A stretch of 64,000 nucleotides of DNA from Rikenellaceae bacterium (GTDB taxonomy: Bacteria; Bacteroidota; Bacteroidia; Bacteroidales; Rikenellaceae): positions 1 to 64,000 of the forward strand of contig SUZN01000007.1 in NCBI GenBank assembly GCA_015059905.1, read 5' to 3'. The notes beneath the pieces were generated by a model, which saw nothing but the letters and a program-made list of their open reading frames with translations, was not told the origin of the DNA and did not search any database. The translations under genes and the position numbers were made by a program. Shown here piece by piece: positions 1-64,000 of this stretch. Every line of letters begins with the position of its first letter. Position 1 is the stretch's first letter.

Positions 1-330
1 CTCTAATCTCAAAGGTATTGTTTGAAATTACTCTTCTAAAAGAGTGAATAAAACTTCTTAGCTGCTCAAATATCTTCAAAGAACTCTTGTATTTCTAACG
101 ACTTTTTATCGTCGCAATACTCTCAATATTATGCCCCATTTTTTGAGGCGAAAGCGGTTGCAAAGATAAACCTTATTTTTTATTCCGCAAAATTTTTTGA
201 ACATTTTTTTCAAAAATTTTTACCGCTCATAGAACACTGCATCCTCAATCAAACATCCGTTTCATCTCGTTTGCGGCTGCAAAGTAAATACTTTTATTTC
301 GTTTTTCAAAATTTTTATTAAAGTTTTTTA
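1..330 (-). ncRNA. Probable transcript leader leaving the window leftwards (possible rRNA leader)
   Basis: No convincing reading frame lies in this AT-rich stretch. On the minus strand there is a perfect -7 element TATCTTTG (161-168) and, about 120 bases upstream, a near match in a similar setting (TTACTTTG, 280-287; both are followed by GC-rich GCnnCCGC). Downstream of both is GTTCTTTGA (76-84), which resembles the boxA-like sequence found before Bacteroidota 16S genes. Tandem promoters plus a boxA-like site suggest an rRNA operon leader. The RNA gene itself would lie outside the window, so this is inference. Confidence 0.4.
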
Positions 331-489
331 ATAATTATTTTCGTCTTTCTTTCGTTCTTATTGACTTTCAACACATTAAGCAGAAACTTTTTTTAGGACA
401 TAAATTTCTCTAATAATATTATATATAGGTGTAAAGAAATGCACTTCATAAGCATAATTCAAAACTTATAGTAATTCAAATATTTTTGC

Positions 490-497
490 TACATTTG
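490..497 (+). promoter_or_regulatory. -7 promoter element TACATTTG before the GH13 gene
   Basis: Matches the Bacteroidota -7 consensus TAnnTTTG and ends 22 bases before the start codon at 520. No clear -33 TTTG is visible. Confidence 0.5.
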
Positions 498-519
498 TAT
501 TCAAGATTTATATACAAAA

Positions 520-1812
520 ATGACAAAACAGAATAATAACATCCACGCTGAATGGTCATATTCGGCGGTACTATATGAAATGAATGTGCGCCAACTCACA
601 GCAGAAGGCACATTTCAAGCGGCAGAGGGCAAGTTGGAGTTTTTGCATAATTTAGGTATTGACGCTATATGGCTGATGCCCCCATATCCCATTGGAGAGG
701 AGGGTCGCAAGGGCGAGTTGGGCTCTTATTACTCTATTCGCGACTACAAAGCCATCAACCCCGAATTTGGAACGATGGAGGATTTTGACTCATTTGTTGC
801 GAAGGCGCACTCACTCGGAATGAAGGTGTTGCTTGACTGGGTAGCAAACCATACTGCACGCGACGCAAAGTGGCTAAAATCGAAGCCCGCAGATTGGTAT
901 GAACGCGAGGCAGACGGCACAGCGAAAGTGCCTTGGGACTGGACCGACACGGCAAAACTGAACTACGCAAACCACGACGTATGGCGTGGACAGATTGAGG
1001 CTATGCGTTTCTGGGTGGAGAAACACAACATTGACGGTTTCCGTTGCGATATGGCTATGTTGGTTCCAATCGAGTTCTGGCAGGAGGCGGCAAAGGTGTT
1101 GCACGCAATCAAACCTGACGTGTTTATGCTGGCGGAAGCGGAGGAGCTGAATCTCTTTGACCGCGCATTTGATATGGGTTATGCGTGGGAGATACACCAT
1201 ATGATGTGCGACATTGCAAAGGGTGAGCGCCGCGTATGGGATTTGCGTAATACGTTGTATGCCGACCGCACAAAGTACCCAGCATCGGCTATGCGTATGA
1301 TGTTTACATCAAATCATGACGAAAACTCGTGGAGCGGCAGCGAGTTCACACGTTTCGGAGCCTCGCTTGAGGTGATGACTGCACTGACATTCCTTTGGGA
1401 GGCGGCTATGCCACTTATCTATACAGGTCAGGAGGTGGGTTACGACCATTCGTTCAAGTTCTTCGACAAGGACCATATTCCTCATTATGAGGCTAATGCC
1501 CACACAGAGCTTTATCGCAAGCTAATTAACTTGAAACACTCACAGAAGGCGTTGCAAGCAGGTGAGCAGGGTGGCAGAATTATCGAGATTGAGAACAACG
1601 CAAAGGATTGCCTGATGACATTCGTGCGCGAGAAGGATGATAGCCGCGTGGTGGCAATTCTCAACCTCTCGCCATACACCATTCACGCCAACTTCAACAA
1701 CGGTATTTACGCTGGCAACTACACCAACGCAATCACTGGCGAAGAGGTATTGTTGCCCGTACACCTGGAGTACGACATCGAGCCTTGGGGCTACACTATT
1801 TTATACAAATAA
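520..1812 (+). CDS. GH13 alpha-amylase-family glycosidase, cytoplasmic
   Basis: A 430-residue GH13 enzyme expected to hydrolyse or rearrange alpha-glucans or maltodextrins by a retaining mechanism. The four family regions are visible: DWVANHT (region I), GFRCDMA with the nucleophile Asp (region II), EAEE with the acid/base Glu (region III) and FTSNHDEN (region IV). There is no signal peptide, so it should act in the cytoplasm. The length is short for an amylase with a full domain C, but a C-terminal beta region is present. It is followed after 14 bases by the TPM-domain gene, so the two may be co-transcribed. The exact substrate (malto-oligosaccharide, trehalose, sucrose) cannot be read from the sequence. 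Confidence 0.9.
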   Translation: MTKQNNNIHAEWSYSAVLYEMNVRQLTAEGTFQAAEGKLEFLHNLGIDAIWLMPPYPIGEEGRKGELGSYYSIRDYKAINPEFGTMEDFDSFVAKAHSLGMKVLLDWVANHTARDAKWLKSKPADWYEREADGTAKVPWDWTDTAKLNYANHDVWRGQIEAMRFWVEKHNIDGFRCDMAMLVPIEFWQEAAKVLHAIKPDVFMLAEAEELNLFDRAFDMGYAWEIHHMMCDIAKGERRVWDLRNTLYADRTKYPASAMRMMFTSNHDENSWSGSEFTRFGASLEVMTALTFLWEAAMPLIYTGQEVGYDHSFKFFDKDHIPHYEANAHTELYRKLINLKHSQKALQAGEQGGRIIEIENNAKDCLMTFVREKDDSRVVAILNLSPYTIHANFNNGIYAGNYTNAITGEEVLLPVHLEYDIEPWGYTILYK

Positions 1813-1826
1813 CACGTTATCTGAAT

Positions 1827-2753
1827 ATGAAACGCGCGCTGTTTATAACGATTTTTGCTTTTTGCACACTTGCAGCTTTGGCTCGTCCATACAGAGTCGA
1901 AGATATACCTAACGTACAAATTAGCAATCGTTTTTGCTTTACCTCAAATCCCGATGGAATACTCTCCATCGAGGCTGTTGCGCGCATCGACTCCATATGC
2001 TACGACCTGCGTCACCGAGGCATCGCACAGACAGCTGTGGTGGCGGTTAGTGAAATCGAAGGTGACGATGTATTCGAGTTTGCCTACGAACTATTCTCCT
2101 CGTGGGGTGTCGGTAGCAAGAGTGACAGTGGTATCGCTATTCTTTTGGTTGAGCAGGAGCGCGAGATACGTTTCATCACGGGCTACGGCATCGAGGGCGT
2201 GCTACCCGATGCTATCTGCAAACGCATACAGACCCAATATATGCTCCCCCACTTCCGCCGAGGCGACTACTCGTCAGGAATGGTTGCGGGCGTAGAGGCT
2301 ATACGCAGCGTGCTGAACGGTAGCGAGTTGGACGCTGGCGGGAATGACGATTACAAGGACAACGGGGACGAAGATGCAATTTATATATTGATAATATTCG
2401 GCGGTATCCTTTTAGTTTACTTTGTAATTGTATGGTTTGCTTACCGAGCATCGCGCAAATGCCCAGAGTGTAAGAGGGTTACACTGCAAAAGGAGTCAAG
2501 TCGTGTCATCGAGCGCAAAATGGGGGTTGTGGTATATGAAGATACTTATGTCTGCACCAACTGCGGCACGATAGTAAAGCGTACACGCCGCGCTGCTGAC
2601 AATAGTTCATCAGGGGGAGGACATCGCGGAGGTGGCACAATCATCGGCGGTATGGGCGGCTTCGGAGGTAATTTCCGAGGTGGCGGTGGCAGCTTCGGCG
2701 GAGGCTGGGGCGGCGGTCGCTTTGGCGGTGGTGGCGCAGGCTCAAGATGGTAA
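1827..2753 (+). CDS. TPM-domain (YgcG-like) membrane protein with Gly-rich tail
   Basis: About 308 residues from the ATG at 1827, chosen because it begins a good signal peptide (MKRALFITIFAFCTLAALA); an in-frame upstream start lies inside the preceding gene. Residues 25-165 fit the TPM/YgcG fold (conserved SDSGIAILLVEQEREIRF-like core). A membrane segment follows (AIYILIIFGGILLVYFVIVW), then a zinc-ribbon-like pair CPEC...CTNC, then a tail that is almost entirely Gly with Phe/Arg/Ser and ends GSRW. YgcG proteins are regularly paired with LemA, as here. The exact function is unknown; roles in envelope maintenance are proposed for the family. The zinc ribbon between membrane segment and tail is less usual. 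Confidence 0.85.
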   Translation: MKRALFITIFAFCTLAALARPYRVEDIPNVQISNRFCFTSNPDGILSIEAVARIDSICYDLRHRGIAQTAVVAVSEIEGDDVFEFAYELFSSWGVGSKSDSGIAILLVEQEREIRFITGYGIEGVLPDAICKRIQTQYMLPHFRRGDYSSGMVAGVEAIRSVLNGSELDAGGNDDYKDNGDEDAIYILIIFGGILLVYFVIVWFAYRASRKCPECKRVTLQKESSRVIERKMGVVVYEDTYVCTNCGTIVKRTRRAADNSSSGGGHRGGGTIIGGMGGFGGNFRGGGGSFGGGWGGGRFGGGGAGSRW

Positions 2754-2762
2754 AGGAGGAGA

Positions 2763-2803
2763 ATTCAAAATTCAAAATTCAAAATTCAAAATTCAAAATT
2801 CAA
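2763..2803 (+). repeat. Heptamer tandem array (ATTCAAA) x5 plus a partial unit
   Basis: Five exact ATTCAAA units (2763-2797) followed by ATTCAA. It lies between the TPM and lemA genes. The same heptamer, reverse complemented, forms an array at 8867-8894. Confidence 0.95.
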
Positions 2804-2858
2804 CGCTGCCATTAAGGCGAAAGCAGAGCGAGCCTATTCGCTACGCAGAGCCGAGGCG

Positions 2859-2890
2859 GTGAAACACCACCCTTGTGGTGGGGTAAAATT
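2859..2890 (+). repeat. Hairpin-bearing repeat GTGAAA..CACCAC/GTGGTG..TAAAATT
   Basis: A perfect CACCAC-CCTT-GTGGTG hairpin (2865-2880) framed by GTGAAA and TAAAATT. A diverged copy with the same frame lies in inverted orientation at 8803-8833, again beside a heptamer array. Probably part of a dispersed non-coding repeat. Confidence 0.6.
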
Positions 2891-2932
2891 CAACATACGA
2901 AAGAAGAAAACAAAACTTAAAACAATAACACT

Positions 2933-3508
2933 ATGAAAAAGATTATCCTTGCGGCTATTGTCGCTATGTTTTCACTCTCTTCTTGCTCAACCTACAACGG
3001 TATGGTAGATAAGGAGGAGGCAGTAAAGAGTGCCTGGTCAAATGTCGAGACACAGTATCAGCGTCGTGCAGACCTTATTCCAAACCTTGTTTCAACAGTC
3101 AAGGGATATGCATCACACGAGGAATCGACACTCACAGCAGTTGTTGATGCACGCTCAAAGGCTACATCTATCAATGTATCACTCGATGACCTGAACGAGC
3201 AGACAATCGCCGAGTATCAGAAGGCGCAGTCGGCTGTATCATCAGCACTTGGACGTCTGATTGCCGTATCGGAGAACTACCCCGAGCTAAAGGCTAACCA
3301 GAACTTCCTTGAGCTTCAGGCGCAGTTGGAGGGTACCGAGAACCGCATCACCGTTGCCCGCAAAGAGTTCAACGATGCTACACAGTCTTACAACACCGCT
3401 GTACGTCGCTTCCCTGCCAACCTTATCGCTATGATGTTCGGCTTTGACCAGAAGCCATACTTCTCGGCTGACGAGTCAGCTGCACAGGCTCCCAAAGTAG
3501 AGTTCTAA
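2933..3508 (+). CDS. lemA: LemA family lipoprotein
   Basis: A 191-residue LemA-family protein. The N-terminus is a lipoprotein signal ending SLSSC (Cys about residue 18), so it should be anchored in the envelope. The family signature is clear: YNGMVDKEEAVKSAWSNVE, QYQRRADLIPNLVSTVKGYA, then a helical region ending with NAAVRxFPAN-like SYNTAVRRFPANLIAMMFGF. LemA folds as a long helical bundle; its function is not firmly established. It is paired with the upstream TPM/YgcG-like gene, the usual arrangement, although here a 179-base gap carrying repeats separates them. Confidence 0.93.
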   Translation: MKKIILAAIVAMFSLSSCSTYNGMVDKEEAVKSAWSNVETQYQRRADLIPNLVSTVKGYASHEESTLTAVVDARSKATSINVSLDDLNEQTIAEYQKAQSAVSSALGRLIAVSENYPELKANQNFLELQAQLEGTENRITVARKEFNDATQSYNTAVRRFPANLIAMMFGFDQKPYFSADESAAQAPKVEF

Positions 3509-3536
3509 CCAAACAAAACAAACCTACTCCATTGCG

Positions 3537-5555
3537 ATGAAAAGATTTTATATCATCCTAACCATACTTCTTGCCTCGCAATTATGTTGCTACGCGCAGA
3601 AACGAGGCAAGGGGGAAATCATCCAGCGTGACCTCTACTCCGACACATGGGTTGCAACCGATGCCATTGGTCGCACGATGCCTACAAACGCCGAAACGGG
3701 CGATGTAAAAAACGACAAGCGACGTGTCGTGGGCATCTTCTACATCACCTGGCACACGCAGGATTTGCATAACCAGCTATCGCCTTACACAGGCGACATT
3801 ACACAGATTCTGGAAAGGACACCCGAAGCTCGCAAGGATACCAACCATCCCGCGTGGAAACATAACGTGTGGTTTCACTATGCTGAACCAGAGATGGGCT
3901 ACTTCCTGAGTCAAGATGAGTGGGTAATACGCAAGGACCTCTCAATGCTTGCGGATGCGGGTGTCGATGTGATGATTTTGGACGTAACAAACGCCGTTCG
4001 TTATTGGGATGAGTGGAAGGTGATATTTGAGACTATGCACAAGATGAAGGCAGAGGGCAACATCATGCCTAAATTCTGTTTCTGGGCATTCAATGGACCC
4101 GTAATCACCGTTGTGCAAGAGCTTTTCAATCGTGTATATAAGGAGAATAAATACTCCGACCTATGGTTCTATTGGGATGAAAAACCGTTGTTACTCTACA
4201 ACGACAACCCTCACCACAATGCCAGCGGCGGTTGGACCGAGAATCCCAATCCGAACTACTATGAGGCTGCGGCAACAGACCCCAACGATCCCAATTACAA
4301 CAACCCCGACTATACGCAAAAGAGCCTTAAGGATTACACCAACGAGGTCAAGGAGTTCTTCACTTTGCGCAATATGTGGTGGGGCTACTATGAGTGGGGC
4401 GGCAAACGCTTCATCGGCACCGAGGGCAACTGGAGCTTCGGCTACAACCTTGAGGATGAACGCATCAAACGAATGTCCCCCGAAGAGCTGATTGCAAAGC
4501 ACAACGGCAAGCCCGAGCAGGCGGCAGTAACACCAGCGCAGCACCCAGTGACGATGACCGAAAACCCTATGGGCATAGGTAAGTCGTGGACACGTCGCTT
4601 TGGCGAACCACAGCTCAACGAGTATGATATGCCCGAGGTTGGATATATCCCCTACTTAAAACAGACAAAGCAAAACCCCGTACTTTACGGAGCATACTTC
4701 CAGGAGAGTTGGGACTACGCATTGAAGGGCGACCCTGAATTCCTATACATCAACGACTGGAACGAGTGGACTGCAATGAAGTTCAACACCGAGGGCAATG
4801 TGTCGTGGTTGGGACGTATAAATCCGTTTATGTTTGTCGATCAGTATAATATGGAGTTTAACCGAGGCATTCAGCCTATGAAGGGCGGCTACTCGGACAA
4901 CTACTATATGCAAATGGCGCAGAACATACGCCGTTACAAGGGCTCACGCCCGATACCCGAGCACACGGGCTACACCGAGTGTAAAATCGACGGTCGCTTT
5001 GGCGACTGGAAGAACAACTCTATCGAGTATCGTGATACGCAGGGCGATATCTTCCACCGCGATGCAAAGGGTTATGCGGGTCTGCACTACACCAACACTT
5101 CGGGTCGCAATGACATCATCACATCGAAGGTAGCCGTAGGCGCAGAAAACATCTCATTCTACGCAGAGACAGCAACCAAGCTGACACCTCACACCGACAA
5201 GAATTGGATGATGCTCTTGATTGATGCCGACAACAACCACTCAACAGGCTGGTACGGCTACGACTTCATTATCAACAAGGAGGTTAAGGACGAGCGAACA
5301 ACGACCTTGATGCAATACGACAGCCAGAAGGGTGAGTGGAGTTATGTTGCCGACATTGCGATGCGCTACGCAGATAACCATCTGGAGCTCACTATTCCAC
5401 GCCAGCTGTTGAATCTTGCAGATACGAAGTTTACGCTAGACTTTAAGTGGACAGACAACCCCACAGAGCTTAAAGACCCCATCTCGCTCTGCACAGATGG
5501 CGACACAGCCCCAAACCGTCGATTTAACTATCGTCTAATTTGGAACAAAGAGTAA
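3537..5555 (+). CDS. Secreted GH71/GH99-like putative glycosidase
   Basis: A 672-residue exported protein (signal peptide MKRFYIILTILLASQLCCYA). Residues 60-450 look like the TIM-barrel family related to GH71/GH99: VGIFYITWH near the start, a helix/strand series with DVMILDVTNA, NDWNEWTAMKF near the barrel end. The last 180 residues form a beta-sandwich typical of a CBM9/DOMON-like sugar-binding domain (starts TECKIDGRFGDWKNNS, includes DADNNHSTGWYGYDFIIN). Substrate unknown; alpha-mannan-type or uronate-containing glycans are possible from relatives. Its stop codon overlaps the start of the next gene (TAATG), so it is translationally coupled to the oxidoreductase. Confidence 0.75.
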   Translation: MKRFYIILTILLASQLCCYAQKRGKGEIIQRDLYSDTWVATDAIGRTMPTNAETGDVKNDKRRVVGIFYITWHTQDLHNQLSPYTGDITQILERTPEARKDTNHPAWKHNVWFHYAEPEMGYFLSQDEWVIRKDLSMLADAGVDVMILDVTNAVRYWDEWKVIFETMHKMKAEGNIMPKFCFWAFNGPVITVVQELFNRVYKENKYSDLWFYWDEKPLLLYNDNPHHNASGGWTENPNPNYYEAAATDPNDPNYNNPDYTQKSLKDYTNEVKEFFTLRNMWWGYYEWGGKRFIGTEGNWSFGYNLEDERIKRMSPEELIAKHNGKPEQAAVTPAQHPVTMTENPMGIGKSWTRRFGEPQLNEYDMPEVGYIPYLKQTKQNPVLYGAYFQESWDYALKGDPEFLYINDWNEWTAMKFNTEGNVSWLGRINPFMFVDQYNMEFNRGIQPMKGGYSDNYYMQMAQNIRRYKGSRPIPEHTGYTECKIDGRFGDWKNNSIEYRDTQGDIFHRDAKGYAGLHYTNTSGRNDIITSKVAVGAENISFYAETATKLTPHTDKNWMMLLIDADNNHSTGWYGYDFIINKEVKDERTTTLMQYDSQKGEWSYVADIAMRYADNHLELTIPRQLLNLADTKFTLDFKWTDNPTELKDPISLCTDGDTAPNRRFNYRLIWNKE

Positions 5556-6574
5556 TGAAAAAAGTACGTTTCGGTGTTGTCGGCACCAACTTCATAACCG
5601 ACTGGGTGATAGCGGGCGCTCGCGAGGATGCACGCTTTGAACTCACAGCAGTATGTTCACGCACGCAAGAACGAGGCGAGGAGTTTGCCACCAAGCACAA
5701 CATCCCGCACATCTTCACCTCGCTTGAGGCAATGGCGGCAAGCGATAAGGTGGACGCAATCTATATCGCCTCGCCAAACTATGCCCACGCCGAGCAGAGC
5801 ATACTATGTATGAATCACCGCAAGCACGTCTTATGCGAGAAGCCTATGGCTGCCAATGCCCGCCAGGCACGACTAATGAGCGAGGCGGCGCACAGGAATG
5901 GCGTGACGCTGATGGAGGCTATGAAGAGCACATTAAGCCCCAACTTTCTCGCTGCAAAGGAGAACCTTCACCGCATAGGCACACCACGCCGATATTTCGC
6001 ATCATTCTGCCAATACTCGTCACGCTACGACAAGTTCAAGGAGGGCATTGTGATAAACGCCTTCCGCCCCGAACTCGCCAACGGAGCGATGATGGATATT
6101 GGAGTATATACGCTCTACCCTATGGTCGTCCTCTTTGGTAAGCCACAGGCAATCAATGCCCAGGGCATTGTGCTCTCAAGCGGTGTGGATGGTCAGGGTG
6201 CTGTGAATATGCAGTATGAGGGGATGAATGCTACGGTGCTTTATTCTAAAATTGCCAACTCACACCTCCCTGCCGAGATTGAGGGCGAGGATGGAAATAT
6301 ACTTATTGACCGCATACAGACCCCCGCCAATGTCCGTTTCTTCCCACGTCAGGCGCCCGCATCGGGTCACGAAAAGCGTGCGGAGGGTGAGGAGTTGAGC
6401 CAGCGAGAGGAGCACAACGAATATTATTACGAGATAAAGGAGTTCATCGACCTGGTTGAGCAGGGCCGCATTGAGTCCGACATCAACAGCCACCAATGCT
6501 CCATCACAACACTCGAAATCATCGACGAGGTACGCCGTCAGTTGGGCGTGCGCTACTCTTCCGACGAGGAGTAA
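5555..6574 (+). CDS. Gfo/Idh/MocA family NAD(P)-dependent oxidoreductase (cytoplasmic)
   Basis: The ATG at 5555 is preferred over an in-frame start 15 bases upstream because it overlaps the preceding stop (TAATG) and begins directly with the Rossmann strand KKVRFGVVGTNFI. About 339 residues. The dinucleotide-binding GxxGTNF and the family motif CEKPMA are present; an Asp/His pair follows in ANGAMMDIGVY. No export signal, so it acts in the cytoplasm. Coupling to a secreted GH71/99-like protein suggests a role in processing the sugar released, but the substrate is not readable. Confidence 0.88.
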   Translation: MKKVRFGVVGTNFITDWVIAGAREDARFELTAVCSRTQERGEEFATKHNIPHIFTSLEAMAASDKVDAIYIASPNYAHAEQSILCMNHRKHVLCEKPMAANARQARLMSEAAHRNGVTLMEAMKSTLSPNFLAAKENLHRIGTPRRYFASFCQYSSRYDKFKEGIVINAFRPELANGAMMDIGVYTLYPMVVLFGKPQAINAQGIVLSSGVDGQGAVNMQYEGMNATVLYSKIANSHLPAEIEGEDGNILIDRIQTPANVRFFPRQAPASGHEKRAEGEELSQREEHNEYYYEIKEFIDLVEQGRIESDINSHQCSITTLEIIDEVRRQLGVRYSSDEE

Positions 6575-7050
6575 TCAGCAGGCCTGAAAGCCGAAACCTC
6601 ATCCACTTTAGCCAAGCGCGCGTAATTCAGCCGTTTGGCTATTATATTATCAAGCGAGTATGCGCCTGCACCCGTGCAATATAACAGCACAAAGACAACA
6701 AAATATATCAGCGCAAGCTCCTTCGCGGCAAACGCCTGCCCGTGATGCACAACAAAGAGCGCCACAGCCATTGCAATGATAATAGGTATCAACGCCAGAC
6801 GATAGAAAGCGCCCAAAATCACCGCCGCCGAACATATCACCTCGGCAAAGACCACCAGATAAAACGAAAGCCTATGCCCCAGCCCCAGCGGATTAGGAAA
6901 ACTATCAGCAGCGGTCGCCACATTGGCTATCTTGGTTACTCCGTGCCACATAAGCAGCACACCGAACAACACACGCAGCACAAGCAACATCAGCGACACC
7001 GAGCGCGGATATAGCTTAAAGGGAAAAAGAAACGACAAAACACTCTCCAT
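6553..7050 (-). CDS. DoxX-family membrane protein
   Basis: Started at the ATG at 7050 (165 residues); a longer frame adds only 18 polar residues with no family similarity. Four hydrophobic segments with the DoxX pattern: SLMLLVLRVLFGVLLMWHG near the N-terminus, followed by FPNPLGLGHRLSFYLVVFAEVICS and two more helices. DoxX proteins are small inner-membrane proteins linked to respiratory or thiol redox processes; no specific reaction can be assigned. Its 3' end overlaps the convergent oxidoreductase gene by 22 bases. Confidence 0.8.
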   Translation of the reverse strand: MESVLSFLFPFKLYPRSVSLMLLVLRVLFGVLLMWHGVTKIANVATAADSFPNPLGLGHRLSFYLVVFAEVICSAAVILGAFYRLALIPIIIAMAVALFVVHHGQAFAAKELALIYFVVFVLLYCTGAGAYSLDNIIAKRLNYARLAKVDEVSAFRPADYSSSEE

Positions 7051-7089
7051 AACATCAGTTTTTCTCAAGCGTGGTGCAATAAGAGTGCC

Positions 7090-7121
7090 GAAAAAAGGCG
7101 ACACCCCGAAAGATGTCGCCC
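7090..7121 (-). terminator. Rho-independent terminator of rpmI-rplT
   Basis: Stem GGCGACA/TGTCGCC (7097-7103 with 7114-7120) followed on the minus strand by six U residues (7096-7091). It lies 27 bases after the rplT stop. Confidence 0.85.
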
Positions 7122-7147
7122 ACTTGATAACCTTTTAGGGGTTATCG

Positions 7148-7492
7148 CTATTTCACTGCATTAACGATTGCTTCAAATGCCTGTGGCTCGTTCATAGCGA
7201 GGTCAGCCAAAACCTTACGGTTAAGCTCGATACCCTTCGCATTTACCTTGCCCATAAACTCTGAATAAGTCATACCGTAAGCGCGAACCGCAGCGTTGAT
7301 ACGTGTGATCCACAAAGAGCGATATGTTCTCTTTTTGAGCTGGCGGTGTGCATAAGCATACTGCAAACCCTTCTCGACAGTGTTTTTCGCAACTGTCCAT
7401 ACGTTTCCCCTTGAACCAAAGTTACCCTTGGCAAGCTTCAAAACCTTCTTTCTTCTTGCGCGTGACGCAACAGCGTTGACTGAACGTGGCAT
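7148..7492 (-). CDS. rplT: 50S ribosomal protein L20
   Basis: A 114-residue protein matching L20 over its length: [24 protein letters not shown] with the basic N-terminal extension, then [25 protein letters not shown]20 is an early-assembly protein of the large subunit and in many bacteria represses its own operon by binding the mRNA. Transcribed with rpmI from the promoter at 7831-7838. infC, the usual first gene of this operon, is absent upstream. Confidence 0.98.
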
Positions 7493-7601
7493 AGTAAAAT
7501 AAGTTTTTGATGAGACTCATAGCGGCGAGATTCTCTCTCACTCTTTAGGGCTATTTTGTCCCGATTGTTAATAAATTAAGTTAATTTCTCGCGGGTTAAA
7601 A

Positions 7602-7796
7602 TTATTTAACCAACAAGTTCTTGATCTTTGCCTCATCGGCAGCAGATACTGTTGAAGAGTAACACAAGTTACGCTTCTGCTTCTTAGTCTTTTTGGTCAG
7701 GATGTGACTGTGATAAGCGTGCTTGCGCTTAATCTTACCTGTGCCGGTGAAAGTAAATCTCTTCTTTGCAGCGGCATTTGTTTTCATCTTTGGCAT
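7602..7796 (-). CDS. rpmI: 50S ribosomal protein L35
   Basis: Started at the ATG at 7796 (64 residues), which gives the canonical L35 N-terminus [14 protein letters not shown]; a longer frame running to 7853 crosses the promoter and is not real. Ser/Lys-rich core [19 protein letters not shown] follows. It is the first gene of the L35-L20 operon, with a 105-base spacer before rplT. Confidence 0.97.
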
Positions 7797-7830
7797 TTTC
7801 TCAAAAGTTAAATTAGTTAAACATAGCGCG

Positions 7831-7838
7831 CAAAGATA
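7831..7838 (-). promoter_or_regulatory. -7 element TATCTTTG of rpmI-rplT
   Basis: Perfect TAnnTTTG on the minus strand, 34 bases before the rpmI start codon. It makes L35-L20 an independent transcription unit. Confidence 0.75.
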
Positions 7839-7912
7839 CACTTTTTTTCTCAATTACCACACTTTCGCACAAATAATTTTGAAATTCGCAGATTTAATTA
7901 CAACGTAGCGAA

Positions 7913-7950
7913 CAAAAAATATGGCGCAGCCCTCTCTTGCCACGCCATAA
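7913..7950 (-). terminator. Terminator of the lipoprotein gene at 7973
   Basis: ATGGCG/CGCCAT stem (7921-7926 with 7943-7948), followed on the minus strand by a U run (7919-7914). It separates the lipoprotein gene from rpmI. Confidence 0.7.
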
Positions 7951-7972
7951 ATTGTTTGATTTGTTACCCTCA

Positions 7973-8653
7973 CTAAAACTTTACCGCCACCGTGTCGGAG
8001 TAAACCTCGCCATCGTCGAAGGTTATGGTAACGGTGAGGTTGTGGTTTTTTGAGGCAGTTGGTTCTTTTGAGAACTTCAGATAAAAGTTATTGCCTACAA
8101 TCTTAAGTTCGTCTTTAGAAAAAGAGTTGTATGGCTTGATTGTTGGCATTACGAAACCAAACCCAGAAGTTTTACTCAGCTCCTTTTCAAATGTGCGAAT
8201 TTCCAATGTGATAATATCCATCAATGATTCTCCAGCAGGATGTTCTGTATCGAAGTTAGCATCGCTTTCAAGTTCAATTTTAGAAATACCTTTGCTCAAT
8301 GCTCTATTACACATTACATCATCAGGCTTGGGTTGAAATCCTTTCATTTGAAGGAAAGAGACACTCCAAGCGCAGTTGTCGTTATTCTTCGCTGCTAAAT
8401 TTGAGAATACACTCTGTTGGGTATTACTCTGTTGGGTATTAGTAAATTCTGCAAATTCATTTGAACAGTAGGCGTTGTCAAAATTATCACACAAACATCC
8501 AATCAGATCATCAACCATAGCTATTTTTATACTTTGTGTTGAGTAATAAATATCAATCAAATGCTTTGAATTGAAACCAACAACTTCTGCTTGATCAGGA
8601 CCTATGCAAGAGAATAATAAAATACTCAAAAGAAGTAATAACAATTTTTTCAT
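7973..8653 (-). CDS. Uncharacterised lipoprotein, paralogue of the gene at 18648
   Basis: 226 residues from the ATG at 8653, chosen because it starts the lipoprotein signal MKKLLLLLLSILLFSC. I do not recognise the family. The mature part shares with the protein at 18648-19343 a colinear set of motifs: HLIDxYYxTQ near residue 35, a Trp after Asn-rich text (NNDNCAW / NNDFHNW), ALxxGIxxIELxSDAxxD, HPxGxSL, a Ser-x3-LKVVG-type strand and HNLxxTITFxxG near the C-terminus. Identity in these blocks is high, elsewhere low. Composition suggests a beta-sandwich exposed in the envelope. A six-G run lies in its 5' leader (8669-8674). Confidence 0.75.
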   Translation of the reverse strand: MKKLLLLLLSILLFSCIGPDQAEVVGFNSKHLIDIYYSTQSIKIAMVDDLIGCLCDNFDNAYCSNEFAEFTNTQQSNTQQSVFSNLAAKNNDNCAWSVSFLQMKGFQPKPDDVMCNRALSKGISKIELESDANFDTEHPAGESLMDIITLEIRTFEKELSKTSGFGFVMPTIKPYNSFSKDELKIVGNNFYLKFSKEPTASKNHNLTVTITFDDGEVYSDTVAVKF

Positions 8654-8688
8654 AATTAGGTTGTTTTTGGGGGGTTGTTTTTCTTTAA

Positions 8689-8696
8689 CAAAGATA
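8689..8696 (-). promoter_or_regulatory. -7 element TATCTTTG of the lipoprotein gene
   Basis: Perfect TAnnTTTG on the minus strand, 35 bases before the start codon at 8653. Confidence 0.65.
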
Positions 8697-8802
8697 AAGA
8701 ATATTATTTGAGATTGCAAGAGAAATTTTATATTACTTTAGTGTTGGAAGTTTTGTTGAATTTTAGATTTAAGAGCTAAACCAAAATGCCGAAAATTGTG
8801 AT

Positions 8803-8833
8803 AATTTTAACCACCCACAAAGTGGCTTTTCAC
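8803..8833 (-). repeat. Diverged copy of the 2859-2890 hairpin repeat
   Basis: Read on the minus strand: GTGAAAAGCCAC-TTTGTGGGTGG-TTAAAATT, with a small CCAC/GTGG hairpin (8815-8825). It shares order and spacing of blocks with 2859-2890 and lies beside the heptamer array at 8867. Confidence 0.5.
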
Positions 8834-8866
8834 TGCTATTGTTCGGCGGAGTAAAAATTTTCCTAA

Positions 8867-8894
8867 TTTTGAATTTTGAATTTTGAATTTTGAA
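8867..8894 (+). repeat. Heptamer tandem array (TTTTGAA) x4
   Basis: Four exact units, the reverse complement of the array at 2763. The array ends two bases before the -7 element of the ABC gene, so it occupies the spacer and -33 region; every unit supplies a TTTTG. Confidence 0.95.
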
Positions 8895-8895
8895 T

Positions 8896-8903
8896 TATCT
8901 TTG
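8896..8903 (+). promoter_or_regulatory. -7 element TATCTTTG directly before the LolD-like gene
   Basis: Perfect TAnnTTTG ending only four bases before the ATG at 8908, so the transcript would be leaderless or nearly so. The heptamer array supplies the -33 region. Confidence 0.65.
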
Positions 8904-8907
8904 TGAT

Positions 8908-9558
8908 ATGATTAAGGCGGAAAATATACACAAAAGTTACGGCACGCTGGAGGTGCTCAAAGGGGTTAGCCTTGAGGTCAAACCTCACGAGGTGGTTTCA
9001 ATCGTTGGTCAGAGTGGAGCAGGAAAGACTACCCTACTGCAAATCATCGGCACGCTCTCGGCGATGGATAGCGGCACGCTCACAATCGACGGCAAGCAAG
9101 TTGAGCGAATGAGCGATGACCAGCTCTCCGACTTCCGTAACCGCCGCATCGGTTTTGTGTTTCAGTTTCATCATCTGCTGCCAGAGTTCTCAGCACTTGA
9201 GAATGTGATGATACCCGCCCTCATTGCCCACCGCGAGCCCCAAGAGGTGGAGCAGGAGGCGAAGCAACTGCTTGAGATGATGAACCTTAAGGAGCGCCTG
9301 AAGCACAAGCCCAGCGCGTTGTCGGGAGGCGAGCAGCAACGTGTAGCCATCGCCCGCGCACTCATCAACCGCCCCGCCCTGCTGCTGGCTGACGAGCCCT
9401 CGGGCAACCTCGACTCAAAAAACCGCGAGGAGATACACTCGCTCTTCTTCCGCCTACGTGATGAGCTGGGGCAGACAACACTTATCGTCACCCACGACGA
9501 GGGTCTGGCATCAATGGCCGACCGCAAAATCACTATGCGTGACGGCGAAATAATCTAA
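8908..9558 (+). CDS. ABC transporter ATP-binding protein, LolD/MacB type
   Basis: About 216 residues from the ATG at 8908 (an in-frame TTG at 8890 lies inside the repeat array and the promoter). All ATPase motifs are present: Walker [10 protein letters not shown]-loop [12 protein letters not shown], signature LSGGEQQR, Walker [12 protein letters not shown] and switch His in VTHD. The GNLD sequence and the size fit the LolD/FtsE/MacB group that works with separate permeases in lipoprotein release or peptide efflux. No permease is adjacent; it precedes a DUF2400 gene by 5 bases. LolD is the likeliest assignment but not proven. Confidence 0.85.
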
Positions 9559-9563
9559 CCACA

Positions 9564-10334
9564 ATGGAGAAAGAGGAGTTACGCGAGCTGCTGGAGCATC
9601 TGCACGACAAATATAACCGAGCCGAGTTTATCGAGCCCGACCCAATCAGCATACCACACTCATTTTCGGACCGCCACGACCGCGAGATATCGGGTTTCCT
9701 GGCTGCCGCCATCGCCTGGGGCAACCGTAAGGCGATTGTAAAGAGTGCGCGCCGAATGATGCAGTATATGGACTACGCCCCTGCCGATTATGTGCGTAAC
9801 GCCTCGGCGGAGGAGCTGCGCCATCTGCAAACATATGTTCATCGCACCTTCAATGGGCAGGATTTCACCGACTTTGTGCTATGTATGCGTCACATCGTGG
9901 AGCGCTGGGGCGGCATAGGCGAGTTTTTCGAGTCGCAATATGAGGCGACACAGGATATGGCGCAGGTGCTGTCGCTCTTTCGCCGTGAGTTCTTTGCCGC
10001 AGAGCATAATCCCCACTGCGAAAAGCATCTCTCATCGATTGATAAGGGCGCAGCGTGCAAGCGACTGAATATGTATCTGCGTTGGTTTGTGCGCCGTGAC
10101 GAGCGAGGGGTTGATTTTGGTCTGTGGCGCAGGATTCCTATGTCGGCGCTCTATCTGCCACTTGATGTTCACACGGGCAATATGGGTCGCGCATTGGGTC
10201 TGCTTAAGCGCAAGCAGAGCGACTGGAAGGCGACCGCCGAGATAACTGCCGCGCTGCGAGAGTTTGACGCCGATGACCCTGTGCGATATGACTACTCGCT
10301 ATTTGGCGCAGGCATTGACGGATACCTAAAGTAA
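9564..10334 (+). CDS. TIGR02757/DUF2400 family protein
   Basis: A 256-residue protein with the conserved features of the TIGR02757 family: YNRAEFIEPDPISIPHSF near residue 20, GFLAAAIAWGNRKAI, then CKRLNMYLRWFVRRDERGVDFGLW and LYLPLDVHTGNMGRALGLL. The last segments resemble helix-hairpin-helix DNA glycosylase folds, but the family's biochemical role is not known. It sits between a LolD-like ATPase and a tRNA methyltransferase with 5- and 10-base gaps, so the three form one transcription unit. Confidence 0.85.
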   Translation: MEKEELRELLEHLHDKYNRAEFIEPDPISIPHSFSDRHDREISGFLAAAIAWGNRKAIVKSARRMMQYMDYAPADYVRNASAEELRHLQTYVHRTFNGQDFTDFVLCMRHIVERWGGIGEFFESQYEATQDMAQVLSLFRREFFAAEHNPHCEKHLSSIDKGAACKRLNMYLRWFVRRDERGVDFGLWRRIPMSALYLPLDVHTGNMGRALGLLKRKQSDWKATAEITAALREFDADDPVRYDYSLFGAGIDGYLK

Positions 10335-10344
10335 AACTGCAACT

Positions 10345-11061
10345 ATGCGAGGCAAAGGGTTTACATTCAAGCAATTCCATATCAACCACTCCCGTTGTGC
10401 GATGAAGGTCGGCACCGATGGCACACTCATCGGCGCGTGGGCGGCATTGCCCGACAGTTGTCGCCACATACTCGACATCGGCACAGGCTCGGGGCTGATT
10501 GCCATTATGGCTGCCCAACGCCACACCGAGGCTACTATCGCCGCCATAGATATTGACGAGGATTGCATCGCGCAGACCAAAGAGAATGTGGAAGCGTGCC
10601 CCTGGAGCAACCGCATAGAGGTATTTCACAGCTCGTTGCAGGAGTTTCAGCCTGTCCACAAGTTCGATGCGATAATCTCCAACCCGCCCTATTTTGTCGA
10701 TTCGCTGCTCTCGCCCGACGACAAGCGTACCACAGCACGCCACACGGCAACACTCTCATTTGAGGAGTTGGTAGAGGGCGTTATGCGACTGCTTGCCACA
10801 GAGGGTACGTTCTCGCTCATTCTGCCACCTGCCGAGTGCGATAGGTTTCTCTCGGCTGCACGTTGTCGGTTATTTGTCACGCGCCGCTGCGAGGTGTGGT
10901 CAACGCCCACAAGTGGCGTGAAGCGCATTATGACCGAGTTGAAAGCTACACCACCCGAGGAGATTCCTACAACAGAGAAGATTATCATCGAGGAGTATGG
11001 CGTGATGGGATATGGCGAAAAATATAAAGCCCTGACAAAGGATTTTTACCTAAAATTTTGA
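10345..11061 (+). CDS. trmN6: tRNA1(Val) (adenine(37)-N6)-methyltransferase (TrmN6/YfiC)
   Basis: A 238-residue class I SAM-dependent methyltransferase. The N-terminus FKQFHINHSRCAMKVGTDGTLIGAWA is characteristic of YfiC. The SAM-binding motif is DIGTGSGLIAIMAAQR and the catalytic N6-adenine motif is NPPYF in IISNPPYFVDS. C-terminal YGEKYKALTKDFYLKF also fits. It methylates A37 of tRNA1(Val) in E. coli; the same role is expected. Last gene of the three-gene unit starting at 8908. Confidence 0.9.
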   Translation: MRGKGFTFKQFHINHSRCAMKVGTDGTLIGAWAALPDSCRHILDIGTGSGLIAIMAAQRHTEATIAAIDIDEDCIAQTKENVEACPWSNRIEVFHSSLQEFQPVHKFDAIISNPPYFVDSLLSPDDKRTTARHTATLSFEELVEGVMRLLATEGTFSLILPPAECDRFLSAARCRLFVTRRCEVWSTPTSGVKRIMTELKATPPEEIPTTEKIIIEEYGVMGYGEKYKALTKDFYLKF

Positions 11062-11079
11062 TTATACAGACAAAACAAG

Positions 11080-11087
11080 TATATTTG
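11080..11087 (+). promoter_or_regulatory. -7 element TATATTTG of the DUF4831 gene
   Basis: Perfect TAnnTTTG, 28 bases before the ATG at 11116. Confidence 0.7.
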
Positions 11088-11115
11088 CTGAAACTACTGA
11101 TAAAGATTTTAGACA

Positions 11116-12024
11116 ATGAAACGAATTTTATCACTTTTAGCGTTGGCGGTAATCTCTATCGCAAGCGCATCGGCACAGAATGAGACATACTGCGCTGTAG
11201 CAGGTCCATATTACAATGCTGCGGGCAAACTCGTTATCTCTGACCCCAGCACTACATTGCAGGTACAGCTGACTGTGAAAAAGGAGCAGACCGTTGTAGG
11301 TCCTTATGCAAAGTATGCACAGAAGTACCTTGAGGTGCGTCCCGCATTGGTTGAGCGCACAACATACAGCGTTACAAATGCCGCTATCGCCCTCGCCCCA
11401 GAGTGCGCCGCAACACTTCCAGCTGACGCTTCAACATCATCAGCAGGCACATACCTCGGCTCGCAGGATGAGTTCGCAAAGATTAGCCCCGACCGCCTTT
11501 CTTCAAACACATACAGTCTGGAGGATGCAGCACAGCAGGCGGCACAGATGATTTTCTCAATCCGCAAGCACCGTATGGAGCTTATCACAGGTGAGGCGGG
11601 CGAGAATGTCTTTGGCGGCGGCTTGAAGGATGCGCTTAAGGCTCTGGATGAGAAGGAGCAGGAGTTGCTGGAGCTCTTCCTGGGCAAGAAGATAACAACA
11701 ACATCAACTCATTCGTTTATCGTTCCTATGACTGCGGGCGCAACAGAGTATGTTGTTGCGAAGTTCGCTTCGCAGGGCGGTTTGAAGCCAGCCACTGCCA
11801 CCGATGGCGACATCATCAAGCTGACACTCACCCCATCGGCTGCAACACCAAAGTTGAGCAGCATCTCGGAGGTTGAGTCAAACAACAAAGCAGCAATAGC
11901 AGTTCGCATCGCCAATATGGCAAACTGCTCGGTTGCGGCAGGCAATAAGGTTGTAGGCAGCGCAACACTCCCTGTATTTGAACTGGGTCGCACAGCATAC
12001 ATCCTCAACACAGCAAAGAGATAA
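11116..12024 (+). CDS. DUF4831 family exported protein
   Basis: A 302-residue exported protein with signal peptide MKRILSLLALAVISIASASA. Features of the DUF4831 family are visible: an early beta-rich part with VVGPYAKYAQKYLEV, a helical section with AAQMIFSIRKHRMELITGEAG and a later KKITTTSTHSFIVPMT. These proteins are confined to Bacteroidota and have no known function. It has its own promoter and a strong terminator (12041-12077), so it is a single-gene unit. Confidence 0.8.
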   Translation: MKRILSLLALAVISIASASAQNETYCAVAGPYYNAAGKLVISDPSTTLQVQLTVKKEQTVVGPYAKYAQKYLEVRPALVERTTYSVTNAAIALAPECAATLPADASTSSAGTYLGSQDEFAKISPDRLSSNTYSLEDAAQQAAQMIFSIRKHRMELITGEAGENVFGGGLKDALKALDEKEQELLELFLGKKITTTSTHSFIVPMTAGATEYVVAKFASQGGLKPATATDGDIIKLTLTPSAATPKLSSISEVESNNKAAIAVRIANMANCSVAAGNKVVGSATLPVFELGRTAYILNTAKR

Positions 12025-12040
12025 GAGATTTTTCACAAAT

Positions 12041-12077
12041 AAAGGCTGCCTCCTTCCAAAGGTTGCAGCCTTTTTTC
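12041..12077 (+). terminator. Rho-independent terminator after the DUF4831 gene
   Basis: AAGGCTGC/GCAGCCTT stem (12042-12049 with 12065-12072) followed by TTTTTT, 17 bases after the stop codon. Confidence 0.88.
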
Positions 12078-12109
12078 TTAAACTCGAAGAAGTGGGTAAC
12101 ACATCAAAA

Positions 12110-12727
12110 ATGATAACCCTGCTTGGCAAGATGCGTAAGCAGATGAACGGAGCCGTAGCCGACGCAATGTTTTATTATGGAGCAAATTACGGTCTTAACT
12201 ACGGCGTGAGTCTCCCTACCGTGCGCGAGATAGCGCAACAGGAGGAGTGCGACCACTCGCTGGCGCAATACCTCTTCAAACAACAGGTGCGCGAACTAAA
12301 GCTCGCGGCATTGCATATTGCCGACCCTGCGGAACTCACTCCTACCACTGCGATGGAGTGGGCTGCTGGCATAAACAACTCGGAGCTTGCCGAGGAGGCA
12401 GCCTTCGCGTTACTGCATCGCGCGCCTGCCCTGAAGGAGATTATACCACAATGGATGGCAAGCAACAACGAGTTTGCCGCCTATGCAGCGATGATGGCAG
12501 CAGCACGCTGCAAGAGCCTATCAGCCGAAGAATTAAGCCTCATCACAAAGGTTGTCGAGCACTACCTCACATCACGTCCCATAGCGCAGGGCGCGGTGGC
12601 AATGCTCGCCTCGGCATACCTCAACGATGAGTTAAAGGATTGCGTAAAAGAGGTGTTGGCTTCGCTTGCACCATCCCCTGCCACAGAGTATATCAGCGAG
12701 GAGATGAGCTGGCGAATGGAGTTTTAA
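12110..12727 (+). CDS. HEAT/DNA-alkylation-repeat-like protein
   Basis: 205 residues from the ATG at 12110; a longer frame would start inside the preceding gene and run through its terminator. It is nearly all helical, with repeated ~35-residue helix pairs (LAQYLFKQQVRELKLAALHIAD, EEAAFALLHRAPALKEIIPQWM, EFAAYAAMMAAARCKS). The order and the YGVSLPTVREIAQ N-terminus recall the AlkD-like DNA alkylation repeat family. Catalytic Trp/Asp residues of AlkD cannot be confidently aligned, so glycosylase activity is not claimed. Its end overlaps the convergent thioredoxin gene by 4 bases. Confidence 0.65.
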   Translation: MITLLGKMRKQMNGAVADAMFYYGANYGLNYGVSLPTVREIAQQEECDHSLAQYLFKQQVRELKLAALHIADPAELTPTTAMEWAAGINNSELAEEAAFALLHRAPALKEIIPQWMASNNEFAAYAAMMAAARCKSLSAEELSLITKVVEHYLTSRPIAQGAVAMLASAYLNDELKDCVKEVLASLAPSPATEYISEEMSWRMEF

Positions 12728-13047
12728 TAGACCTCAAGGCGCTCCTGATGGCGCAGTTCGTTGGTTAGCTCCTGCGTTGTCATCACACCGCTATGTCGCC
12801 ACAGCAGTCGCCCCTCACGAAAGAGGATAAGCGTAGGCACGGCGTGTATGCGAAAGTGGTCGGCAAGAAAACAATTCTCTGGGCGGTCAATATCCACTCG
12901 CACCACATCCACTAATGAGGATAGTTGTTCCTGCACACTATCAAGCACAGGGTGCATCGCCTTGCAAGGTCCGCACCAATGGGCGTAGAAATCCACCAAC
13001 ACAAATTTCTCACCCGCAGTGAGAGATTTCAAATCGCTTATTGTCAT
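12724..13047 (-). CDS. Thioredoxin
   Basis: A 107-residue single-domain thioredoxin with the active site WCGPCK (FYAHWCGPCKAM, Cys about 26 and 29) and the cis-Pro in HAVPTLILF. No signal peptide, so cytoplasmic. It should reduce protein disulfides with electrons from thioredoxin reductase. It has its own promoter at 13077-13084. Whether this is the housekeeping TrxA or an accessory one cannot be told. Confidence 0.93.
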   Translation of the reverse strand: MTISDLKSLTAGEKFVLVDFYAHWCGPCKAMHPVLDSVQEQLSSLVDVVRVDIDRPENCFLADHFRIHAVPTLILFREGRLLWRHSGVMTTQELTNELRHQERLEVY

Positions 13048-13076
13048 TGCTAAAGAGTTTTAGAACTCCTATCATC

Positions 13077-13084
13077 CAAAGATA
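13077..13084 (-). promoter_or_regulatory. -7 element TATCTTTG of the thioredoxin gene
   Basis: Perfect TAnnTTTG, 29 bases before the start at 13047. Confidence 0.7.
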
Positions 13085-13089
13085 GTGCC

Positions 13090-13131
13090 AAAAAAAATTA
13101 GGCTATCCAACCTTAAAGTTGCGATAGCCTA
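13090..13131 (-). terminator. Terminator of the radA operon
   Basis: TAGGCTATC/GATAGCCTA stem (13099-13107 with 13123-13131), with an A run at 13090-13097 giving a U tract on the minus strand. The stem-loop resembles the one after rho at 41285. Confidence 0.85.
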
Positions 13132-13158
13132 TTTTATTGATATTATTGAAGAGATTTA

Positions 13159-13608
13159 TCACTCCTGCGTCGAAGCCTCATACATCAGATAGTGGCACTC
13201 CTCCATTCCAAGCCTTTGGTAAACACGTTGTGCATCGGTGTTGGTCTTATCAACATATAACCTCACCTGCAAAACTTGCTCCTGGGCGGCAAGCTCCCTG
13301 ACCTTGGCGTACATCGCCTTAAAGACTCCCCTACCCCGAAGCTCTGGCACGACATAGACGCTCTGTATCCACCAATACCAGCCATTGTTCCAATCACTCC
13401 ATTCGCGCGTAATCATCAGGCTGGCAACGGTTTTACCGCCTACTTCTGCTATGATATAGCTTCCTTTCGATTCATCCTCCAGCGCCGCCTTCACACCCCT
13501 TGCGACCACATCGCCATCCAGCAACAGACCTTCAGACTCCAATGCCATCACAGTCTGAAAACCCGTTATGGTTTCAATATCCTTTATGCTCGCTCTTGAG
13601 ATATTCAT
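13159..13608 (-). CDS. GNAT family N-acetyltransferase
   Basis: A 149-residue acetyl-CoA-dependent acyltransferase. Motif A of the GNAT fold is visible as VYVVPELRGRGVFKAMYAKV (acetyl-CoA pyrophosphate loop RGRGVF), preceded by strand-rich GSYIIAEVGGKTVASLMITREWS and followed by VRLYVDKTNTDAQRVYQRLGMEEC. Substrate unknown. Last gene of the operon that starts at 18357, 9 bases after radA. Confidence 0.9.
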   Translation of the reverse strand: MNISRASIKDIETITGFQTVMALESEGLLLDGDVVARGVKAALEDESKGSYIIAEVGGKTVASLMITREWSDWNNGWYWWIQSVYVVPELRGRGVFKAMYAKVRELAAQEQVLQVRLYVDKTNTDAQRVYQRLGMEECHYLMYEASTQE

Positions 13609-13617
13609 AGCAAAATT

Positions 13618-14982
13618 TTACAAGGTAAAGAGCGCAGGAGGTAATTCGCCTATATTATTTATATAGATTACCTCAATACCCTTGGGCGTTTTGATATTCT
13701 TACGCAGGAAGCCCGATACGATAATCTTCCTAAAGCCCAGTCGTGCCGCCTCGCTGATGCGTTGCTCACTGCGTGGTGCAGGACGTACCTCACCCGACAA
13801 GCCAACCTCGCCCGCACAGCAGATACCATCCAGTATAGCACGATCGTAATACGACGACACCACCGCCGCCACAATCGACAAGTCAAGTCCCGTATCAGCC
13901 ACACGGAAGCCGCCTGCAAAGTTCAGGAATACATCCTTCTGGTACATCTTCATACCTACACGCTTCTCCAAAACAGCCAACAACATACTCATACGGCGCG
14001 AGTCGTAGCCCGTAGCATTACGCTGTGGCGTGCCGTAGGCGGCATTTGTCACCAGCGCCTGCACCTCGATAAGATAGGGTCGTACGCCATCAACCGAAGC
14101 ACCAACCGCAATACCACTCAACGGCTCATCGTAGTGCGAGAGCAATATCTCGGAGGGATTCTCCACTGCGCGCAAGCCGCTATCAAGCATCTCAAAAACA
14201 CCAATCTCAAAGGTAGCTCCAAAGCGGTTTTTGATGCCTCGCAGAATACGATAGACATTATTTCCATCGCCCTCAAACTGCAACACTACATCGACGATAT
14301 GCTCCAAAATCTTTGGACCTGCAATGGTGCCGTCCTTGGTGATGTGACCGATGATGAAGATTGATGTACCTGTGGTCTTGGCATACTTCAGAAGCGATGC
14401 GGCACACTCCCTGATTTGCGACACACTACCCGCCGAGGAGTCAATCGTCTGCGTGAAGATGGTCTGAATGGAGTCAATCACAACCACATCGGGCTTCTGC
14501 TGCTCAATCTGCTGAAGGATATTTTCCAGCAAGGTTTCGGCGTAGATATAACACTCTTCGTTGCCTATACCCAATCGCTCGGCACGCATACCTATCTGCT
14601 CTGCCGACTCCTCGCCCGAGACATACAACGTGCGCAAACCGTGCGCGGTCAGGGCAAGCTGAAGGCTCAAGGTTGATTTGCCAATACCTGGCTCGCCACC
14701 CAGCAACACCAGTGACCCTGGCACCAAGCCACCGCCCAACACGCGATTTACCTCGGCATTGCACATATCGAGTCGCTGATGTGTCGAGGGCTTAATCTCG
14801 CTCACACGCTGTGGCACGCTCTGTGGCGCATTCACAGCAACCGCCGCCGACACCGACGAAGCTTTGGTAATGACCTCCTCGGTGAAGGTGTTCCACTCGC
14901 CGCACGCAGGGCATCGACCCAACCACTTGGGCGACTCATAGCCACACTCGCGACAGAAATATGCTTTTTTAATCTTTGCCAT
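13618..14982 (-). CDS. radA: DNA repair protein RadA
   Basis: A 454-residue RadA/Sms. N-terminal zinc finger with Cys 10, 13, 24 and 27 (CRECG...CPACGEW), RecA-like ATPase with Walker A GGEPGIGKST and Walker B VVVIDSIQT, the RadA-specific KNRFG motif (GIKNRFGATFEIG) and a C-terminal Lon-protease-like domain (VGLSGEVRPAPRSEQRISEAARLGF). RadA drives branch migration in recombinational repair. Its start overlaps the rseP stop by one base, indicating translational coupling. Confidence 0.97.
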   Translation of the reverse strand: MAKIKKAYFCRECGYESPKWLGRCPACGEWNTFTEEVITKASSVSAAVAVNAPQSVPQRVSEIKPSTHQRLDMCNAEVNRVLGGGLVPGSLVLLGGEPGIGKSTLSLQLALTAHGLRTLYVSGEESAEQIGMRAERLGIGNEECYIYAETLLENILQQIEQQKPDVVVIDSIQTIFTQTIDSSAGSVSQIRECAASLLKYAKTTGTSIFIIGHITKDGTIAGPKILEHIVDVVLQFEGDGNNVYRILRGIKNRFGATFEIGVFEMLDSGLRAVENPSEILLSHYDEPLSGIAVGASVDGVRPYLIEVQALVTNAAYGTPQRNATGYDSRRMSMLLAVLEKRVGMKMYQKDVFLNFAGGFRVADTGLDLSIVAAVVSSYYDRAILDGICCAGEVGLSGEVRPAPRSEQRISEAARLGFRKIIVSGFLRKNIKTPKGIEVIYINNIGELPPALFTL

Positions 14983-16307
14983 TAGTTAGTGAAGAGTCTG
15001 TAAATATCGTTTCCGTTGGCATATATAACAAGTGCGAGCAGGATGGCGAAGCCAATATACTGCATAACCTCCAGGAACTTCTCGCTCGCCTTTCTGCCTG
15101 TAATCATCTCCCACAATGTGAAGAGTGCGTGACCACCATCCAAACCTGGGATAGGCAGGATATTCAACACTGCCAGCATAACCGACAAGAAGGCTGTCAT
15201 CGACCAGAAACGCAACCAATCCCACTCCGATGGGAAGATATTACCGATAGAGATAAATCCACCCAACTCCTCATACATCTTTGTCTTGGGCTGGAAGATA
15301 AGTTTCAACTGCTCCCAATAATCGACAACAGTATCAATAGCCATATTTACGCCCGCAGGGATAGCCTCCAGCAGAGAGAATGTGCGTGTACGAGGCTGGA
15401 ACATATCAGCCTTCATTATAACGCCCATCTTGCCCTCCTCGTTTACAGGCACTCGCAACTCAATACGCTCGCCCGCACGCAGGACAGTCAAATGAGCTGT
15501 GTCACCCTTGATTGCAGGCAGAATTTGCTCGGTCATCGTAACCACATCGATATCGGTGCGTGAGCCACACGCCACGACCTCATCGCCCGCCAAAAGACCC
15601 GCCTCCAGAGCCGCTGGCGCTGCCACAGAGTCAATCACAAAAGGCACGCGCAACATATACAAGTCCTCATATTCGCGGTTGCGACGCATCGCAAGCAACT
15701 CATCAAACGGAATAGTGAAATCAACCTCGGCGCCCCCACGCTCCACAACAACGTGGCGGTCATCCTTTGTCAGAAGCAGCATCTGGCGAATCTCGTTCAC
15801 ATCGTCAATCTTCACATCGTCGATAGAGATAATCTTATCGCCATCCTTGAAGCCCATACGCTCGCCCGCCTCGTTAAATACGTAGCCCCACTTGGCATCC
15901 TCGTTGGCAAAATAGCTCTCGCCCCAAGTGTAACGGATACCCGAGTATATCATCATTGCAAGCAGTATATTCATCACTACGCCCGCAATCATCACCAGGA
16001 AACGCTGCCACGCTGGCTTTGCGCGGAACTCCCAAGGCTGCACGGGTGCCTGCATCTGCTCCAAATCCATACTCTCGTCAATCATACCCGCAATCTTCAC
16101 ATATCCACCCAGCGGCAGCCAGCCTACACCATACTCGGTGTCGCCACGCTTCCACTTGAAGAGCGAAAACCAGGGGTCGAAAAATATGTAAAACTTCTCT
16201 ACTCTAATCTTGAACATTCGTGCCACGATGAAGTGACCAAACTCGTGTATCGCTACCAAGAGCGACAAGCTCATAAAAAACTGAACTACTTTAATTACTA
16301 TATCCAT
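14982..16307 (-). CDS. rseP: RIP zinc metalloprotease RseP (site-2 protease)
   Basis: A 441-residue intramembrane protease. HEFGH (residues 21-25) in the first membrane helix is the zinc-binding active site and LPIPGLDGGH in the C-terminal membrane region gives the third ligand. Two PDZ-like regions lie between. RseP cleaves membrane-bound anti-sigma factors and remnant signal peptides. Gene order dxr-rseP is common; here it is followed by radA. Confidence 0.96.
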   Translation of the reverse strand: MDIVIKVVQFFMSLSLLVAIHEFGHFIVARMFKIRVEKFYIFFDPWFSLFKWKRGDTEYGVGWLPLGGYVKIAGMIDESMDLEQMQAPVQPWEFRAKPAWQRFLVMIAGVVMNILLAMMIYSGIRYTWGESYFANEDAKWGYVFNEAGERMGFKDGDKIISIDDVKIDDVNEIRQMLLLTKDDRHVVVERGGAEVDFTIPFDELLAMRRNREYEDLYMLRVPFVIDSVAAPAALEAGLLAGDEVVACGSRTDIDVVTMTEQILPAIKGDTAHLTVLRAGERIELRVPVNEEGKMGVIMKADMFQPRTRTFSLLEAIPAGVNMAIDTVVDYWEQLKLIFQPKTKMYEELGGFISIGNIFPSEWDWLRFWSMTAFLSVMLAVLNILPIPGLDGGHALFTLWEMITGRKASEKFLEVMQYIGFAILLALVIYANGNDIYRLFTN

Positions 16308-16321
16308 CTTAAAAAACTAAT

Positions 16322-17476
16322 TTATTTCAACTTCAAATACTCAGCCGCCAATGCTCGTGACTCCTCATTCGAGAGCTCGTAATCCTTCAGCGTAGGGTGC
16401 TCAACAAACGAAGCGCGCCCAAGGGCATACTCTATCGAGGCTGTGATGTCGGTAAAACGACACTTGCCCGCCAAAAATGCAGCCACAGCAACCTCGTTTG
16501 AGCCATTCATCACGCACGACGCTGTACCTCCGCGACGCATACAATCGTAGGCGATATCAAGCGCGGGATACTTCACGCGGTCAGGCTCGGCAAAGGTAAG
16601 CGTAGGGTTTGCCAGAAAGTCAAATCTCTCCTCGGGACGTAATGCACGACGAGGGAACATCAACGCATAACTGATAGGCATATGCATATCGGGTGTGCCG
16701 AGCTGCGCCTTGATAGCGCCATCCTCAAACTCAACCATAGAGTGAACTATTGACTGCGGATGTATCAAAACAGAGATTTGCTCCGCATCCATTCCAAACA
16801 ACCAATGCGCTTCAATGACTTCGAAGCCTTTGTTCACAAGCGTAGCCGAGTCAATGGTAATCTTCGCGCCCATAGACCATTGCGGATGCTTCAATGCCCG
16901 CTCGGGGGTGACATCCTTCAGCTCCGATGCAGGCAGATCACGCAATGCACCACCACTGCAAGTGACAATCAATCGTCTTACGGGCGACTGCTCACCTACC
17001 AGGCACTGGAAGATTGCCGAGTGCTCGGAGTCAATCGGCAGAATTGGCACACGCTTCTCGGCAGCCATACGCATCACAAGGTCGCCACCCACAACAAGTG
17101 TCTCCTTGTTTGCCAGCGCAATCTTCTTGCCCGCCTCAATAGCCGCCACCGTAGGGTGCAGACCCGCATAACCGACAAGAGCATTGACCACAACATCAAC
17201 CTCCGACGAGCGCACCACCTGACAGATGGCATCACTGCCCGTATATACTTTGATTGGATACTCCTTGAGCGCCTCCTTCAACAGAGGATATTTATCTTCG
17301 GCAGCAATAACCACCACATCGGCATCGAACTCGATAGCCTGCTGCGCCAGCAACTCCCAATTATTACCCGCCACAAGCGAGTTTACCTCAAACATCTCGG
17401 GGTTTTCGCGCACGATATCGAGCGTCTGAACACCGATTGAACCTGTTGAGCCAAGTATTGATAATCTTTGTTTCAT
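16322..17476 (-). CDS. dxr: 1-deoxy-D-xylulose-5-phosphate reductoisomerase
   Basis: A 384-residue enzyme of the MEP isoprenoid pathway: converts DXP to MEP with NADPH and a divalent metal. NADPH-binding GSTGSIGVQTLDIV at the N-terminus, LANKETLVVGG, the metal-binding PIDSEHSAIFQCL and the catalytic loop HPQWSMGAKITIDSATLVNKG region are intact. IspE of the same pathway is at 46835. Fourteen bases separate it from both neighbours, so it is in the middle of the operon. Confidence 0.98.
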   Translation of the reverse strand: MKQRLSILGSTGSIGVQTLDIVRENPEMFEVNSLVAGNNWELLAQQAIEFDADVVVIAAEDKYPLLKEALKEYPIKVYTGSDAICQVVRSSEVDVVVNALVGYAGLHPTVAAIEAGKKIALANKETLVVGGDLVMRMAAEKRVPILPIDSEHSAIFQCLVGEQSPVRRLIVTCSGGALRDLPASELKDVTPERALKHPQWSMGAKITIDSATLVNKGFEVIEAHWLFGMDAEQISVLIHPQSIVHSMVEFEDGAIKAQLGTPDMHMPISYALMFPRRALRPEERFDFLANPTLTFAEPDRVKYPALDIAYDCMRRGGTASCVMNGSNEVAVAAFLAGKCRFTDITASIEYALGRASFVEHPTLKDYELSNEESRALAAEYLKLK

Positions 17477-17490
17477 CGGGGGAACAAATG

Positions 17491-18357
17491 TTAGAAAACA
17501 ATATAAATTTCGGGATCGACAGCCTTACCCTCGTTCCATATCTCCATCTCTACCAACGGGTTATCCTTCTTACCTGCATCAGCCATAGCGTTGTAGCCTA
17601 TCACCTGACGGCTCTTCAACACCTGACCCTTCGACACCAGCACCTGCGAAAGGTTGCGATAGATAGATATGAAGCCATTGAAATGCTGCACGGTAACCAG
17701 CGCACCACGCTCGCCACCCATCACAACATCAACCACCGTACCGTCGTCGATACTTGTCACAGGGGCATTTGGCGCCGCCTGAACTCCCACGCCGAGGTAA
17801 TTCTCGTCACGTGAGAAGTGACGTGTGATGATACCCTCAACAGGAGCAGCAAAGAATAATTTACCATCGCCCTGCTCTCGACTACGCAGAGTACGGGCAA
17901 GCGAGTAATCGCCCTCACCCTCCATCTCGGCACGCAAAAGCGAGTCAAACTGCGAAGGAGGCACAAGCGTCTTGTCTAATTTGGTGGTATCGCCCTCCGA
18001 GAGTGGAGTGCGTACTACGGGCGTGCGACCCTCCAAAATCATCGCAATATTTTCATTGTAGGTGAGCATATCGCTCATACGACGCTCCAGCGAGTCTATA
18101 CGCATAATGTTCTGCACCAACTCATCGTGCTGTCGCTCTGCCGCAGTGCGGTAGCCTGGAAAGATATCCAACACGGGGGTATATGCCACAAGCACCAACA
18201 CCAACGCAAAGAGCAGTAAAACAAATGCCAACACTGCACCCGTCAATCCTGCGGGCGAGATATGCACCGACCACTCCTCCTCATGCAATATGGGGTCACT
18301 CATCGAAATTCGACGCTTGCGAAACCAGCCATTTATCTTTTGCTTCTCTTGTTTCAT
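17491..18357 (-). CDS. M23-fold protein with lost zinc ligands, membrane anchored
   Basis: A 288-residue protein with one membrane segment (about residues 40-62), a helical linker (70-110) and a LytM-type C-terminal domain (about 170-285; GIITRHF...DDGTVVDVV...GQVLKSRQVIGY). In the domain the zinc-binding HxGxD position reads YLGVG (about 187-191) and the HLHFE position reads LVEME (about 268-271), so the metal ligands appear to be gone. It is therefore likely a non-catalytic regulator or scaffold, as known for EnvC/NlpD-type proteins. First gene of the five-gene operon. Confidence 0.85.
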   Translation of the reverse strand: MKQEKQKINGWFRKRRISMSDPILHEEEWSVHISPAGLTGAVLAFVLLLFALVLVLVAYTPVLDIFPGYRTAAERQHDELVQNIMRIDSLERRMSDMLTYNENIAMILEGRTPVVRTPLSEGDTTKLDKTLVPPSQFDSLLRAEMEGEGDYSLARTLRSREQGDGKLFFAAPVEGIITRHFSRDENYLGVGVQAAPNAPVTSIDDGTVVDVVMGGERGALVTVQHFNGFISIYRNLSQVLVSKGQVLKSRQVIGYNAMADAGKKDNPLVEMEIWNEGKAVDPEIYIVF

Positions 18358-18381
18358 ACTTTACTTTATGCTATATCTTGA

Positions 18382-18389
18382 CAAAGATA
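18382..18389 (-). promoter_or_regulatory. -7 element TATCTTTG of the M23-dxr-rseP-radA operon
   Basis: Perfect TAnnTTTG on the minus strand, 24 bases before the start at 18357. Confidence 0.7.
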
Positions 18390-18573
18390 GTAAATAATTC
18401 AAAAACCATTGTTCAAAAATCAAAATAATCTCCTTTTCAACTATAATTAGGTTGTTTTTATTGTCTTATTGGCGAATACTTTTTGCTTTCTATGGTTTCA
18501 CAAGCAACACAAACTTCTGTGCTAAAACAATGACACATTGAAGGGTTAAATTTTGCATCTTAATAAAATTACA

Positions 18574-18591
18574 CTATCTTTGTAAAGATAG
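18574..18591. promoter_or_regulatory. -7 element TATCTTTG inside a perfect palindrome
   Basis: CTATCTTT-GT-AAAGATAG: the plus-strand -7 element (18575-18582) of the lipoprotein gene is half of a perfect 8-base inverted repeat. It could serve as an operator or as a bidirectional -7 site. The start codon lies 65 bases downstream. Confidence 0.55.
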
Positions 18592-18647
18592 CCACCACCG
18601 AATTGAGCTATCATTGATATTACACGATAAAAAAAGACTTGCACCAT

Positions 18648-19343
18648 ATGAAAAATTTAATAAAATTGCTTTCCGTAGCGGTTGCAGCCATCGCCGTTGC
18701 TTGCTCGACAAACGATACCGACAACACCTTTCAGTCGTATCATCTTATTGACAGTTATTACGAAACTCAAAATGCGGTGGTTCAGGCTAATAGAAACATC
18801 ATTGAGATAACATTTGCCACAAACAATCTCAAGGGTGCGTACCACTCTCGCGAGTATGCAAAAATCGCTGGTATCAACCAAAGCGACAAAAGTGCAGAGA
18901 GATTCTTGGAATTAGCCGAAGCAAACAACGACTTCCACAATTGGCAAGTGCCTTACACTACCGTCGGTGGCACTTTCTCAAGGGCATACAGCAACGCTGC
19001 ATTGGTGTCGGGCATCGCGAACATAGAGCTCACGAGCGATGCCGACTATGATGAGACACATCCTCGCGGCACATCGCTTACTAATATGGTCACACTACTG
19101 ATAGACTCTTATGGTGAGCACATCGGCACAGACCTCACGGGCAAAGATACCGCATCGAATCTCTTTGGAGAGAAGAAAAAGAGCCTTAATTCATACACAC
19201 AACAGGAGCTGAAGGTGGTAGGACCCTGGATGACTATCTACATTGACAAGTTGCCAACACTCGCCATCAAGCACAACCTGAAACTCACAATCACATTCAA
19301 CAACGGCGATAAATTGGAGAAAAATTTGAGCGTAAGTTTCTAA
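18648..19343 (+). CDS. Uncharacterised lipoprotein, paralogue of the gene at 7973
   Basis: 231 residues from the ATG at 18648, chosen because it starts the lipoprotein signal MKNLIKLLSVAVAAIAVAC; an in-frame TTG lies nine bases upstream. Shares HLIDxYYxTQ, NNDFHNW, ALVSGIANIELTSDADYD, HPRGTSL, an LKVVG strand and HNLKLTITFNNG with the protein at 7973-8653. Family not recognised. Monocistronic by position, between a divergent operon and a separate promoter for the next gene. Confidence 0.78.
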   Translation: MKNLIKLLSVAVAAIAVACSTNDTDNTFQSYHLIDSYYETQNAVVQANRNIIEITFATNNLKGAYHSREYAKIAGINQSDKSAERFLELAEANNDFHNWQVPYTTVGGTFSRAYSNAALVSGIANIELTSDADYDETHPRGTSLTNMVTLLIDSYGEHIGTDLTGKDTASNLFGEKKKSLNSYTQQELKVVGPWMTIYIDKLPTLAIKHNLKLTITFNNGDKLEKNLSVSF

Positions 19344-19412
19344 CCCTTTGCAAAAGCATATAACACAAGGCATATTGTTTAACGCAAATAACAGTTTTTG
19401 GAAAAAAAATAT

Positions 19413-19420
19413 TATATTTG
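19413..19420 (+). promoter_or_regulatory. -7 element TATATTTG of the nucleotidyltransferase gene
   Basis: Perfect TAnnTTTG, 40 bases before the ATG at 19461. Confidence 0.7.
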
Positions 19421-19460
19421 CACTAATGTAACTCAATAACTTAAACAAATAATAACAATT

Positions 19461-20381
19461 ATGGTTAAACCTACATTACTTGTATTGGCTGCTGGTATGG
19501 GCTCACGCTATGGAGCCCTGAAGCAGATGGACGGTGTTGGTCCTAACAACGAGGCTATCATCGACTACTCAATTTATGACGCTATCCGCGCTGGTTTCGG
19601 CAAGGTGGTATTCGTTATCCGTCATTCTTTCGCTGACGCCTTCACTGCTGTGTTCAACAAGGAGCGTTTCGGTGGCAAGATCGAGGTTGAGATCGTTTAT
19701 CAGGAGCTCGACTATTTACCAGAGGGTTTCTCTGTTCCAGAGGGTCGTGAGAAGCCTTGGGGTACAAACCACGCACTCCTGATGGCAAAGGATGCTATCA
19801 AGGAACCTTTCGCAGTAATCAACGCTGACGATTTCTATGGTGCTGACGCTTACAAGGTTATCGGCGACTACCTCAGCCAGCTCGGCGAGAGCGAGAACCA
19901 CTACTGTATGGTTGGCTACGAGGTAAACAAGACTTTGTCAGAGAACGGTACTGTATCTCGTGGTGTTTGCGAGATTGACGACGACCGCTTCCTCACTTCA
20001 ATCGTTGAGCGCACAAAGATTGAGCGCAACGCAGAGGGCACTATCGTATTCCACGACTTGGGCGACGACGTAGCTTTGGAGGAGGAGACTCCTGTATCAA
20101 TGAACCTCTTCGGCTTCACACCTGACTACTTCGCACATTCAGAGGAGTATTTCAAGGGCTTCTTGGCTGACCCAGCTAACCAGGCTAACTTGAAGGCAGA
20201 GTTCTTCATTCCATTGATGGTTAATGAGCTCGTAGGCAAGGGTACATCAAAGCTCCGCGTATTGAGCACAACAGCTAACTGGTTTGGTGTAACATACCAG
20301 GCAGATAAGCCACAGCTCGTAGCAAAGATTGAGGAGCTTATCGAGGCAGGCGTATATCCACGCAACCTCTGGGGCAAGTAA
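19461..20381 (+). CDS. Sugar-phosphate nucleotidyltransferase
   Basis: A 306-residue enzyme of the NTP_transferase fold: the nucleotide-binding signature LAAGMGSRYGALKQM at residue 10 and the metal-binding Asp pair in VINADDFYG at about residue 114. It should join a sugar-1-phosphate to an NTP to form an NDP-sugar for envelope polysaccharide synthesis. The fold is close to UTP-glucose-1-phosphate uridylyltransferases but the sugar is not readable. Codon use is strongly biased (GGT, CGT/CGC, GAG, AAG), suggesting high expression. No linked sugar-pathway gene. Confidence 0.85.
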   Translation: MVKPTLLVLAAGMGSRYGALKQMDGVGPNNEAIIDYSIYDAIRAGFGKVVFVIRHSFADAFTAVFNKERFGGKIEVEIVYQELDYLPEGFSVPEGREKPWGTNHALLMAKDAIKEPFAVINADDFYGADAYKVIGDYLSQLGESENHYCMVGYEVNKTLSENGTVSRGVCEIDDDRFLTSIVERTKIERNAEGTIVFHDLGDDVALEEETPVSMNLFGFTPDYFAHSEEYFKGFLADPANQANLKAEFFIPLMVNELVGKGTSKLRVLSTTANWFGVTYQADKPQLVAKIEELIEAGVYPRNLWGK

Positions 20382-20405
20382 TCAATCAAAGCCTTAAACT
20401 AATCA

Positions 20406-20442
20406 AACAGGTGGATTCCGAGTGAATTCACCTGTTTGTTTT
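20406..20442 (+). terminator. Terminator after the nucleotidyltransferase gene
   Basis: AACAGGTG/CACCTGTT stem (20406-20413 with 20429-20436) followed by a T-rich tract. Confidence 0.8.
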
Positions 20443-20485
20443 GTCATATCACCCGATTATGCTTGCGCGTAGAGACAAAATTTTC

Positions 20486-20493
20486 TATCTTTG
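20486..20493 (+). promoter_or_regulatory. -7 element TATCTTTG of the MG2-domain protein gene
   Basis: Perfect TAnnTTTG, 23 bases before the ATG at 20517. Confidence 0.7.
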
Positions 20494-20516
20494 TCGAAAT
20501 AAACTTTACAAAAAAA

Positions 20517-23147
20517 ATGAAACATTTTTTCCTGCTTTTCATAACGCTTTCGCTCTCACTCGTTGCCCAGGCGCAAGAGGTAGCAGATACTCTTACCGAG
20601 AAACTGATGAACAGAGCCATTGCTGTGCGTAACTTCGGCAAGTCATTGCCACAGGAGAAGGTATATATGCACCTGGACAACACAAGCTACTATCAAGGCG
20701 ACAAGATATGGTTTCAATGTTATGTGGTCACAGCCGAGAAGAACAAGCCTACGGACTTGAGTAAGACACTCTACGTGGAGCTGCTCAATCCTGAAGGCAT
20801 TGTAATTGAAAAACATACGCTTCCCATCGTCGATGGTCGCTGTCACGGTGATTTCACGCTGGTGCATCTGCCGTTCCACTCTGGTTTTTATGAGGTACGA
20901 GCCTACACACGTTATATGATAAACTTCGGCGAGGAGACTATCTTCTCACGCGTGTTCCCCGTATTTGACCTTCCCGAGGTCGTCGGCAACTACACCGAGC
21001 GCAAGATGATGCGTATGAACAGTATCGCAGCAGAGTACAAGGTCAAGCGAACAATTGAGAAGCGCGAGAAGAGTGTAAATGTGAAGTTTTACCCCGAGGG
21101 CGGTAATCTGGTAGCAGGGCTCCCCTCTCGTGTAGCGTTTGAAGCGACAAATGCTGGCGGCACACCTCTCAACATTGAGGGAAAAATCCTCTCGGCAGAG
21201 GGTGTGGAGGTCACCACATTCAAGGTTAACCACGAAGGTCGTGGAGTGTTTGACTACACCCCTACTGTGGGCGACAAGGCGGAGGTTAAGTATGGTAACC
21301 GCACCTTTACCTATGACCTTCCCGAGGTTAAGCCACAGGGCGTTGTGATGGCGGTGGATAACATCTCATCAAAGGATAGCGTGTTGGTTACTCTGCATAA
21401 GAGTCCCGAGCTTCAGTTACCACTCGTTGGTGCTGCGACAATCTCGGCAGGAAAATTATATAACTTTGCGATGCTCGACACTACGCAGCCTATGCCTATA
21501 AAGTACTCAATCGCCAAGAGCGAGCTTGCATCGGGTGTGTCACGCATCGTCATCACCGACCACCTGGGCGGCATCCTGACAGACCGACTCATATTCAACA
21601 ATACGGGCGAGGTGGCAGACATCAACATCACAAGCGACAAGCCTCAATATGAACCATACGAGGCTGTGAAGCTCAACTTTAGCGTAAACGACAAGGAGGG
21701 AAAACCTATCAAGACAGCTCTCTCGGTCGCTGTGCGTGATGGCGACAACTGCATGGAGTCGCACTCGAATATCCTCACAGACCTGCTGCTGATGTCGGAA
21801 ATCAAGGGATATGTTCACCGCCCCGACTACTACTTTGAGTCCGATGACGAGGCTCACCGCAAGGCTCTCGACGAGTTGCTGATGGTGCAGGGCTGGCGTC
21901 GTTACGACTGGAACATATGGGCGGGCATTAACCCATTCAAGCTGCGCTACACCCCCGAACAGGGTATCAGCGTGACGGGTACGGTGCTTAACTACACATC
22001 CAACAAGCCTGTGAGCAACATCTATCTCTCATCAATGCTCTCGTTGCGTGACGACCCCGCAGCAACCGATGGCGACGAGAACACCAAACCAAGCGACAAT
22101 ACCCACATAGGAATTGTGAATGTGGGCGAGGATGGTCGTTTTGAGTTTGCAGCAAGCGTCGTGGGTAAGTGGAATTTGGTTTTGGGCGTTACAAACGACA
22201 AGAACAAGGCGAAGTCGAGCCGTATCCTGATTGACCGTTCCTTCTCGCCTGAGCCAAAGAATTATAAGGTATCAGATATGCAGATCAACTCCGACAATCT
22301 GCCCAGCAAGAACGAGGAGCTGCCTCAAATCGTAGCCGACACAACAACCGACAACGGCTTGATTAACTTCACCGAGGAGGAGGCGCAGAAGCTGCTCTCG
22401 GAGCGTACACACCAGATTAAGGAGGTGGTCGTAAAGAGCGATGAAGAGAGTGCCGAGAAGCGTATATACAACGCACGCGCCAATGCAATGCGTTACTACG
22501 ATATAGAGAGCGAGTTGAGCAACTTTGAGGATAACGGCGAGACAATCAACGACATATATCAGTTGCTCACAGCTTTGGATGACAATTTCTTCATCGAGAG
22601 AAGCGAAAATGCCATTGCGCCAAAGTCTGTAACCGACAGCGAGTATAAGCATAGCTGGTATCTAACATACAAGACTAAAGAGCCTCTCTTTATTATGAAC
22701 TACCAGCAGGATCACGGCGATATTCCTTGGTGGGATGCTATCGAGTTGCTCGCCATCAAGTCAATCTACATCAGCGAGGATGAGGAGACAATTATGAAGT
22801 GGTGCGACCCTCACAAGATTTCGCAGTTGGAGGCTACACGTAAATATTCTGCCGTTATCTTCATCGAGATGCACCCTCTGGGCAAGGTGCCAGCCAAGCC
22901 ACGCCGAGGAGTGAGAAAGACCTGGATTGATGGTTACTCTACCCCTGTGGAGTTTTATAGTCCTGATTACTCATTGTTGCCAAAGGATGAGGATTACCGC
23001 CGCACACTATACTGGAATCCTAATGTCAAGACCGACAATGAAGGAAAGGCAACGATAGAGTTCTATAACAACTCATCGTGCAAGAATATTGACATCTCCG
23101 CCGAGACCCTCACCAAAGATGGTGCTTTGGGAGCTACGACGAAGTAA
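20517..23147 (+). CDS. MG2-domain-containing exported protein with plug-like region
   Basis: 876 residues from the ATG at 20517, where a signal peptide begins (MKHFFLLFITLSLSLVAQA); an upstream frame crosses the promoter. Residues 45-140 match the alpha-2-macroglobulin MG2 type (EKVYMHLDNTSYYQGDKIWFQCYV, then HSGFYEVRAYTRYM). Several further beta-sandwich domains follow, then at about 660-790 a region with IKEVVVKS and a short helix-rich segment that resembles the TonB-dependent receptor plug. No beta-barrel follows. Proteins of this design are widespread in Bacteroidota and unassigned; an outer-membrane or surface role is likely. Confidence 0.7.
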   Translation: MKHFFLLFITLSLSLVAQAQEVADTLTEKLMNRAIAVRNFGKSLPQEKVYMHLDNTSYYQGDKIWFQCYVVTAEKNKPTDLSKTLYVELLNPEGIVIEKHTLPIVDGRCHGDFTLVHLPFHSGFYEVRAYTRYMINFGEETIFSRVFPVFDLPEVVGNYTERKMMRMNSIAAEYKVKRTIEKREKSVNVKFYPEGGNLVAGLPSRVAFEATNAGGTPLNIEGKILSAEGVEVTTFKVNHEGRGVFDYTPTVGDKAEVKYGNRTFTYDLPEVKPQGVVMAVDNISSKDSVLVTLHKSPELQLPLVGAATISAGKLYNFAMLDTTQPMPIKYSIAKSELASGVSRIVITDHLGGILTDRLIFNNTGEVADINITSDKPQYEPYEAVKLNFSVNDKEGKPIKTALSVAVRDGDNCMESHSNILTDLLLMSEIKGYVHRPDYYFESDDEAHRKALDELLMVQGWRRYDWNIWAGINPFKLRYTPEQGISVTGTVLNYTSNKPVSNIYLSSMLSLRDDPAATDGDENTKPSDNTHIGIVNVGEDGRFEFAASVVGKWNLVLGVTNDKNKAKSSRILIDRSFSPEPKNYKVSDMQINSDNLPSKNEELPQIVADTTTDNGLINFTEEEAQKLLSERTHQIKEVVVKSDEESAEKRIYNARANAMRYYDIESELSNFEDNGETINDIYQLLTALDDNFFIERSENAIAPKSVTDSEYKHSWYLTYKTKEPLFIMNYQQDHGDIPWWDAIELLAIKSIYISEDEETIMKWCDPHKISQLEATRKYSAVIFIEMHPLGKVPAKPRRGVRKTWIDGYSTPVEFYSPDYSLLPKDEDYRRTLYWNPNVKTDNEGKATIEFYNNSSCKNIDISAETLTKDGALGATTK

Positions 23148-23149
23148 CA

Positions 23150-23187
23150 AAGATAAAAGCAGAACTTGTAGGTTCTGCTTTTATCTT
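23150..23187. terminator. Bidirectional terminator with a 16-base perfect stem
   Basis: AAGATAAAAGCAGAAC/GTTCTGCTTTTATCTT with a 6-base loop between two convergent genes. The stop codon of the minus-strand gene lies inside the stem. Confidence 0.85.
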
Positions 23188-23576
23188 CTTTGAGGTATTA
23201 AAAACTTAACAGCCGACCAAATCAACATAGGTCCCAATGCCGAATAAAATGACGCTATAAACTGCGTTGGGGGCTCCAAAATCTTCATCGCCATACCCAA
23301 TCCCATCATAAAGATGATAAGCACCCAGCCTCGTAAGGGGAAAGTATGCCAGATAGCTGTCCGCTCGGGCTGCGAAGCGATGTGAGCCGAGTACTTCGCT
23401 ACCACCCTTCGAAAGATGAAATAGAAGCCAACAAGCACACAAAAAGTGATGAGCAGCAGCCACCATAAATCATTTTCGCATTGAGTAAAGTATGCAGAAA
23501 TACCTTTGTGCGTAATTATCACCCCAGGCACACCCCAGACTATAGCGGCAACAACATATAGCACTGACCTCTTCAC
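23181..23576 (-). CDS. Small four-helix membrane protein, unknown function
   Basis: 131 residues starting with GTG at 23576 (MKRSVLYVVAAIVWGVPGV). Four hydrophobic segments are visible (about residues 3-23, 37-56, 82-98, 107-126). I do not recognise the family. It lies 21 bases after folP and could be the last gene of the ybbR-like/coaE/folP unit; a -7-like TAATTTTG (23593-23600) offers an alternative own promoter. Confidence 0.65.
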   Translation of the reverse strand: MKRSVLYVVAAIVWGVPGVIITHKGISAYFTQCENDLWWLLLITFCVLVGFYFIFRRVVAKYSAHIASQPERTAIWHTFPLRGWVLIIFMMGLGMAMKILEPPTQFIASFYSALGPMLIWSAVKFLIPQRR

Positions 23577-23597
23577 TACTATTTATATTTGACAAAA

Positions 23598-24431
23598 TTA
23601 TACCTCTTTCGCCTTCAACATCCCATATAGTCTAACCACGTCCACAGCCTCCTGCACATCGTGAACTCGCAGAATGGTCGCTCCCTGACGCAACGCCTCC
23701 CAATTCAGCGCCACCGTGCCCGCCAAAGACTCCTTGGGCGTAACGCCAAGCGGCTTGTATATCATCGACTTGCGCGACAACCCCGCCAACACAGGATAAC
23801 CCATCGAACAGAGTTGCGACAAATCAGCCAGCAACTCATAATTCTGCTCCACACTCTTGGCAAAGCCGAAGCCTGGGTCGAGGATAATCTGCTTTACGCC
23901 ACGCGCCTTCAGCTGCTCTACGCGCTGCTCGAAATAGCCTCGCACCGCTGCAACAACGCCACCTTCGTAAGAGGTCATCTGCTGCATAGTCTGCGGCGTA
24001 CCCTTCATATGCATAGCAATATATGGCACATCAGCCTCGGCAACGACATCGATAATCTCGGGCGAGAGCTCGCCTGCCGAGATATCATTTATTATCAACC
24101 AGCCAAACTCCTCAATGGCACGCTTTGCCACCTCGGCTCGGAACGTATCAACCGACACAACAACATCGCGCGATACCTCACGCACGGCACGCAAGCCCAT
24201 ACGCACGCGCTGCCACTCTTGCTCTACGGTTATATCCACTGCACCTGGACGCGAGGAGTAGCCTCCTACATCGACAATCGTTGCTCCCTCGCGGATAACC
24301 TCTCTTACGCGCTGCGCAATGGCTTTTTCGTCAATCGCTCGACAACCCTCATAGAAGGAGTCGTCGGTAACATTCACGATAGCCATCACTTGTGGCTGAA
24401 AGAAATCAATACTATTATTGCCGAGATTCAT
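23598..24431 (-). CDS. folP: Dihydropteroate synthase
   Basis: A 277-residue TIM-barrel enzyme joining p-aminobenzoate to the pterin pyrophosphate in folate synthesis; target of sulfonamides. Signatures: MAIVNVTDDSFYEGC near residue 15, IVDVGGYSSRPGA, INDISAG, MHMKGTPQTMQ, ILDPGFGFAKSVEQN and LAGLSRKSMI. Its start lies 17 bases inside coaE. In many Bacteroidota folP precedes cdaA; here cdaA is 22 kb away at 45630. Confidence 0.97.
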   Translation of the reverse strand: MNLGNNSIDFFQPQVMAIVNVTDDSFYEGCRAIDEKAIAQRVREVIREGATIVDVGGYSSRPGAVDITVEQEWQRVRMGLRAVREVSRDVVVSVDTFRAEVAKRAIEEFGWLIINDISAGELSPEIIDVVAEADVPYIAMHMKGTPQTMQQMTSYEGGVVAAVRGYFEQRVEQLKARGVKQIILDPGFGFAKSVEQNYELLADLSQLCSMGYPVLAGLSRKSMIYKPLGVTPKESLAGTVALNWEALRQGATILRVHDVQEAVDVVRLYGMLKAKEV

Positions 24432-25005
24432 AAAGAAATCTTTTGTGCAACTGTTCTACGTCGCTCTCAAGGTATTCGCGGCTGATGTTCACTATCGTAT
24501 GAGATGCCCTGCGATGCAGTTCCTCATCACTTAACTGATGCTCGATACGGCGCATAACACTCTCTCGATCCACACCATCGCGCGCCATTGTGCGCTTCAG
24601 GCGCTCCTGCAACGGAGCCATAACGGCAAGCGTAGAATCTACCTCATTCTCGAAGCCCGCCTCAAACAAAATGGCACTCTCAAGCACCACATAAGGCGAT
24701 TGCTGACACTCCGCCCACGCCCTGAAATCCTCTCTTACGGCAGGATGGACTATCGCATTAAGCTGTTGCAATGCCTCCTCGCGACCAAAGACTCGACTCG
24801 CAAGAAAAGCCCTGTTCAGCCCCTCCTCGGTGTAGCACTCCTCGCCAAACGCAACAATAAGACGCTCGCGCAATGCCCTATCCTCCGCCATCAGAGCCTT
24901 CGCTCGCGCATCGGAATCATACACCGCTACGCCATAGCTAGCGAGCAACTCACAGACGGTACTCTTACCGCTGCCGATACCTCCCGTAATACCTATTTTA
25001 TACAT
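24415..25005 (-). CDS. coaE: Dephospho-CoA kinase
   Basis: A 196-residue P-loop kinase catalysing the last step of coenzyme A synthesis. P-loop GITGGIGSGKSTVC at the N-terminus, DSDARAKALM with the catalytic Asp and VVLESAILFEAGFENEVD typical of the family. Follows the YbbR-like gene by 11 bases and overlaps folP by 17 bases. Confidence 0.97.
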   Translation of the reverse strand: MYKIGITGGIGSGKSTVCELLASYGVAVYDSDARAKALMAEDRALRERLIVAFGEECYTEEGLNRAFLASRVFGREEALQQLNAIVHPAVREDFRAWAECQQSPYVVLESAILFEAGFENEVDSTLAVMAPLQERLKRTMARDGVDRESVMRRIEHQLSDEELHRRASHTIVNISREYLESDVEQLHKRFLYESRQ

Positions 25006-25016
25006 ATAAAAGCTAT

Positions 25017-25457
25017 TTAATTTGCCGATTCTTCAGAAGGCACTGCCATCTGTGGAATATCGCCCACCGAGATAACCTTGATATCGCTGAAGCGCACCGA
25101 GATAGCACTCTGCACCGAGTGTGCGTCGAGCTGATACCAACTACCGAGTAACTCACCACTCTCGTCCATATCGTTTACAACGGTATATTTCAAATCCGCC
25201 AACGGAATCTTCAGCTCCTTGCGGGCATAGACTCTGTATCCAAGCAGATTGACACCCTTACCCTCGACAACGCAGGGGACACGCATACGCTCACCATCAA
25301 TATTCACCAGAACGGAGAAGTTGGTGGTGTAGGTGTATTGCAACTTGAGGATATACCACAATATAAACGAGGCGCACAGCAGACCTATGAATACTGGCGA
25401 TATGGCACGCTTAAGACGCAGCCACAGAAACTTAACGGTAGTAACTAACTTGCTCAT
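25017..25457 (-). CDS. YbbR-like membrane-anchored protein
   Basis: 146 residues from the ATG at 25457; a longer frame would cross the promoter and terminator. One N-terminal membrane segment (FIGLLCASFILWYIL) and a periplasmic beta-rich part of about 100 residues (TNFSVLVNIDGERMRVPCVVEGKG). Position directly before coaE is typical for the YbbR-like protein of Bacteroidota, which in other bacteria works with the diadenylate cyclase CdaA. The domain match itself is weak, so the name rests mostly on context. Confidence 0.6.
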   Translation of the reverse strand: MSKLVTTVKFLWLRLKRAISPVFIGLLCASFILWYILKLQYTYTTNFSVLVNIDGERMRVPCVVEGKGVNLLGYRVYARKELKIPLADLKYTVVNDMDESGELLGSWYQLDAHSVQSAISVRFSDIKVISVGDIPQMAVPSEESAN

Positions 25458-25464
25458 AATAGTA

Positions 25465-25472
25465 CAAAGATA
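25465..25472 (-). promoter_or_regulatory. -7 element TATCTTTG of the ybbR-coaE-folP unit
   Basis: Perfect TAnnTTTG ending seven bases before the start at 25457, so the leader is very short or absent. The U tract of the secDF terminator abuts it. Confidence 0.65.
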
Positions 25473-25513
25473 TAAAAAAGGTTGCAACCTTAAACTCGGC
25501 TGCAACCTTTTTC
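25473..25513 (-). terminator. Terminator of secDF
   Basis: AAAGGTTGCA/TGCAACCTTT stem (25478-25486 and 25501-25510) with a U tract on the minus strand. Confidence 0.88.
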
Positions 25514-25532
25514 ATTGATTTTTTTCAATATT

Positions 25533-28493
25533 TTATTTTGTCTTCTTATCTGTACGACGCAAAATGTCGTAAGCGATAGGAGTTGCGATAAATACTGAAG
25601 AGTAAGTACCGATGATTACACCGATGAGCAATGCGAAGATGAAACCACGCAAGTTCTCACCACCCAAGATGAACATAGCAAGCAGGGTAACGATTGTTGT
25701 ACCTGATGTATTCATCGTACGAGAGAGTGTAGAACAAATAGCCTTGTTGATGTTCTCACGGATAGCACGCTTTGGATAAAGCGAGATGTACTCACGGATA
25801 CGGTCGAAGATAACCACTGTATCGTTGATTGAGTAACCGATGATTGTCAAGATTGCTGCGATGAACGCCTGATTAATCTCAAGGTTGAATGGCATTACAG
25901 CGTAGAGCATTGAGAAGAAACCGATTACGAGCAACGCATTGTGTACCAACGCAAATGTCGCACCTGTCGCCCACTCCCAACGCTTGAATCGAACTGTGAT
26001 ATAAAGACCGATAGCGATGAGTGAGAACAATACTGCGTAGAACGCACCGAACAACATATCCTTCGCGATAGCAGGACCAATCTTCTCTGAAGAGATGATA
26101 CCATTCTCATCATCCTGTGTACTTACGAAACCATCCAAAGTGATAGGATATGTATAGAAGCCCTTAACTGCCTCGTAAATCAATGCATCAACCTCGGCTG
26201 TTGTCTCCTCCGATGTGTCATCATACTTGTACTGAGTGATAATACGTACCTGGTTCTCGCCGCCATACTGCTTAACCTCAACAGATGACTTCGCAACATC
26301 ATCAACCAAAGCATCCTCCAAAGCTACACGAACATCCTCGGCTGATACATTCTGGTCGAAGCGTACTACATAAGTACGACCACCTGTGAAATCAACACCT
26401 GTGTTGAAGCCCAATACGAAGAATGAGATGATTGAGATTACAGCCAACGAACCTGACAGGATGTAAGAGCTCTTACGCTTGCCGATAAAGTCGAATGATA
26501 CGTTTGCCAACCAGTTCTCTGACCAAGAGCGAGAGAAAGCAACCTTGCCCCACTTCGCCTCAACCCACTCGAGAAGCATTCGAGTGATGAAGATTGCGCA
26601 GAATACTGATGTCAAGATACCGATAACGAGTGTTGTAGCGAAGCCCTGAACAGGACCGTTACCGAACACGAACAATACGATACCTGTGATGATTGTTGTG
26701 AGCTGACCGTCGATGATAGCTGAATAAGCGTTAGAGAAACCATCCTTGATAGCAAGTGTAAGACCCTTGCCTGCGCGAAGCTCCTCCTTGATACGCTCGT
26801 AGATGATAACGTTAGCATCCACAGCCATACCCATTGTCAAAACGATACCTGCGATACCTGGCAAAGTCAATACTGAACCGAATGATACCAACACACCCAT
26901 CAAAAGGAAGATGTTAAGCACCAAAGCGATATCTGCCAACCAACCAGCTGTCTTGTAGAACAAGCCCATATAGAGCAATACCAGAATAAACGCCAATACG
27001 AATGAGAACATACCTGCGTTGATTGACTCTGTACCAAGTGATGGACCTACTACCTGGTCCTGAATGATGCGAGCTGGAGCAGGGACCTTACCAGACTTCA
27101 ATACGTTAGCCAAGTCCTGTGCCTCCTGGATTGTGAAGTTACCTGTAATCACTGAGTTACCACCCTCAATCTTACCGTTTACGTTAGGTGCAGAATATAC
27201 AAGACCATCCAACACGATTGCGATAGGCTTACCTACGTTCTGACCTGTAAGCTGTGCCCACTGTGAAGTACCGTTTGATGTCATTGTCAGGTTAACCTCT
27301 GCTGATGCGCCATTCTGTGAGTAGTTCTCCTGTGCTGTTGCAACAGCTGCACCATCCATAGCTGGCTTACCGTCGATTGAACGCAATGCATACAAAGCGT
27401 AACGACCACCGAAGTAATCCTCACCCTTTACAGCCCATGCCAAAACTAAATCAGCTGGCAAAAGGTTCTTAACCTCTGGACGAGCAAGGTACTCGTTGAT
27501 GGCTGGCATATCAGCCTCACGTGCAGCACCTACGATGCAACCGCCTGAATATGTAGGGTCGAGAAGAGCGAACAATGGGTTGTTCTCGCGTGAGAAGCCG
27601 CTCACTGCCTCCTCCTCGGCTGGCTCTGCTGAAGCTGCCTCGGCTGCCAAATCTGATGTCTGCTCGGCTGCCTCTGCGCTCTCGGCTGGCTGCTCGGCTG
27701 GCTGCTGACCTGCCTTCAAGAGCTGGTCTGCCTCTGCCAAGATTGGCAACACCTCCTGTGCGTCATATACTACCCAGAACTCAAGTGATGCAGAACCCTG
27801 CAAGAGCTTACGAACACGCTCTGGCTCCTTGATACCTGGCAACTCAACCATAATACGGTTAGAGTTTGGCACACGCTGGATGTTTGGCTGTGTTACACCG
27901 AAATGGTCGATACGGCTACGCAAGATGTTGAATGAAGCTGCAATAGCTGCATCAGTCTCGCTGCGGAGAACCTTAATAACCTCGTCGTTAGTTGAGTTAG
28001 GTGTGATATCCTTACGGTCAGGGCTAACGAAGATAGCCGCCAATGGAGCACCGTTAGAAATCTCGGCATAAGCCTTTGCAAACTCGCCAATGTAATCGTT
28101 TGAGCCAGCCTTCAAAGCTACATTTGCACGCTCCAAAGCCTCCACAAATGCTGGGTCGTTCTGGCTCTCGCCTGCAAGCGACTTAACCAGATCCTGCACC
28201 TGAATCTCAAGCATTACGTTCATACCACCCTTCAGGTCAAGACCAAGGTTTACCTCCTTCTCCTTACACTCTTTGTAAGTAAACTTCTTTACAAGAAGGT
28301 TGAATACTGGCTCATTCTGGATTGAATCCAAATAATAAGCCTCCTTGGCAGCCTGTTCCTCTTCACCAAATGCAGCTGCATACTCTACAGCCGCCTTCTC
28401 TACACTTCTCGTAACAAACGAGAATGAGAGCTGATAAATGCATCCAATCACTAAAAGGATTGTAAACAATTTAACTGCGCCTTTACTTTGCAT
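25533..28493 (-). CDS. secDF: Protein translocase fusion SecDF
   Basis: A 986-residue fusion of SecD and SecF, the proton-driven accessory unit of the Sec translocon. The SecD signature NLGLDLKGGMNVMLEIQV follows the first helix; the middle has the six-helix SecD core with GMAVDANVIIYERIKEELRAG. The SecF signature NTGVDFTGGRTYVVRF starts the second half, ending with IGYSINDTVVIFDRIRE. In the SecD periplasmic domain (about residues 255-300) is an Ala/Glu/Pro-rich low-complexity insert. Strong codon bias indicates high expression. The leader from the promoter is 80 bases. Confidence 0.97.
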   Translation of the reverse strand: MQSKGAVKLFTILLVIGCIYQLSFSFVTRSVEKAAVEYAAAFGEEEQAAKEAYYLDSIQNEPVFNLLVKKFTYKECKEKEVNLGLDLKGGMNVMLEIQVQDLVKSLAGESQNDPAFVEALERANVALKAGSNDYIGEFAKAYAEISNGAPLAAIFVSPDRKDITPNSTNDEVIKVLRSETDAAIAASFNILRSRIDHFGVTQPNIQRVPNSNRIMVELPGIKEPERVRKLLQGSASLEFWVVYDAQEVLPILAEADQLLKAGQQPAEQPAESAEAAEQTSDLAAEAASAEPAEEEAVSGFSRENNPLFALLDPTYSGGCIVGAAREADMPAINEYLARPEVKNLLPADLVLAWAVKGEDYFGGRYALYALRSIDGKPAMDGAAVATAQENYSQNGASAEVNLTMTSNGTSQWAQLTGQNVGKPIAIVLDGLVYSAPNVNGKIEGGNSVITGNFTIQEAQDLANVLKSGKVPAPARIIQDQVVGPSLGTESINAGMFSFVLAFILVLLYMGLFYKTAGWLADIALVLNIFLLMGVLVSFGSVLTLPGIAGIVLTMGMAVDANVIIYERIKEELRAGKGLTLAIKDGFSNAYSAIIDGQLTTIITGIVLFVFGNGPVQGFATTLVIGILTSVFCAIFITRMLLEWVEAKWGKVAFSRSWSENWLANVSFDFIGKRKSSYILSGSLAVISIISFFVLGFNTGVDFTGGRTYVVRFDQNVSAEDVRVALEDALVDDVAKSSVEVKQYGGENQVRIITQYKYDDTSEETTAEVDALIYEAVKGFYTYPITLDGFVSTQDDENGIISSEKIGPAIAKDMLFGAFYAVLFSLIAIGLYITVRFKRWEWATGATFALVHNALLVIGFFSMLYAVMPFNLEINQAFIAAILTIIGYSINDTVVIFDRIREYISLYPKRAIRENINKAICSTLSRTMNTSGTTIVTLLAMFILGGENLRGFIFALLIGVIIGTYSSVFIATPIAYDILRRTDKKTK

Positions 28494-28573
28494 TGTTTAG
28501 TTTAATTTAATTTTTGTTATGTAATAATTTTGTATTTTACTTTCACGCTGGAACAAGTCCAGAATTTATCGGG

Positions 28574-28581
28574 CAAAGATA
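28574..28581 (-). promoter_or_regulatory. -7 element TATCTTTG of secDF
   Basis: Perfect TAnnTTTG, 80 bases before the secDF start codon. Confidence 0.65.
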
Positions 28582-28586
28582 AGTAA

Positions 28587-28631
28587 AAAAAGTCTGAAAA
28601 CCGAGACTTAACGACCGATTTTCAGACTTTT
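28587..28631 (-). terminator. Terminator of the GH51 gene
   Basis: AAAGTCTGAAAA/TTTTCAGACTTT, a 12-base perfect stem (28589-28600 with 28619-28630), 24 bases after the stop. Confidence 0.82.
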
Positions 28632-28654
28632 CACGCAATTAAATGCAATATTTT

Positions 28655-30217
28655 CTATTTTAGAGTCAAAGTAACGATTGATTTTGTTGGTAAAACGACC
28701 TCAACACTACCCTTTTGTGACTTAAAATCATCATACTTCACCGTTTTGATACACTCTGGATTTTCAAAAGTGTTATGGTCGGTGATGTTTTTAGAGGTAA
28801 GGATTGAGCCGCTGACATCATATTTCTTGTCATCGTCAAGCGCGATTGTAATGCGGCAGTCGCTCTCCAAATCAACATTTGCGAGTGTAATGGTCACCGT
28901 TCCATCATCGGCTCTTGAGGCGGTTGCCGAGAGTGTATTCACCACTCTATTATTTTTATCTCGCAACTGCTTCGACTCATAATGCAGAGGCAGATACTCG
29001 GCTCCCTGATGAGGGATATACATCTTAAAGAGGTGGTATGTAGGAGTAAGCACCATCTCATCATCACGAGTAAGGATAACCGACTGTAAAACATTTACCA
29101 TCTGCGCAATATTTGCCATCTTCAAACGATAGGTGTATTTGTGGAAGATATTAAGCGACACCGCCGCAACCATAGCATCACGCAGCGTATTCTGCTGATA
29201 CAAATGTCCTGGGTTGGTGCCTGGCTCAACATTCCACCATGTACCCCATTCATCGAGGATAAGGTCTATACGGCGCGTAGGGTCATAACGATCCATAATT
29301 TCGCAATGACGTTTGATAACTGTCTCCACCTCCGAACACTTACCCATTACGGCATACCAATCATCAGAATTAAAGTCTGTTGCCGAGCCTTTACGTCCCC
29401 AATCAAGAACAGAATAGTAATGCAACGACAGACCCTGCATCTGACGACCCACACGACGCATCAGAACATCAGTCCAATTATAGTCGTAGTCACTCGCTCC
29501 GCAGGCAATACGATAGAGGCGGTTACCACTATAATTCTTACAAAACGTAGCATAACGGCGATACAAGTCGGAGTAATACTCGGGATACATATTTCCACCG
29601 CAACCCCAATTCTCATTACCAACGCCAAAATACTTCACCTTCCAGGGCTTGTCTCGACCATTCTCACGACGCAGGTTTGCCATTGGGCTATCGGCATCCG
29701 AGGTCATATATTCAACCCACTTTGCCATCTCCTCGACACTGCCGCTACCCACATTACCATTCACATATGGCTCACAGCCCAGCAGCTCGCAGAAGTTCAG
29801 GAATTCGTGTGTACCGAAGCTGTTATCCTCAACAGTACCGCCCCAATTGGTATTCACCATCTTTGGTCGTTTCTCTCGAGGTCCAATACCATCCATCCAA
29901 TGGTACTCATCGGCAAAACAACCTCCTGGCCAACGCAACACAGGCACCTTAAGCGCGCGCAACGCCTCCAGCACATCTACACGATAACCCTTTTCGTTTG
30001 GGATTTCAGACTTCTCACCTACCCATATACCGCCATAGATACAACGTCCGAGGTGCTCGGCAAAGTGTCCGTAAATCTCTTTTGGGATACGTTGAGTAGA
30101 GGTTGCCTTATTATGCAGGGTCATTTGGACATCGGTTGCTGTCACCTTTTTTTGCTCCTGCCCCATCACACAACTGATTGCTCCACACAATAACACAGTC
30201 AATAATAGTTTTTTCAT
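28655..30217 (-). CDS. Exported GH51 alpha-L-arabinofuranosidase
   Basis: A 520-residue enzyme with signal peptide [21 protein letters not shown]51 motifs: [35 protein letters not shown], the acid/base Glu in [14 protein letters not shown] and the nucleophile Glu in [10 protein letters not shown]. The last 110 residues are the usual C-terminal beta-sandwich. It removes terminal arabinofuranosyl residues from plant arabinans or arabinoxylans, here probably in the periplasm or at the surface. It stands alone, without SusC/SusD, so it is not in a visible utilisation locus. Confidence 0.93.
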
Positions 30218-30255
30218 AATTAAGTATGTTTTAGATTATAACATTTTCGTTTATA

Positions 30256-30263
30256 CAAATATA
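30256..30263 (-). promoter_or_regulatory. -7 element TATATTTG of the GH51 gene
   Basis: Perfect TAnnTTTG, 38 bases before the start codon at 30217. Confidence 0.65.
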
Positions 30264-30276
30264 TGTAATTTTCTCA

Positions 30277-30313
30277 AATAAAAAGGTCGCCTGATAATAA
30301 TATCAAGCGACCC
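30277..30313 (-). terminator. Terminator of dnaK
   Basis: GGTCGC/GCGACC stem (30285-30290 with 30307-30312), with pairing inside the loop; A run at 30279-30284 gives the U tract. Confidence 0.8.
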
Positions 30314-30337
30314 TGAATAGTGTTTTATGTAGAAATA

Positions 30338-32248
30338 CTACTTTACCTCCTCGAACTCTACGTCCTCTGGCTGCTGCTGAGCACCACCCTGTGCACCTGC
30401 ATCTGCACCTGGCTGCTGTGCGCCACCCTGTGCCTGCTGCTGCGCCTGCTGTGCAGCATACAAATCCTGTGAAGCAGCCTGCCATGCAGTGTTAAGTTCA
30501 GCGATAGCTGTGTCGATAGCAGCTACATCCTGGTTCTTGTGAGCCTCCTTGAGCTTTGCCAACGCACCCTCGATAGCAGACTTCTTGTCGGCTGGAATCT
30601 TATCGCCATACTCCTTGAGCTGCTTCTCTGTTGCGAAGATGTTAGAGTCAGCGGCGTTAATCTTCTCGATACGCTCCTTCTCTGCCTTATCCTTCTCCTC
30701 GTTGGCCTTTGCCTCGTCACGCATACGCTGAATCTCCTGCTCTGTAAGACCTGAAGATGCCTCGATGCGAATCTTCTGCTCCTTGCCTGTACCCTTATCC
30801 TTTGCAGATACGTTCAAGATACCGTTTGCGTCGATATCGAATGTAACCTCAATCTGTGGCACACCACGTGGAGCTGCAGGGATGCCGTCCAGGTGGAAGC
30901 GACCGATAGACTTGTTGTCGCGTGCCATTGGGCGCTCACCCTGGCATACGTTAATCTCTACTGATGGCTGGTTGTCTGCCGCAGTTGAGAATACCTCGCT
31001 CTTGCGTGTAGGGATTGTAGTGTTAGCCTCGATAAGCTTTGTGAATACACCACCCAAAGTCTCGATACCGAGTGAAAGTGGAGTTACATCCAACAGAAGC
31101 ACATCCTTAACCTCTCCTGTCAGGACACCACCCTGGATAGCAGCACCGATAGCTACAACCTCGTCAGGGTTTACCGACTTGTTAGGAGTCTTACCGAAGA
31201 ATGACTCAACAACCTTCTGGATAGCTGGGATACGAGTTGAACCACCCACCAGGATAACCTCGTTGATATCGCTTGCTGACAAGCCTGCATCACGCAATGC
31301 AATACGGCAAGGCTCGATAGTCTTCTGCACCAAGTGGTCGCACAACTGCTCAAACTTCGCACGTGTGAGTGACATTACCAAGTGCTGTGGGATGCCGTTT
31401 ACAGGCATAATGTATGGGAGGTTAATCTCTGTTGTCGTAGTTGACGAAAGCTCAATCTTCGCCTTCTCGGCAGCCTCCTTCAAGCGCTGCAATGCCATTG
31501 GGTCCTGACGCAAGTCGATGCCGTGCTCTGCCTTGAACGCCTCTGCCATATAGTCGATAAGAACGTGGTCGAAGTCATCACCACCGAGGTGAGTATCACC
31601 ATTAGTTGATTTAACCTCGAATACGCCGTCGCCCAACTCAAGGATAGAGATATCGAATGTACCACCACCCAAGTCATACACTGCAACCTTCATCTCGGCA
31701 TCCTTCTTATCCAGACCGTAAGCCAAAGCGGCAGCCGTAGGCTCGTTGATGATACGACGTACCTTCAAGCCTGCAATCTCACCAGCCTCCTTTGTTGCCT
31801 GACGCTGTGAGTCAGAGAAGTATGCTGGAACGGTGATAACAGCCTCTGTAACCTCCTGACCAAGGTAATCCTCGGCAGTCTTCTTCATCTTCTGCAAAGT
31901 GATAGCCGAAATCTCCTGTGGAGTGTACTGACGACCATCGATCTCAACGCGAGGTGTGTTGTTGTCACCACGCACGATAGTATAAGGTGCGCGAGCGATG
32001 TCTGATGTTACCTTGTCATAGGTCTCACCCATAAAACGCTTGATAGAGAACACAGTACGCTTTGGGTTGGTGATAGCCTGACGCTTTGCAGGGTCACCCA
32101 CCTTACGCTCACCACCATCGGTGAAGGCTACAACTGAAGGAGTTGTACGATGACCCTCGGCATTTGGAATTACCACAGGCTCGTTACCCTCCATTACTGA
32201 TACACAAGAGTTTGTTGTACCTAAATCAATACCAATAATCTTTCCCAT
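30338..32248 (-). CDS. dnaK: Chaperone DnaK (Hsp70)
   Basis: A 636-residue Hsp70. N-terminal [17 protein letters not shown], phosphate loop [31 protein letters not shown], the substrate-binding domain with [20 protein letters not shown] and a Gln/Ala/Gly-rich tail ending EEVEFEEVK-like (DVEFEEVK). It folds and protects proteins with DnaJ and GrpE; neither is adjacent. Codon bias is strong. The 350 bases upstream carry inverted repeats but no CIRCE element. Confidence 0.98.
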
Positions 32249-32598
32249 AGTCTTAAATATTTTATTTGTTACTTATTTATTTTCTTTTCCGTGTCACCCA
32301 TCTATCGGCTGACGCTATAAATATTAACAAACGCTATACCAAAACCAAAATAGCGCAAAAAATCACAATTATGGCGCAAAAATACTGCCAATCGCACTCT
32401 ACATCTGCCATTTTGGCGGAAAAATGGCGGACACGATGACATTTTACGGCGTGGCACAAGAATAAAATTGTGTGACAATTTTCATTCACTACAAGAAAGT
32501 AAAACTTGGCACAAGAGCTATATAGTGTTATCCACACCACACCAACAAAAAAAAGCCGACTCCACACGGAATCGGCTCAAAAGTCAATAAAACAAAAA
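32249..32598. promoter_or_regulatory. dnaK upstream region with two inverted repeats
   Basis: No convincing gene. Two perfect 8-base inverted repeats: GCCATTTT-GGCGGA-AAAATGGC (32407-32428) and AAAATTGT-GTG-ACAATTTT (32464-32482). GGCACAAGA occurs twice (32453 and 32505), GCGCAAAAA twice. No perfect TAnnTTTG at useful distance from dnaK and no GAGTGCTAA (CIRCE) half-site, so heat control would use something else. Confidence 0.45.
32547..32583 (-). terminator. Terminator of the HTH-like gene
   Basis: AGCCGA/TCGGCT stem (32554-32559 with 32572-32577) and an eight-base A run (U tract on the minus strand). Confidence 0.85.
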
Positions 32599-32844
32599 CT
32601 ATTTGTTCTCGTTCAAAATGCGCATAGCTGCGTCAAGGATAGCTGTATCGTCCAAAGTAACAACACCACCGTCTGGACCCTGCTCAATATGAACACCAGC
32701 ACCAGCAACAGCGTCCAAATGTCTTCCACCGAAGTAGTTACGTACGCTCTCTACATCAATACCCAATTCATCTGCAATACGCTGTGAGCTACCGCTTGGC
32801 AACTTATCCTTGATACGGCGCAATTCGTTAAATGTAATAATCAT
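32599..32844 (-). CDS. Small DNA-binding-like protein conserved in Bacteroidota
   Basis: An 81-residue protein. Residues 5-45 form a helix-turn-helix-like pattern (FNELRRIKDKLPSGSSQRIADELGIDVESVRNYF with SSQRIADELG as the putative turn), followed by GGVVTLDDTAILDAAMRIL. Short proteins of this kind are common annotations as DNA-binding proteins in Bacteroidota, with no known target. Own terminator; promoter not clear. Confidence 0.75.
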   Translation of the reverse strand: MIITFNELRRIKDKLPSGSSQRIADELGIDVESVRNYFGGRHLDAVAGAGVHIEQGPDGGVVTLDDTAILDAAMRILNENK

Positions 32845-32960
32845 AATAACTTATTTTAAGGTTTTTATTATTAATTTTTTATAAAAATTCGTTTTTCATC
32901 TGCTTTGCAACATAAAATTACAACATTTTTCTTACACTGCAAAATTTAATGCAAAAAAAA

Positions 32961-32999
32961 TTAAAAAAAATAGGAGTTATCCTCTCGGCAACTCCTATT
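32961..32999 (-). terminator. Terminator of the FKBP-like operon
   Basis: TAGGAGTT/AACTCCTA stem (32971-32978 with 32990-32997); A run 32963-32970 gives the U tract. Confidence 0.88.
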
Positions 33000-33033
33000 T
33001 TAGATATTTTCCCGCTTTTATCGCACCACTGCA

Positions 33034-34587
33034 CTACTCCTTGCGATCCTCTATAAACACTTGCCACAACATTGGAGAGTATGCCTGCACCTCGGATGTA
33101 ATCGTCGTGGTGGTTGTGGTATCGGTAGTATATGAGTTGTTATAGTAGTTATTGTAGTAATAGCTATCGTAATAATTGTTGTAGTAATCACCGTAGCCGT
33201 AACCATAACCACCATAACCGTAGTAATTATTATAATAGTTATTGTAGTAGTTATTACCGTAATAGCTGTTATAATAGTTGTAGTAGTTATAATAATCGAT
33301 GTAATCGTTGTAGTTCGACGATGATGACGAGCTTGATGAGCCCGACACTCCAGTTGCGCCGTAAGCATTTGACGAGCCTGTGAGGATTACATTCCACGCA
33401 CCAAGCTTCATATGTGGAATAGCATACTTCCAGGCATCAACATACGAGTTCTCGCCATCGACCGTAAAGTCCAGCGCCTCGTCCTCGCTTGTCAGCTCCT
33501 CGCCCGCATAGATAATCTCCTTAACCTCGCGGATGTTGGTATCGACAACAAAGCCATCCATCAGACGTGTCACATACCACACGCTTGCAGCATATACCGA
33601 GTCGATAGACTCCGCCTTCTCGGGCTTCTTGCCCTCGCCAAAGCGCTTGAGCAACACGGCATCAATCTCCTTGTTAATCTCATCGAGGCTCTTCGTGCCG
33701 TAAATCTTACCACGATTATATGCAGTCTGACCCTTATATAATAAGGTATCCTGACGCAAGCAGTCATAATTCAAACTCTTGCGGGGCGTATAGTTGTAGT
33801 TGATATAAAGTGCCGCGATTGAGTCCACCGCCAAACGCCACTTATCGTCATATGTCACCTTCTCGCCCTTCTCCAGACGCTCGTTCATCTTCGAGGCAGA
33901 CTCCTCGGCAGCCTTATCCTCGGCAACCAAACCGCCATTAGCCTCGGCAAAGGCCTTAATCCACTGGTCCTCATACGCCACAGGGTTGTTGATGTGACCC
34001 CACACCTGCAACTCCACAATCATAGGGCGGTTGGCATCCAACTCATACTGACCCTCATAACCGCCATCACCACCCATCGACTGGTCGCCCGCAGCGATTG
34101 ACGAAGGGAGATAAAGGCGCATCTTGGTGCCATAGCGCGCTGCATACTCCTTGCCGTGAATATTGAGTTTGTTACGGATTGACATATATGTACCCTCGGG
34201 CATTGAGGTGTTTGTCTCGCCACAATAGAGGAAGAATGGCACATAGTGAGTGTGGTCGGTGTAAGAGTTCTGCAAGCGTGCATATTCGTCGCTACGCGTC
34301 AAAACGATATTACCCGCCAGGTCGCGGCAAGTGACATCGAAACGCACCCACGCATCGCTATGACGCACAGGCAGACTGTCGGGACAACCCTCGTCGAGCA
34401 ACTCAACATAATATCCACCCATAGGCTGATAGCTATCCAGCAGGTCGGGACGGTTGTTCTCAATCCACGACTTCAAAGCGATAGACTCAATCTCCTCGAA
34501 ACTCATCTCGGTGCTATCAACACACGAAACAAACGAGAGCATCACCGATGCTACGAGCAAACAAAATATACGGTTTAGAAATTTCAT
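33034..34587 (-). CDS. FKBP-like lipoprotein with a Tyr/Asn-rich insertion in the C-terminal domain
   Basis: A 517-residue lipoprotein (signal MKFLNRIFCLLVASVMLSFVSC). The N-terminal half (about 25-205) is FKBP-like (DSYQPMGGYYVELL, SDAWVRFDVTCRDLAGNIV). A second FKBP-like domain starts at about 290 and contains YVDAWKYAIPHMKLGAWNVILTGSSNAYGATG, which aligns with the FKBP sequence ending AYGATG. Directly after it come eight Ser, then 62 residues with about 30 Tyr and 17 Asn plus Gly/Asp (425-486), then a Thr-rich stretch; the last FKBP strand then resumes as YSPMLWQVFIEDRKE (503-517). The insertion is thus in the loop that faces substrate in FKBPs. Catalytic activity is uncertain. Follows another FKBP-like gene by 27 bases. 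Confidence 0.82.
   Translation of the reverse strand: MKFLNRIFCLLVASVMLSFVSCVDSTEMSFEEIESIALKSWIENNRPDLLDSYQPMGGYYVELLDEGCPDSLPVRHSDAWVRFDVTCRDLAGNIVLTRSDEYARLQNSYTDHTHYVPFFLYCGETNTSMPEGTYMSIRNKLNIHGKEYAARYGTKMRLYLPSSIAAGDQSMGGDGGYEGQYELDANRPMIVELQVWGHINNPVAYEDQWIKAFAEANGGLVAEDKAAEESASKMNERLEKGEKVTYDDKWRLAVDSIAALYINYNYTPRKSLNYDCLRQDTLLYKGQTAYNRGKIYGTKSLDEINKEIDAVLLKRFGEGKKPEKAESIDSVYAASVWYVTRLMDGFVVDTNIREVKEIIYAGEELTSEDEALDFTVDGENSYVDAWKYAIPHMKLGAWNVILTGSSNAYGATGVSGSSSSSSSSNYNDYIDYYNYYNYYNSYYGNNYYNNYYNNYYGYGGYGYGYGDYYNNYYDSYYYNNYYNNSYTTDTTTTTTITSEVQAYSPMLWQVFIEDRKE
33130..33315 (-). repeat. Region coding for the Tyr/Asn-rich insertion
   Basis: Triplet-periodic sequence with mixed synonymous codons (TAT/TAC, AAT/AAC), so the repetition is kept at protein level and is not a pure microsatellite. 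Units are NNYY-like, with a central GYGGYGYGYG block. Confidence 0.85.
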
Positions 34588-34614
34588 ATCTTATCTTAAG
34601 TTCTTTATCTTCAA

Positions 34615-35226
34615 TTATCTCTTTACCACCTTGTCGATGGTGTAAATCCACGCAACAGAGGTCTCCTTCTCAATCACACCCACAGCATCCTTGTCGTAGG
34701 CAGCCTCGTAGGTCATATACACCTCAACCTTATCACCCTCGCGGCAACCTAATAACGAGCGCTCAACGCCTTTTATTATATTGCTTTCGCCCAAATTCAA
34801 CACCAGCGGCTCCGCCACCCAATACTGGGTATTGAGCCCCTCTGCCGAGAGCGAGCTGATGATGCTTGCCTCATTGGTATAATATACCATCTTGAGCGAA
34901 GGCTGACTGCCGTTAAAGATGTAGGCTGTGAAGGTAAGCTCAACCATATCGCCCATCTCAACCTCCTCGCGCAAATCGCGGTCCTCGTCATAGTATGTAG
35001 CCACATAACGATATATGTCCTGGCTCAATTTCTCGTAAAACGGAGGGTTGTACTCAATCGAGTTGGGCACATCACTCTCGGCTATGAGGCGAGGCTGGTG
35101 CGATGAGGTAAGGAAACGCTCGATTGTGGTACGCTGCGACTCGATTTTAGTATCGTTGTCGTTGCATCCCACCACCGTCATCATCGCCGCCACTGCGAGC
35201 ATTGCCAATAGTGATTTCAATTTCAT
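34615..35226 (-). CDS. FKBP-like peptidyl-prolyl isomerase lipoprotein
   Basis: A 203-residue lipoprotein (signal MKLKSLLAMLAVAAMMTVVGC). The FKBP-like domain covers about residues 85-203: MGDMVELTFTAYIF at the start, NIIKGVERSLLGCREGDKVEVYMTYEAAYDKDAVGVIEKETSVAWIYTIDKVVK at the end, where AAYDKDAVG replaces the AYG loop. It may catalyse prolyl isomerisation in the envelope or act only as a chaperone. It is the first gene of a two-gene unit with the larger FKBP-like gene and has its own promoter. Confidence 0.82.
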   Translation of the reverse strand: MKLKSLLAMLAVAAMMTVVGCNDNDTKIESQRTTIERFLTSSHQPRLIAESDVPNSIEYNPPFYEKLSQDIYRYVATYYDEDRDLREEVEMGDMVELTFTAYIFNGSQPSLKMVYYTNEASIISSLSAEGLNTQYWVAEPLVLNLGESNIIKGVERSLLGCREGDKVEVYMTYEAAYDKDAVGVIEKETSVAWIYTIDKVVKR

Positions 35227-35243
35227 AGCTACCTATAATTGTG

Positions 35244-35251
35244 CAAAGTTA
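35244..35251 (-). promoter_or_regulatory. -7 element TAACTTTG of the FKBP-like operon
   Basis: Perfect TAnnTTTG, 17 bases before the start at 35226. Confidence 0.7.
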
Positions 35252-35438
35252 GGCAAAATTATCTATTCCACAAATTTAGCACCAAGAAAATATTGTAAAT
35301 ATTTTGGAATTATCTATATTGAAATGTGTTAAGAGTCCACGCAAATTTGAGAACAACAAAAAAAAGATCCACAAACAAACAAAAAGAGGAGCAGTAAAAA
35401 ACCACCCCTCAACCAAAATAATAGTAAATGATTATTTA

Positions 35439-36788
35439 TCAATTGCCTCCATATATGATTCCACCCGAACTAACTCTCCAATTCTTGTCCAATGCAGTCT
35501 GAATCTCCTCTTCCGAGAGTTCATAATCATACTTAGCATTGGTTATATAGGCATACCACTTACCCTGCTCTTTACCTGTCCTGTTTGGCAATGAATTCAA
35601 CAAATCAACCAAACCTTCATACGGCAAATTGTTATAGTAAATATATAAACTCACCAACTCGGCACAATTGCTCACATCCAACGATGTCAGTTTATTACCA
35701 CCGCATATAAGTTGCACCATTTTCACACAATCGCTCACATCCAACGATGTCAGATAATTGTTTTGACAACAAATACGAAACATTTCCGCACAATTATCCA
35801 CATTAAATTCTGAAAGTTGATTATATTCACAATGGATCATAAACATCTTTGGGCTATTACTAAAGTCCAAAGATTTCAAATTATTATGCTCGCAGAAGAG
35901 TCTTGTCAGCTCCGTACACTTACTAAAATCCAACACACCAATCTTGTTATCTGTACAATGCAATTCTACCAATTTTGAGCAATCGCTTGTATCCAATACT
36001 GATATCTGATTTCTTCGACAATTAATTACTTTCAACTCTGGGCACTTGCTTATATCTAATTCAGACAGACCGCAATCGTCGCAGGAAAGATACTCTAACA
36101 AATTGTTTCTTGACACATCCAACTCCTTCAATTTAAGATCAGAGCAGTTCAGTTCCTTCAACTTACTATTTTTGGAAACTTCCAATTTTGTTATATCATT
36201 CAGATAGCATAAAAGATTTTCCAGTTCCGCATTTTGCGCTACATCCAACTCTGTAAGATTATTATCGTTACAACGCAAATATCGCAATGCAGAATTAGTG
36301 CTTACATCCAGTTCCGTCAACTGATTATATTCACACTCAAGACGCTCCAGCGCATAATTTTCACCAACATCCAGTGAAGTTAATTTATTATAACCACACT
36401 CGATATGTTTCAACGCGGGGTTATTACTAATGTCCAATGATGTAAGTTCGCTATGTTCACAATAGATATACTCAACATCGCCCTTGATATAAACTGTTTG
36501 ATCGGTAAGTACATAGAATACCAATGTGGTACCATAATTCATTGGATATTCTCCAATCTTTGTAGCACCAATAACCTCCGTTGGCAAACTTCCAGGCATA
36601 AATTCAAAGTCAAGTTTTTCGCCTACCTCCAGAGTGGTTACCAATTTCATATAAGGACCCTCGATATCCTCGTCCTGTCTCGTTTCCACTTCTGGTTGAA
36701 CGTCATCGATTTCATCAATATCATTTGACGACTCACTACAACTACACAATGCAAAGGCTGCAATAGCCCCAAATAATAACTTTCTCAT
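35439..36788 (-). CDS. Leucine-rich-repeat lipoprotein with 13 Cys-bearing repeats
   Basis: A 449-residue lipoprotein (signal MRKLLFGAIAAFALCSC). After a ~90-residue beta-rich N-terminal region come 13 contiguous repeats of exactly 21 residues, pattern LTsLDvSnNxxLxxLxCxxNx, covering about residues 113-385. Twelve of them have Cys at position 17; several later ones have a second Cys at position 9. A C-terminal cap of about 60 residues ends GGIIYGGN. Such proteins are surface binding proteins in gut Bacteroidota. The gene is AT-richer than its neighbours. A nine-G tract lies 93 bases upstream. Confidence 0.85.
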   Translation of the reverse strand: MRKLLFGAIAAFALCSCSESSNDIDEIDDVQPEVETRQDEDIEGPYMKLVTTLEVGEKLDFEFMPGSLPTEVIGATKIGEYPMNYGTTLVFYVLTDQTVYIKGDVEYIYCEHSELTSLDISNNPALKHIECGYNKLTSLDVGENYALERLECEYNQLTELDVSTNSALRYLRCNDNNLTELDVAQNAELENLLCYLNDITKLEVSKNSKLKELNCSDLKLKELDVSRNNLLEYLSCDDCGLSELDISKCPELKVINCRRNQISVLDTSDCSKLVELHCTDNKIGVLDFSKCTELTRLFCEHNNLKSLDFSNSPKMFMIHCEYNQLSEFNVDNCAEMFRICCQNNYLTSLDVSDCVKMVQLICGGNKLTSLDVSNCAELVSLYIYYNNLPYEGLVDLLNSLPNRTGKEQGKWYAYITNAKYDYELSEEEIQTALDKNWRVSSGGIIYGGN

Positions 36789-36881
36789 AATCGTAACGCT
36801 TTATCGGTTAATAATATATGTTTTCGATTGCAAGTTATAAATTCTGCATTATATATGCAAATAATATGCGAAAAATTTTGC

Positions 36882-36890
36882 GGGGGGGGG
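36882..36890. repeat. Homopolymer G9 tract upstream of the LRR gene
   Basis: Nine G in an otherwise AT-rich intergenic region, read as C9 upstream of the LRR gene. About 20 bases further towards the gene is a TTATTTG sequence that resembles a -7 element, so the tract would fall near the -33 region. Confidence 0.8.
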
Positions 36891-36929
36891 TGTACTTATA
36901 GTTCAATATTAAGTACAAATAAACCAAAT

Positions 36930-36961
36930 CACAAAAAAAGGAAATTATACCGACCTTTCCT
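36930..36961 (-). terminator. Weak terminator after ruvA
   Basis: AGGAAA/TTTCCT stem (36939-36944 with 36956-36961) followed by a seven-base A run; it overlaps the ruvA stop codon. Confidence 0.5.
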
Positions 36962-37550
36962 ACATTCGGCGCAATGCCTGACGCACAGCCTCCTCGACGT
37001 GGATGTCGGGCTCATCCTTAAGCAGCGCCTTTACGACTTTTTCCGATGCAGCCTTCTGGAAACCAAGCATAACAAGTGCAGCAACGGTCTCGTTAAAGAC
37101 CTCGTTATTTGACTCTGCCACAACCTTTTGAGCCTTCTGCTCAACGCCCAAATCAACCATCTTGCCGCTCAACTCAACGATAATCTTCTGCGCCGTCTTA
37201 AGACCCAGACCCTTGACATTTTTCAGCAGCACAGCGTTACCCGTAGAGATGATATTTCGCAGCTCCGAGGTCGAGTAGGTCGAGAGAATCATTCGTGCCG
37301 TATTGCCACCCACGCCCGACACGCTGATAAGCATACGGAACAGCTCGCGCTCCTGGCGCGTAGCAAAGCCATAGAGTATCTGTGCATCCTCACGCACAAT
37401 GAAATGCACCCACAGGCGAGCCTGCTCACTCGACTCAATAGCAGAGAATGTCTGCAACGAGATATTGATATAATAACCCACGCCAGCAGCCTCCAAAACG
37501 GCGTATGTGGGTGATACTTCGGCAACTGTACCTGATATATATTCGTACAT
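36960..37550 (-). CDS. ruvA: Holliday junction DNA helicase subunit RuvA
   Basis: 196 residues from the ATG at 37550 (MYEYISGTVAEVSPTYAVLEAAGVGYYINIS, the classic OB-fold start); a longer frame adds ten residues that cross the promoter. The helix-hairpin-helix region LISVSGVGGNTARMILS and NVKGLGLKTAQKIIVELSGK binds DNA; a flexible linker and the C-terminal RuvB-contacting domain (NEVFNETVAALVMLGF) follow. RuvB is not in the window. Confidence 0.97.
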   Translation of the reverse strand: MYEYISGTVAEVSPTYAVLEAAGVGYYINISLQTFSAIESSEQARLWVHFIVREDAQILYGFATRQERELFRMLISVSGVGGNTARMILSTYSTSELRNIISTGNAVLLKNVKGLGLKTAQKIIVELSGKMVDLGVEQKAQKVVAESNNEVFNETVAALVMLGFQKAASEKVVKALLKDEPDIHVEEAVRQALRRM

Positions 37551-37577
37551 AATATTTAATTTTAAGCGCAATAATGA

Positions 37578-37585
37578 CAAAATTA
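37578..37585 (-). promoter_or_regulatory. -7 element TAATTTTG of ruvA
   Basis: Perfect TAnnTTTG on the minus strand, 27 bases before the ruvA start. It lies only 12 bases from the divergent ompH -7 element. Confidence 0.6.
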
Positions 37586-37597
37586 AATATTTTTTCC

Positions 37598-37605
37598 TAT
37601 CTTTG
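37598..37605 (+). promoter_or_regulatory. -7 element TATCTTTG of the OmpH gene
   Basis: Perfect TAnnTTTG, 50 bases before the ATG at 37656; its -33 region overlaps the ruvA promoter. Confidence 0.7.
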
Positions 37606-37655
37606 TCGATTATTGCGAAAAATTTACAAAAAAAATCAAAACGTAAGGATAAATT

Positions 37656-38267
37656 ATGAAGAAAATCTTTTTAAGCTTGATGGTTGCGGCTATGGCTATG
37701 ACATCTTGTCAGCAGAAGGCTGCAACAGAGACTACAACAGAGGGCGAAGTAGCTGCTACAGAGACAGTTGTTGAGGGCGACTTGGCATATGTGCGTGTAG
37801 ATTATGTTCTTGCCGAGAGCGAGATTTACAAGACTGAGGGTGTTGCATTGCAGGAGAAGACCGAGAAGGCACAGAAGTCTTGGGCACAGAAGGAGAAGAA
37901 CCTCCAGTATGAGGCTACACAGCTCCAGGAGAAGTATCAGAAGGGTCTTATCACAACTGCCGATGCACAGAAGCAGAGCCAGTCTATCGAGAAGCGTGCT
38001 ACAAACTTCCAGACAAACACACAGAAGGAGGCTCAGGCTTTGGACGAGGAGAACTTCGTATTCACCAACCGCACACAGGATTTGATTATGCGTGCTATCA
38101 AGGAGGTGAACGCTGACGGTAAGTACAAGATGGTTATCAACGCAACAGCATTGCTCGACGCTGCCGATGCTCTCGACATCAGCGAGACTGTTTTGGCAAA
38201 GGTGAACGAGCTCTACGCAAAGGAGAAGAACGAGAAGCCAGCAGAGGCTGAAGCAGAGAAGAAGTAA
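37656..38267 (+). CDS. OmpH/Skp-family periplasmic chaperone, lipoprotein form
   Basis: A 203-residue protein of the OmpH (Skp) family. Lipoprotein signal MKKIFLSLMVAAMAMTSC. A Thr/Glu-rich linker leads to LAYVRVDYVLAESEIYK, the first strand of the Skp body, then a long coiled coil rich in Lys/Gln/Glu (65-145) and the closing strand YKMVINATALLDAADALDISETVLAKVNELY. Skp binds unfolded outer-membrane proteins. Strong codon bias. Own promoter and terminator. Confidence 0.9.
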   Translation: MKKIFLSLMVAAMAMTSCQQKAATETTTEGEVAATETVVEGDLAYVRVDYVLAESEIYKTEGVALQEKTEKAQKSWAQKEKNLQYEATQLQEKYQKGLITTADAQKQSQSIEKRATNFQTNTQKEAQALDEENFVFTNRTQDLIMRAIKEVNADGKYKMVINATALLDAADALDISETVLAKVNELYAKEKNEKPAEAEAEKK

Positions 38268-38293
38268 TCTCCCATTTGTCGTTTAACTTAAAA

Positions 38294-38336
38294 TAGGCTG
38301 TCCTTCAATCATTTGTTGGACAGCCTCTTTTGTTTT
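38294..38336 (+). terminator. Terminator of the OmpH gene
   Basis: AGGCTGTCC/GGACAGCCT stem (38295-38303 with 38318-38326) followed by a T-rich tract. Confidence 0.85.
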
Positions 38337-38372
38337 GAAATCGTCTAACGCGAAAACTCGTATTTCGGTCGT

Positions 38373-39395
38373 TTACTTCATTCGCTTTGGGCGGGTGGTC
38401 AGCACCTTGTGGAAATAGTCCAATATCTGCTGACGCTGTGCGGGGGTGGCAGTCATATAACGGCACGTGCCTGACTTATTGGGAGTAAAGAGTGTAACAC
38501 CCTTGCCGACAACCTTCACATCGCCCGTCTGGCTGATGGTAAAGCAACCTGCATCGGGATGGCAGGCGTAATAAGCCGCAATAACATCCCACGTTGGGCG
38601 GTCGTAAGGCATCTGCTGATAATGTTTGTATGCCTCCACCATCGGATGTGGCTCGCCCCACTCAAAATCCTTCTCGATGCTTGCACCAGGATACTGCACC
38701 TGCTCGCCAATCTGCCCGGGTGTAAAGACAATGGGCACAGGCGAGGTCTCAAACAGCGTGCGCGCAGCCTCCAAATCGTTGAATACATTATACTCTGCAA
38801 ATTCGGGAATTGTGAACTCTCCTGCCATAGCAGAGAAATATTTTACCTTCTTTGCCACCAGCTCGCGCCCCGTGAGCTTTGAGTATTTGTCAGGCTGGCT
38901 CTCAAGCAACTGCGCGATTGTGGTAGAGAAACCCACCGTAACAATCACAACCGACCCATCGTCAGCTTTCGAAAGCAGACGGCGATACATATCCACCGCC
39001 TCCTCATATTTCGGATTCTTCGAACGTGCAAAGAGTGGCGCGCCATTTTCGTCAGTCATCTTGCATGTCTTGGTGCAGTAATCCACACAATCCATATCGG
39101 TCACACAAGCTGAATTGACTCCGATAGGCATCTTCTTGTAGCCGTACCAGCAACGCATGATGTCGATAAACTCCTTCGAATATGGGTTGTTTTTATGCAC
39201 GCCCACGCCGAGCAGTTTGATATTACCTGCATCCATATTTTTGAATAACAAATCGAGCGCCATCGCATCGTCAATATCATTACCCATATCAGTCTCAAAG
39301 ATGATAGCTTGAGGCTTTTTATCCCCTTTGGGAGTAGCGGCAAAAGTCGCAGCGCACAACACGCAACAGAGTAATGTCAGGAAAAATCGTTTCAT
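38373..39395 (-). CDS. Exported nucleoside hydrolase
   Basis: A 340-residue protein of the inosine-uridine-preferring nucleoside hydrolase family. Signal peptide MKRFFLTLLCCVLCAATFA. The calcium-binding N-terminal Asp cluster reads ETDMGNDIDDAMAL (first Asp of the usual DTD replaced by Glu), and later parts of the fold are visible (VVIVTVGFSTTIAQLL, AAYYACHPDAG). It should cleave N-glycosidic bonds of extracellular nucleosides in the periplasm. The Glu at the first position should be noted when judging activity. Confidence 0.85.
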   Translation of the reverse strand: MKRFFLTLLCCVLCAATFAATPKGDKKPQAIIFETDMGNDIDDAMALDLLFKNMDAGNIKLLGVGVHKNNPYSKEFIDIMRCWYGYKKMPIGVNSACVTDMDCVDYCTKTCKMTDENGAPLFARSKNPKYEEAVDMYRRLLSKADDGSVVIVTVGFSTTIAQLLESQPDKYSKLTGRELVAKKVKYFSAMAGEFTIPEFAEYNVFNDLEAARTLFETSPVPIVFTPGQIGEQVQYPGASIEKDFEWGEPHPMVEAYKHYQQMPYDRPTWDVIAAYYACHPDAGCFTISQTGDVKVVGKGVTLFTPNKSGTCRYMTATPAQRQQILDYFHKVLTTRPKRMK

Positions 39396-39425
39396 AATAT
39401 TTACGTTTTTAGGTTATTTCTCCTA

Positions 39426-39433
39426 CAAATATA
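39426..39433 (-). promoter_or_regulatory. -7 element TATATTTG of the nucleoside hydrolase gene
   Basis: Perfect TAnnTTTG, 30 bases before the start at 39395. Confidence 0.65.
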
Positions 39434-39496
39434 ATATTTTTATCACACAGTAGCAAACATTCATCGGGGAGCGTAGTGAAATGTGAATGAAAAATT

Positions 39497-39526
39497 TTTG
39501 TGGTTTTATTTTTTGTATTATATTTG
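39497..39526 (+). promoter_or_regulatory. rho promoter: TTTG and TATATTTG
   Basis: -33 TTTG at 39497-39500 and -7 TATATTTG at 39519-39526 with an 18-base spacer, giving one of the clearest two-part Bacteroidota promoters in the window. A 64-base leader follows. Confidence 0.75.
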
Positions 39527-39590
39527 CATCATCAAACAAGGGTGGTAATTCTGCCATCTGCAAAATCAGCAAATTATAAACGTTCACAAT

Positions 39591-41255
39591 ATGCTACAAG
39601 ATTTCAGCACACTCGAAGGTAAAACCTTGTCAGAACTTCGTGAGATTGGCAAAGTGTTGGGTATTACAGATACCACACTAAAGAAAAAGGAGTTACTTGA
39701 GAGTATCAAGACAATAGCTTTGGGTGGAGATGAGACCCCAGCCGAGCAGACCGCAGCGGCAGAGGAGGCGCCCAAAAAGCGTGGTCGTCGCCCTCGTATG
39801 AATTCGTTGCGTATCGAGGAGAACAAACCCGCTTCGGAGCTGACACCCGAGAGTACACGCATCATTCCCGTTGAGGCTCAGCAGCCAACGACAGAGCCCG
39901 TAACAGAGCCAGCAACTGCAGCACAAGCTAAGGAGTCACACGAGGAGCCTGCAATGGATACCGCGAAGGAGGCTGCGCCACAGCCAAAAAAACGCGGTCG
40001 CAAGCCAAAAGCAGTACAGGCAGAGCAAGTTGCTGCACCAGCAGAGCCAGCCGCAGAGCCTACCACAAGCGAAGTGGAGGCAGTAAAGGCGGACAACACT
40101 CCTGCAAATGAGCAGCGCGAGCAGCAGAAGGAGTACTTCGCGGGCGAGATTATCGGCGAGGGTGTACTGGAGGTTATGCCCGATGGCTATGGTTTCCTGC
40201 GCTCGGCAGATTACAACTACCTGAACTCTCCTGATGATATATATGTATCGCCATCGCAGATTAAGCTCTTTGGACTGAAACCAGGTGACACCATCAGCGG
40301 TGTTATTCACCCACCAAAGGAGGGCGAGAAGTACTTCCCTCTTATCCGCGTGAATGAGATTAACGGCTTGGAGCCAGAGTATATCCGCGACCGCGTGCAG
40401 TTTGAGTACATGACACCGCTCTTCCCAAGCGAGAAGTTCAACCTTACGGGCAAGGGTCACAACTCACTCTCAAACCGTGTTGTAGATTTGTTCTCGCCCA
40501 TCGGCAAGGGTCAGCGTGCACTGATTGTGGCACAGCCAAAGACGGGTAAGACAATGCTCCTACAGTCTATCGCTAATGCCATTGCCGACAACCACCCCGA
40601 GGTATATATGATTGTGCTGCTTATTGACGAGCGCCCAGAGGAGGTTACCGAGATGGCTCGCAACGTAAAGGCAGAGGTTGTTGCCTCGACCTTCGACGAG
40701 CAGGCATCACGCCATGTGAAGGTTGCCGAGATGGTGCTGGAGAAGGCGAAACGAATGGTGGAGTGCGGTCACGACGTGGTTATCTTCCTTGACTCAATCA
40801 CCCGTTTGGCACGTGCCTATAACTCGGTGCAGCCAGCTTCGGGTAAGGTGTTGTCGGGAGGTGTGGATGCCAACGCTCTGCACAAGCCAAAGCGTTTCTT
40901 CGGTGCGGCACGTAATACCGAGGAGAAGGGTTCGCTCACAATCATTGCCACAGCCCTTATCGACACAGGTTCGAAGATGGATGAGGTTATCTTCGAGGAG
41001 TTCAAGGGTACGGGTAATATGGAGTTGCAGTTAGACCGTAAGCTCGCCGACAAGCGTGTATATCCTGCTGTGAATGTTATCTCGTCGGGTACACGCCGTG
41101 AGGATCTGTTGCTCACACGCGAGGTGATGAACCGCACTTGGGTTATGCGTAAGTATCTCTCTGAGATGACCACCGTAGAGGCTATGGAGTTCTTGCAGAA
41201 GCAGATGGGCATGACCGAATCGAACGAGGAGTTCCTGGCAACGATGAATCAATAA
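39591..41255 (+). CDS. rho: Transcription termination factor Rho with extended low-complexity region
   Basis: A 554-residue Rho. Residues 1-44 are the N-terminal SAP-like domain ([13 protein letters not shown]). Residues about 45-180 are low-complexity Ala/Glu/Pro/Thr with two basic motifs, KKRGRRPR (62-69) and KKRGRKPK (133-140). The RNA-binding cold-shock fold starts at about 181 ([12 protein letters not shown]). The ATPase has Walker [13 protein letters not shown], Walker [17 protein letters not shown] and the R-loop [12 protein letters not shown]. The enzyme terminates transcription. Disordered inserts are a known feature of Bacteroidota Rho. Confidence 0.98.
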
Positions 41256-41284
41256 CAGGGCGCATAATACAAATTTAAGAATTG

Positions 41285-41320
41285 GGCTATCCAGCGTTAA
41301 TCGTTGTGATAGCCTTTTTT
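41285..41320 (+). terminator. Terminator of rho
   Basis: GGCTATC/GATAGCC stem (41285-41291 with 41308-41314) followed by TTTTTT. Similar in stem and loop to the terminator at 13090-13131. Confidence 0.88.
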
Positions 41321-41390
41321 GTATAATTATATTGCAAGCAAACCATTTTTTCACTAACTTTACGGATGTAGAAACCTAAAAACTTACAAT

Positions 41391-42605
41391 ATGGATAGAC
41401 GTGATTTTCTGAAGATGTGTGCCGCAACGGCTACATTCTCTATGCTGCGCCCTTTTGGAGCTATGGCAAACGAAAAAATCAACCGCCCTGTGCGTATCGG
41501 TTTTATCGGCACGGGTAATCGTGGCACTTACGGCGTAATCACCGCGATGAGCCACAATAACAATATCGAGATATATGCTTTGGCAGACCTCTTCCGCGAC
41601 CGTATAGACAGCGTTCTGCCACACCTAAACTCGCTCAATGCTGCGAAAGGTCTGACGGCAATTAGTGAGGAGCGTATATTTGTCGGCAACAAGGCATATA
41701 AGCAGTTGCTGAAGCTCAAGGAGGTGGATGCTGTGGTTATCGCTACACCCGCCTATGCCCACCCGATGATTTTCGAGGCGGCAGTGAAAGCTCACAAGCA
41801 CGTCTATTGCGAGAAGCCTGCAGCGCCCGATGTATATGGCACATTGCAGATGATGAAGGCGGCAAAGGGGGTGAAGGACTTGTCGCTTGTGATGGGCTTC
41901 CAGGTGCGTTATTCTTCAGCCTATGCCGAGATGATACGCCGCATACACAATGGCGACATCGGCGAGGTACTGACTGCACAGCTCTACTACAATGGTAATG
42001 GCGGAGCGGTACAAAAACCAAAAAAGGAGGATGATGAATTCCGTATTCGCCACCATTTCCAATATTTGGCACTTTCGGGCGGTATCCTCAACGACCAGGG
42101 AATACATATCATTGATATCTGCAACGAGGTGCTGAAGGCACATCCCGAATACGCCTTCGGCATAGGCAATGACAAGGGCAAGCGCCACGAAATTGGCGAC
42201 ACGCTCTCAAACTATCATATCCTCTATGGCTATCCCAATGGTGTGAATGTATCGTGTCAATCGCTTCAGGCGGGCAATATCTTCGGTGATGTGTGTGCGC
42301 GCTTCATCGGCTCGAAGGGCTTTGCCGAGGCACACTACTCGGGCGGCGTATTCATCAAGGGCGAGAACGAGTGGAACTCGGGTATTCAGAATGCGTTGGG
42401 CGATGCCGATGCGATGAAGGGTAAATCATTTATCGACAGCATCACAAGCGGCAATTACATCAACCAGATTGAGAGTGCCTGCAACTCGACCCTCGCCGCT
42501 ATGCTCGGTCGTGAGGCTGTGATGAAGGGCGAAAAACTTACTTGGGAGGAGATGATTCGAGAGAAGCAGCGTTACGGCGACCAGCCAAATTTAAGTAAAT
42601 TCTAA
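41391..42605 (+). CDS. Tat-exported Gfo/Idh/MocA family oxidoreductase
   Basis: A 404-residue protein with an N-terminal twin-arginine signal (DRRDFLKMCAATATFSM). The Rossmann motif GFIGTGNRGTYG and the catalytic-region motif CEKPAAPD are clear; later NDQGIHIIDICNEVL fits the substrate-side His/Asp of the family. Export of such NAD(P)-binding enzymes with bound cofactor through Tat is common in Bacteroidota, where they oxidise sugars or glycosides in the periplasm. A weak -7-like TAACTTTA (41355-41362) precedes it; 12 bases separate it from the isomerase gene. Confidence 0.88.
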   Translation: MDRRDFLKMCAATATFSMLRPFGAMANEKINRPVRIGFIGTGNRGTYGVITAMSHNNNIEIYALADLFRDRIDSVLPHLNSLNAAKGLTAISEERIFVGNKAYKQLLKLKEVDAVVIATPAYAHPMIFEAAVKAHKHVYCEKPAAPDVYGTLQMMKAAKGVKDLSLVMGFQVRYSSAYAEMIRRIHNGDIGEVLTAQLYYNGNGGAVQKPKKEDDEFRIRHHFQYLALSGGILNDQGIHIIDICNEVLKAHPEYAFGIGNDKGKRHEIGDTLSNYHILYGYPNGVNVSCQSLQAGNIFGDVCARFIGSKGFAEAHYSGGVFIKGENEWNSGIQNALGDADAMKGKSFIDSITSGNYINQIESACNSTLAAMLGREAVMKGEKLTWEEMIREKQRYGDQPNLSKF

Positions 42606-42617
42606 ATCTCGGTTGCG

Positions 42618-43493
42618 ATGAAAAGATTTATTTCAATGCTCTGTATGCTTGCCTTCGCCATTTCGACACAGGCGCAGGATATAACCGTAGGACTTATCAA
42701 TAGTCTATATGGCGATGCGGATGCGGCATTTGCACGTCTGAAGGAGGCGGGCTTCAAGGCGTGCCAAACGGGATACTCACTGGAGTGGAACGATGCAACA
42801 GCAAAGGAGTTCAAGCGCCTGAAGAAAAAATACGATATCGAGATTAGCGCATTGGTCTATTGCACCCCAAACGGACGCTGGAACTTTATGGAGGGACCTG
42901 CGACAATCGGTCTGGTGCCACCCATTAACCGAATAAAGTATCTCGACACCTATAAGAAGGCTATTGATTTCTGCGCTATGGCTGACATCCCTGCTATGCA
43001 CTCTCACTTCGGTTTTATCCCCGAGGAGCCGACAAGCGAGCTCTATACCTCGTTCATCGCGACAATGCGTGACTTGTGTCAGTACGCAAAGGATAGAGGT
43101 GTGATGATATACTGCGAGACAGGTCAGGAGACTCCAACGACACTTATTCGCGCCATACACGACATCGGCACAGGCAATATTTTCGTAAACTGCGACACAG
43201 CAAACCTTATCCTCTACGGCAAGGCAAACCCTGTGGATGCCATCTATCAGTTCGGACCTCTTTTGAAGGAGTTGCACGCCAAGGATGGGCACTACCCCAC
43301 TGACCCATACTACCTGGGTCGTGAGGTGAAAATCCCCGAGGGCAAAGTGAACTTCCCTGCTGTGGTAAAGGCATTGAAGGATATAGGTTTCAAGGGTGTG
43401 ATGACTATCGAGTGCGAACTCGGCGGCGACAACACCGATTACGTGTTAAAGACCAAAAAATATCTTGAGGAGCTGATTGAGAATACAAAGTAA
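42618..43493 (+). CDS. Exported sugar phosphate isomerase/epimerase-like protein
   Basis: A 291-residue TIM-barrel protein of the AP endonuclease 2/xylose isomerase-like fold, with signal peptide MKRFISMLCMLAFAISTQA. Metal-binding positions of the fold can be seen in MIYCETGQE, VNCDTANLIL, LHAKDGH and MTIECELGG. It is paired with the Tat oxidoreductase upstream, a combination seen in routes that break or epimerise glycosides through keto intermediates. Substrate not determinable. Confidence 0.85.
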   Translation: MKRFISMLCMLAFAISTQAQDITVGLINSLYGDADAAFARLKEAGFKACQTGYSLEWNDATAKEFKRLKKKYDIEISALVYCTPNGRWNFMEGPATIGLVPPINRIKYLDTYKKAIDFCAMADIPAMHSHFGFIPEEPTSELYTSFIATMRDLCQYAKDRGVMIYCETGQETPTTLIRAIHDIGTGNIFVNCDTANLILYGKANPVDAIYQFGPLLKELHAKDGHYPTDPYYLGREVKIPEGKVNFPAVVKALKDIGFKGVMTIECELGGDNTDYVLKTKKYLEELIENTK

Positions 43494-43558
43494 AAGCAAA
43501 GAAGGTTTGTCCAACAAACCGAAAGTCTGTCTAAAAGCAAAAACCTAAATTTTTGTTA

Positions 43559-43594
43559 TAACCCGCCCTTTTTACCACATAAGGGCGGGTTTTA
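43559..43594 (+). terminator. Terminator of the oxidoreductase/isomerase unit
   Basis: ACCCGCCCTT/AAGGGCGGGT stem (43561-43570 with 43581-43590) followed by TTTT. A smaller hairpin GGTTTGT/ACAAACC (43504-43520) precedes it. Confidence 0.88.
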
Positions 43595-43631
43595 ACATCT
43601 CGGAAATCACAAATGCAACATTGTAATGTAG

Positions 43632-43639
43632 TAACTTTG
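43632..43639 (+). promoter_or_regulatory. -7 element TAACTTTG of the lipoprotein gene
   Basis: Perfect TAnnTTTG, 19 bases before the ATG at 43659. Confidence 0.65.
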
Positions 43640-43658
43640 CAAAAAAAGACGACTTTTT

Positions 43659-44180
43659 ATGAAAATTATTTTCCATACCCTCTTTTTATGCTTTACATTG
43701 GCAATGGGTTGCACCAATACTGAGTCACGCAAAGAGTTATTACCCGAGTGCAATATTGCATATAACGCCTACAACATACCATTGTCTGAGCTCTTGCAGA
43801 ATGGTCGTCCAAAGGTGGTAACAAACAACAATATGCTTGCTGGATGCATTAGCAAGGAGACGTTATTTAACGATGTTGAACTACTCAAAAAGCAGATTGC
43901 AGAGTATCCCCAATTTGATTTTATCTTTTATTTTACCACCGCGACTGACAATGTGCAACAGATAGCCGCCATCGCAAATGAGTGTGACCTAAATATTGTT
44001 GCTATTGTTGATGCAAAAGGGGAATTTCGCCAAAAGAATGAATTAAGCGACAAAATGATTTTATCAACACTTATATTTGACAAAGAGCTAAAACCTCACT
44101 TTTCAACCATCCCTGGAACAAGATTATCACCATTCGATAGCGTGATAAAGAAGTTTATAAATAATTCATTGAAGGAGTAA
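43659..44180 (+). CDS. Uncharacterised lipoprotein, possibly thioredoxin-like fold
   Basis: 173 residues, lipoprotein signal MKIIFHTLFLCFTLAMGC. Family not recognised. The alternation of strand and helix (FDFIFYFTTATDN, helix QQIAAIANECDLN, strand IVAIVDAKGEF, later ILSTLIFDKELKPHF) resembles a thioredoxin-like fold, but no CxxC is present. AT-rich compared with its neighbours. Stand-alone unit with own promoter and terminator. Confidence 0.65.
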   Translation: MKIIFHTLFLCFTLAMGCTNTESRKELLPECNIAYNAYNIPLSELLQNGRPKVVTNNNMLAGCISKETLFNDVELLKKQIAEYPQFDFIFYFTTATDNVQQIAAIANECDLNIVAIVDAKGEFRQKNELSDKMILSTLIFDKELKPHFSTIPGTRLSPFDSVIKKFINNSLKE

Positions 44181-44186
44181 TAAGCA

Positions 44187-44222
44187 AAGCCTGCCGAACA
44201 AATATTCGGCAGGCTTCTTTTT
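44187..44222 (+). terminator. Terminator between convergent genes
   Basis: AAGCCTGCCGAA/TTCGGCAGGCTT, a 12-base perfect stem (44187-44198 with 44205-44216), followed by CTTTTT. Confidence 0.88.
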
Positions 44223-44234
44223 GGAGATTGAATT

Positions 44235-44612
44235 TTAGATTCTTGGGCGGCGCACGGTGTCGGCGATGGTGATTATCACATAGACGATAATACTGTAAAT
44301 TGGAGCAATCAATGCAACCTTAAAGCCGCTGCAATAGACCGAGAATGGAATCTCACTACCCACTTTTGCACAACAGTCTGCCATATCCTGCACGCCCATT
44401 AGAAATGACAAAACGCCGATAGCTATTGCGACCTTGCCCAAGGGCTTGACCCAGGCGGGTGCTTTCCACGCTGCAAACAATGCACAAGCCAACACCAAAG
44501 TAATAAGTGCCATAAAGTGCCAACCACCAGCCATAAAGGTTTGAGAGAGTGTCATCCCTGGTTCGGGCTGTAACATCACAGGCTCTGCCGCTTGTAATAA
44601 ATTCTGTAACAT
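44235..44612 (-). CDS. Small membrane protein, unknown function
   Basis: 125 residues with three or four hydrophobic segments (about 28-48, 58-75, 92-118). Sequence such as FMAGGWHFMALITLVLACALFAAWKAPAW recalls short MotA/TolQ/ExbB-type proton channel relatives, but this is not certain. Divergent from the LytTR regulator gene, with the promoters 130 bases apart, so joint control is plausible. Confidence 0.6.
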   Translation of the reverse strand: MLQNLLQAAEPVMLQPEPGMTLSQTFMAGGWHFMALITLVLACALFAAWKAPAWVKPLGKVAIAIGVLSFLMGVQDMADCCAKVGSEIPFSVYCSGFKVALIAPIYSIIVYVIITIADTVRRPRI

Positions 44613-44660
44613 AACAAATCAATTTTTAGGTTTAACATTTTTTCAGTTGGAATTCCAATG

Positions 44661-44668
44661 CAAAGATA
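44661..44668 (-). promoter_or_regulatory. -7 element TATCTTTG of the membrane protein gene
   Basis: Perfect TAnnTTTG, 48 bases before the start at 44612. Confidence 0.65.
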
Positions 44669-44706
44669 GCGACAAGAGGCGCCTATGACCTAATTTTTGG
44701 CGTGTC

Positions 44707-44739
44707 GAAACCCTCTCTCGGATGAAAGAAAGGCTCTCT
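44707..44739 (+). promoter_or_regulatory. Candidate LytTR operator: direct repeat GAAAnnCTCTCT, 21-base period
   Basis: GAAACCCTCTCT at 44707-44718 and GAAAGGCTCTCT at 44728-44739, ten of twelve bases identical and start-to-start distance 21. LytTR regulators typically bind two direct repeats two helical turns apart. The site lies between the divergent promoters of this regulator and the membrane protein. Confidence 0.5.
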
Positions 44740-44797
44740 AAAGCTAAAAATGGGATTTGACGCATCGCCGCTATGGTGGAATTGTAGATAATTTTCT

Positions 44798-44805
44798 TAT
44801 TTTTG
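44798..44805 (+). promoter_or_regulatory. -7 element TATTTTTG of the LytTR gene
   Basis: Matches TAnnTTTG, 19 bases before the ATG at 44825. Confidence 0.55.
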
Positions 44806-44824
44806 TCACAAACAAACTTTTGTT

Positions 44825-45532
44825 ATGCGTTATTTTGCGATTATAGGATATTGGTGTATAGCCGTTGTTGTCATAGCTGCGATTTTGGCGAACTTTGATT
44901 ATGACTTCTCGCACGCTCTGTTTTTAGCATCGCTCTATCTGCCCGCCCTGCTATGCCTGCGTATCGCCATCCCAAAAGTTGATTTCTCAAATAAGAAAGA
45001 GGGCATACGCAATGTGATATTTATCTTGTCGAGTGTTGTTATCCTCATTATGCTGCTTATGCTGCTGGCAAATATCAACGAGGGCGGATACCCCGATTGC
45101 CGAGTACATAGCGTGATGATTAACCCCCTATTCATCCTGCTCATCCTGACAGCTATCACTACGCCGCAGATATTTTTGGAGCAGTGGCTGGCAAAACGCG
45201 AGAGACTACACCCGCAGAGTATTGATTTTATATCCGACCGTCATCGCGTGAGCCTGAATATTGAGGAGATTACATATGTCGAGAGCAACGATTCGGAGGT
45301 GTGGATACATACCCTTAATAATAAATATAGGACCAAGACCACCATTTCGCAGTGGGAGTCGATACTCGACAATGGAGATTTCATCCGCATCCATCGCGCA
45401 TATCTTGTCAACCTGCGCCACATTACGGTCCACAATGCAGCCTCAGTTCGCATAAACGAGTGTGAACTCCCTATATCCCGCAAATACAGAGAAACAGCAA
45501 AAAGCAAATTAAATAATTGCGCGATGGGATGA
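44825..45532 (+). CDS. Membrane-bound LytTR-domain transcriptional regulator
   Basis: 235 residues. The N-terminal half has four hydrophobic segments (about 3-23, 31-47, 61-80, 98-117); the C-terminal ~100 residues are a LytTR DNA-binding domain (ISDRHRVSLNIEEITYVESNDSEVWIHTLNNKYRTKTTISQWESIL, then FIRIHRAYLVNLRHI). There is no receiver domain, so it senses something through the membrane part and not by phosphorylation. A likely operator lies just upstream. Its targets could include the divergent membrane protein gene. Confidence 0.9.
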   Translation: MRYFAIIGYWCIAVVVIAAILANFDYDFSHALFLASLYLPALLCLRIAIPKVDFSNKKEGIRNVIFILSSVVILIMLLMLLANINEGGYPDCRVHSVMINPLFILLILTAITTPQIFLEQWLAKRERLHPQSIDFISDRHRVSLNIEEITYVESNDSEVWIHTLNNKYRTKTTISQWESILDNGDFIRIHRAYLVNLRHITVHNAASVRINECELPISRKYRETAKSKLNNCAMG

Positions 45533-45602
45533 AATTCGCATTTTAGAGACTAATTTTCACTTTTTTCAACACCGAGAGTGAATAATCTCTGCGAATAAAT
45601 GC

Positions 45603-45610
45603 TATATTTG
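45603..45610 (+). promoter_or_regulatory. -7 element TATATTTG of cdaA
   Basis: Perfect TAnnTTTG, 19 bases before the ATG at 45630. Confidence 0.7.
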
Positions 45611-45629
45611 CACTACAAATTTTTCGGAT

Positions 45630-46439
45630 ATGGATTTTATACCGTTTACAGTCATTGACTTTATCGACATATTCCTTGTGGCTTCGATAGTATATGGTCT
45701 TTACCGTATGACGCGAGGCACCAATGCGCCATATATCCTCACAGGCATCCTCCTAATATATGTCTTGTGGGTGGTGGTCAAGGCGCTCAATATGGAGCTT
45801 CTGCAAACAATCCTGGGACAGGTTATCAACGTGGGTGTGATTGCAATCATCATCCTCTTCCAGCCCGAGCTGCGCCACTTTCTCCAGATGATTGGTCGCC
45901 GCCAGGGTGGGTTCAGCTTCTTGAGTAGGATTTTCAATGTCAAGGATGGCAATGAGCCTACATTGCAACCTATCATCACTGCCTGTGCCGAGATGTCAGC
46001 GACAAAGACGGGAGCGCTTATCGTGTTGGCGCAGCGCAGCGACTTGAGCGATATTATTGATGGCGGCATCACGGTGGATGCTCGTCTGTCGGTGGCTCTG
46101 CTGGAGAATATATTCTTCAAGAATGCCCCTCTGCACGACGGTGCCGCTATCGTACAGAACGACCGAGTGGTTGCCGCGAAGTGCATACTGCCCGTAACGC
46201 AGTCGCCCGTACCAAAGTCTTACGGTACACGTCACCGCGCAGCGATAGGTATCACCGAAACTTCGGATGCTATCGTAGTGGTGGTATCAGAGGAGACAGG
46301 AGGCATATCGGTAGCCTTTGGCGGTAAGATTGAACGAAACATAGCACCACGTAACCTTATGGAGGCTATATCAAAACATTTTATCATCAACAGAGAGTCT
46401 AAACGCAAACGTAACAAGAAAACAGATAAGGAGGAATAA
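45630..46439 (+). CDS. cdaA: Diadenylate cyclase CdaA
   Basis: A 269-residue c-di-AMP synthase. Three N-terminal membrane helices (about 9-27, 37-53, 63-82) precede the DAC domain with the two diagnostic motifs: DGA in PLHDGAAIVQ and RHR in GTRHRAAIGITETSD. It makes c-di-AMP from two ATP and controls cell-wall and ion homeostasis. Followed after two bases by the NifX-like gene. The usual partner YbbR lies elsewhere (a YbbR-like gene is at 25017). Confidence 0.96.
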   Translation: MDFIPFTVIDFIDIFLVASIVYGLYRMTRGTNAPYILTGILLIYVLWVVVKALNMELLQTILGQVINVGVIAIIILFQPELRHFLQMIGRRQGGFSFLSRIFNVKDGNEPTLQPIITACAEMSATKTGALIVLAQRSDLSDIIDGGITVDARLSVALLENIFFKNAPLHDGAAIVQNDRVVAAKCILPVTQSPVPKSYGTRHRAAIGITETSDAIVVVVSEETGGISVAFGGKIERNIAPRNLMEAISKHFIINRESKRKRNKKTDKEE

Positions 46440-46441
46440 CA

Positions 46442-46798
46442 ATGAAAATAGCACTGCCTACACGCGATGGACGCATAGATGACCACTTCGGTCACTGTCA
46501 CCACTACACAATCTACACGGTAGAGAATAAACAGATTATTAGCCGCGAGGAGTTGCCCTCGCCCGAAGGTTGCGGATGTAAGTCGGGCATAGCTGCCGAC
46601 CTTGAAAAGATGGGCGTTGAGGTTATGCTGGCAGGTAATATGGGCGATGGCGCACTAAATAAGCTCGCTGCGCACGGCATAAAGGTTATTCGTGGTTGTA
46701 GCGGAGATATAGAGAGCGTTATCCGCAGTTATCTCACAGGATTTATTCTCGACTCGGGCGTTGGTTGTTCACATCACGAATGTGGAGAGCATAAGTAA
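46442..46798 (+). CDS. NifX/NifB-associated (dinitrogenase FeMo-cofactor type) domain protein
   Basis: 118 residues of the NifX/NafY-like family: MKIALPTRDGRIDDHFGHCHHYTIYTV with the DHFGHC motif, and a C-terminal GVGCSHHECGEHK rich in Cys and His. Such small proteins bind iron-sulfur or FeMo-type clusters; stand-alone homologues in gut anaerobes have unknown roles. CGC at residue 44-46 could add to metal binding. Follows cdaA by two bases. Confidence 0.85.
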   Translation: MKIALPTRDGRIDDHFGHCHHYTIYTVENKQIISREELPSPEGCGCKSGIAADLEKMGVEVMLAGNMGDGALNKLAAHGIKVIRGCSGDIESVIRSYLTGFILDSGVGCSHHECGEHK

Positions 46799-46802
46799 TG
46801 AT

Positions 46803-46830
46803 AAAGGATTTTGCGTTTGCAAAATCCTTT
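46803..46830. terminator. Bidirectional terminator between NifX-like gene and ispE
   Basis: AAAGGATTTTGC/GCAAAATCCTTT, 12-base perfect stem with a 4-base loop between convergent genes. Confidence 0.8.
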
Positions 46831-46834
46831 ATCA

Positions 46835-47647
46835 TTATAACTCGTAAATATAGTCTGTAAGTCGTCTTAATTGTTCCGCCTGCTCCTTGGATGCAAACAA
46901 CCCAAAGACCGTCGAGCCGCTGCCCGACATCGAGGCATACACAGCACCTGCATCCAAAAGCTGCTGCTTGACATCCTTAATCACGGGATGAGCCGCAAAG
47001 ACCGAAGGCTCAAAATCATTCTTTACACTACCCTGCCATTCCGAAATAGGACTTTTCAGTCGCTCTACAAGGCTCTGCTCGGGCACCATTGGCTTCACGC
47101 CTGCATACGCTTCGCGTGTCGAGACACCTTCGTCGGGCTTTATCAATACAAGCCATAACCCTTCAAGGTTAATCTCAACAGGGGTCATTATCTCGCCCCT
47201 ACCCTCACACAACTGCGGCGTATTACGGACAAAAAAGGCAGTATCGCTACCAAGCTCCGAGGCAAGGTCAATCAATGTCGTTTCATCTATCGAAAGCGAG
47301 AAAATCTCATTCATTGCCATTAAGACTGCCGTAGCATCAGATGAGCCACCGCCCAAGCCAGCCCCAAAAGGAACGCGCTTGTCAAGCGTGATACATACCG
47401 CCCCCACACCATAGCGCTGCTGCATCAGGCGTGCCGCCTTGATACACAAATTCTCATCGGGAGCGCAATCCACCTTTAATCCCAACGAATGAAATTCATT
47501 TTCCGCGCCCTCGATTGGCGTAATATCCAGCACATCATACAGTCCCAAAACGGGCAACATAACGGTCGAGAGGTCGTGATAACCGTCCTCGCGGCGGCGC
47601 AACACATCCAGACCGAGATTTATCTTGCAATTTGCTTTTACTCTCAT
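46835..47647 (-). CDS. ispE: 4-diphosphocytidyl-2-C-methyl-D-erythritol kinase
   Basis: 270 residues. GHMP kinase of the MEP pathway, phosphorylating CDP-ME at the 2-hydroxyl. N-terminal KANCKINLGLDVLRRREDGYHDL, ATP-binding PFGAGLGGGSSDATAVL and C-terminal MSGSGSTVFGLF are all present. Ten bases separate it from the nucleosidase gene upstream, so it is the second gene of that unit. Dxr of the same pathway is at 16322. Confidence 0.97.
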   Translation of the reverse strand: MRVKANCKINLGLDVLRRREDGYHDLSTVMLPVLGLYDVLDITPIEGAENEFHSLGLKVDCAPDENLCIKAARLMQQRYGVGAVCITLDKRVPFGAGLGGGSSDATAVLMAMNEIFSLSIDETTLIDLASELGSDTAFFVRNTPQLCEGRGEIMTPVEINLEGLWLVLIKPDEGVSTREAYAGVKPMVPEQSLVERLKSPISEWQGSVKNDFEPSVFAAHPVIKDVKQQLLDAGAVYASMSGSGSTVFGLFASKEQAEQLRRLTDYIYEL

Positions 47648-47657
47648 CTTTCAAACA

Positions 47658-48248
47658 TTAACCGTTAATCTCATCAATAAGTCTATCTACTCCCTCGCGC
47701 AACAATGGGCGCAGGCGCTCAATGCGCTCGCTCCAATCTCCCAACGTGCCATCGGCTCCGTCAGAGACAATCTTGAGCATATAAATCTGCGGCATAGGCT
47801 TACCCGCAAGCGACGAGTGTAGCTTCACGGCACGCACTACCGCGTATGACTCCATATCCATACAATCGAATGGCTCAATCAGCTTGCGCTGCGTGGCTGG
47901 CGTATCCTCGCCGATAAAGTTATCCGACGATACAATCGACACACCCTCCTTGCCCGTAGAGAGCAGGACAGGTCTCGAGGCAAACATCGAATCGAGATAG
48001 ATATCTCCCTGCGCCACCACCGATGGGCGCAACAATGTAGCGTAAGGGTGGTTAAATGAGCCGCATGTACCAATATTTATTACCACATCATAATCCTCCT
48101 CGTGCAGAGCGCGTAACGTAGCCTCATAGGCACGCAATTTACCTACGCCCGTTAATCGAAGAGTGTGCAGAGCCGACAAGGCAGCGATGTTTTCTGCGCC
48201 TAACTCCTCTTTGACAGCAAGTAGAATGAGTATTTTTTTGTTTTGCAT
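47658..48248 (-). CDS. Nucleosidase / purine phosphorylase superfamily protein (MTAN-like)
   Basis: 196 residues of the nucleoside phosphorylase superfamily. Strand ILILLAVKEEL, glycine-rich TGVGKLRAYEA, VVINIGTCGSF, then the substrate-site motif DMESYAVVRA and KIVSDGADG with the catalytic Asp. Closest in design to 5'-methylthioadenosine/S-adenosylhomocysteine nucleosidase but shorter than classic MTAN. Co-transcribed with ispE. Confidence 0.82.
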   Translation of the reverse strand: MQNKKILILLAVKEELGAENIAALSALHTLRLTGVGKLRAYEATLRALHEEDYDVVINIGTCGSFNHPYATLLRPSVVAQGDIYLDSMFASRPVLLSTGKEGVSIVSSDNFIGEDTPATQRKLIEPFDCMDMESYAVVRAVKLHSSLAGKPMPQIYMLKIVSDGADGTLGDWSERIERLRPLLREGVDRLIDEING

Positions 48249-48272
48249 CTTTATAAGTCAGTTATTATTTGC

Positions 48273-48280
48273 CAAATTTA
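48273..48280 (-). promoter_or_regulatory. -7 element TAAATTTG of the nucleosidase-ispE unit
   Basis: Perfect TAnnTTTG, 24 bases before the start at 48248. Confidence 0.6.
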
Positions 48281-48420
48281 CAAAATATCGGCGAAAAAAC
48301 AACCCCCAACTGACAATTTGTGCGCCAACACATCGTGCTACGGCAAAATATCAAGGGTGCAAGATTTCACTAAACACGAAGAAAAAAGCGATGCATTTTT
48401 CAATAATTGTCGCACGAATA

Positions 48421-48451
48421 TTTGCCGTTGCCGAAAAATATATTATATTTG
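48421..48451 (+). promoter_or_regulatory. Promoter of the Fe-S scaffold/GGGtGRT unit
   Basis: -33 TTTG at 48421-48424 and -7 TATATTTG at 48444-48451 with a 19-base spacer; an 86-base leader follows. Confidence 0.75.
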
Positions 48452-48537
48452 CGTTGGAATTATGCGACCATATGGCAAATTGGCGCATAGTGCAGAGTAA
48501 ATAGACTGTTATAGTAACAAATAAACTCATCTAAATT

Positions 48538-49230
48538 ATGATTTATTCACACGAAGTGCAGCAGATGTGCTGCGTTAAAAAGGGTGCTAACCACGCATCG
48601 GCTCCCATCCCTCAAGAGGGTCAGTGGGTTGTAGCAAAGGAGATTAAGGACATTTCTGGTCTTACACACGGTGTGGGCTGGTGTGCTCCACAGCAGGGTG
48701 CTTGCAAACTCACACTCAACGTTAAGGAGGGTATCATCCAGGAGGCTTTGGTTGAGACTATCGGTTGCTCTGGTATGACTCACTCTGCCGCTATGGCATC
48801 AGAGATTCTCCCAGGCAAGACTATCCTTGAGGCTTTGAATACTGACCTCGTTTGCGACGCTATCAACACAGCTATGCGCGAGCTCTTCAAGCAGATTGTT
48901 TACGGTCGTACACAGTCAGCTTTCTCAGAGGGCGGTTTGACTATCGGTGCTTCTTTGGAGGACTTGGGTAAGGGTCTTCGTTCACAGGTAGGTACTATGT
49001 TCGGTACTTTGGCAAAGGGTCCTCGCTACCTTGAGATGGCAGAGGGTTACTGCACACGCATCGCTTTGGACTCTAACGACGAGATTATCGGTTACGAGTT
49101 CGTTCACCTTGGCAAGATGATGGAGTTCATCAAGAAGGGTATCGAGCCAGCAGAGGCTTTGGAGAAGGCAAAGGGTTCATACGGCCGCTTCAAGGATGCT
49201 GCGAAGTACATTGATCCACGTCAGGAGTAA
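48538..49230 (+). CDS. Iron-sulfur cluster assembly scaffold-like protein
   Basis: 230 residues resembling the NifU_N/IscU-type scaffold with family-specific extensions. Candidate ligands: CC at 11-12, GWCAPQQGACKL (about 48-56) and ETIGCSGMTHSAAMASEIL (Cys about 76). The middle and C-terminal parts (LTIGASLEDLGKGLRSQVGTMFGT, EIIGYEFVHLGKMMEFIKKG) are specific to the kind that is followed by a GGGtGRT protein. Very strong codon bias (GGT, GCT, CGT/CGC) points to high expression. No signal peptide. Partner gene starts 36 bases downstream. Confidence 0.85.
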   Translation: MIYSHEVQQMCCVKKGANHASAPIPQEGQWVVAKEIKDISGLTHGVGWCAPQQGACKLTLNVKEGIIQEALVETIGCSGMTHSAAMASEILPGKTILEALNTDLVCDAINTAMRELFKQIVYGRTQSAFSEGGLTIGASLEDLGKGLRSQVGTMFGTLAKGPRYLEMAEGYCTRIALDSNDEIIGYEFVHLGKMMEFIKKGIEPAEALEKAKGSYGRFKDAAKYIDPRQE

Positions 49231-49266
49231 ACCACATTGTATAATCGAAAAATAAGAGAATAAGAT

Positions 49267-50271
49267 ATGGCAAATTTATTTGAGAGCTACGAGCGCCGAA
49301 TCGACCACATCAACGAGGTGCTCGCACAGTATGGAATCAACGGCATCGAGGATGCAAAGGCTATCTGCGACGCTAAGGGCATCGATCCTTACAAGATGTG
49401 TGAGGAGACACAGCCAATCTGCTTCGAGAATGCAAAGTGGGCTTACGTAGTAGGTGCTGCAATTGCAATCAAGAAGGGTTGTACATCAGCTGCTGACGCT
49501 GCCGAGGCTATCGGCGAGGGTTTGCAGGCATTCTGCATCGCAGGTTCTGTGGCTGACGACCGCAAGGTAGGTATCGGTCACGGTAACTTGGCTGCTCGTC
49601 TGTTGCGTGAGGAGACACAGTGCTTCGCATTCTTGGCTGGTCACGAGTCATTCGCTGCTGCCGAGGGCGCTATCAAGATTGCCGAGATGGCAAACAAGGT
49701 TCGTCAGAACCCATTGCGCGTTATCTTGAACGGTTTGGGTAAGGACGCTGCGAAGATTATCTCTCGTATCAACGGCTTTACTTATGTTCAGACACAGTTC
49801 GACTACTACACAGGCGAAGTTGCAGTTGTAGAGGAGACTGCTTACTCTGACGGCTTGCGTGCAAAGGTACGTTGCTATGGTGTTGATGACGTTCGCGAGG
49901 GCGTTGCAGTTATGTGGAAGGAGGATGTTGATGTATCTATCACAGGTAACTCAACAAACCCAACACGCTTCCAGCACCCAGTAGCAGGTACTTACAAGAA
50001 GGAGCGCGTATTGGCTGGCAAGAAGTACTTCTCTGTAGCATCAGGTGGTGGTACAGGTCGTACATTGCACCCAGATAATATGGGCGCAGGTCCAGCTTCT
50101 TACGGTATGACCGATACTTTGGGTCGTATGCACTCTGACGCTCAGTTTGCAGGTTCTTCATCAGTTCCCGCACACGTTGAGATGATGGGCTTCCTCGGTA
50201 TGGGTAACAACCCAATGGTAGGTGCTACCGTTGCTGTTGCCGTTGCTGTTCAGCAGGCTATGGCAGAGTAA
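49267..50271 (+). CDS. GGGtGRT family protein
   Basis: 334 residues, named for the motif SGGGTGRTLHPDNMG near residue 260. Cytoplasmic, with Cys at positions about 36, 47 and 58 (KAICDAKGIDPYKMCEETQPICFENAKW). A Gly/Ala-rich C-terminus follows (GMGNNPMVGATVAVAVAVQQAMAE). The family has no known function but in anaerobes is regularly encoded next to the scaffold-like protein seen here. Codon bias is as strong as in ribosomal genes, so it is probably abundant. Confidence 0.9.
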   Translation: MANLFESYERRIDHINEVLAQYGINGIEDAKAICDAKGIDPYKMCEETQPICFENAKWAYVVGAAIAIKKGCTSAADAAEAIGEGLQAFCIAGSVADDRKVGIGHGNLAARLLREETQCFAFLAGHESFAAAEGAIKIAEMANKVRQNPLRVILNGLGKDAAKIISRINGFTYVQTQFDYYTGEVAVVEETAYSDGLRAKVRCYGVDDVREGVAVMWKEDVDVSITGNSTNPTRFQHPVAGTYKKERVLAGKKYFSVASGGGTGRTLHPDNMGAGPASYGMTDTLGRMHSDAQFAGSSSVPAHVEMMGFLGMGNNPMVGATVAVAVAVQQAMAE

Positions 50272-50336
50272 TTCAGGAGGTTACGAGGGTGGGGAGATAA
50301 GAATCAACTCACTCAGAATAACAACTGAAATAAAGA

Positions 50337-50374
50337 AAATCCCCGTAATTCAATCACGAATTATGGGGATTTTG
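50337..50374 (+). terminator. Terminator of the GGGtGRT unit
   Basis: CCCCGTAATTC/GAATTATGGGG stem (50341-50351 with 50358-50368, one G-T pair) followed by ATTTTG. Confidence 0.8.
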
Positions 50375-50637
50375 TATCTGTCGGATAGGCATTTGGCAAG
50401 TGATAGACAATGGCAAAACACTGCGTTAAACATTTGCGAGTATTAAAGCGCGCAATGAATGTTGCCACTGGCAATCAATATACTTATTACTCTTCTTTCA
50501 TCACAACACTCGTCCTTTTTGCCTATGACCTTAACTAAAAACATTCTAAAAATCCGCACAACCTCCCTCATACATCTTACATCTTTCGGGGTGTGCCACG
50601 TCTGACTCAACGGCTTCTGCTGTTATATTATCAATAT
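50375..50637. other. Intergenic region without recognisable content
   Basis: Between the GGGtGRT terminator and the stop of the convergent lipoprotein gene I see no convincing gene, promoter, repeat or RNA structure. Confidence 0.5.
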
Positions 50638-52296
50638 CTATTGCAACTCAATATACCCACAGTTCCAAGGCTGAATCTCGGGAATCTCAACATAACTGTA
50701 ACCATTATCATTAGTGATAGCGAGAGGAAGCGGCTTTTCACGCATCTCATACCATACAGCTTTGTCAATGTCAGAGTTTATACGAATTTTTATACGATAT
50801 TGACTATCTATGCGCGTATTAACAAAAGCTATTGTACGCACACGACCCAGGCTGTCAACACGAGGAATCATAAGTCCTATATAAGGTGCAACACACAACA
50901 CGGGTGAGGGGTATAACGAATCTATCAACTCACGATGAGCTTGTATCTGCTTTGAAGTTTGAGTTGTATAGCCGAAAACCATATCTTTAGATTCCAATTT
51001 TCCTAAAGATACTCCTTTTCCTGGAAGAACAGGAAGCGCAGAACGACCGAAGTGATAAAGATCCGCAATTTTCACATCTGCCACATAGCCGATTGGTGTG
51101 GTTCCTTCATTCGCCTTTAAGTAGCCGCGAATAACATCAGAAGCCTCAGAGAGCGGACGTAACAATGAATAAGAATAGAGAGAAGCATCCTCCTTTTCGC
51201 CAGCAATAACAAAATAACTGATTGCATCAGCACCATATGCTAATGCAGTAAAGCCTTCTATCTGGATACTGCGCGCCGTGCGCGAACCATAGACGCGCGG
51301 CCAACTCTCTATTTCAGGACACCAATATTTTATATTTTTATTATCCATAGACTTCATATGCGAAGCAGATGTCATACTCTTTGTTATCTGACCATCGGCA
51401 TTACTCCAATCATAATAATTGCCTGCACCAGGACGATAGATGACATCCTTTCCGCTTACATCCTTCATAGTCTGAATTATCGCTTCTTGATATTTTCTAT
51501 CCTGAGCATAATTGGTATGCTGGAAACCAAGTTGAGTTTCGGGAGAGACTTTAACAACCTCTTCACATATTACACGCGCCACTTCTTGAAGCGAGGCGGT
51601 AGAAAACTGCCACCATTGTTCATACATTTCAGTATCGGATTCCACTGCCTTTGCCAATGATTCGCGAGTCCATTCCGATTTATGCTCTTGATTAAATGCG
51701 TCAATACAAGTATCACACCAGCATCCAAGCAAAGAGCCATCGGTTGCGGGGACGTGATTTCTATAACGAAGGTCATCATCAATCCACAAAGAATGAAAAT
51801 GAAGAGGTGCATAAATAGCAGCCAATTCACGCATATATTTTAAGAACTCTGGTTGACGAGGACAATTACAATATTTGGCTTCCACGCCTAAAGAGCCTGT
51901 CCAACCACCCCAAGTTTTGTATGAAAATAATTCATTATTTTCCTCACCGAACGAATCTCCGTGACCAATAGTCATTTGAAATTGTAACGACGCCGCAATA
52001 CCTAATTCATTAAGCTGTTGTTTAGCTTTAATCAACCGAGCTGCATGCTCCTTATGAAACTCTGGAGAGATGATATTAAGACCAGTAGCAAACCACACAT
52101 CGTCGCACGCTCCTGGATTTTCCTTGATAGCAGTATAGGTCTCTGCCCATTTCGCATCACTTTCGGTGCTTGTTTGTCGCAGGCGCAAAGACAGAACTGC
52201 ACGTTCACTCAATAACCCCGAATCATTAGTGTCACAACAAGAACTAATATGCAATACAATCATTGTAAGCAACAAGAGAGAGATTTTGTTTTTCAT
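50638..52296 (-). CDS. Lipoprotein with glycosidase-like TIM barrel
   Basis: 552 residues. Lipoprotein signal MKNKISLLLLTMIVLHISSC. The body looks like a GH-A-type barrel: LGIAASLQFQMTIGHG, YAPLHFHSLWIDDDLRYRNH, a GCWCDTCIDAFN motif of the kind found after such strands in putative glycosidases, then TQLGFQHTNYAQ and KYWCPEIESWPRVYG, where Glu residues could be catalytic. The last ~90 residues are beta-rich. I cannot assign a GH family. More AT-rich codon use than the adjacent + strand genes. The 5' leader would be 159 bases. Confidence 0.6.
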   Translation of the reverse strand: MKNKISLLLLTMIVLHISSCCDTNDSGLLSERAVLSLRLRQTSTESDAKWAETYTAIKENPGACDDVWFATGLNIISPEFHKEHAARLIKAKQQLNELGIAASLQFQMTIGHGDSFGEENNELFSYKTWGGWTGSLGVEAKYCNCPRQPEFLKYMRELAAIYAPLHFHSLWIDDDLRYRNHVPATDGSLLGCWCDTCIDAFNQEHKSEWTRESLAKAVESDTEMYEQWWQFSTASLQEVARVICEEVVKVSPETQLGFQHTNYAQDRKYQEAIIQTMKDVSGKDVIYRPGAGNYYDWSNADGQITKSMTSASHMKSMDNKNIKYWCPEIESWPRVYGSRTARSIQIEGFTALAYGADAISYFVIAGEKEDASLYSYSLLRPLSEASDVIRGYLKANEGTTPIGYVADVKIADLYHFGRSALPVLPGKGVSLGKLESKDMVFGYTTQTSKQIQAHRELIDSLYPSPVLCVAPYIGLMIPRVDSLGRVRTIAFVNTRIDSQYRIKIRINSDIDKAVWYEMREKPLPLAITNDNGYSYVEIPEIQPWNCGYIELQ

Positions 52297-52455
52297 AATT
52301 TATATCAATAAATCTGTCAAAACATTAAACGTCTATATAATTCATATATCAGAACAACACTTTTTAGTATGGCTTAAAAAAGTTCTGTATATATCTTACC
52401 ACAGACAGATAGTAGTAGCCTAATTCAGCCAACCACTATCGGTATTTTGCTTTCA

Positions 52456-52463
52456 CAAATATA
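52456..52463 (-). promoter_or_regulatory. -7 element TATATTTG of the 50638 lipoprotein gene
   Basis: Perfect TAnnTTTG on the minus strand; start codon 159 bases downstream. Confidence 0.5.
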
Positions 52464-52621
52464 CTGTTTTATCGGCACACTTCAAATTATGTTCAATGAT
52501 TTTCAAAAACAAACCACGCAACACACTGTTTATCAATAATAAAAAGACAAAAAACATATGCTACGTAAGCAAAATACGAAAAGGTCAAACCAACAAAAAC
52601 GTTCAATATTCACCAGACCTC

Positions 52622-52645
52622 GCAAGCATCCGCTTGCTGTTTTTT
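52622..52645 (+). terminator. Orphan terminator-like hairpin
   Basis: GCAAGC-ATCC-GCTTGC stem followed by TGTTTTTT, on the strand of the glutaminase gene but before its promoter. Confidence 0.55.
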
Positions 52646-52655
52646 GCATATACTA

Positions 52656-52686
52656 TTGCTCTTAAACTGCATTTTTATTATTTTTG
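52656..52686 (+). promoter_or_regulatory. Promoter of the glutaminase-family gene
   Basis: TTG at 52656-52658 and -7 TATTTTTG at 52679-52686, 20-base spacer; the start codon is 30 bases downstream. Confidence 0.6.
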
Positions 52687-52716
52687 CATACGAAACCTAA
52701 AAAATAATTGAGAAAG

Positions 52717-55188
52717 ATGAAGAAAATTCTACTATTCTTGGCGACACTATGTGTGTCGTGCGGGGCAAAGGAGGCTCCCGTAATGCAGAATGATTTGCGC
52801 CTGCCAGCTGTGCCGCTGGTGATGATTGACCCATTCACAAATGCGTGGTCGTTCGATGACAACCTCTACGATGGTCAGATTGGTCACCGTGTGAAGAAGG
52901 TGCACGAGTTTGTGGGCGCAATACGTGTGGATGGCGAGGTTTACCGTTTTATGGGTCTTGACGATGCTCCACGTCAGGCACTTGCAGGTATGTCTTACGC
53001 GCAGCCTTGGAGTGCGAAGTACACCTTCGACAAGCCCGCCACAGGCTGGGAGAAGCCTGGTTTCAACGACAAGCGTTGGAAGGAGGGCGAGGCAGCCTTC
53101 GGCACAAGAGGTGAAACTAACGTAAAGACACATTGGAACACGCACGACATCTGGGTACGCCGCGAGGTAAAGCTCAACCCTGCTGACCTGGAGGGTAACC
53201 GCGTATTTATCTACTACTCTCACGATGATACATTCACGCTCTATATAAATGGCACAGAGGTGGTTAAGACAGGTTATGAGTGGAAGAAGGATCAGACCGT
53301 AGAGCTCTCTGACGAGGTTGTCGCTTCGATGAAGGATGGCAACGTAACACTAGCTGCTCACTGCGAGAACCGCGAGCACGGTGGCTTGGTTGATTTCGGC
53401 ATTTACATCGAGAAAGGCAAGGCAAATGTACTCTCAACCACTGCTATTCAGAAGTCGGTAAACGTACAGGCTACAAACACCTATTACACCTTCGAGTGTG
53501 GCGATGTTGAGCTTAAACTCACATTCCTCGCTCCATTCTTGATGGATAACCTCGATTTGATGTCACGCCCTGTGAATTACATCGCCTACGACGTTAAGTC
53601 GCTCGATGGTCAGCCACACGACGTACAGCTCTATTTCGAGGCAGCTCCAAACTGGGTTTCATTCCTGCGTAATCAACCTACCGCCGCCGAGGCATACTCA
53701 CGTGATGGCTTGACATTCACAAAGTTGGGTCGTACAGAGCAGAACGTGCTGGGTCGTGAGCGCGAGGCTACATACTATACAAATTGGGGATATGTTTATT
53801 TCGCAGCCAACGAGGCTACATCATCTTACGGTTTGGGCGACCCTGTGGCTATGCGTAACGCATTTGCCCAGAACGGCGAGCTCAAGACCGAGGCTAAAGC
53901 AAACGATGGTTATATTGCGATGACCGAGAACCTCGGCACTGCCGCAGAAGCGTCGGGTAAGATTATGATTGGTTATGACGATATTCTTTCGCTCAACTAC
54001 TTCGGCACAAACCTTCGCCCATACTGGAATCGCAATGGCGACCGCACTATCGAGCAGGAGTTTGTCGCAGCACAGAACGAGTACGATAAGTTGAAGGCAA
54101 AGTGTGCAAAGTTTGACTATGAGTTGATGCAGGATGCTATGCGCGTAGGAGGTAAGGAGTATGCCGAGTTGTGCGCTTCGGTTTATCGTCAGGTGATTGT
54201 TGCTCACAAGCTTATGGAGGCTCCAGACGGCACTCTACTCTTCCCATCGAAGGAGATTTCAAGCGGTGGTTTCGTATCAACAGTTGATGTGACATATCCA
54301 TCGGCTCCAATGTTCCTATATTACAATCCAGAGTTGCTGAAGGGCTTGATTGAGCCTATCTTCTATATGGCAGAGAACGGCATCTGGAACAAGCGCTACC
54401 CTGCTCACGATGCGGGTAAGTATCCTTGGGCTTATAACCAGGATTATGGCGAGGATATGCCTATCGAGGAGGCTGGCAATATGCTTATCCTGACAGCCCT
54501 TCTGACAAAGGTTGATGGCAACGCCGACTACGCGACAAAGCACTGGGAGTCACTCACAAAGTGGGCTGGCTATTTGGAAGAGAAGGGTCTTGACCCTGCC
54601 AACCAGCTATGCACCGACGACTTCGCAGGTCACTTGGCTCGCAACGCGAACCTATCGGTGAAGGCTATCCTGGGTATCGCCGCTTATGGTTATATGGCAG
54701 GCGAGATGGGCGACAAGGCAACATTTGAGAAGAATATGGCAAAAGCAAAGGAGATGGCGAAGGAGTGGATGACACTTGCCGACGCTGGCGACCACTACTC
54801 ACTCTCGTTTGGCAACAAGGAGTCTTGGAGTCAGAAGTATAATATGGTATGGGATAAGCTGATGGGTTGGGAGATATTCCCCAAGGAGGTACGCGAGAAG
54901 GAGCTTGCATACTACCTTACAAAGCAGAACAAGTATGGCTTACCTCTCGACAGCCGTCGCAACTACACAAAGTCTGACTGGATTATGTGGACTGCTACGC
55001 TTGCCGATGACCACGAGACATTTATGCAGTTTGTGCAGCCAATCTATGACTTCGCAAACGAGACCGTTGACCGCATCGGTCTTTCTGACTGGTACAATAC
55101 CGACAACGACCATCGTGTTGGTTTTGAGGCTCGCCCTGTACTTGGCGGCTTCTACATCAAGATGCTGGAGGAGAAGATTTCGAAGTAG
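52717..55188 (+). CDS. Glutaminase-family lipoprotein (DUF4964/DUF5127/DUF4965/DUF1793)
   Basis: 823 residues from the ATG at 52717 (the TTG nine bases upstream is less likely). Lipoprotein signal MKKILLFLATLCVSC. The order fits the GtaA-like family: DUF4964 at the N-terminus (LPAVPLVMIDPFTNAWS), a beta-sandwich DUF5127 with WVRREVKLNPADLEGNRVFIYYSHDDTFTLYINGTEV, then DUF4965 and an (alpha/alpha)-barrel DUF1793-like end (YPWAYNQDYGEDMPIEEAGNML, FAGHLARNANLSVKAILGIAAY, MVWDKLMGWEIFP, DSRRNYTKSDWIMW). Fungal relatives are glutaminases; in Bacteroidota the substrate is unproven and glycan cleavage is possible. Strong codon bias. Confidence 0.85.
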   Translation: MKKILLFLATLCVSCGAKEAPVMQNDLRLPAVPLVMIDPFTNAWSFDDNLYDGQIGHRVKKVHEFVGAIRVDGEVYRFMGLDDAPRQALAGMSYAQPWSAKYTFDKPATGWEKPGFNDKRWKEGEAAFGTRGETNVKTHWNTHDIWVRREVKLNPADLEGNRVFIYYSHDDTFTLYINGTEVVKTGYEWKKDQTVELSDEVVASMKDGNVTLAAHCENREHGGLVDFGIYIEKGKANVLSTTAIQKSVNVQATNTYYTFECGDVELKLTFLAPFLMDNLDLMSRPVNYIAYDVKSLDGQPHDVQLYFEAAPNWVSFLRNQPTAAEAYSRDGLTFTKLGRTEQNVLGREREATYYTNWGYVYFAANEATSSYGLGDPVAMRNAFAQNGELKTEAKANDGYIAMTENLGTAAEASGKIMIGYDDILSLNYFGTNLRPYWNRNGDRTIEQEFVAAQNEYDKLKAKCAKFDYELMQDAMRVGGKEYAELCASVYRQVIVAHKLMEAPDGTLLFPSKEISSGGFVSTVDVTYPSAPMFLYYNPELLKGLIEPIFYMAENGIWNKRYPAHDAGKYPWAYNQDYGEDMPIEEAGNMLILTALLTKVDGNADYATKHWESLTKWAGYLEEKGLDPANQLCTDDFAGHLARNANLSVKAILGIAAYGYMAGEMGDKATFEKNMAKAKEMAKEWMTLADAGDHYSLSFGNKESWSQKYNMVWDKLMGWEIFPKEVREKELAYYLTKQNKYGLPLDSRRNYTKSDWIMWTATLADDHETFMQFVQPIYDFANETVDRIGLSDWYNTDNDHRVGFEARPVLGGFYIKMLEEKISK

Positions 55189-55211
55189 AAACTCCACTGA
55201 AAATACACTCT

Positions 55212-55249
55212 GGGCTGCTCAACAAAATATTGAGCAGCCCTTTGTTTTT
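55212..55249 (+). terminator. Terminator of the glutaminase-family gene
   Basis: GGGCTGCTCAA/TTGAGCAGCCC stem (55212-55222 with 55230-55240) followed by TTTGTTTTT. Confidence 0.9.
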
Positions 55250-55263
55250 CACATATTTATTCA

Positions 55264-55271
55264 TATATTTG
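55264..55271 (+). promoter_or_regulatory. -7 element TATATTTG of the GH2 unit
   Basis: Perfect TAnnTTTG, 21 bases before the ATG at 55293. Confidence 0.65.
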
Positions 55272-55292
55272 TAATGACCTAAACTTCAGCAT

Positions 55293-58175
55293 ATGAAAAG
55301 ATATTTATCTCTATTGATTTTCGCTGCTATTGTCTATATATGCAACGCGCAGACTGCCGACCGAAGAACAATCTTTTTACACGATTTTTCGCCTGCCGAG
55401 GGTTTAGTCACGCCATACGAACGCCCCTTCAGAGATGAGATATGTCTGAATGGAAAGTGGGAGGTGCAGTGCATCGGTCTGCCCTCGTCGTGGCGCAGTG
55501 GCAAGGGCGAAGCTCCCGAACTACCATATCCACAAGCCGACAAATGGGACAAGACAAAGATAAAGATTCCATCACCTATCAATGTCAATAATTGGGGACA
55601 GGGTTACCACGTCGGCGAGGGCACACGTCACCCCTACGCGCCCAGCTCGGTCTATTTCCCCTCCTACCCCGAACATTGGATTCACGCCCGTATGGCGTGG
55701 TTGCGCCGCAGCTTCTCTATTCCCGAGGCTTGGCAGGGCAAACGCATCGTGCTGCATTTTGAGGCTGTGGCAGGCGAGAGTCGCATTGTAATAAACGGAG
55801 AGGAGGTGCATCGCAATTTTGAATCACACCTGCCATTTGATGTCGATATCACCGACCATATCAACCCTAACGGGGAGAATGAGTTGCTTGTTGGTCTGCG
55901 ACACACACGCCTTTTCGACAAGTCTCACCCCGACTACAAATATATGGGAGCAACATACCCCACAGGCTCCAACACCGACGATTTGATTGGCATCTGGCAG
56001 GATGTAATGCTCTGGGCGCAGCCCGAGGTGCGTATAACCGAGGTATTTGTTCAGCCCTGGGTGGATAGAGATGAATTAAACATTGAGCTGACGATTGAAA
56101 ACACCACTACAAAACGCCAGAAGATTGCCGTTGGCGGCGATGTGAGGGAATGGGTCAATCTGGCGGGCAAGGATGTTATCTCTGCTGCCGAGATTAAGTG
56201 GGAATTGGGCGAGAAAGCCCTCACAATACCAGCGCAGAAGATTACGCTTCAGGCAGGCGAAAAGCGTACTATAACACTCTCGCAGAGCGTTACAGATGAA
56301 CTGAAGTTTTGGTCACCCGATGAGCCTAACCTCTACTCACTACTGCTGGAGGTCGAGGGCAAGCGAGGCACGATAGATTGCAAGGCGGAGCGTTTCGGCT
56401 GGCGACAATTCAAGATTGTCGGTGATGATTTCCACCTCAACGGTAAGCCTATACAGTGCTTTGGCGATATTCAACACCCCTTCAGCGCATATATTTGTTC
56501 ACGCCGTTTTGCCTATGCGTGGTATCAGATGATTAAGGATTTCGGTGGCAATGCCGTACGACCACACGCGCAACCCTGGCCTCGCGCCTACTATGACCTT
56601 GCGGACGAGATGGGTCTGATGGTGCTGGACGAGACGGGCGTGTTTGGCAGCTCGATACGAATGAACTTCGAGGAGGAGATAACCTGGGAGCGCTCGAAAG
56701 AGCATCTGCGCCGTCTTATCCTGCGCGACAGAAACCACCCATCGGTCATAGGCTGGAGTCCAGGCAACGAGACCTTTGCCATCGCCCTGCTGAACAAGCC
56801 CCCGAAGGAGGTTGCTGCAAAGTGGGATGATAAGCTAGTGGAGATGGCTCTCACAGCAAAAGAACACGACCCTACACGCGACTTCGTAACGCTTGACGGC
56901 GACCGCGATATGGATGGTCGTCTGCCTGTGTGGAGCAAGCATTTCGGGCATAACCTAAACCTGCACGACCTGCCCAAAGATGCAAAGAAGCCGCTTATCG
57001 TAGGCGAGTGCGGCGCAACATACTATGGTCGCCCAATACAGCTCTATCCATTCGTGGGCGAGCGCGCCTTTGAGTGCTATGAAGGTCGCAACGAGGCGTT
57101 GGCAATAGATGTGTTCCAGAATGCGCGTTATATGGCGCAGCCTCTGCTTGATTACTTCTCGCCCTCGGAGGTGTGTTGGTTTGGTCTGGAGCACCTGCCT
57201 TTGGGATATGATGATTTCAACCGCCTACCCTCGCGCGAAGATGGTATCTTTGCTGGCAAGCCCTACGAGGAGGGCAAGTTTGGCTACCAATATGAGCGTA
57301 TTCCGCCGTATGTGACTACGTTCAACCCTGGCATCGACCCTACGTTGCCGCTATACAAGCCGCTGGCAATGTTCAACGCTCTCAAAGCAGCCCTCTCGGG
57401 CGGCAGCTGGCAGCCATATAAAGAGGTCAAGCACCCTGCAAAACCCGAGTGGCAGGAGGCGCAACACACCACCGCATACATTGTCGGAGAGCCACAGCAG
57501 GCGCTGCTCGATTTTTTCAGCAGAGTAGGTATAATCAGTTCTGACAATGCCAAAGATGCCACGCTGTTTATTATTGATGCAGAGAGCGTTACCGCATCAC
57601 AACTCACCGAATTGAATAAGGTGCTTGCCACAAAGTCTGATGCATTGGTTATGGCACTCGGCAAGGGCAAAGCATTGAGCGAGGAGTTCACAAAGTGGCT
57701 TCATCAATCGGTGTACCTCACTGCGCGACGCGCCACTGCCCTTGAGAGCAACAAGGCGGATAAGTGGGGCTCTTATTTTGAGCTTCCCGACCTCTACTTC
57801 GCCGAGAGCGAGGGCGACAGATACATCCTCAAACGCGCACTGGATGGCGAGTTTGTCGAAAATGGCAATGTCGTTCTTACAGCCTCACAAACCGACTGGA
57901 GTCTCTTTAATAATGTTGCCGAGCATTGGAAATGTGCCCAAGTGGTGCTCTACGAGGCATATAACAAGCCTTCGGGCGCAGCCCTTGTGACCCAGCCAAT
58001 AGGCAACAACACACTCGCCTTGTCAGTTGTGGACTACACCATATCAACCAAGGAGAGCCAGCGCTTCTGGCGCAACCTGCTCAAGGCGATGCGCATTGAG
58101 GCAACCCCAGAGGCTACAAAAGCCTCACAAAAGAGCAAGGAGCACAACCTGTTGATGGACGGACCTGTTGATTAA
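55293..58175 (+). CDS. Exported GH2 family glycoside hydrolase
   Basis: 960 residues, signal peptide MKRYLSLLIFAAIVYICNA. GH2 layout: jelly-roll sugar-binding domain (LNGKWEVQ..., WLRRSFSIPEAWQGKRIVLHFEAV), immunoglobulin-like domain (VRITEVFVQPWV), TIM barrel with acid/base Glu in VIGWSPGNETFA and nucleophile Glu in PLIVGECGATYYG, then a C-terminal extension of about 230 residues. Substrate could be a beta-galactoside, glucuronide or mannoside; not readable. In one unit with the beta-helix gene, 11 bases downstream. Confidence 0.92.
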   Translation: MKRYLSLLIFAAIVYICNAQTADRRTIFLHDFSPAEGLVTPYERPFRDEICLNGKWEVQCIGLPSSWRSGKGEAPELPYPQADKWDKTKIKIPSPINVNNWGQGYHVGEGTRHPYAPSSVYFPSYPEHWIHARMAWLRRSFSIPEAWQGKRIVLHFEAVAGESRIVINGEEVHRNFESHLPFDVDITDHINPNGENELLVGLRHTRLFDKSHPDYKYMGATYPTGSNTDDLIGIWQDVMLWAQPEVRITEVFVQPWVDRDELNIELTIENTTTKRQKIAVGGDVREWVNLAGKDVISAAEIKWELGEKALTIPAQKITLQAGEKRTITLSQSVTDELKFWSPDEPNLYSLLLEVEGKRGTIDCKAERFGWRQFKIVGDDFHLNGKPIQCFGDIQHPFSAYICSRRFAYAWYQMIKDFGGNAVRPHAQPWPRAYYDLADEMGLMVLDETGVFGSSIRMNFEEEITWERSKEHLRRLILRDRNHPSVIGWSPGNETFAIALLNKPPKEVAAKWDDKLVEMALTAKEHDPTRDFVTLDGDRDMDGRLPVWSKHFGHNLNLHDLPKDAKKPLIVGECGATYYGRPIQLYPFVGERAFECYEGRNEALAIDVFQNARYMAQPLLDYFSPSEVCWFGLEHLPLGYDDFNRLPSREDGIFAGKPYEEGKFGYQYERIPPYVTTFNPGIDPTLPLYKPLAMFNALKAALSGGSWQPYKEVKHPAKPEWQEAQHTTAYIVGEPQQALLDFFSRVGIISSDNAKDATLFIIDAESVTASQLTELNKVLATKSDALVMALGKGKALSEEFTKWLHQSVYLTARRATALESNKADKWGSYFELPDLYFAESEGDRYILKRALDGEFVENGNVVLTASQTDWSLFNNVAEHWKCAQVVLYEAYNKPSGAALVTQPIGNNTLALSVVDYTISTKESQRFWRNLLKAMRIEATPEATKASQKSKEHNLLMDGPVD

Positions 58176-58186
58176 ACAATGAAGAT

Positions 58187-59416
58187 ATGAGAAAGATATT
58201 TTTTTCGCTGCTGATAGCCATTTTTGTCGCATCCGCGTCAGCATCGGCACAACCTATGAAGAGTATTCAGGAGTGGGGCGTATTGACAACAAACACTCCC
58301 GACGAGAACCGCACCAACCTGCAACGCGCCATTGATGAGGCATCGCAAACGGGCGCGGCGCTATATGTTGAGCCTGTGGCGGGCGGCTACCCCATTGCGT
58401 CGGGCGTAGTGCTGAAGCGTAACGTGTCGCTCATCGGCGCGCACGGACCTGTGGGCAGAGGCACCAAAGACCCCAACCGCAATGCACCAGTAGGCTCGTT
58501 ATTTGTCATCACCGATGCCGATGCGCCACTGTTCACCGTTGAGTCGGCAACACAGCTGCGCGGCTTGCAGTTCTACTACCCCAAACAGAGCCACCGCGAC
58601 CCCGCGAAGGTCATCGCTTACCCTCCCACCATTCAGGTTAGCCAGACAAAGAATGTGGAGGGCGTGACACTCTCATCACTGACCTTCTTCGGCGAATACA
58701 CCGCTATGGACTTTTGCGCCTCACCGCAGCACCCCTGCGAACAGATACTCTTTGAGCACTGCTACGGCTATCCGTTAAGTGGCGAGTTCATCCGCATAGA
58801 CTACTGCTACGACATACCCCGCATACTCCACTGCCACGTCAATCCATCAAATATGCGCCAATTCGGTCGTTCATTCTCACGCAGCGTAATAGACTCTGTC
58901 ATTGCAAAGCCTACATTCAGCTACTCTATCGACCACACCGACAACGCTCAAATGATAGATGTATTCACTTTTGGCGTACACGGCGGCATACTGCTCGGCG
59001 AGCACAGCTATGGTCAGCTGACAAACTTCAACCTCGACTGCGTAAGCATCGGCATACACAAGAAGGGCGGCTCAACATTCAACCGCAACTGGCAGATTGC
59101 ACAAGGCTCAATCATCGCCAACGTGAAGGGTTGCGCCGAGGGCATACACCCCATCATCATCGAGGGTCAAGGGCACACTGCCATAAGCAATGTGGAGGCA
59201 TTTTCGGGCGACAATGGAGCATTGACTGCCGATGGTTACTCTGATGACTTTCTGCTTGTGAGGGGTAACAAGAAGCTCACAATCACACTCTACGGTTGCC
59301 GTATGAGAAACTACCTGAGCGACAACCCTCTCACCATCGAAAACCCTGCGGCACTTATCGAAGTATTGGGTTGCATCGACAAAAACGAGGAGTTTTTCAC
59401 CTTCAAGACAAAGTAA
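58187..59416 (+). CDS. Exported right-handed parallel beta-helix protein (pectin-lyase fold)
   Basis: 409 residues, signal peptide MRKIFFSLLIAIFVASASASA. Begins with the pectate-lyase/GH28-type opening NRTNLQRAIDEASQTGAALYVEPVAGGYPIASGVVLKRNVSLIG and continues with short beta coils; many His/Asp/Cys. Could be a polysaccharide lyase, an epimerase or a glycosidase; active-site residues are not identifiable by eye. Co-transcribed with the GH2 enzyme, so the two likely act on the same glycan. Confidence 0.8.
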   Translation: MRKIFFSLLIAIFVASASASAQPMKSIQEWGVLTTNTPDENRTNLQRAIDEASQTGAALYVEPVAGGYPIASGVVLKRNVSLIGAHGPVGRGTKDPNRNAPVGSLFVITDADAPLFTVESATQLRGLQFYYPKQSHRDPAKVIAYPPTIQVSQTKNVEGVTLSSLTFFGEYTAMDFCASPQHPCEQILFEHCYGYPLSGEFIRIDYCYDIPRILHCHVNPSNMRQFGRSFSRSVIDSVIAKPTFSYSIDHTDNAQMIDVFTFGVHGGILLGEHSYGQLTNFNLDCVSIGIHKKGGSTFNRNWQIAQGSIIANVKGCAEGIHPIIIEGQGHTAISNVEAFSGDNGALTADGYSDDFLLVRGNKKLTITLYGCRMRNYLSDNPLTIENPAALIEVLGCIDKNEEFFTFKTK

Positions 59417-59435
59417 AACCTCGAACTACATTGAC

Positions 59436-59471
59436 AAAAAAGAGGCATCGCAGCTTAAAGCGCGATGCCTC
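59436..59471. terminator. Terminator between convergent genes
   Basis: GAGGCATCGC/GCGATGCCTC, a 10-base perfect stem (59442-59451 with 59462-59471). The A run on the left makes it strongest for the minus-strand Omp28 operon. Confidence 0.82.
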
Positions 59472-59492
59472 ACTCATTTTATCGAGTATCAA

Positions 59493-60659
59493 CTACTCAA
59501 TATACTCATAGTCGATTTTACCCGCGACAGGCATCTCGACAACATTGTTTACATAGAAGTACTTTCTACCGTTGCGTGTCTCTGGGGCTGTTACAAACAA
59601 TACCAAACGGCAGTTGTCGATATTCCACCCACTCTTTACATCCAGCGAGAACGAATGATTTGCGGTCTTACCAGCCTCAATTTCGCCGAGCAAGTGACCC
59701 GAGAAATCGGTGCTTGTCACCTTACTATCCGCCAAGCGTATGCAGCAGTCGTGAACATTGAAGTCCCCCTGCTCGCTGGTGTAGTTCGACTGACGACCAT
59801 ATATACCATCCTCCAAAAGCCAAGCGCCAATGCGGAACTCCTCGGTCTGAGCAGCCTTAACCGTAGCTGTGATAGATATTGTGCGAGTCTGCTCATCCCA
59901 CTCCGACACGGCAGCAATACCCGCCTTCGCCTCTACACGACTCAACGCAGAATTGAGCATACCTGCGACAGAGCCATAGTTATAGTAGGTTGTACGAGTG
60001 TGCATATCAACCGCCACCTGTGGGAAACTTGTAATACCCATTGCATCATCAAGGGCTGCACCCTCAAGGTAGGCTGGGTCATCCTGGTTGAAGCGGTGAG
60101 CCGCTGCAAGAACAACCTTCTCGTTATACTTCTGCGAGGTTGTATCAGACATAATCTGACGCAACGTAGTGGTCATACTTGGACAATAGCCACAACCCGT
60201 ACCTGTGAACTGAATAAGCAGCACACGGCGCTTGAAATTTAGCTTATCGGGGTTGTCATCGTCTGGAGCATCAGGCGCATCAGGCAACTTCTCTACTGCC
60301 TCGATGCAGATTGTCTCGGTTATATCCAAACCATACGAGGCCCAGAAGTAATACTTACCCTTCTTCTCTGTCGAGAACTTCATATCGGGCAGGCTGACCG
60401 TGTTGTTGTCGCCATCGTAGAGCGTGAAATCCGAAGTGATTTCCACTCCACCCTTGGTCAATTTCAAGGTAGAAAAATCCTCGCCATCGGCATAAATTGT
60501 CGTAGGCGTAGCGGTTAGCACCAACTCGCCATCGGCTGGGATTTCGGGAGTCTCTGGAGCATACAAATCCTCGTCAGTTCCGACACCTGTCAAACACGAG
60601 CTACACAGCGCTACAACGGCGCAGAATGTAGCAAATAACTTTATAGTCTTCATTTTCAT
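59493..60659 (-). CDS. Omp28-related outer membrane lipoprotein
   Basis: 388 residues. Lipoprotein signal ending ALCSSC (Cys about 22); an alternative start two codons in (60653) is equally possible. A beta-sandwich domain (residues 40-125) precedes the Omp28 domain, which carries a thioredoxin-like FTGTGCGYCPSMTTTLRQIM with CxxC motif, a following AAAHRFNQDDPAYL and TSFPQVAVD with the cis-Pro. A C-terminal beta domain follows. Likely a surface-facing redox or binding protein. Last gene of the four-gene unit. Confidence 0.88.
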   Translation of the reverse strand: MKMKTIKLFATFCAVVALCSSCLTGVGTDEDLYAPETPEIPADGELVLTATPTTIYADGEDFSTLKLTKGGVEITSDFTLYDGDNNTVSLPDMKFSTEKKGKYYFWASYGLDITETICIEAVEKLPDAPDAPDDDNPDKLNFKRRVLLIQFTGTGCGYCPSMTTTLRQIMSDTTSQKYNEKVVLAAAHRFNQDDPAYLEGAALDDAMGITSFPQVAVDMHTRTTYYNYGSVAGMLNSALSRVEAKAGIAAVSEWDEQTRTISITATVKAAQTEEFRIGAWLLEDGIYGRQSNYTSEQGDFNVHDCCIRLADSKVTSTDFSGHLLGEIEAGKTANHSFSLDVKSGWNIDNCRLVLFVTAPETRNGRKYFYVNNVVEMPVAGKIDYEYIE

Positions 60660-60671
60660 CTGCTTTAAGTG

Positions 60672-62267
60672 TTAGAACGATGAGGTTAATACAAGGTTGA
60701 AGCCTGTGTAGGCTGGCGAGTAGCGGCATACGCCACCCGAGCATACATATCCCGCGCGGTTGCGGCCATAGCTCAACTGTATGCGTGTGCGGTCGTGAGT
60801 ATAGCTGAAACCACCGTTGAAATAGTTCTTCGACTTGCCCTCGTTATGCTTTGTATCGTCGATATTATACATATCGCTTAAGAAGAAACTCCACTGTGGC
60901 GCGAGACTGAACTCAACCAGACCAGCCACCCAGTCGCCCTCGTACTCGTTTGACCAGAGGTACTGCGCCTCAACGCGCAATGACTTCTTGCGGTCGAACT
61001 TGTAGGTCACATCGCCCACGAATACATTTGAAACGTATGTACGGTGCTTCATACCGTGCGTTGGGTTCCACTCTTGGAACGAGTAGAGGAAGATGGTCTT
61101 CAACTGCTTGTTCCACTGACGCTCAACGTCGAAGTTGAAATCCTGCCACAGACGCTCACGGTTGCCCGTGTGTGACTGCGCCTTGTTGAGTGTATAGAAG
61201 AGCGAATAATTGACGTGGAAGTTCCAATAACGATAGCGGTCATCCTCATTACGCAACGAGTAGCATACATCTGCCTGACCACCAATCTCGCCCTGGGCAT
61301 TCACCTGATATGGGTTCAAGTTAGCGAGCATATAGGTGTACTGACGTGTCAATGCAGGCAGGTAATTGAGCGTATTACCAACGCCTGTGTCATAGAGCGA
61401 AAGACGCGTCTCCATATTATCCAACTGACGGAACGTACCCATAAAGGTGAAGTTCTTATAGTTGTAGCCAAGCTCTGCCAACATAGCATTACCCTTCACT
61501 GCCTTGGTTGCCGCAGCAGCCAAATCCTTACCCTTGGCAACATACTCGCCGCGCAACGATAAACCATTCCATCCCAAGTTTACGCGTCCAGAGTACATAT
61601 TAAGGTTAGGATTTGAGAGCCCCATACTATTCAAATCGAGCATTGGGTCGAGCGTAAGGCTTTGGTTACGATTAACGTAACTACCCTCCAACGAGAGCAG
61701 ACCCGACTCCCAATTGATCATATCAGCAACCGAGAGGCTCACATCGGCAGCACGCACCCAGGCATCGGCATAATCGGTGTAAAGACGTGGACGACCATAA
61801 AGACCCTTCACGCTGACATACTGACCGAAGTTATAGACACCACGAATACCCTCCAGCGAGTTATTCAGACCCAACTGACGGTCCTCAAACGAGCGGAACA
61901 CCAGACCATTACCCAGCTGGTCGAAGATATCACCGACATAGAGCTCGAAATTCTTGTCCTGCCACTGCACATACTTCGATGCAAGGTAGAACTTATGACC
62001 CGTAGCCAAATCCTCATATCCCTGCAACACAGGCAAGAAGGCATTGACCTGCACACCTGCCGAGAAACGACCCGAAGCGTAGTCGAGCTTGAGGTAGTTA
62101 TTCGAGCCGAAGCGGTCCTCTGGGGTCTCGCCCAACTTCTTGTCGTTCATATAGTAGATAGACGTAGATTCCAGACTACCCGAAATCTGACCGCCACCGA
62201 ACTGCACCTGTGCCGAAGCTACGCCTGCCACAAACATAGCGGCAATAGCTAATACAATACGTCTCAT
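60672..62267 (-). CDS. DUF6029 family outer-membrane barrel protein
   Basis: 531 residues, signal peptide MRRIVLAIAAMFVAGVASA. Alternating hydrophobic/polar strands rich in Tyr and Phe throughout, ending with a C-terminal aromatic-type strand (GFNLVLTSSF), suggest a beta-barrel. N-terminal GGGQISGSLESTSIYYMND and FELYVGDIFDQLGNGLVFRSFEDRQLGLNNSLEG fit DUF6029. No known function. It sits between Omp28 and TlpA-like genes, 12 and 3 bases away. Confidence 0.82.
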   Translation of the reverse strand: MRRIVLAIAAMFVAGVASAQVQFGGGQISGSLESTSIYYMNDKKLGETPEDRFGSNNYLKLDYASGRFSAGVQVNAFLPVLQGYEDLATGHKFYLASKYVQWQDKNFELYVGDIFDQLGNGLVFRSFEDRQLGLNNSLEGIRGVYNFGQYVSVKGLYGRPRLYTDYADAWVRAADVSLSVADMINWESGLLSLEGSYVNRNQSLTLDPMLDLNSMGLSNPNLNMYSGRVNLGWNGLSLRGEYVAKGKDLAAAATKAVKGNAMLAELGYNYKNFTFMGTFRQLDNMETRLSLYDTGVGNTLNYLPALTRQYTYMLANLNPYQVNAQGEIGGQADVCYSLRNEDDRYRYWNFHVNYSLFYTLNKAQSHTGNRERLWQDFNFDVERQWNKQLKTIFLYSFQEWNPTHGMKHRTYVSNVFVGDVTYKFDRKKSLRVEAQYLWSNEYEGDWVAGLVEFSLAPQWSFFLSDMYNIDDTKHNEGKSKNYFNGGFSYTHDRTRIQLSYGRNRAGYVCSGGVCRYSPAYTGFNLVLTSSF

Positions 62268-62270
62268 CTG

Positions 62271-62756
62271 CTACTTCTTCTTCAGTTTAAGAATCTTGTC
62301 AAAGAGCAACTGCTCGCTGCCTGGCGTATAACCAGAGTGAGAGAAGACCACCTTGCCGTCAGCATCCACCACAAATGACTGTGGTGTGAGCGACACGTTC
62401 ATCGCACGCTTCAGGGTCTGCTTGTCATCATAGACGCATACAAACTCCCAACCGCGTGAAGATGCGATAGCCTTTGCTGAAGCCTTCAGGCGTGCATCGT
62501 CGATAGATACCGCCACAACCTCGAAGTCGGCCTCCTCGCGCCACTCCTCCAGAGCATCGTTGATAGCGTTGAGCTCCTGGATACAAGGCTTGCAAGCGAT
62601 TGACCAATAAGAGATAATCATTGGCTTGCCCTTTGCGATAGAGCGCACGGGTACAATCTTACCCTGTGCATTCTCCACCTTAACATCGGGAAGCTGTTGT
62701 GCCGACGCCACAGCTACCGCCATAAGCACTGAAATCAAGCACAGTAGTTTCTTCAT
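62271..62756 (-). CDS. TlpA-family thioredoxin-like protein
   Basis: 161 residues, signal peptide MKKLLCLISVLMAVAVASA. A thioredoxin fold with active site WSIACKPCIQEL (CKPC), cis-Pro in LTPQSFVVDADGKVVFSHSGY. Exported thiol-disulfide oxidoreductase, probably in the periplasm. Its CKPC could keep the CGYC of the Omp28-like protein in the same unit reduced or oxidised. Confidence 0.9.
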   Translation of the reverse strand: MKKLLCLISVLMAVAVASAQQLPDVKVENAQGKIVPVRSIAKGKPMIISYWSIACKPCIQELNAINDALEEWREEADFEVVAVSIDDARLKASAKAIASSRGWEFVCVYDDKQTLKRAMNVSLTPQSFVVDADGKVVFSHSGYTPGSEQLLFDKILKLKKK

Positions 62757-62793
62757 AGTTTTTTATTTTTCGCAATTTATAAAAACCGCAAAA

Positions 62794-62828
62794 GAGGAGT
62801 CTTCAGAAGAAAACTCCTCAATTGCGAA
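62794..62828 (-). terminator. Hairpin between the partial surface gene and the TlpA gene
   Basis: GAGGAGT/ACTCCTC stem (62794-62800 with 62813-62819) framed by a second inverted repeat TTCGCAATT/AATTGCGAA. Could be a partial terminator lowering downstream expression. Confidence 0.5.
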
Positions 62829-62841
62829 TATCAATCAGAAA

Positions 62842-64000
62842 TTACTTGCGAGCCTTCAACATCTCGGCATTTAACTTCTTCATATTCTCCTGCATCATCT
62901 CGAAGTTGATTGCCTTGCCCTCAACCTTCATTGGAGCAACCTTCTTAACGCCTGCAAATGGAGTACGAGCCTTTGGAGCTACGATGTTGATGTCAGCACC
63001 ACCGTTAGCTGAGGTTACCTTCTTGCCCTCGGCTGGAGTAACCTTGCGAGCTGCCTCAACATTTGTTGCAGACTCCTCGCCTGACCAACCCTTTGTCAAT
63101 ACAACCTCTGATACAACGTGAGTTGAGTGGAGGTATGCACCCCAAGAGCTTGTGTAAACGATGTTAGGATAGTAAACTACGTCATCCAAAGTATAAGACT
63201 TGATAGTGATAGTCTGCTTGTCCTCTGATACCTCAACTGGCAAGTTAGGCCACTTGCTTGGAGTATCCATATCTGTCTCCTTTGGAGTATAGTTAGACAT
63301 ATTCTCCTCATAGTTAGCACCAGCCAAGTGGTATGCGCGTGAAGATGTCCAGTTTGTCAAAGGAGCAATACGGTTGATGTTTACTGGAACGAACAACGAA
63401 CCATCCTCTGCAACCTGCAAGAACCACTTTGGACCAAACTCATACATCAATGGCTCGATGTAAGATGCGTTGTAATCTGGGTGGATGAACAAATCCCAAG
63501 GTGTAGCAAGCTCAAACTCGCTACGCTCACCATCTACCATGCTGAAGTCGAAGCCCCAACCTGTACAAAGGATACGGTTCTGACCGCGTACAGCAGCGTT
63601 GAACTCGTTGATGTTTGTCTTCAACTCTGCGAAGTAAGCATCAGTCATCTCCTTGCTTACGCCTGACTGCTCGTAGAGGTCATATACCTCCTGTGTCAAA
63701 GACTCTGGACAAGTTACGTCACCGATAGTAATCTTAGTCTTAACCTCCTCTGTGCGGTCGTAGAAACCATTTACGCCGTCACCGTCAGGATCGCCATAAG
63801 CCTGCTTGTGGATAGTTGCAGTAGCTGTCCAATCACCTACCAACTCCTCATACAATGGAGACTCGATAGGCTCTGCATCTGGAATACGTGAAGATGAAGC
63901 CTCTGCAACAGCAGATGGGTTCTCCTCCTCGAAGATGCTTGGACGACCCTCCTCGTTCCAGCCCATTACAGCCAAACGTGAAGTTGAGTTCTCGCGAACA
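62842..64000 (-). CDS. Partial CDS of an exported/surface protein, 5' end outside the window
   Basis: The minus-strand reading frame is open to the right edge, so at least 386 residues are seen and the N-terminus is missing. Visible: NGFYDRTEEVKTKITIGDV, MYEFGPKWFLQVAEDGSLFVPVNINRIAPLTNW, ANYEENMSNYTPKETDMD; the C-terminus is a basic helix (MQENMKKLNAEMLKARK). Family not recognised. Strong codon bias and first-gene position suggest a major component of the Omp28/DUF6029/TlpA unit. Confidence 0.75.
   Translation of the reverse strand, partial: VRENSTSRLAVMGWNEEGRPSIFEEENPSAVAEASSSRIPDAEPIESPLYEELVGDWTATATIHKQAYGDPDGDGVNGFYDRTEEVKTKITIGDVTCPESLTQEVYDLYEQSGVSKEMTDAYFAELKTNINEFNAAVRGQNRILCTGWGFDFSMVDGERSEFELATPWDLFIHPDYNASYIEPLMYEFGPKWFLQVAEDGSLFVPVNINRIAPLTNWTSSRAYHLAGANYEENMSNYTPKETDMDTPSKWPNLPVEVSEDKQTITIKSYTLDDVVYYPNIVYTSSWGAYLHSTHVVSEVVLTKGWSGEESATNVEAARKVTPAEGKKVTSANGGADINIVAPKARTPFAGVKKVAPMKVEGKAINFEMMQENMKKLNAEMLKARK

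Follow-up and report, generated by a model that had tools for sequence, protein, structure and literature searches.

The Locus and Its FKBP-like Lipoproteins

The window, a stretch of 64,000 nucleotides from a Rikenellaceae bacterium, contains an open reading frame for a 517-aa lipoprotein in which a C-terminal FKBP-like domain is split by an insert rich in Tyr and Asn. The gene, its parts, and the neighbors relevant to its interpretation are as follows.

33034..34587, minus strand: two-FKBP-domain lipoprotein of 517 aa bearing the Tyr/Asn insert (open reading frame with ATG start)
34522..34587, minus strand: signal peptide and lipobox cysteine Cys22, followed by V-D-S-T-E-M (from the sequence)
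33988..34455, minus strand: N-terminal FKBP-like domain, residues ~45-200
33052..33591, minus strand: C-terminal FKBP-like domain, residues ~333-512, split by the insert
33316..33339, minus strand: Ser8 linker, residues 417-424 (script count)
33130..33315, minus strand: Tyr/Asn/Gly-rich insert, residues 425-486 (script count, low pLDDT)
33088..33129, minus strand: Thr-rich linker, residues 487-500, with 9 Thr (script count)
34615..35226, minus strand: probable operon partner, a 203-aa single-FKBP lipoprotein (C-N-D-N-D-T-K)
37656-38264, plus strand: Skp/OmpH-like lipoprotein of the OM-protein chaperone type (OmpH, 65.8 bits)

The AlphaFold model of the 517-aa protein (pTM 0.66) consists of two FKBP-like domains, and Foldseek matches it to multi-FKBP proteins with an E value of 4e-8. 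The FKBP_C profile gives 17.1 bits at residues 334-417, under its cutoff of 21.1, and the insert-free homologue L116 scores 66.6 bits against the same cutoff. An earlier note on this DNA had recognized an FKBP-like domain and had proposed structure prediction as a check, in which a different fold would have spoken against the assignment; the predicted fold is FKBP-like. That note was silent on the N-terminal FKBP-like domain and on the FKBP lipoprotein gene located 27 bp upstream. Tyr338, Asp349, Trp386, and Tyr409, which we take to be equivalent to Tyr26, Asp37, Trp59, and Tyr82 of the FKBP12 pocket, are invariant across 28 aligned sequences, as is Cys22, and the loop carrying the insert is likely to lie beside the putative active site of the C-terminal domain.

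The insert comprises 62 residues, with 30 Tyr, 17 Asn, 7 Gly, 4 Asp, and 3 Ser by script count, and is situated between AYGATG (residues 408-413) and the last strand, YSPMLWQVFI (residues 503-512), with eight Ser before it and a Thr-rich run after it. The counts agree with those of the earlier note, and its coordinates and its placement of the insert hold; the strand is minus. If residues 1-416 set the expected share of Tyr (6.7%), the probability of at least 30 Tyr in 62 residues is 4e-19, and the next richest of the 134 stop-to-stop frames of at least 100 aa in the window reaches 11 Tyr per 62. In the AlphaFold model pLDDT is below 50 over residues 410-499, and the last strand is modeled after the insert at residues 506-512. 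The insert is thus predicted to be disordered. We regard the FKBP fold and the loop location of the insert as very well supported.

It has been reported that surface export of lipoproteins follows a rule of two acidic residues among the first six after the cysteine (PMC12578637). Both the 517-aa protein (C-V-D-S-T-E-M) and its partner (C-N-D-N-D-T-K) conform, and among homologues of the 517-aa protein the pattern is found in 63 of 91 genomes but only 41 of 107 database homologues. The arrangement with a second FKBP lipoprotein gene beside the first recurs in relatives as a two-gene unit. The gene for the Skp/OmpH-like lipoprotein is ~2.4 kb upstream of the pair; inspection by eye of four other genomes revealed such a gene near the pair in two (G089 L361 and G099 L364) and none in G087 and G038. 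Also upstream of the pair (35439-36788, minus strand) is a gene for a leucine-rich-repeat lipoprotein-like protein of the LDVSxNxxL type (LRR_4, 76 bits). Elsewhere in the window there are perfect 7-bp tandem repeats at 2762-2803 (AATTCAA x6) and 8865-8896 (AATTTTG x4.6), which are possible phase-variable sites.

Distribution and Maintenance of the Insert

A profile search found the 517-aa protein in 139 of 150 Rikenellaceae genomes and in 11 of 198 genomes of the order, 2 of which are themselves Rikenellaceae. Seven of the 9 order matches outside the family read as two-domain proteins; those of G164 and G167 are short frames of 186 and 135 aa. Where records of relatives carry a name, it is mostly Alistipes or Rikenellaceae, and many come from animal-gut samples. 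A Tyr/Asn-rich insert occupies the same place in all 27 aligned homologues (44-87% identity), which were hand-chosen from 120 listed among 507 found, and is shorter in the distant ones. The earlier note had suggested that homologues with the Tyr/Asn region outside the loop would count against its proposal; in those aligned or printed the insert is again in this loop, after the AYG-type motif and ahead of the last strand, and in none of the homologues read is such a region found elsewhere.

When an insert is defined by at least 16 Tyr in a 60-residue window, a line below which G097 (13 Tyr) and G037 (12 Tyr) fall, it is present in 49 of the 86 Rikenellaceae genomes read, a non-random sample drawn partly from the 30 top-scoring loci and partly hand-picked across genera, and in 49 of 93 genomes in all. 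(The insert categories tabulated alongside the BamA loop discussed below used a line of 12 Tyr instead.) By genus, the insert is found in 35/37 genomes of g1, 6/6 of g16, 1/1 of g17, 2/2 of g3, and 5/9 of g20, being weak in the other four g20 genomes; it occurs in none of 31 genomes from 16 other Rikenellaceae genera and in none of 7 outside the family. On a BamA tree its presence is patchy inside one Rikenellaceae group (58 tips, support 0.83). In G126, a g1 genome of 1.3 Mb, the homologue L127 is a 364-aa protein lacking the insert (6 Tyr per 60), probably through natural deletion. Four g9/g13 homologues (L111, L113, L125, and L126) lack the insert and have an extra C-terminal domain of ~110 residues of the VWITGYIVG type.

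Such variability, including the loss in G126, the weak forms in g20, and a distance from AYGATG to the last strand that ranges from 66 to 105 residues across 30 homologues, would be expected of a functionless low-complexity expansion arising neutrally by replication slippage. The DNA encoding the insert, however, has no clean repeat: Tandem Repeats Finder reports two short arrays inside it with only 68-79% match. When 30 g1 genes were compared in 74 pairs, 1566 positions had Tyr in both members, 701 of them with differing codons, against 304 at which Tyr is opposed to another residue. Because Tyr is kept while TAT and TAC codons drift, the insert is maintained at the protein level and a slippage artifact is unlikely; together with the presence of the insert even in homologues of only 44% overall identity, this makes the neutral explanation very improbable.

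The earlier note had inferred that the insert might mediate self-association, adhesion, or phase separation on the cell surface, which would leave the FKBP domain as a scaffold. An aromatic, low-complexity composition with little charge would suit this role, but it does not account for the invariance of the pocket-type residues or for the fixed place of the insert in that loop in the insert-bearing homologues read, and the gene is a single match in its genome within a recurrent two-gene unit rather than part of a variable surface array. No result of the analysis supports these activities as such, and we consider an adhesin or phase-separating protein improbable, if somewhat less so than slippage.

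Possible Relationship to the PPI Lipoproteins of the BAM Dome

The dome of the Bacteroidota BAM complex was published in 2025; in Bacteroides thetaiotaomicron and Porphyromonas gingivalis it is extracellular and built from the surface lipoproteins BamH-K, of which BamJ and BamK are PPIs whose putative active sites face the interior (PMC12578637). The corresponding canopy of Flavobacterium johnsoniae includes BamM, which has an N-terminal PPI fold (PMC12611786).

The NCBIfam BamJ model (NF053689) matches all members of a set of 11 homologues, ten insert-free and one insert-bearing, although only L116 (103.9 bits) passes the cutoff of 100; BamM matches 3 of the same 11, at best with 54.7 bits, and BamK matches 1. 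The 517-aa protein itself scores 23.6 bits with BamJ, under the cutoff, and its partner 30.8-31.6 bits, and in one NCBIfam profile search the 517-aa protein gave no BamJ or BamM match. The cutoff of 315 for BamM (NF053691) is reached by neither the 517-aa protein nor the homologues scored. It should be noted that the BamJ model lacks specificity: another FKBP encoded in the genome of the 517-aa protein, signal-less by eye, scores 117 bits, and the model gives matches in 12 of 14 control genomes, over the cutoff in 3. The five best BamJ places in the genome are this signal-less FKBP, two FKBPs that are Mip-like by eye, and the FKBP gene pair. The 517-aa protein is consequently not a plain BamJ, being below the cutoff of a model that accepts a signal-less FKBP as well. 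Nor is it or its partner a BamK orthologue, since the best BamK score in the genome (NF053690, cutoff 120) is the 15.6 bits of the 203-aa partner.

Comparisons of fold lead to a similar neighborhood. A profile of the homologue set matches 9hjm_I (2e-12), 6h3i_B (5e-12), and 9his_I (4e-11), all ranked behind FKBPs of plants and other eukaryotes and behind Mips, and the PPI chain of the P. gingivalis BAM complex is a structural match for the models of both the 517-aa protein and its partner. The PPI of the type 9 secretion translocon and Mip-type FKBPs resemble the models in fold no less than the BAM PPI does. The B. thetaiotaomicron BamJ chain, 9his_I, is absent from the 50 structure matches listed for the models, which does not speak against a relationship. 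An accessory isomerase of the type 9 translocon might be considered on the grounds that its PPI (PDB 6h3i, chain B) is the top-ranked chain for the 517-aa model and the third-ranked for its partner, although other chains lie within the same range of ties. A difference may be the apparent lack of SprA, matched in 0 of 150 Rikenellaceae genomes in a search that was equally silent in every control genome, and a translocon role seems highly unlikely.

With respect to other dome components, the genome has one match to DUF4270 (110 bits), in a protein that hits BamH_fj with an E value of 4e-6 and 25.7 bits (cutoff 420); BamH might, we presume, be DUF4270, which would make this protein a BamH candidate. 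A BamI-type lipoprotein beside bamA was also considered, given that bt3725 and bt3727 are near in number in B. thetaiotaomicron (PMC12578637), but the bamA locus of G000 has no such gene by eye; bamA is accompanied there by one prenyltransferase-like and two Skp-like genes.

On the evidence of family and fold, the balance tilts slightly toward an association of the FKBP lipoprotein with BAM. An alternative that must be taken seriously, though we judge it rather unlikely, is a chaperone-isomerase lipoprotein that serves outer-membrane or surface proteins outside BAM, the insert being its own client tether and resembling the BamA loop through the binding of unfolded chains. The FKBP fold, the invariant pocket-type residues, and the Skp/OmpH-like gene ~2.4 kb upstream, with its counterparts in two of the four genomes, would all be compatible with such a protein; it leaves aside the BamJ/BamM family signal among the homologues and the fact that the insert is of the same sequence type as a loop sitting in the BAM dome.

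Comparison with BamA EL3 and a Proposed Role for the Insert

That loop is EL3 of BamA, which in the B. thetaiotaomicron and P. gingivalis work is described as having 38 residues including 13 Tyr, probably projects inside the BAM dome, and lacks density; its function was described by the authors as unclear, and its flexibility was judged to mean that it does not bind other components (PMC12578637). In B. vulgatus, 22 of the 44 residues of EL3 are Tyr and Asn, residues said to be rare in prokaryotic low-complexity regions (PMC8546649). The earlier note had called the insert unusual, which stands for an FKBP but not for the sequence type, which is known on Bacteroides-type BamA EL3 (PMC12578637, PMC8546649). 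What is already known is a Tyr-rich disordered element on BamA; what is new is its occurrence on an FKBP lipoprotein, and no paper in our literature search was recognized as describing such an insert.

Searched against PDB sequences, the insert matches, up to an E value of 10, only 9hj3 and 9hiv ("Outer membrane protein"), with E values of 0.07-0.10 that are not significant and constitute a lead from composition; the match lies at their YYNSSYFNNYYN... stretch. Their YYNSSYFNNYYNS... string is EL3 of the BamA L181 from genome G208. The composition of EL3 (Tyr 28%, Asn 13%, Gly 13%, Ser 15%) is close to that of the insert (37%, 15%, 14%, and 9%, respectively), Lys plus Arg accounts for no more than 1% in either, and all charged residues for 9% in EL3 and 6% in the insert. 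The tripeptide YYN is more frequent than in any of 300 shuffles in both the EL3 set (26 versus a mean of 12.0) and the insert set (174 versus 66.3). However, 16 of the top 25 tripeptides are shared between the two sets, against a shuffle mean of 14.6, and 131 of 500 shuffles reach 16. A likeness of motif beyond composition is accordingly rejected, and since sharing of tripeptides is no better than in shuffles, our claim is limited to composition and the enrichment of YYN.

BamA was matched in 145 of 150 Rikenellaceae genomes and 191 of 198 genomes of the order, and EL3 was read in 146 genomes, 70 within the family and 76 outside. It is short in all 70 Rikenellaceae BamA (31-35 residues in the aligned window, at most 6 Tyr), including 14 of 14 BamA read from the 16 insert-free Rikenellaceae genera; in the Alistipes-type BamA L002, for example, EL3 (from residue 541) is short and has no Tyr run. 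Outside the family EL3 is Tyr-rich, by a criterion of at least 9 Tyr in the aligned window, in 27 of 76 (52-101 residues, 9-27 Tyr) and not in 49; G281 (57 residues, 6 Tyr, Asn/Phe-rich), G178 (43 residues, 7 Tyr), and G254 (44 residues, 5 Tyr) fall under this line. The outside share is inflated because genomes were chosen for broken or weak BamA matches: 28 of the 76 were picked for broken or weak BLAST matches and 20 mostly for long frames, and 23 of the 27 Tyr-rich loops come from those 28, with 4 from the other 48. DNA patterns for Tyr-rich loops recovered at most 11 of the 27 known EL3 loops. In L179 and L180 (G221 and G324), EL3 has ~100 residues with tandem GYSPYG-type repeats and 22-27 Tyr.

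None of the 27 genomes with a Tyr-rich EL3 has a match to the 517-aa protein at an E value of 0.001, whereas 7 of the 49 other outside genomes do (Fisher p 0.046, in a count that is confounded by clade). A strict alternation of EL3 and insert is ruled out, as there are genomes in Rikenellaceae and in the order with neither loop, and for the same reason the Tyr-rich element must be dispensable. In a BamA tree built without EL3 from 145 of the 146 BamA (G004, which is partial, was omitted), all 27 Tyr-rich EL3 fall, with 5 others, in one 32-tip clade (support 0.999) apart from Rikenellaceae. Two independent gains of Tyr-rich EL3 are not indicated, given this single clade and a support of 0.439 for the branch separating G221 and G324. 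From this placement, the simplest reading is that the insert and the Tyr-rich EL3 arose separately in two clades; transfer between them is not claimed, and the contrast between the loops rests on few clades.

The best reading of these observations is that the 517-aa protein is the Alistipes counterpart of the isomerases of the BAM dome and that its active-site loop bears the element that Bacteroides-type species have on BamA. That it is a dome subunit of the Alistipes BAM in which the insert does the job of Bacteroides-type EL3 has, in our estimation, an even chance of being correct, and the proposal that insert and Tyr-rich EL3 share a function is equally balanced. In such a model the FKBP pair would be placed in the dome roughly as are BamJ and BamK, facing the interior, and the insert would hang from the rim of the active site into the chamber. 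Its Tyr residues may act as stickers separated by Asn/Gly/Ser spacers, with few charges, so as to make weak, multivalent, brief, and reversible contacts with clients, which would be β-strand edges and loops exposed on barrels and surface lipoproteins as they arrive. These contacts could slow misassembly while the FKBP pocket isomerizes prolines, a manner of holding clients that can be likened to that of FG-repeat meshes. The guess of the earlier note that the insert holds unfolded outer-membrane proteins comes close to this model. Since genomes with neither loop exist, the insert would be a tuning device as opposed to a core need. It is conceivable, and we offer it tentatively as the less probable generalization, that a disordered mesh rich in Tyr, Asn, and Gly counts among the movable parts of the extracellular BAM chamber of Bacteroidota. 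In this view a sticky brush with little charge would have been placed there at least two times on different subunits, on loop 3 of BamA in Bacteroides-type species and on the active-site loop of an FKBP dome lipoprotein in Alistipes and its kin, and the chamber would be a cage that holds clients, comparable to an FG-repeat pore but equipped with proline isomerases.

The similarly composed loop on a PPI-type lipoprotein, together with a short EL3 in the Rikenellaceae BamA read, amounts to a natural experiment on whether the loop has to be at a given place or simply somewhere within the chamber. A blank spot in cryo-EM would become a testable client-binding element in the assembly of barrels and lipoproteins in gut Bacteroidales. 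The finding may also bear on the bacteroidetocins. Sensitivity to these peptide toxins has been linked to an Asp with which BamA EL3 begins, and because sensitivity to bacteroidetocin A maps there (PMC8546649), the short Alistipes-type EL3 might influence sensitivity to the toxin.

Among known systems, EL3 of BamA, as described for B. thetaiotaomicron and P. gingivalis (PMC12578637) and for B. vulgatus (PMC8546649), resembles the insert in being rich in Tyr, Asn, Gly, and Ser, in extending over tens of residues, and in having almost no Lys or Arg. In both, YYN and GYG are frequent, ordered structure is neither seen nor predicted, and the element is a loop of an envelope protein-assembly factor, but EL3 connects strands 5 and 6 of the BamA barrel, whereas the insert is in a loop of an FKBP lipoprotein beside the likely active site. 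BamJ and BamK resemble the FKBP pair in being two PPI lipoproteins, the homologues match BamJ by profile, and the N-terminal domain of the 517-aa protein has the P. gingivalis BAM PPI chain among its fold matches; the BamJ and BamK models, however, have 184 and 199 positions, and BamJ has a single domain, as compared with 517 aa, two domains, and an insert. BamM is similar to the 517-aa protein in combining a PPI domain with a second domain on a surface lipoprotein, but its second domain binds calcium and is described as having no well-defined secondary structure (PMC12611786), whereas that of the 517-aa protein is FKBP-like.
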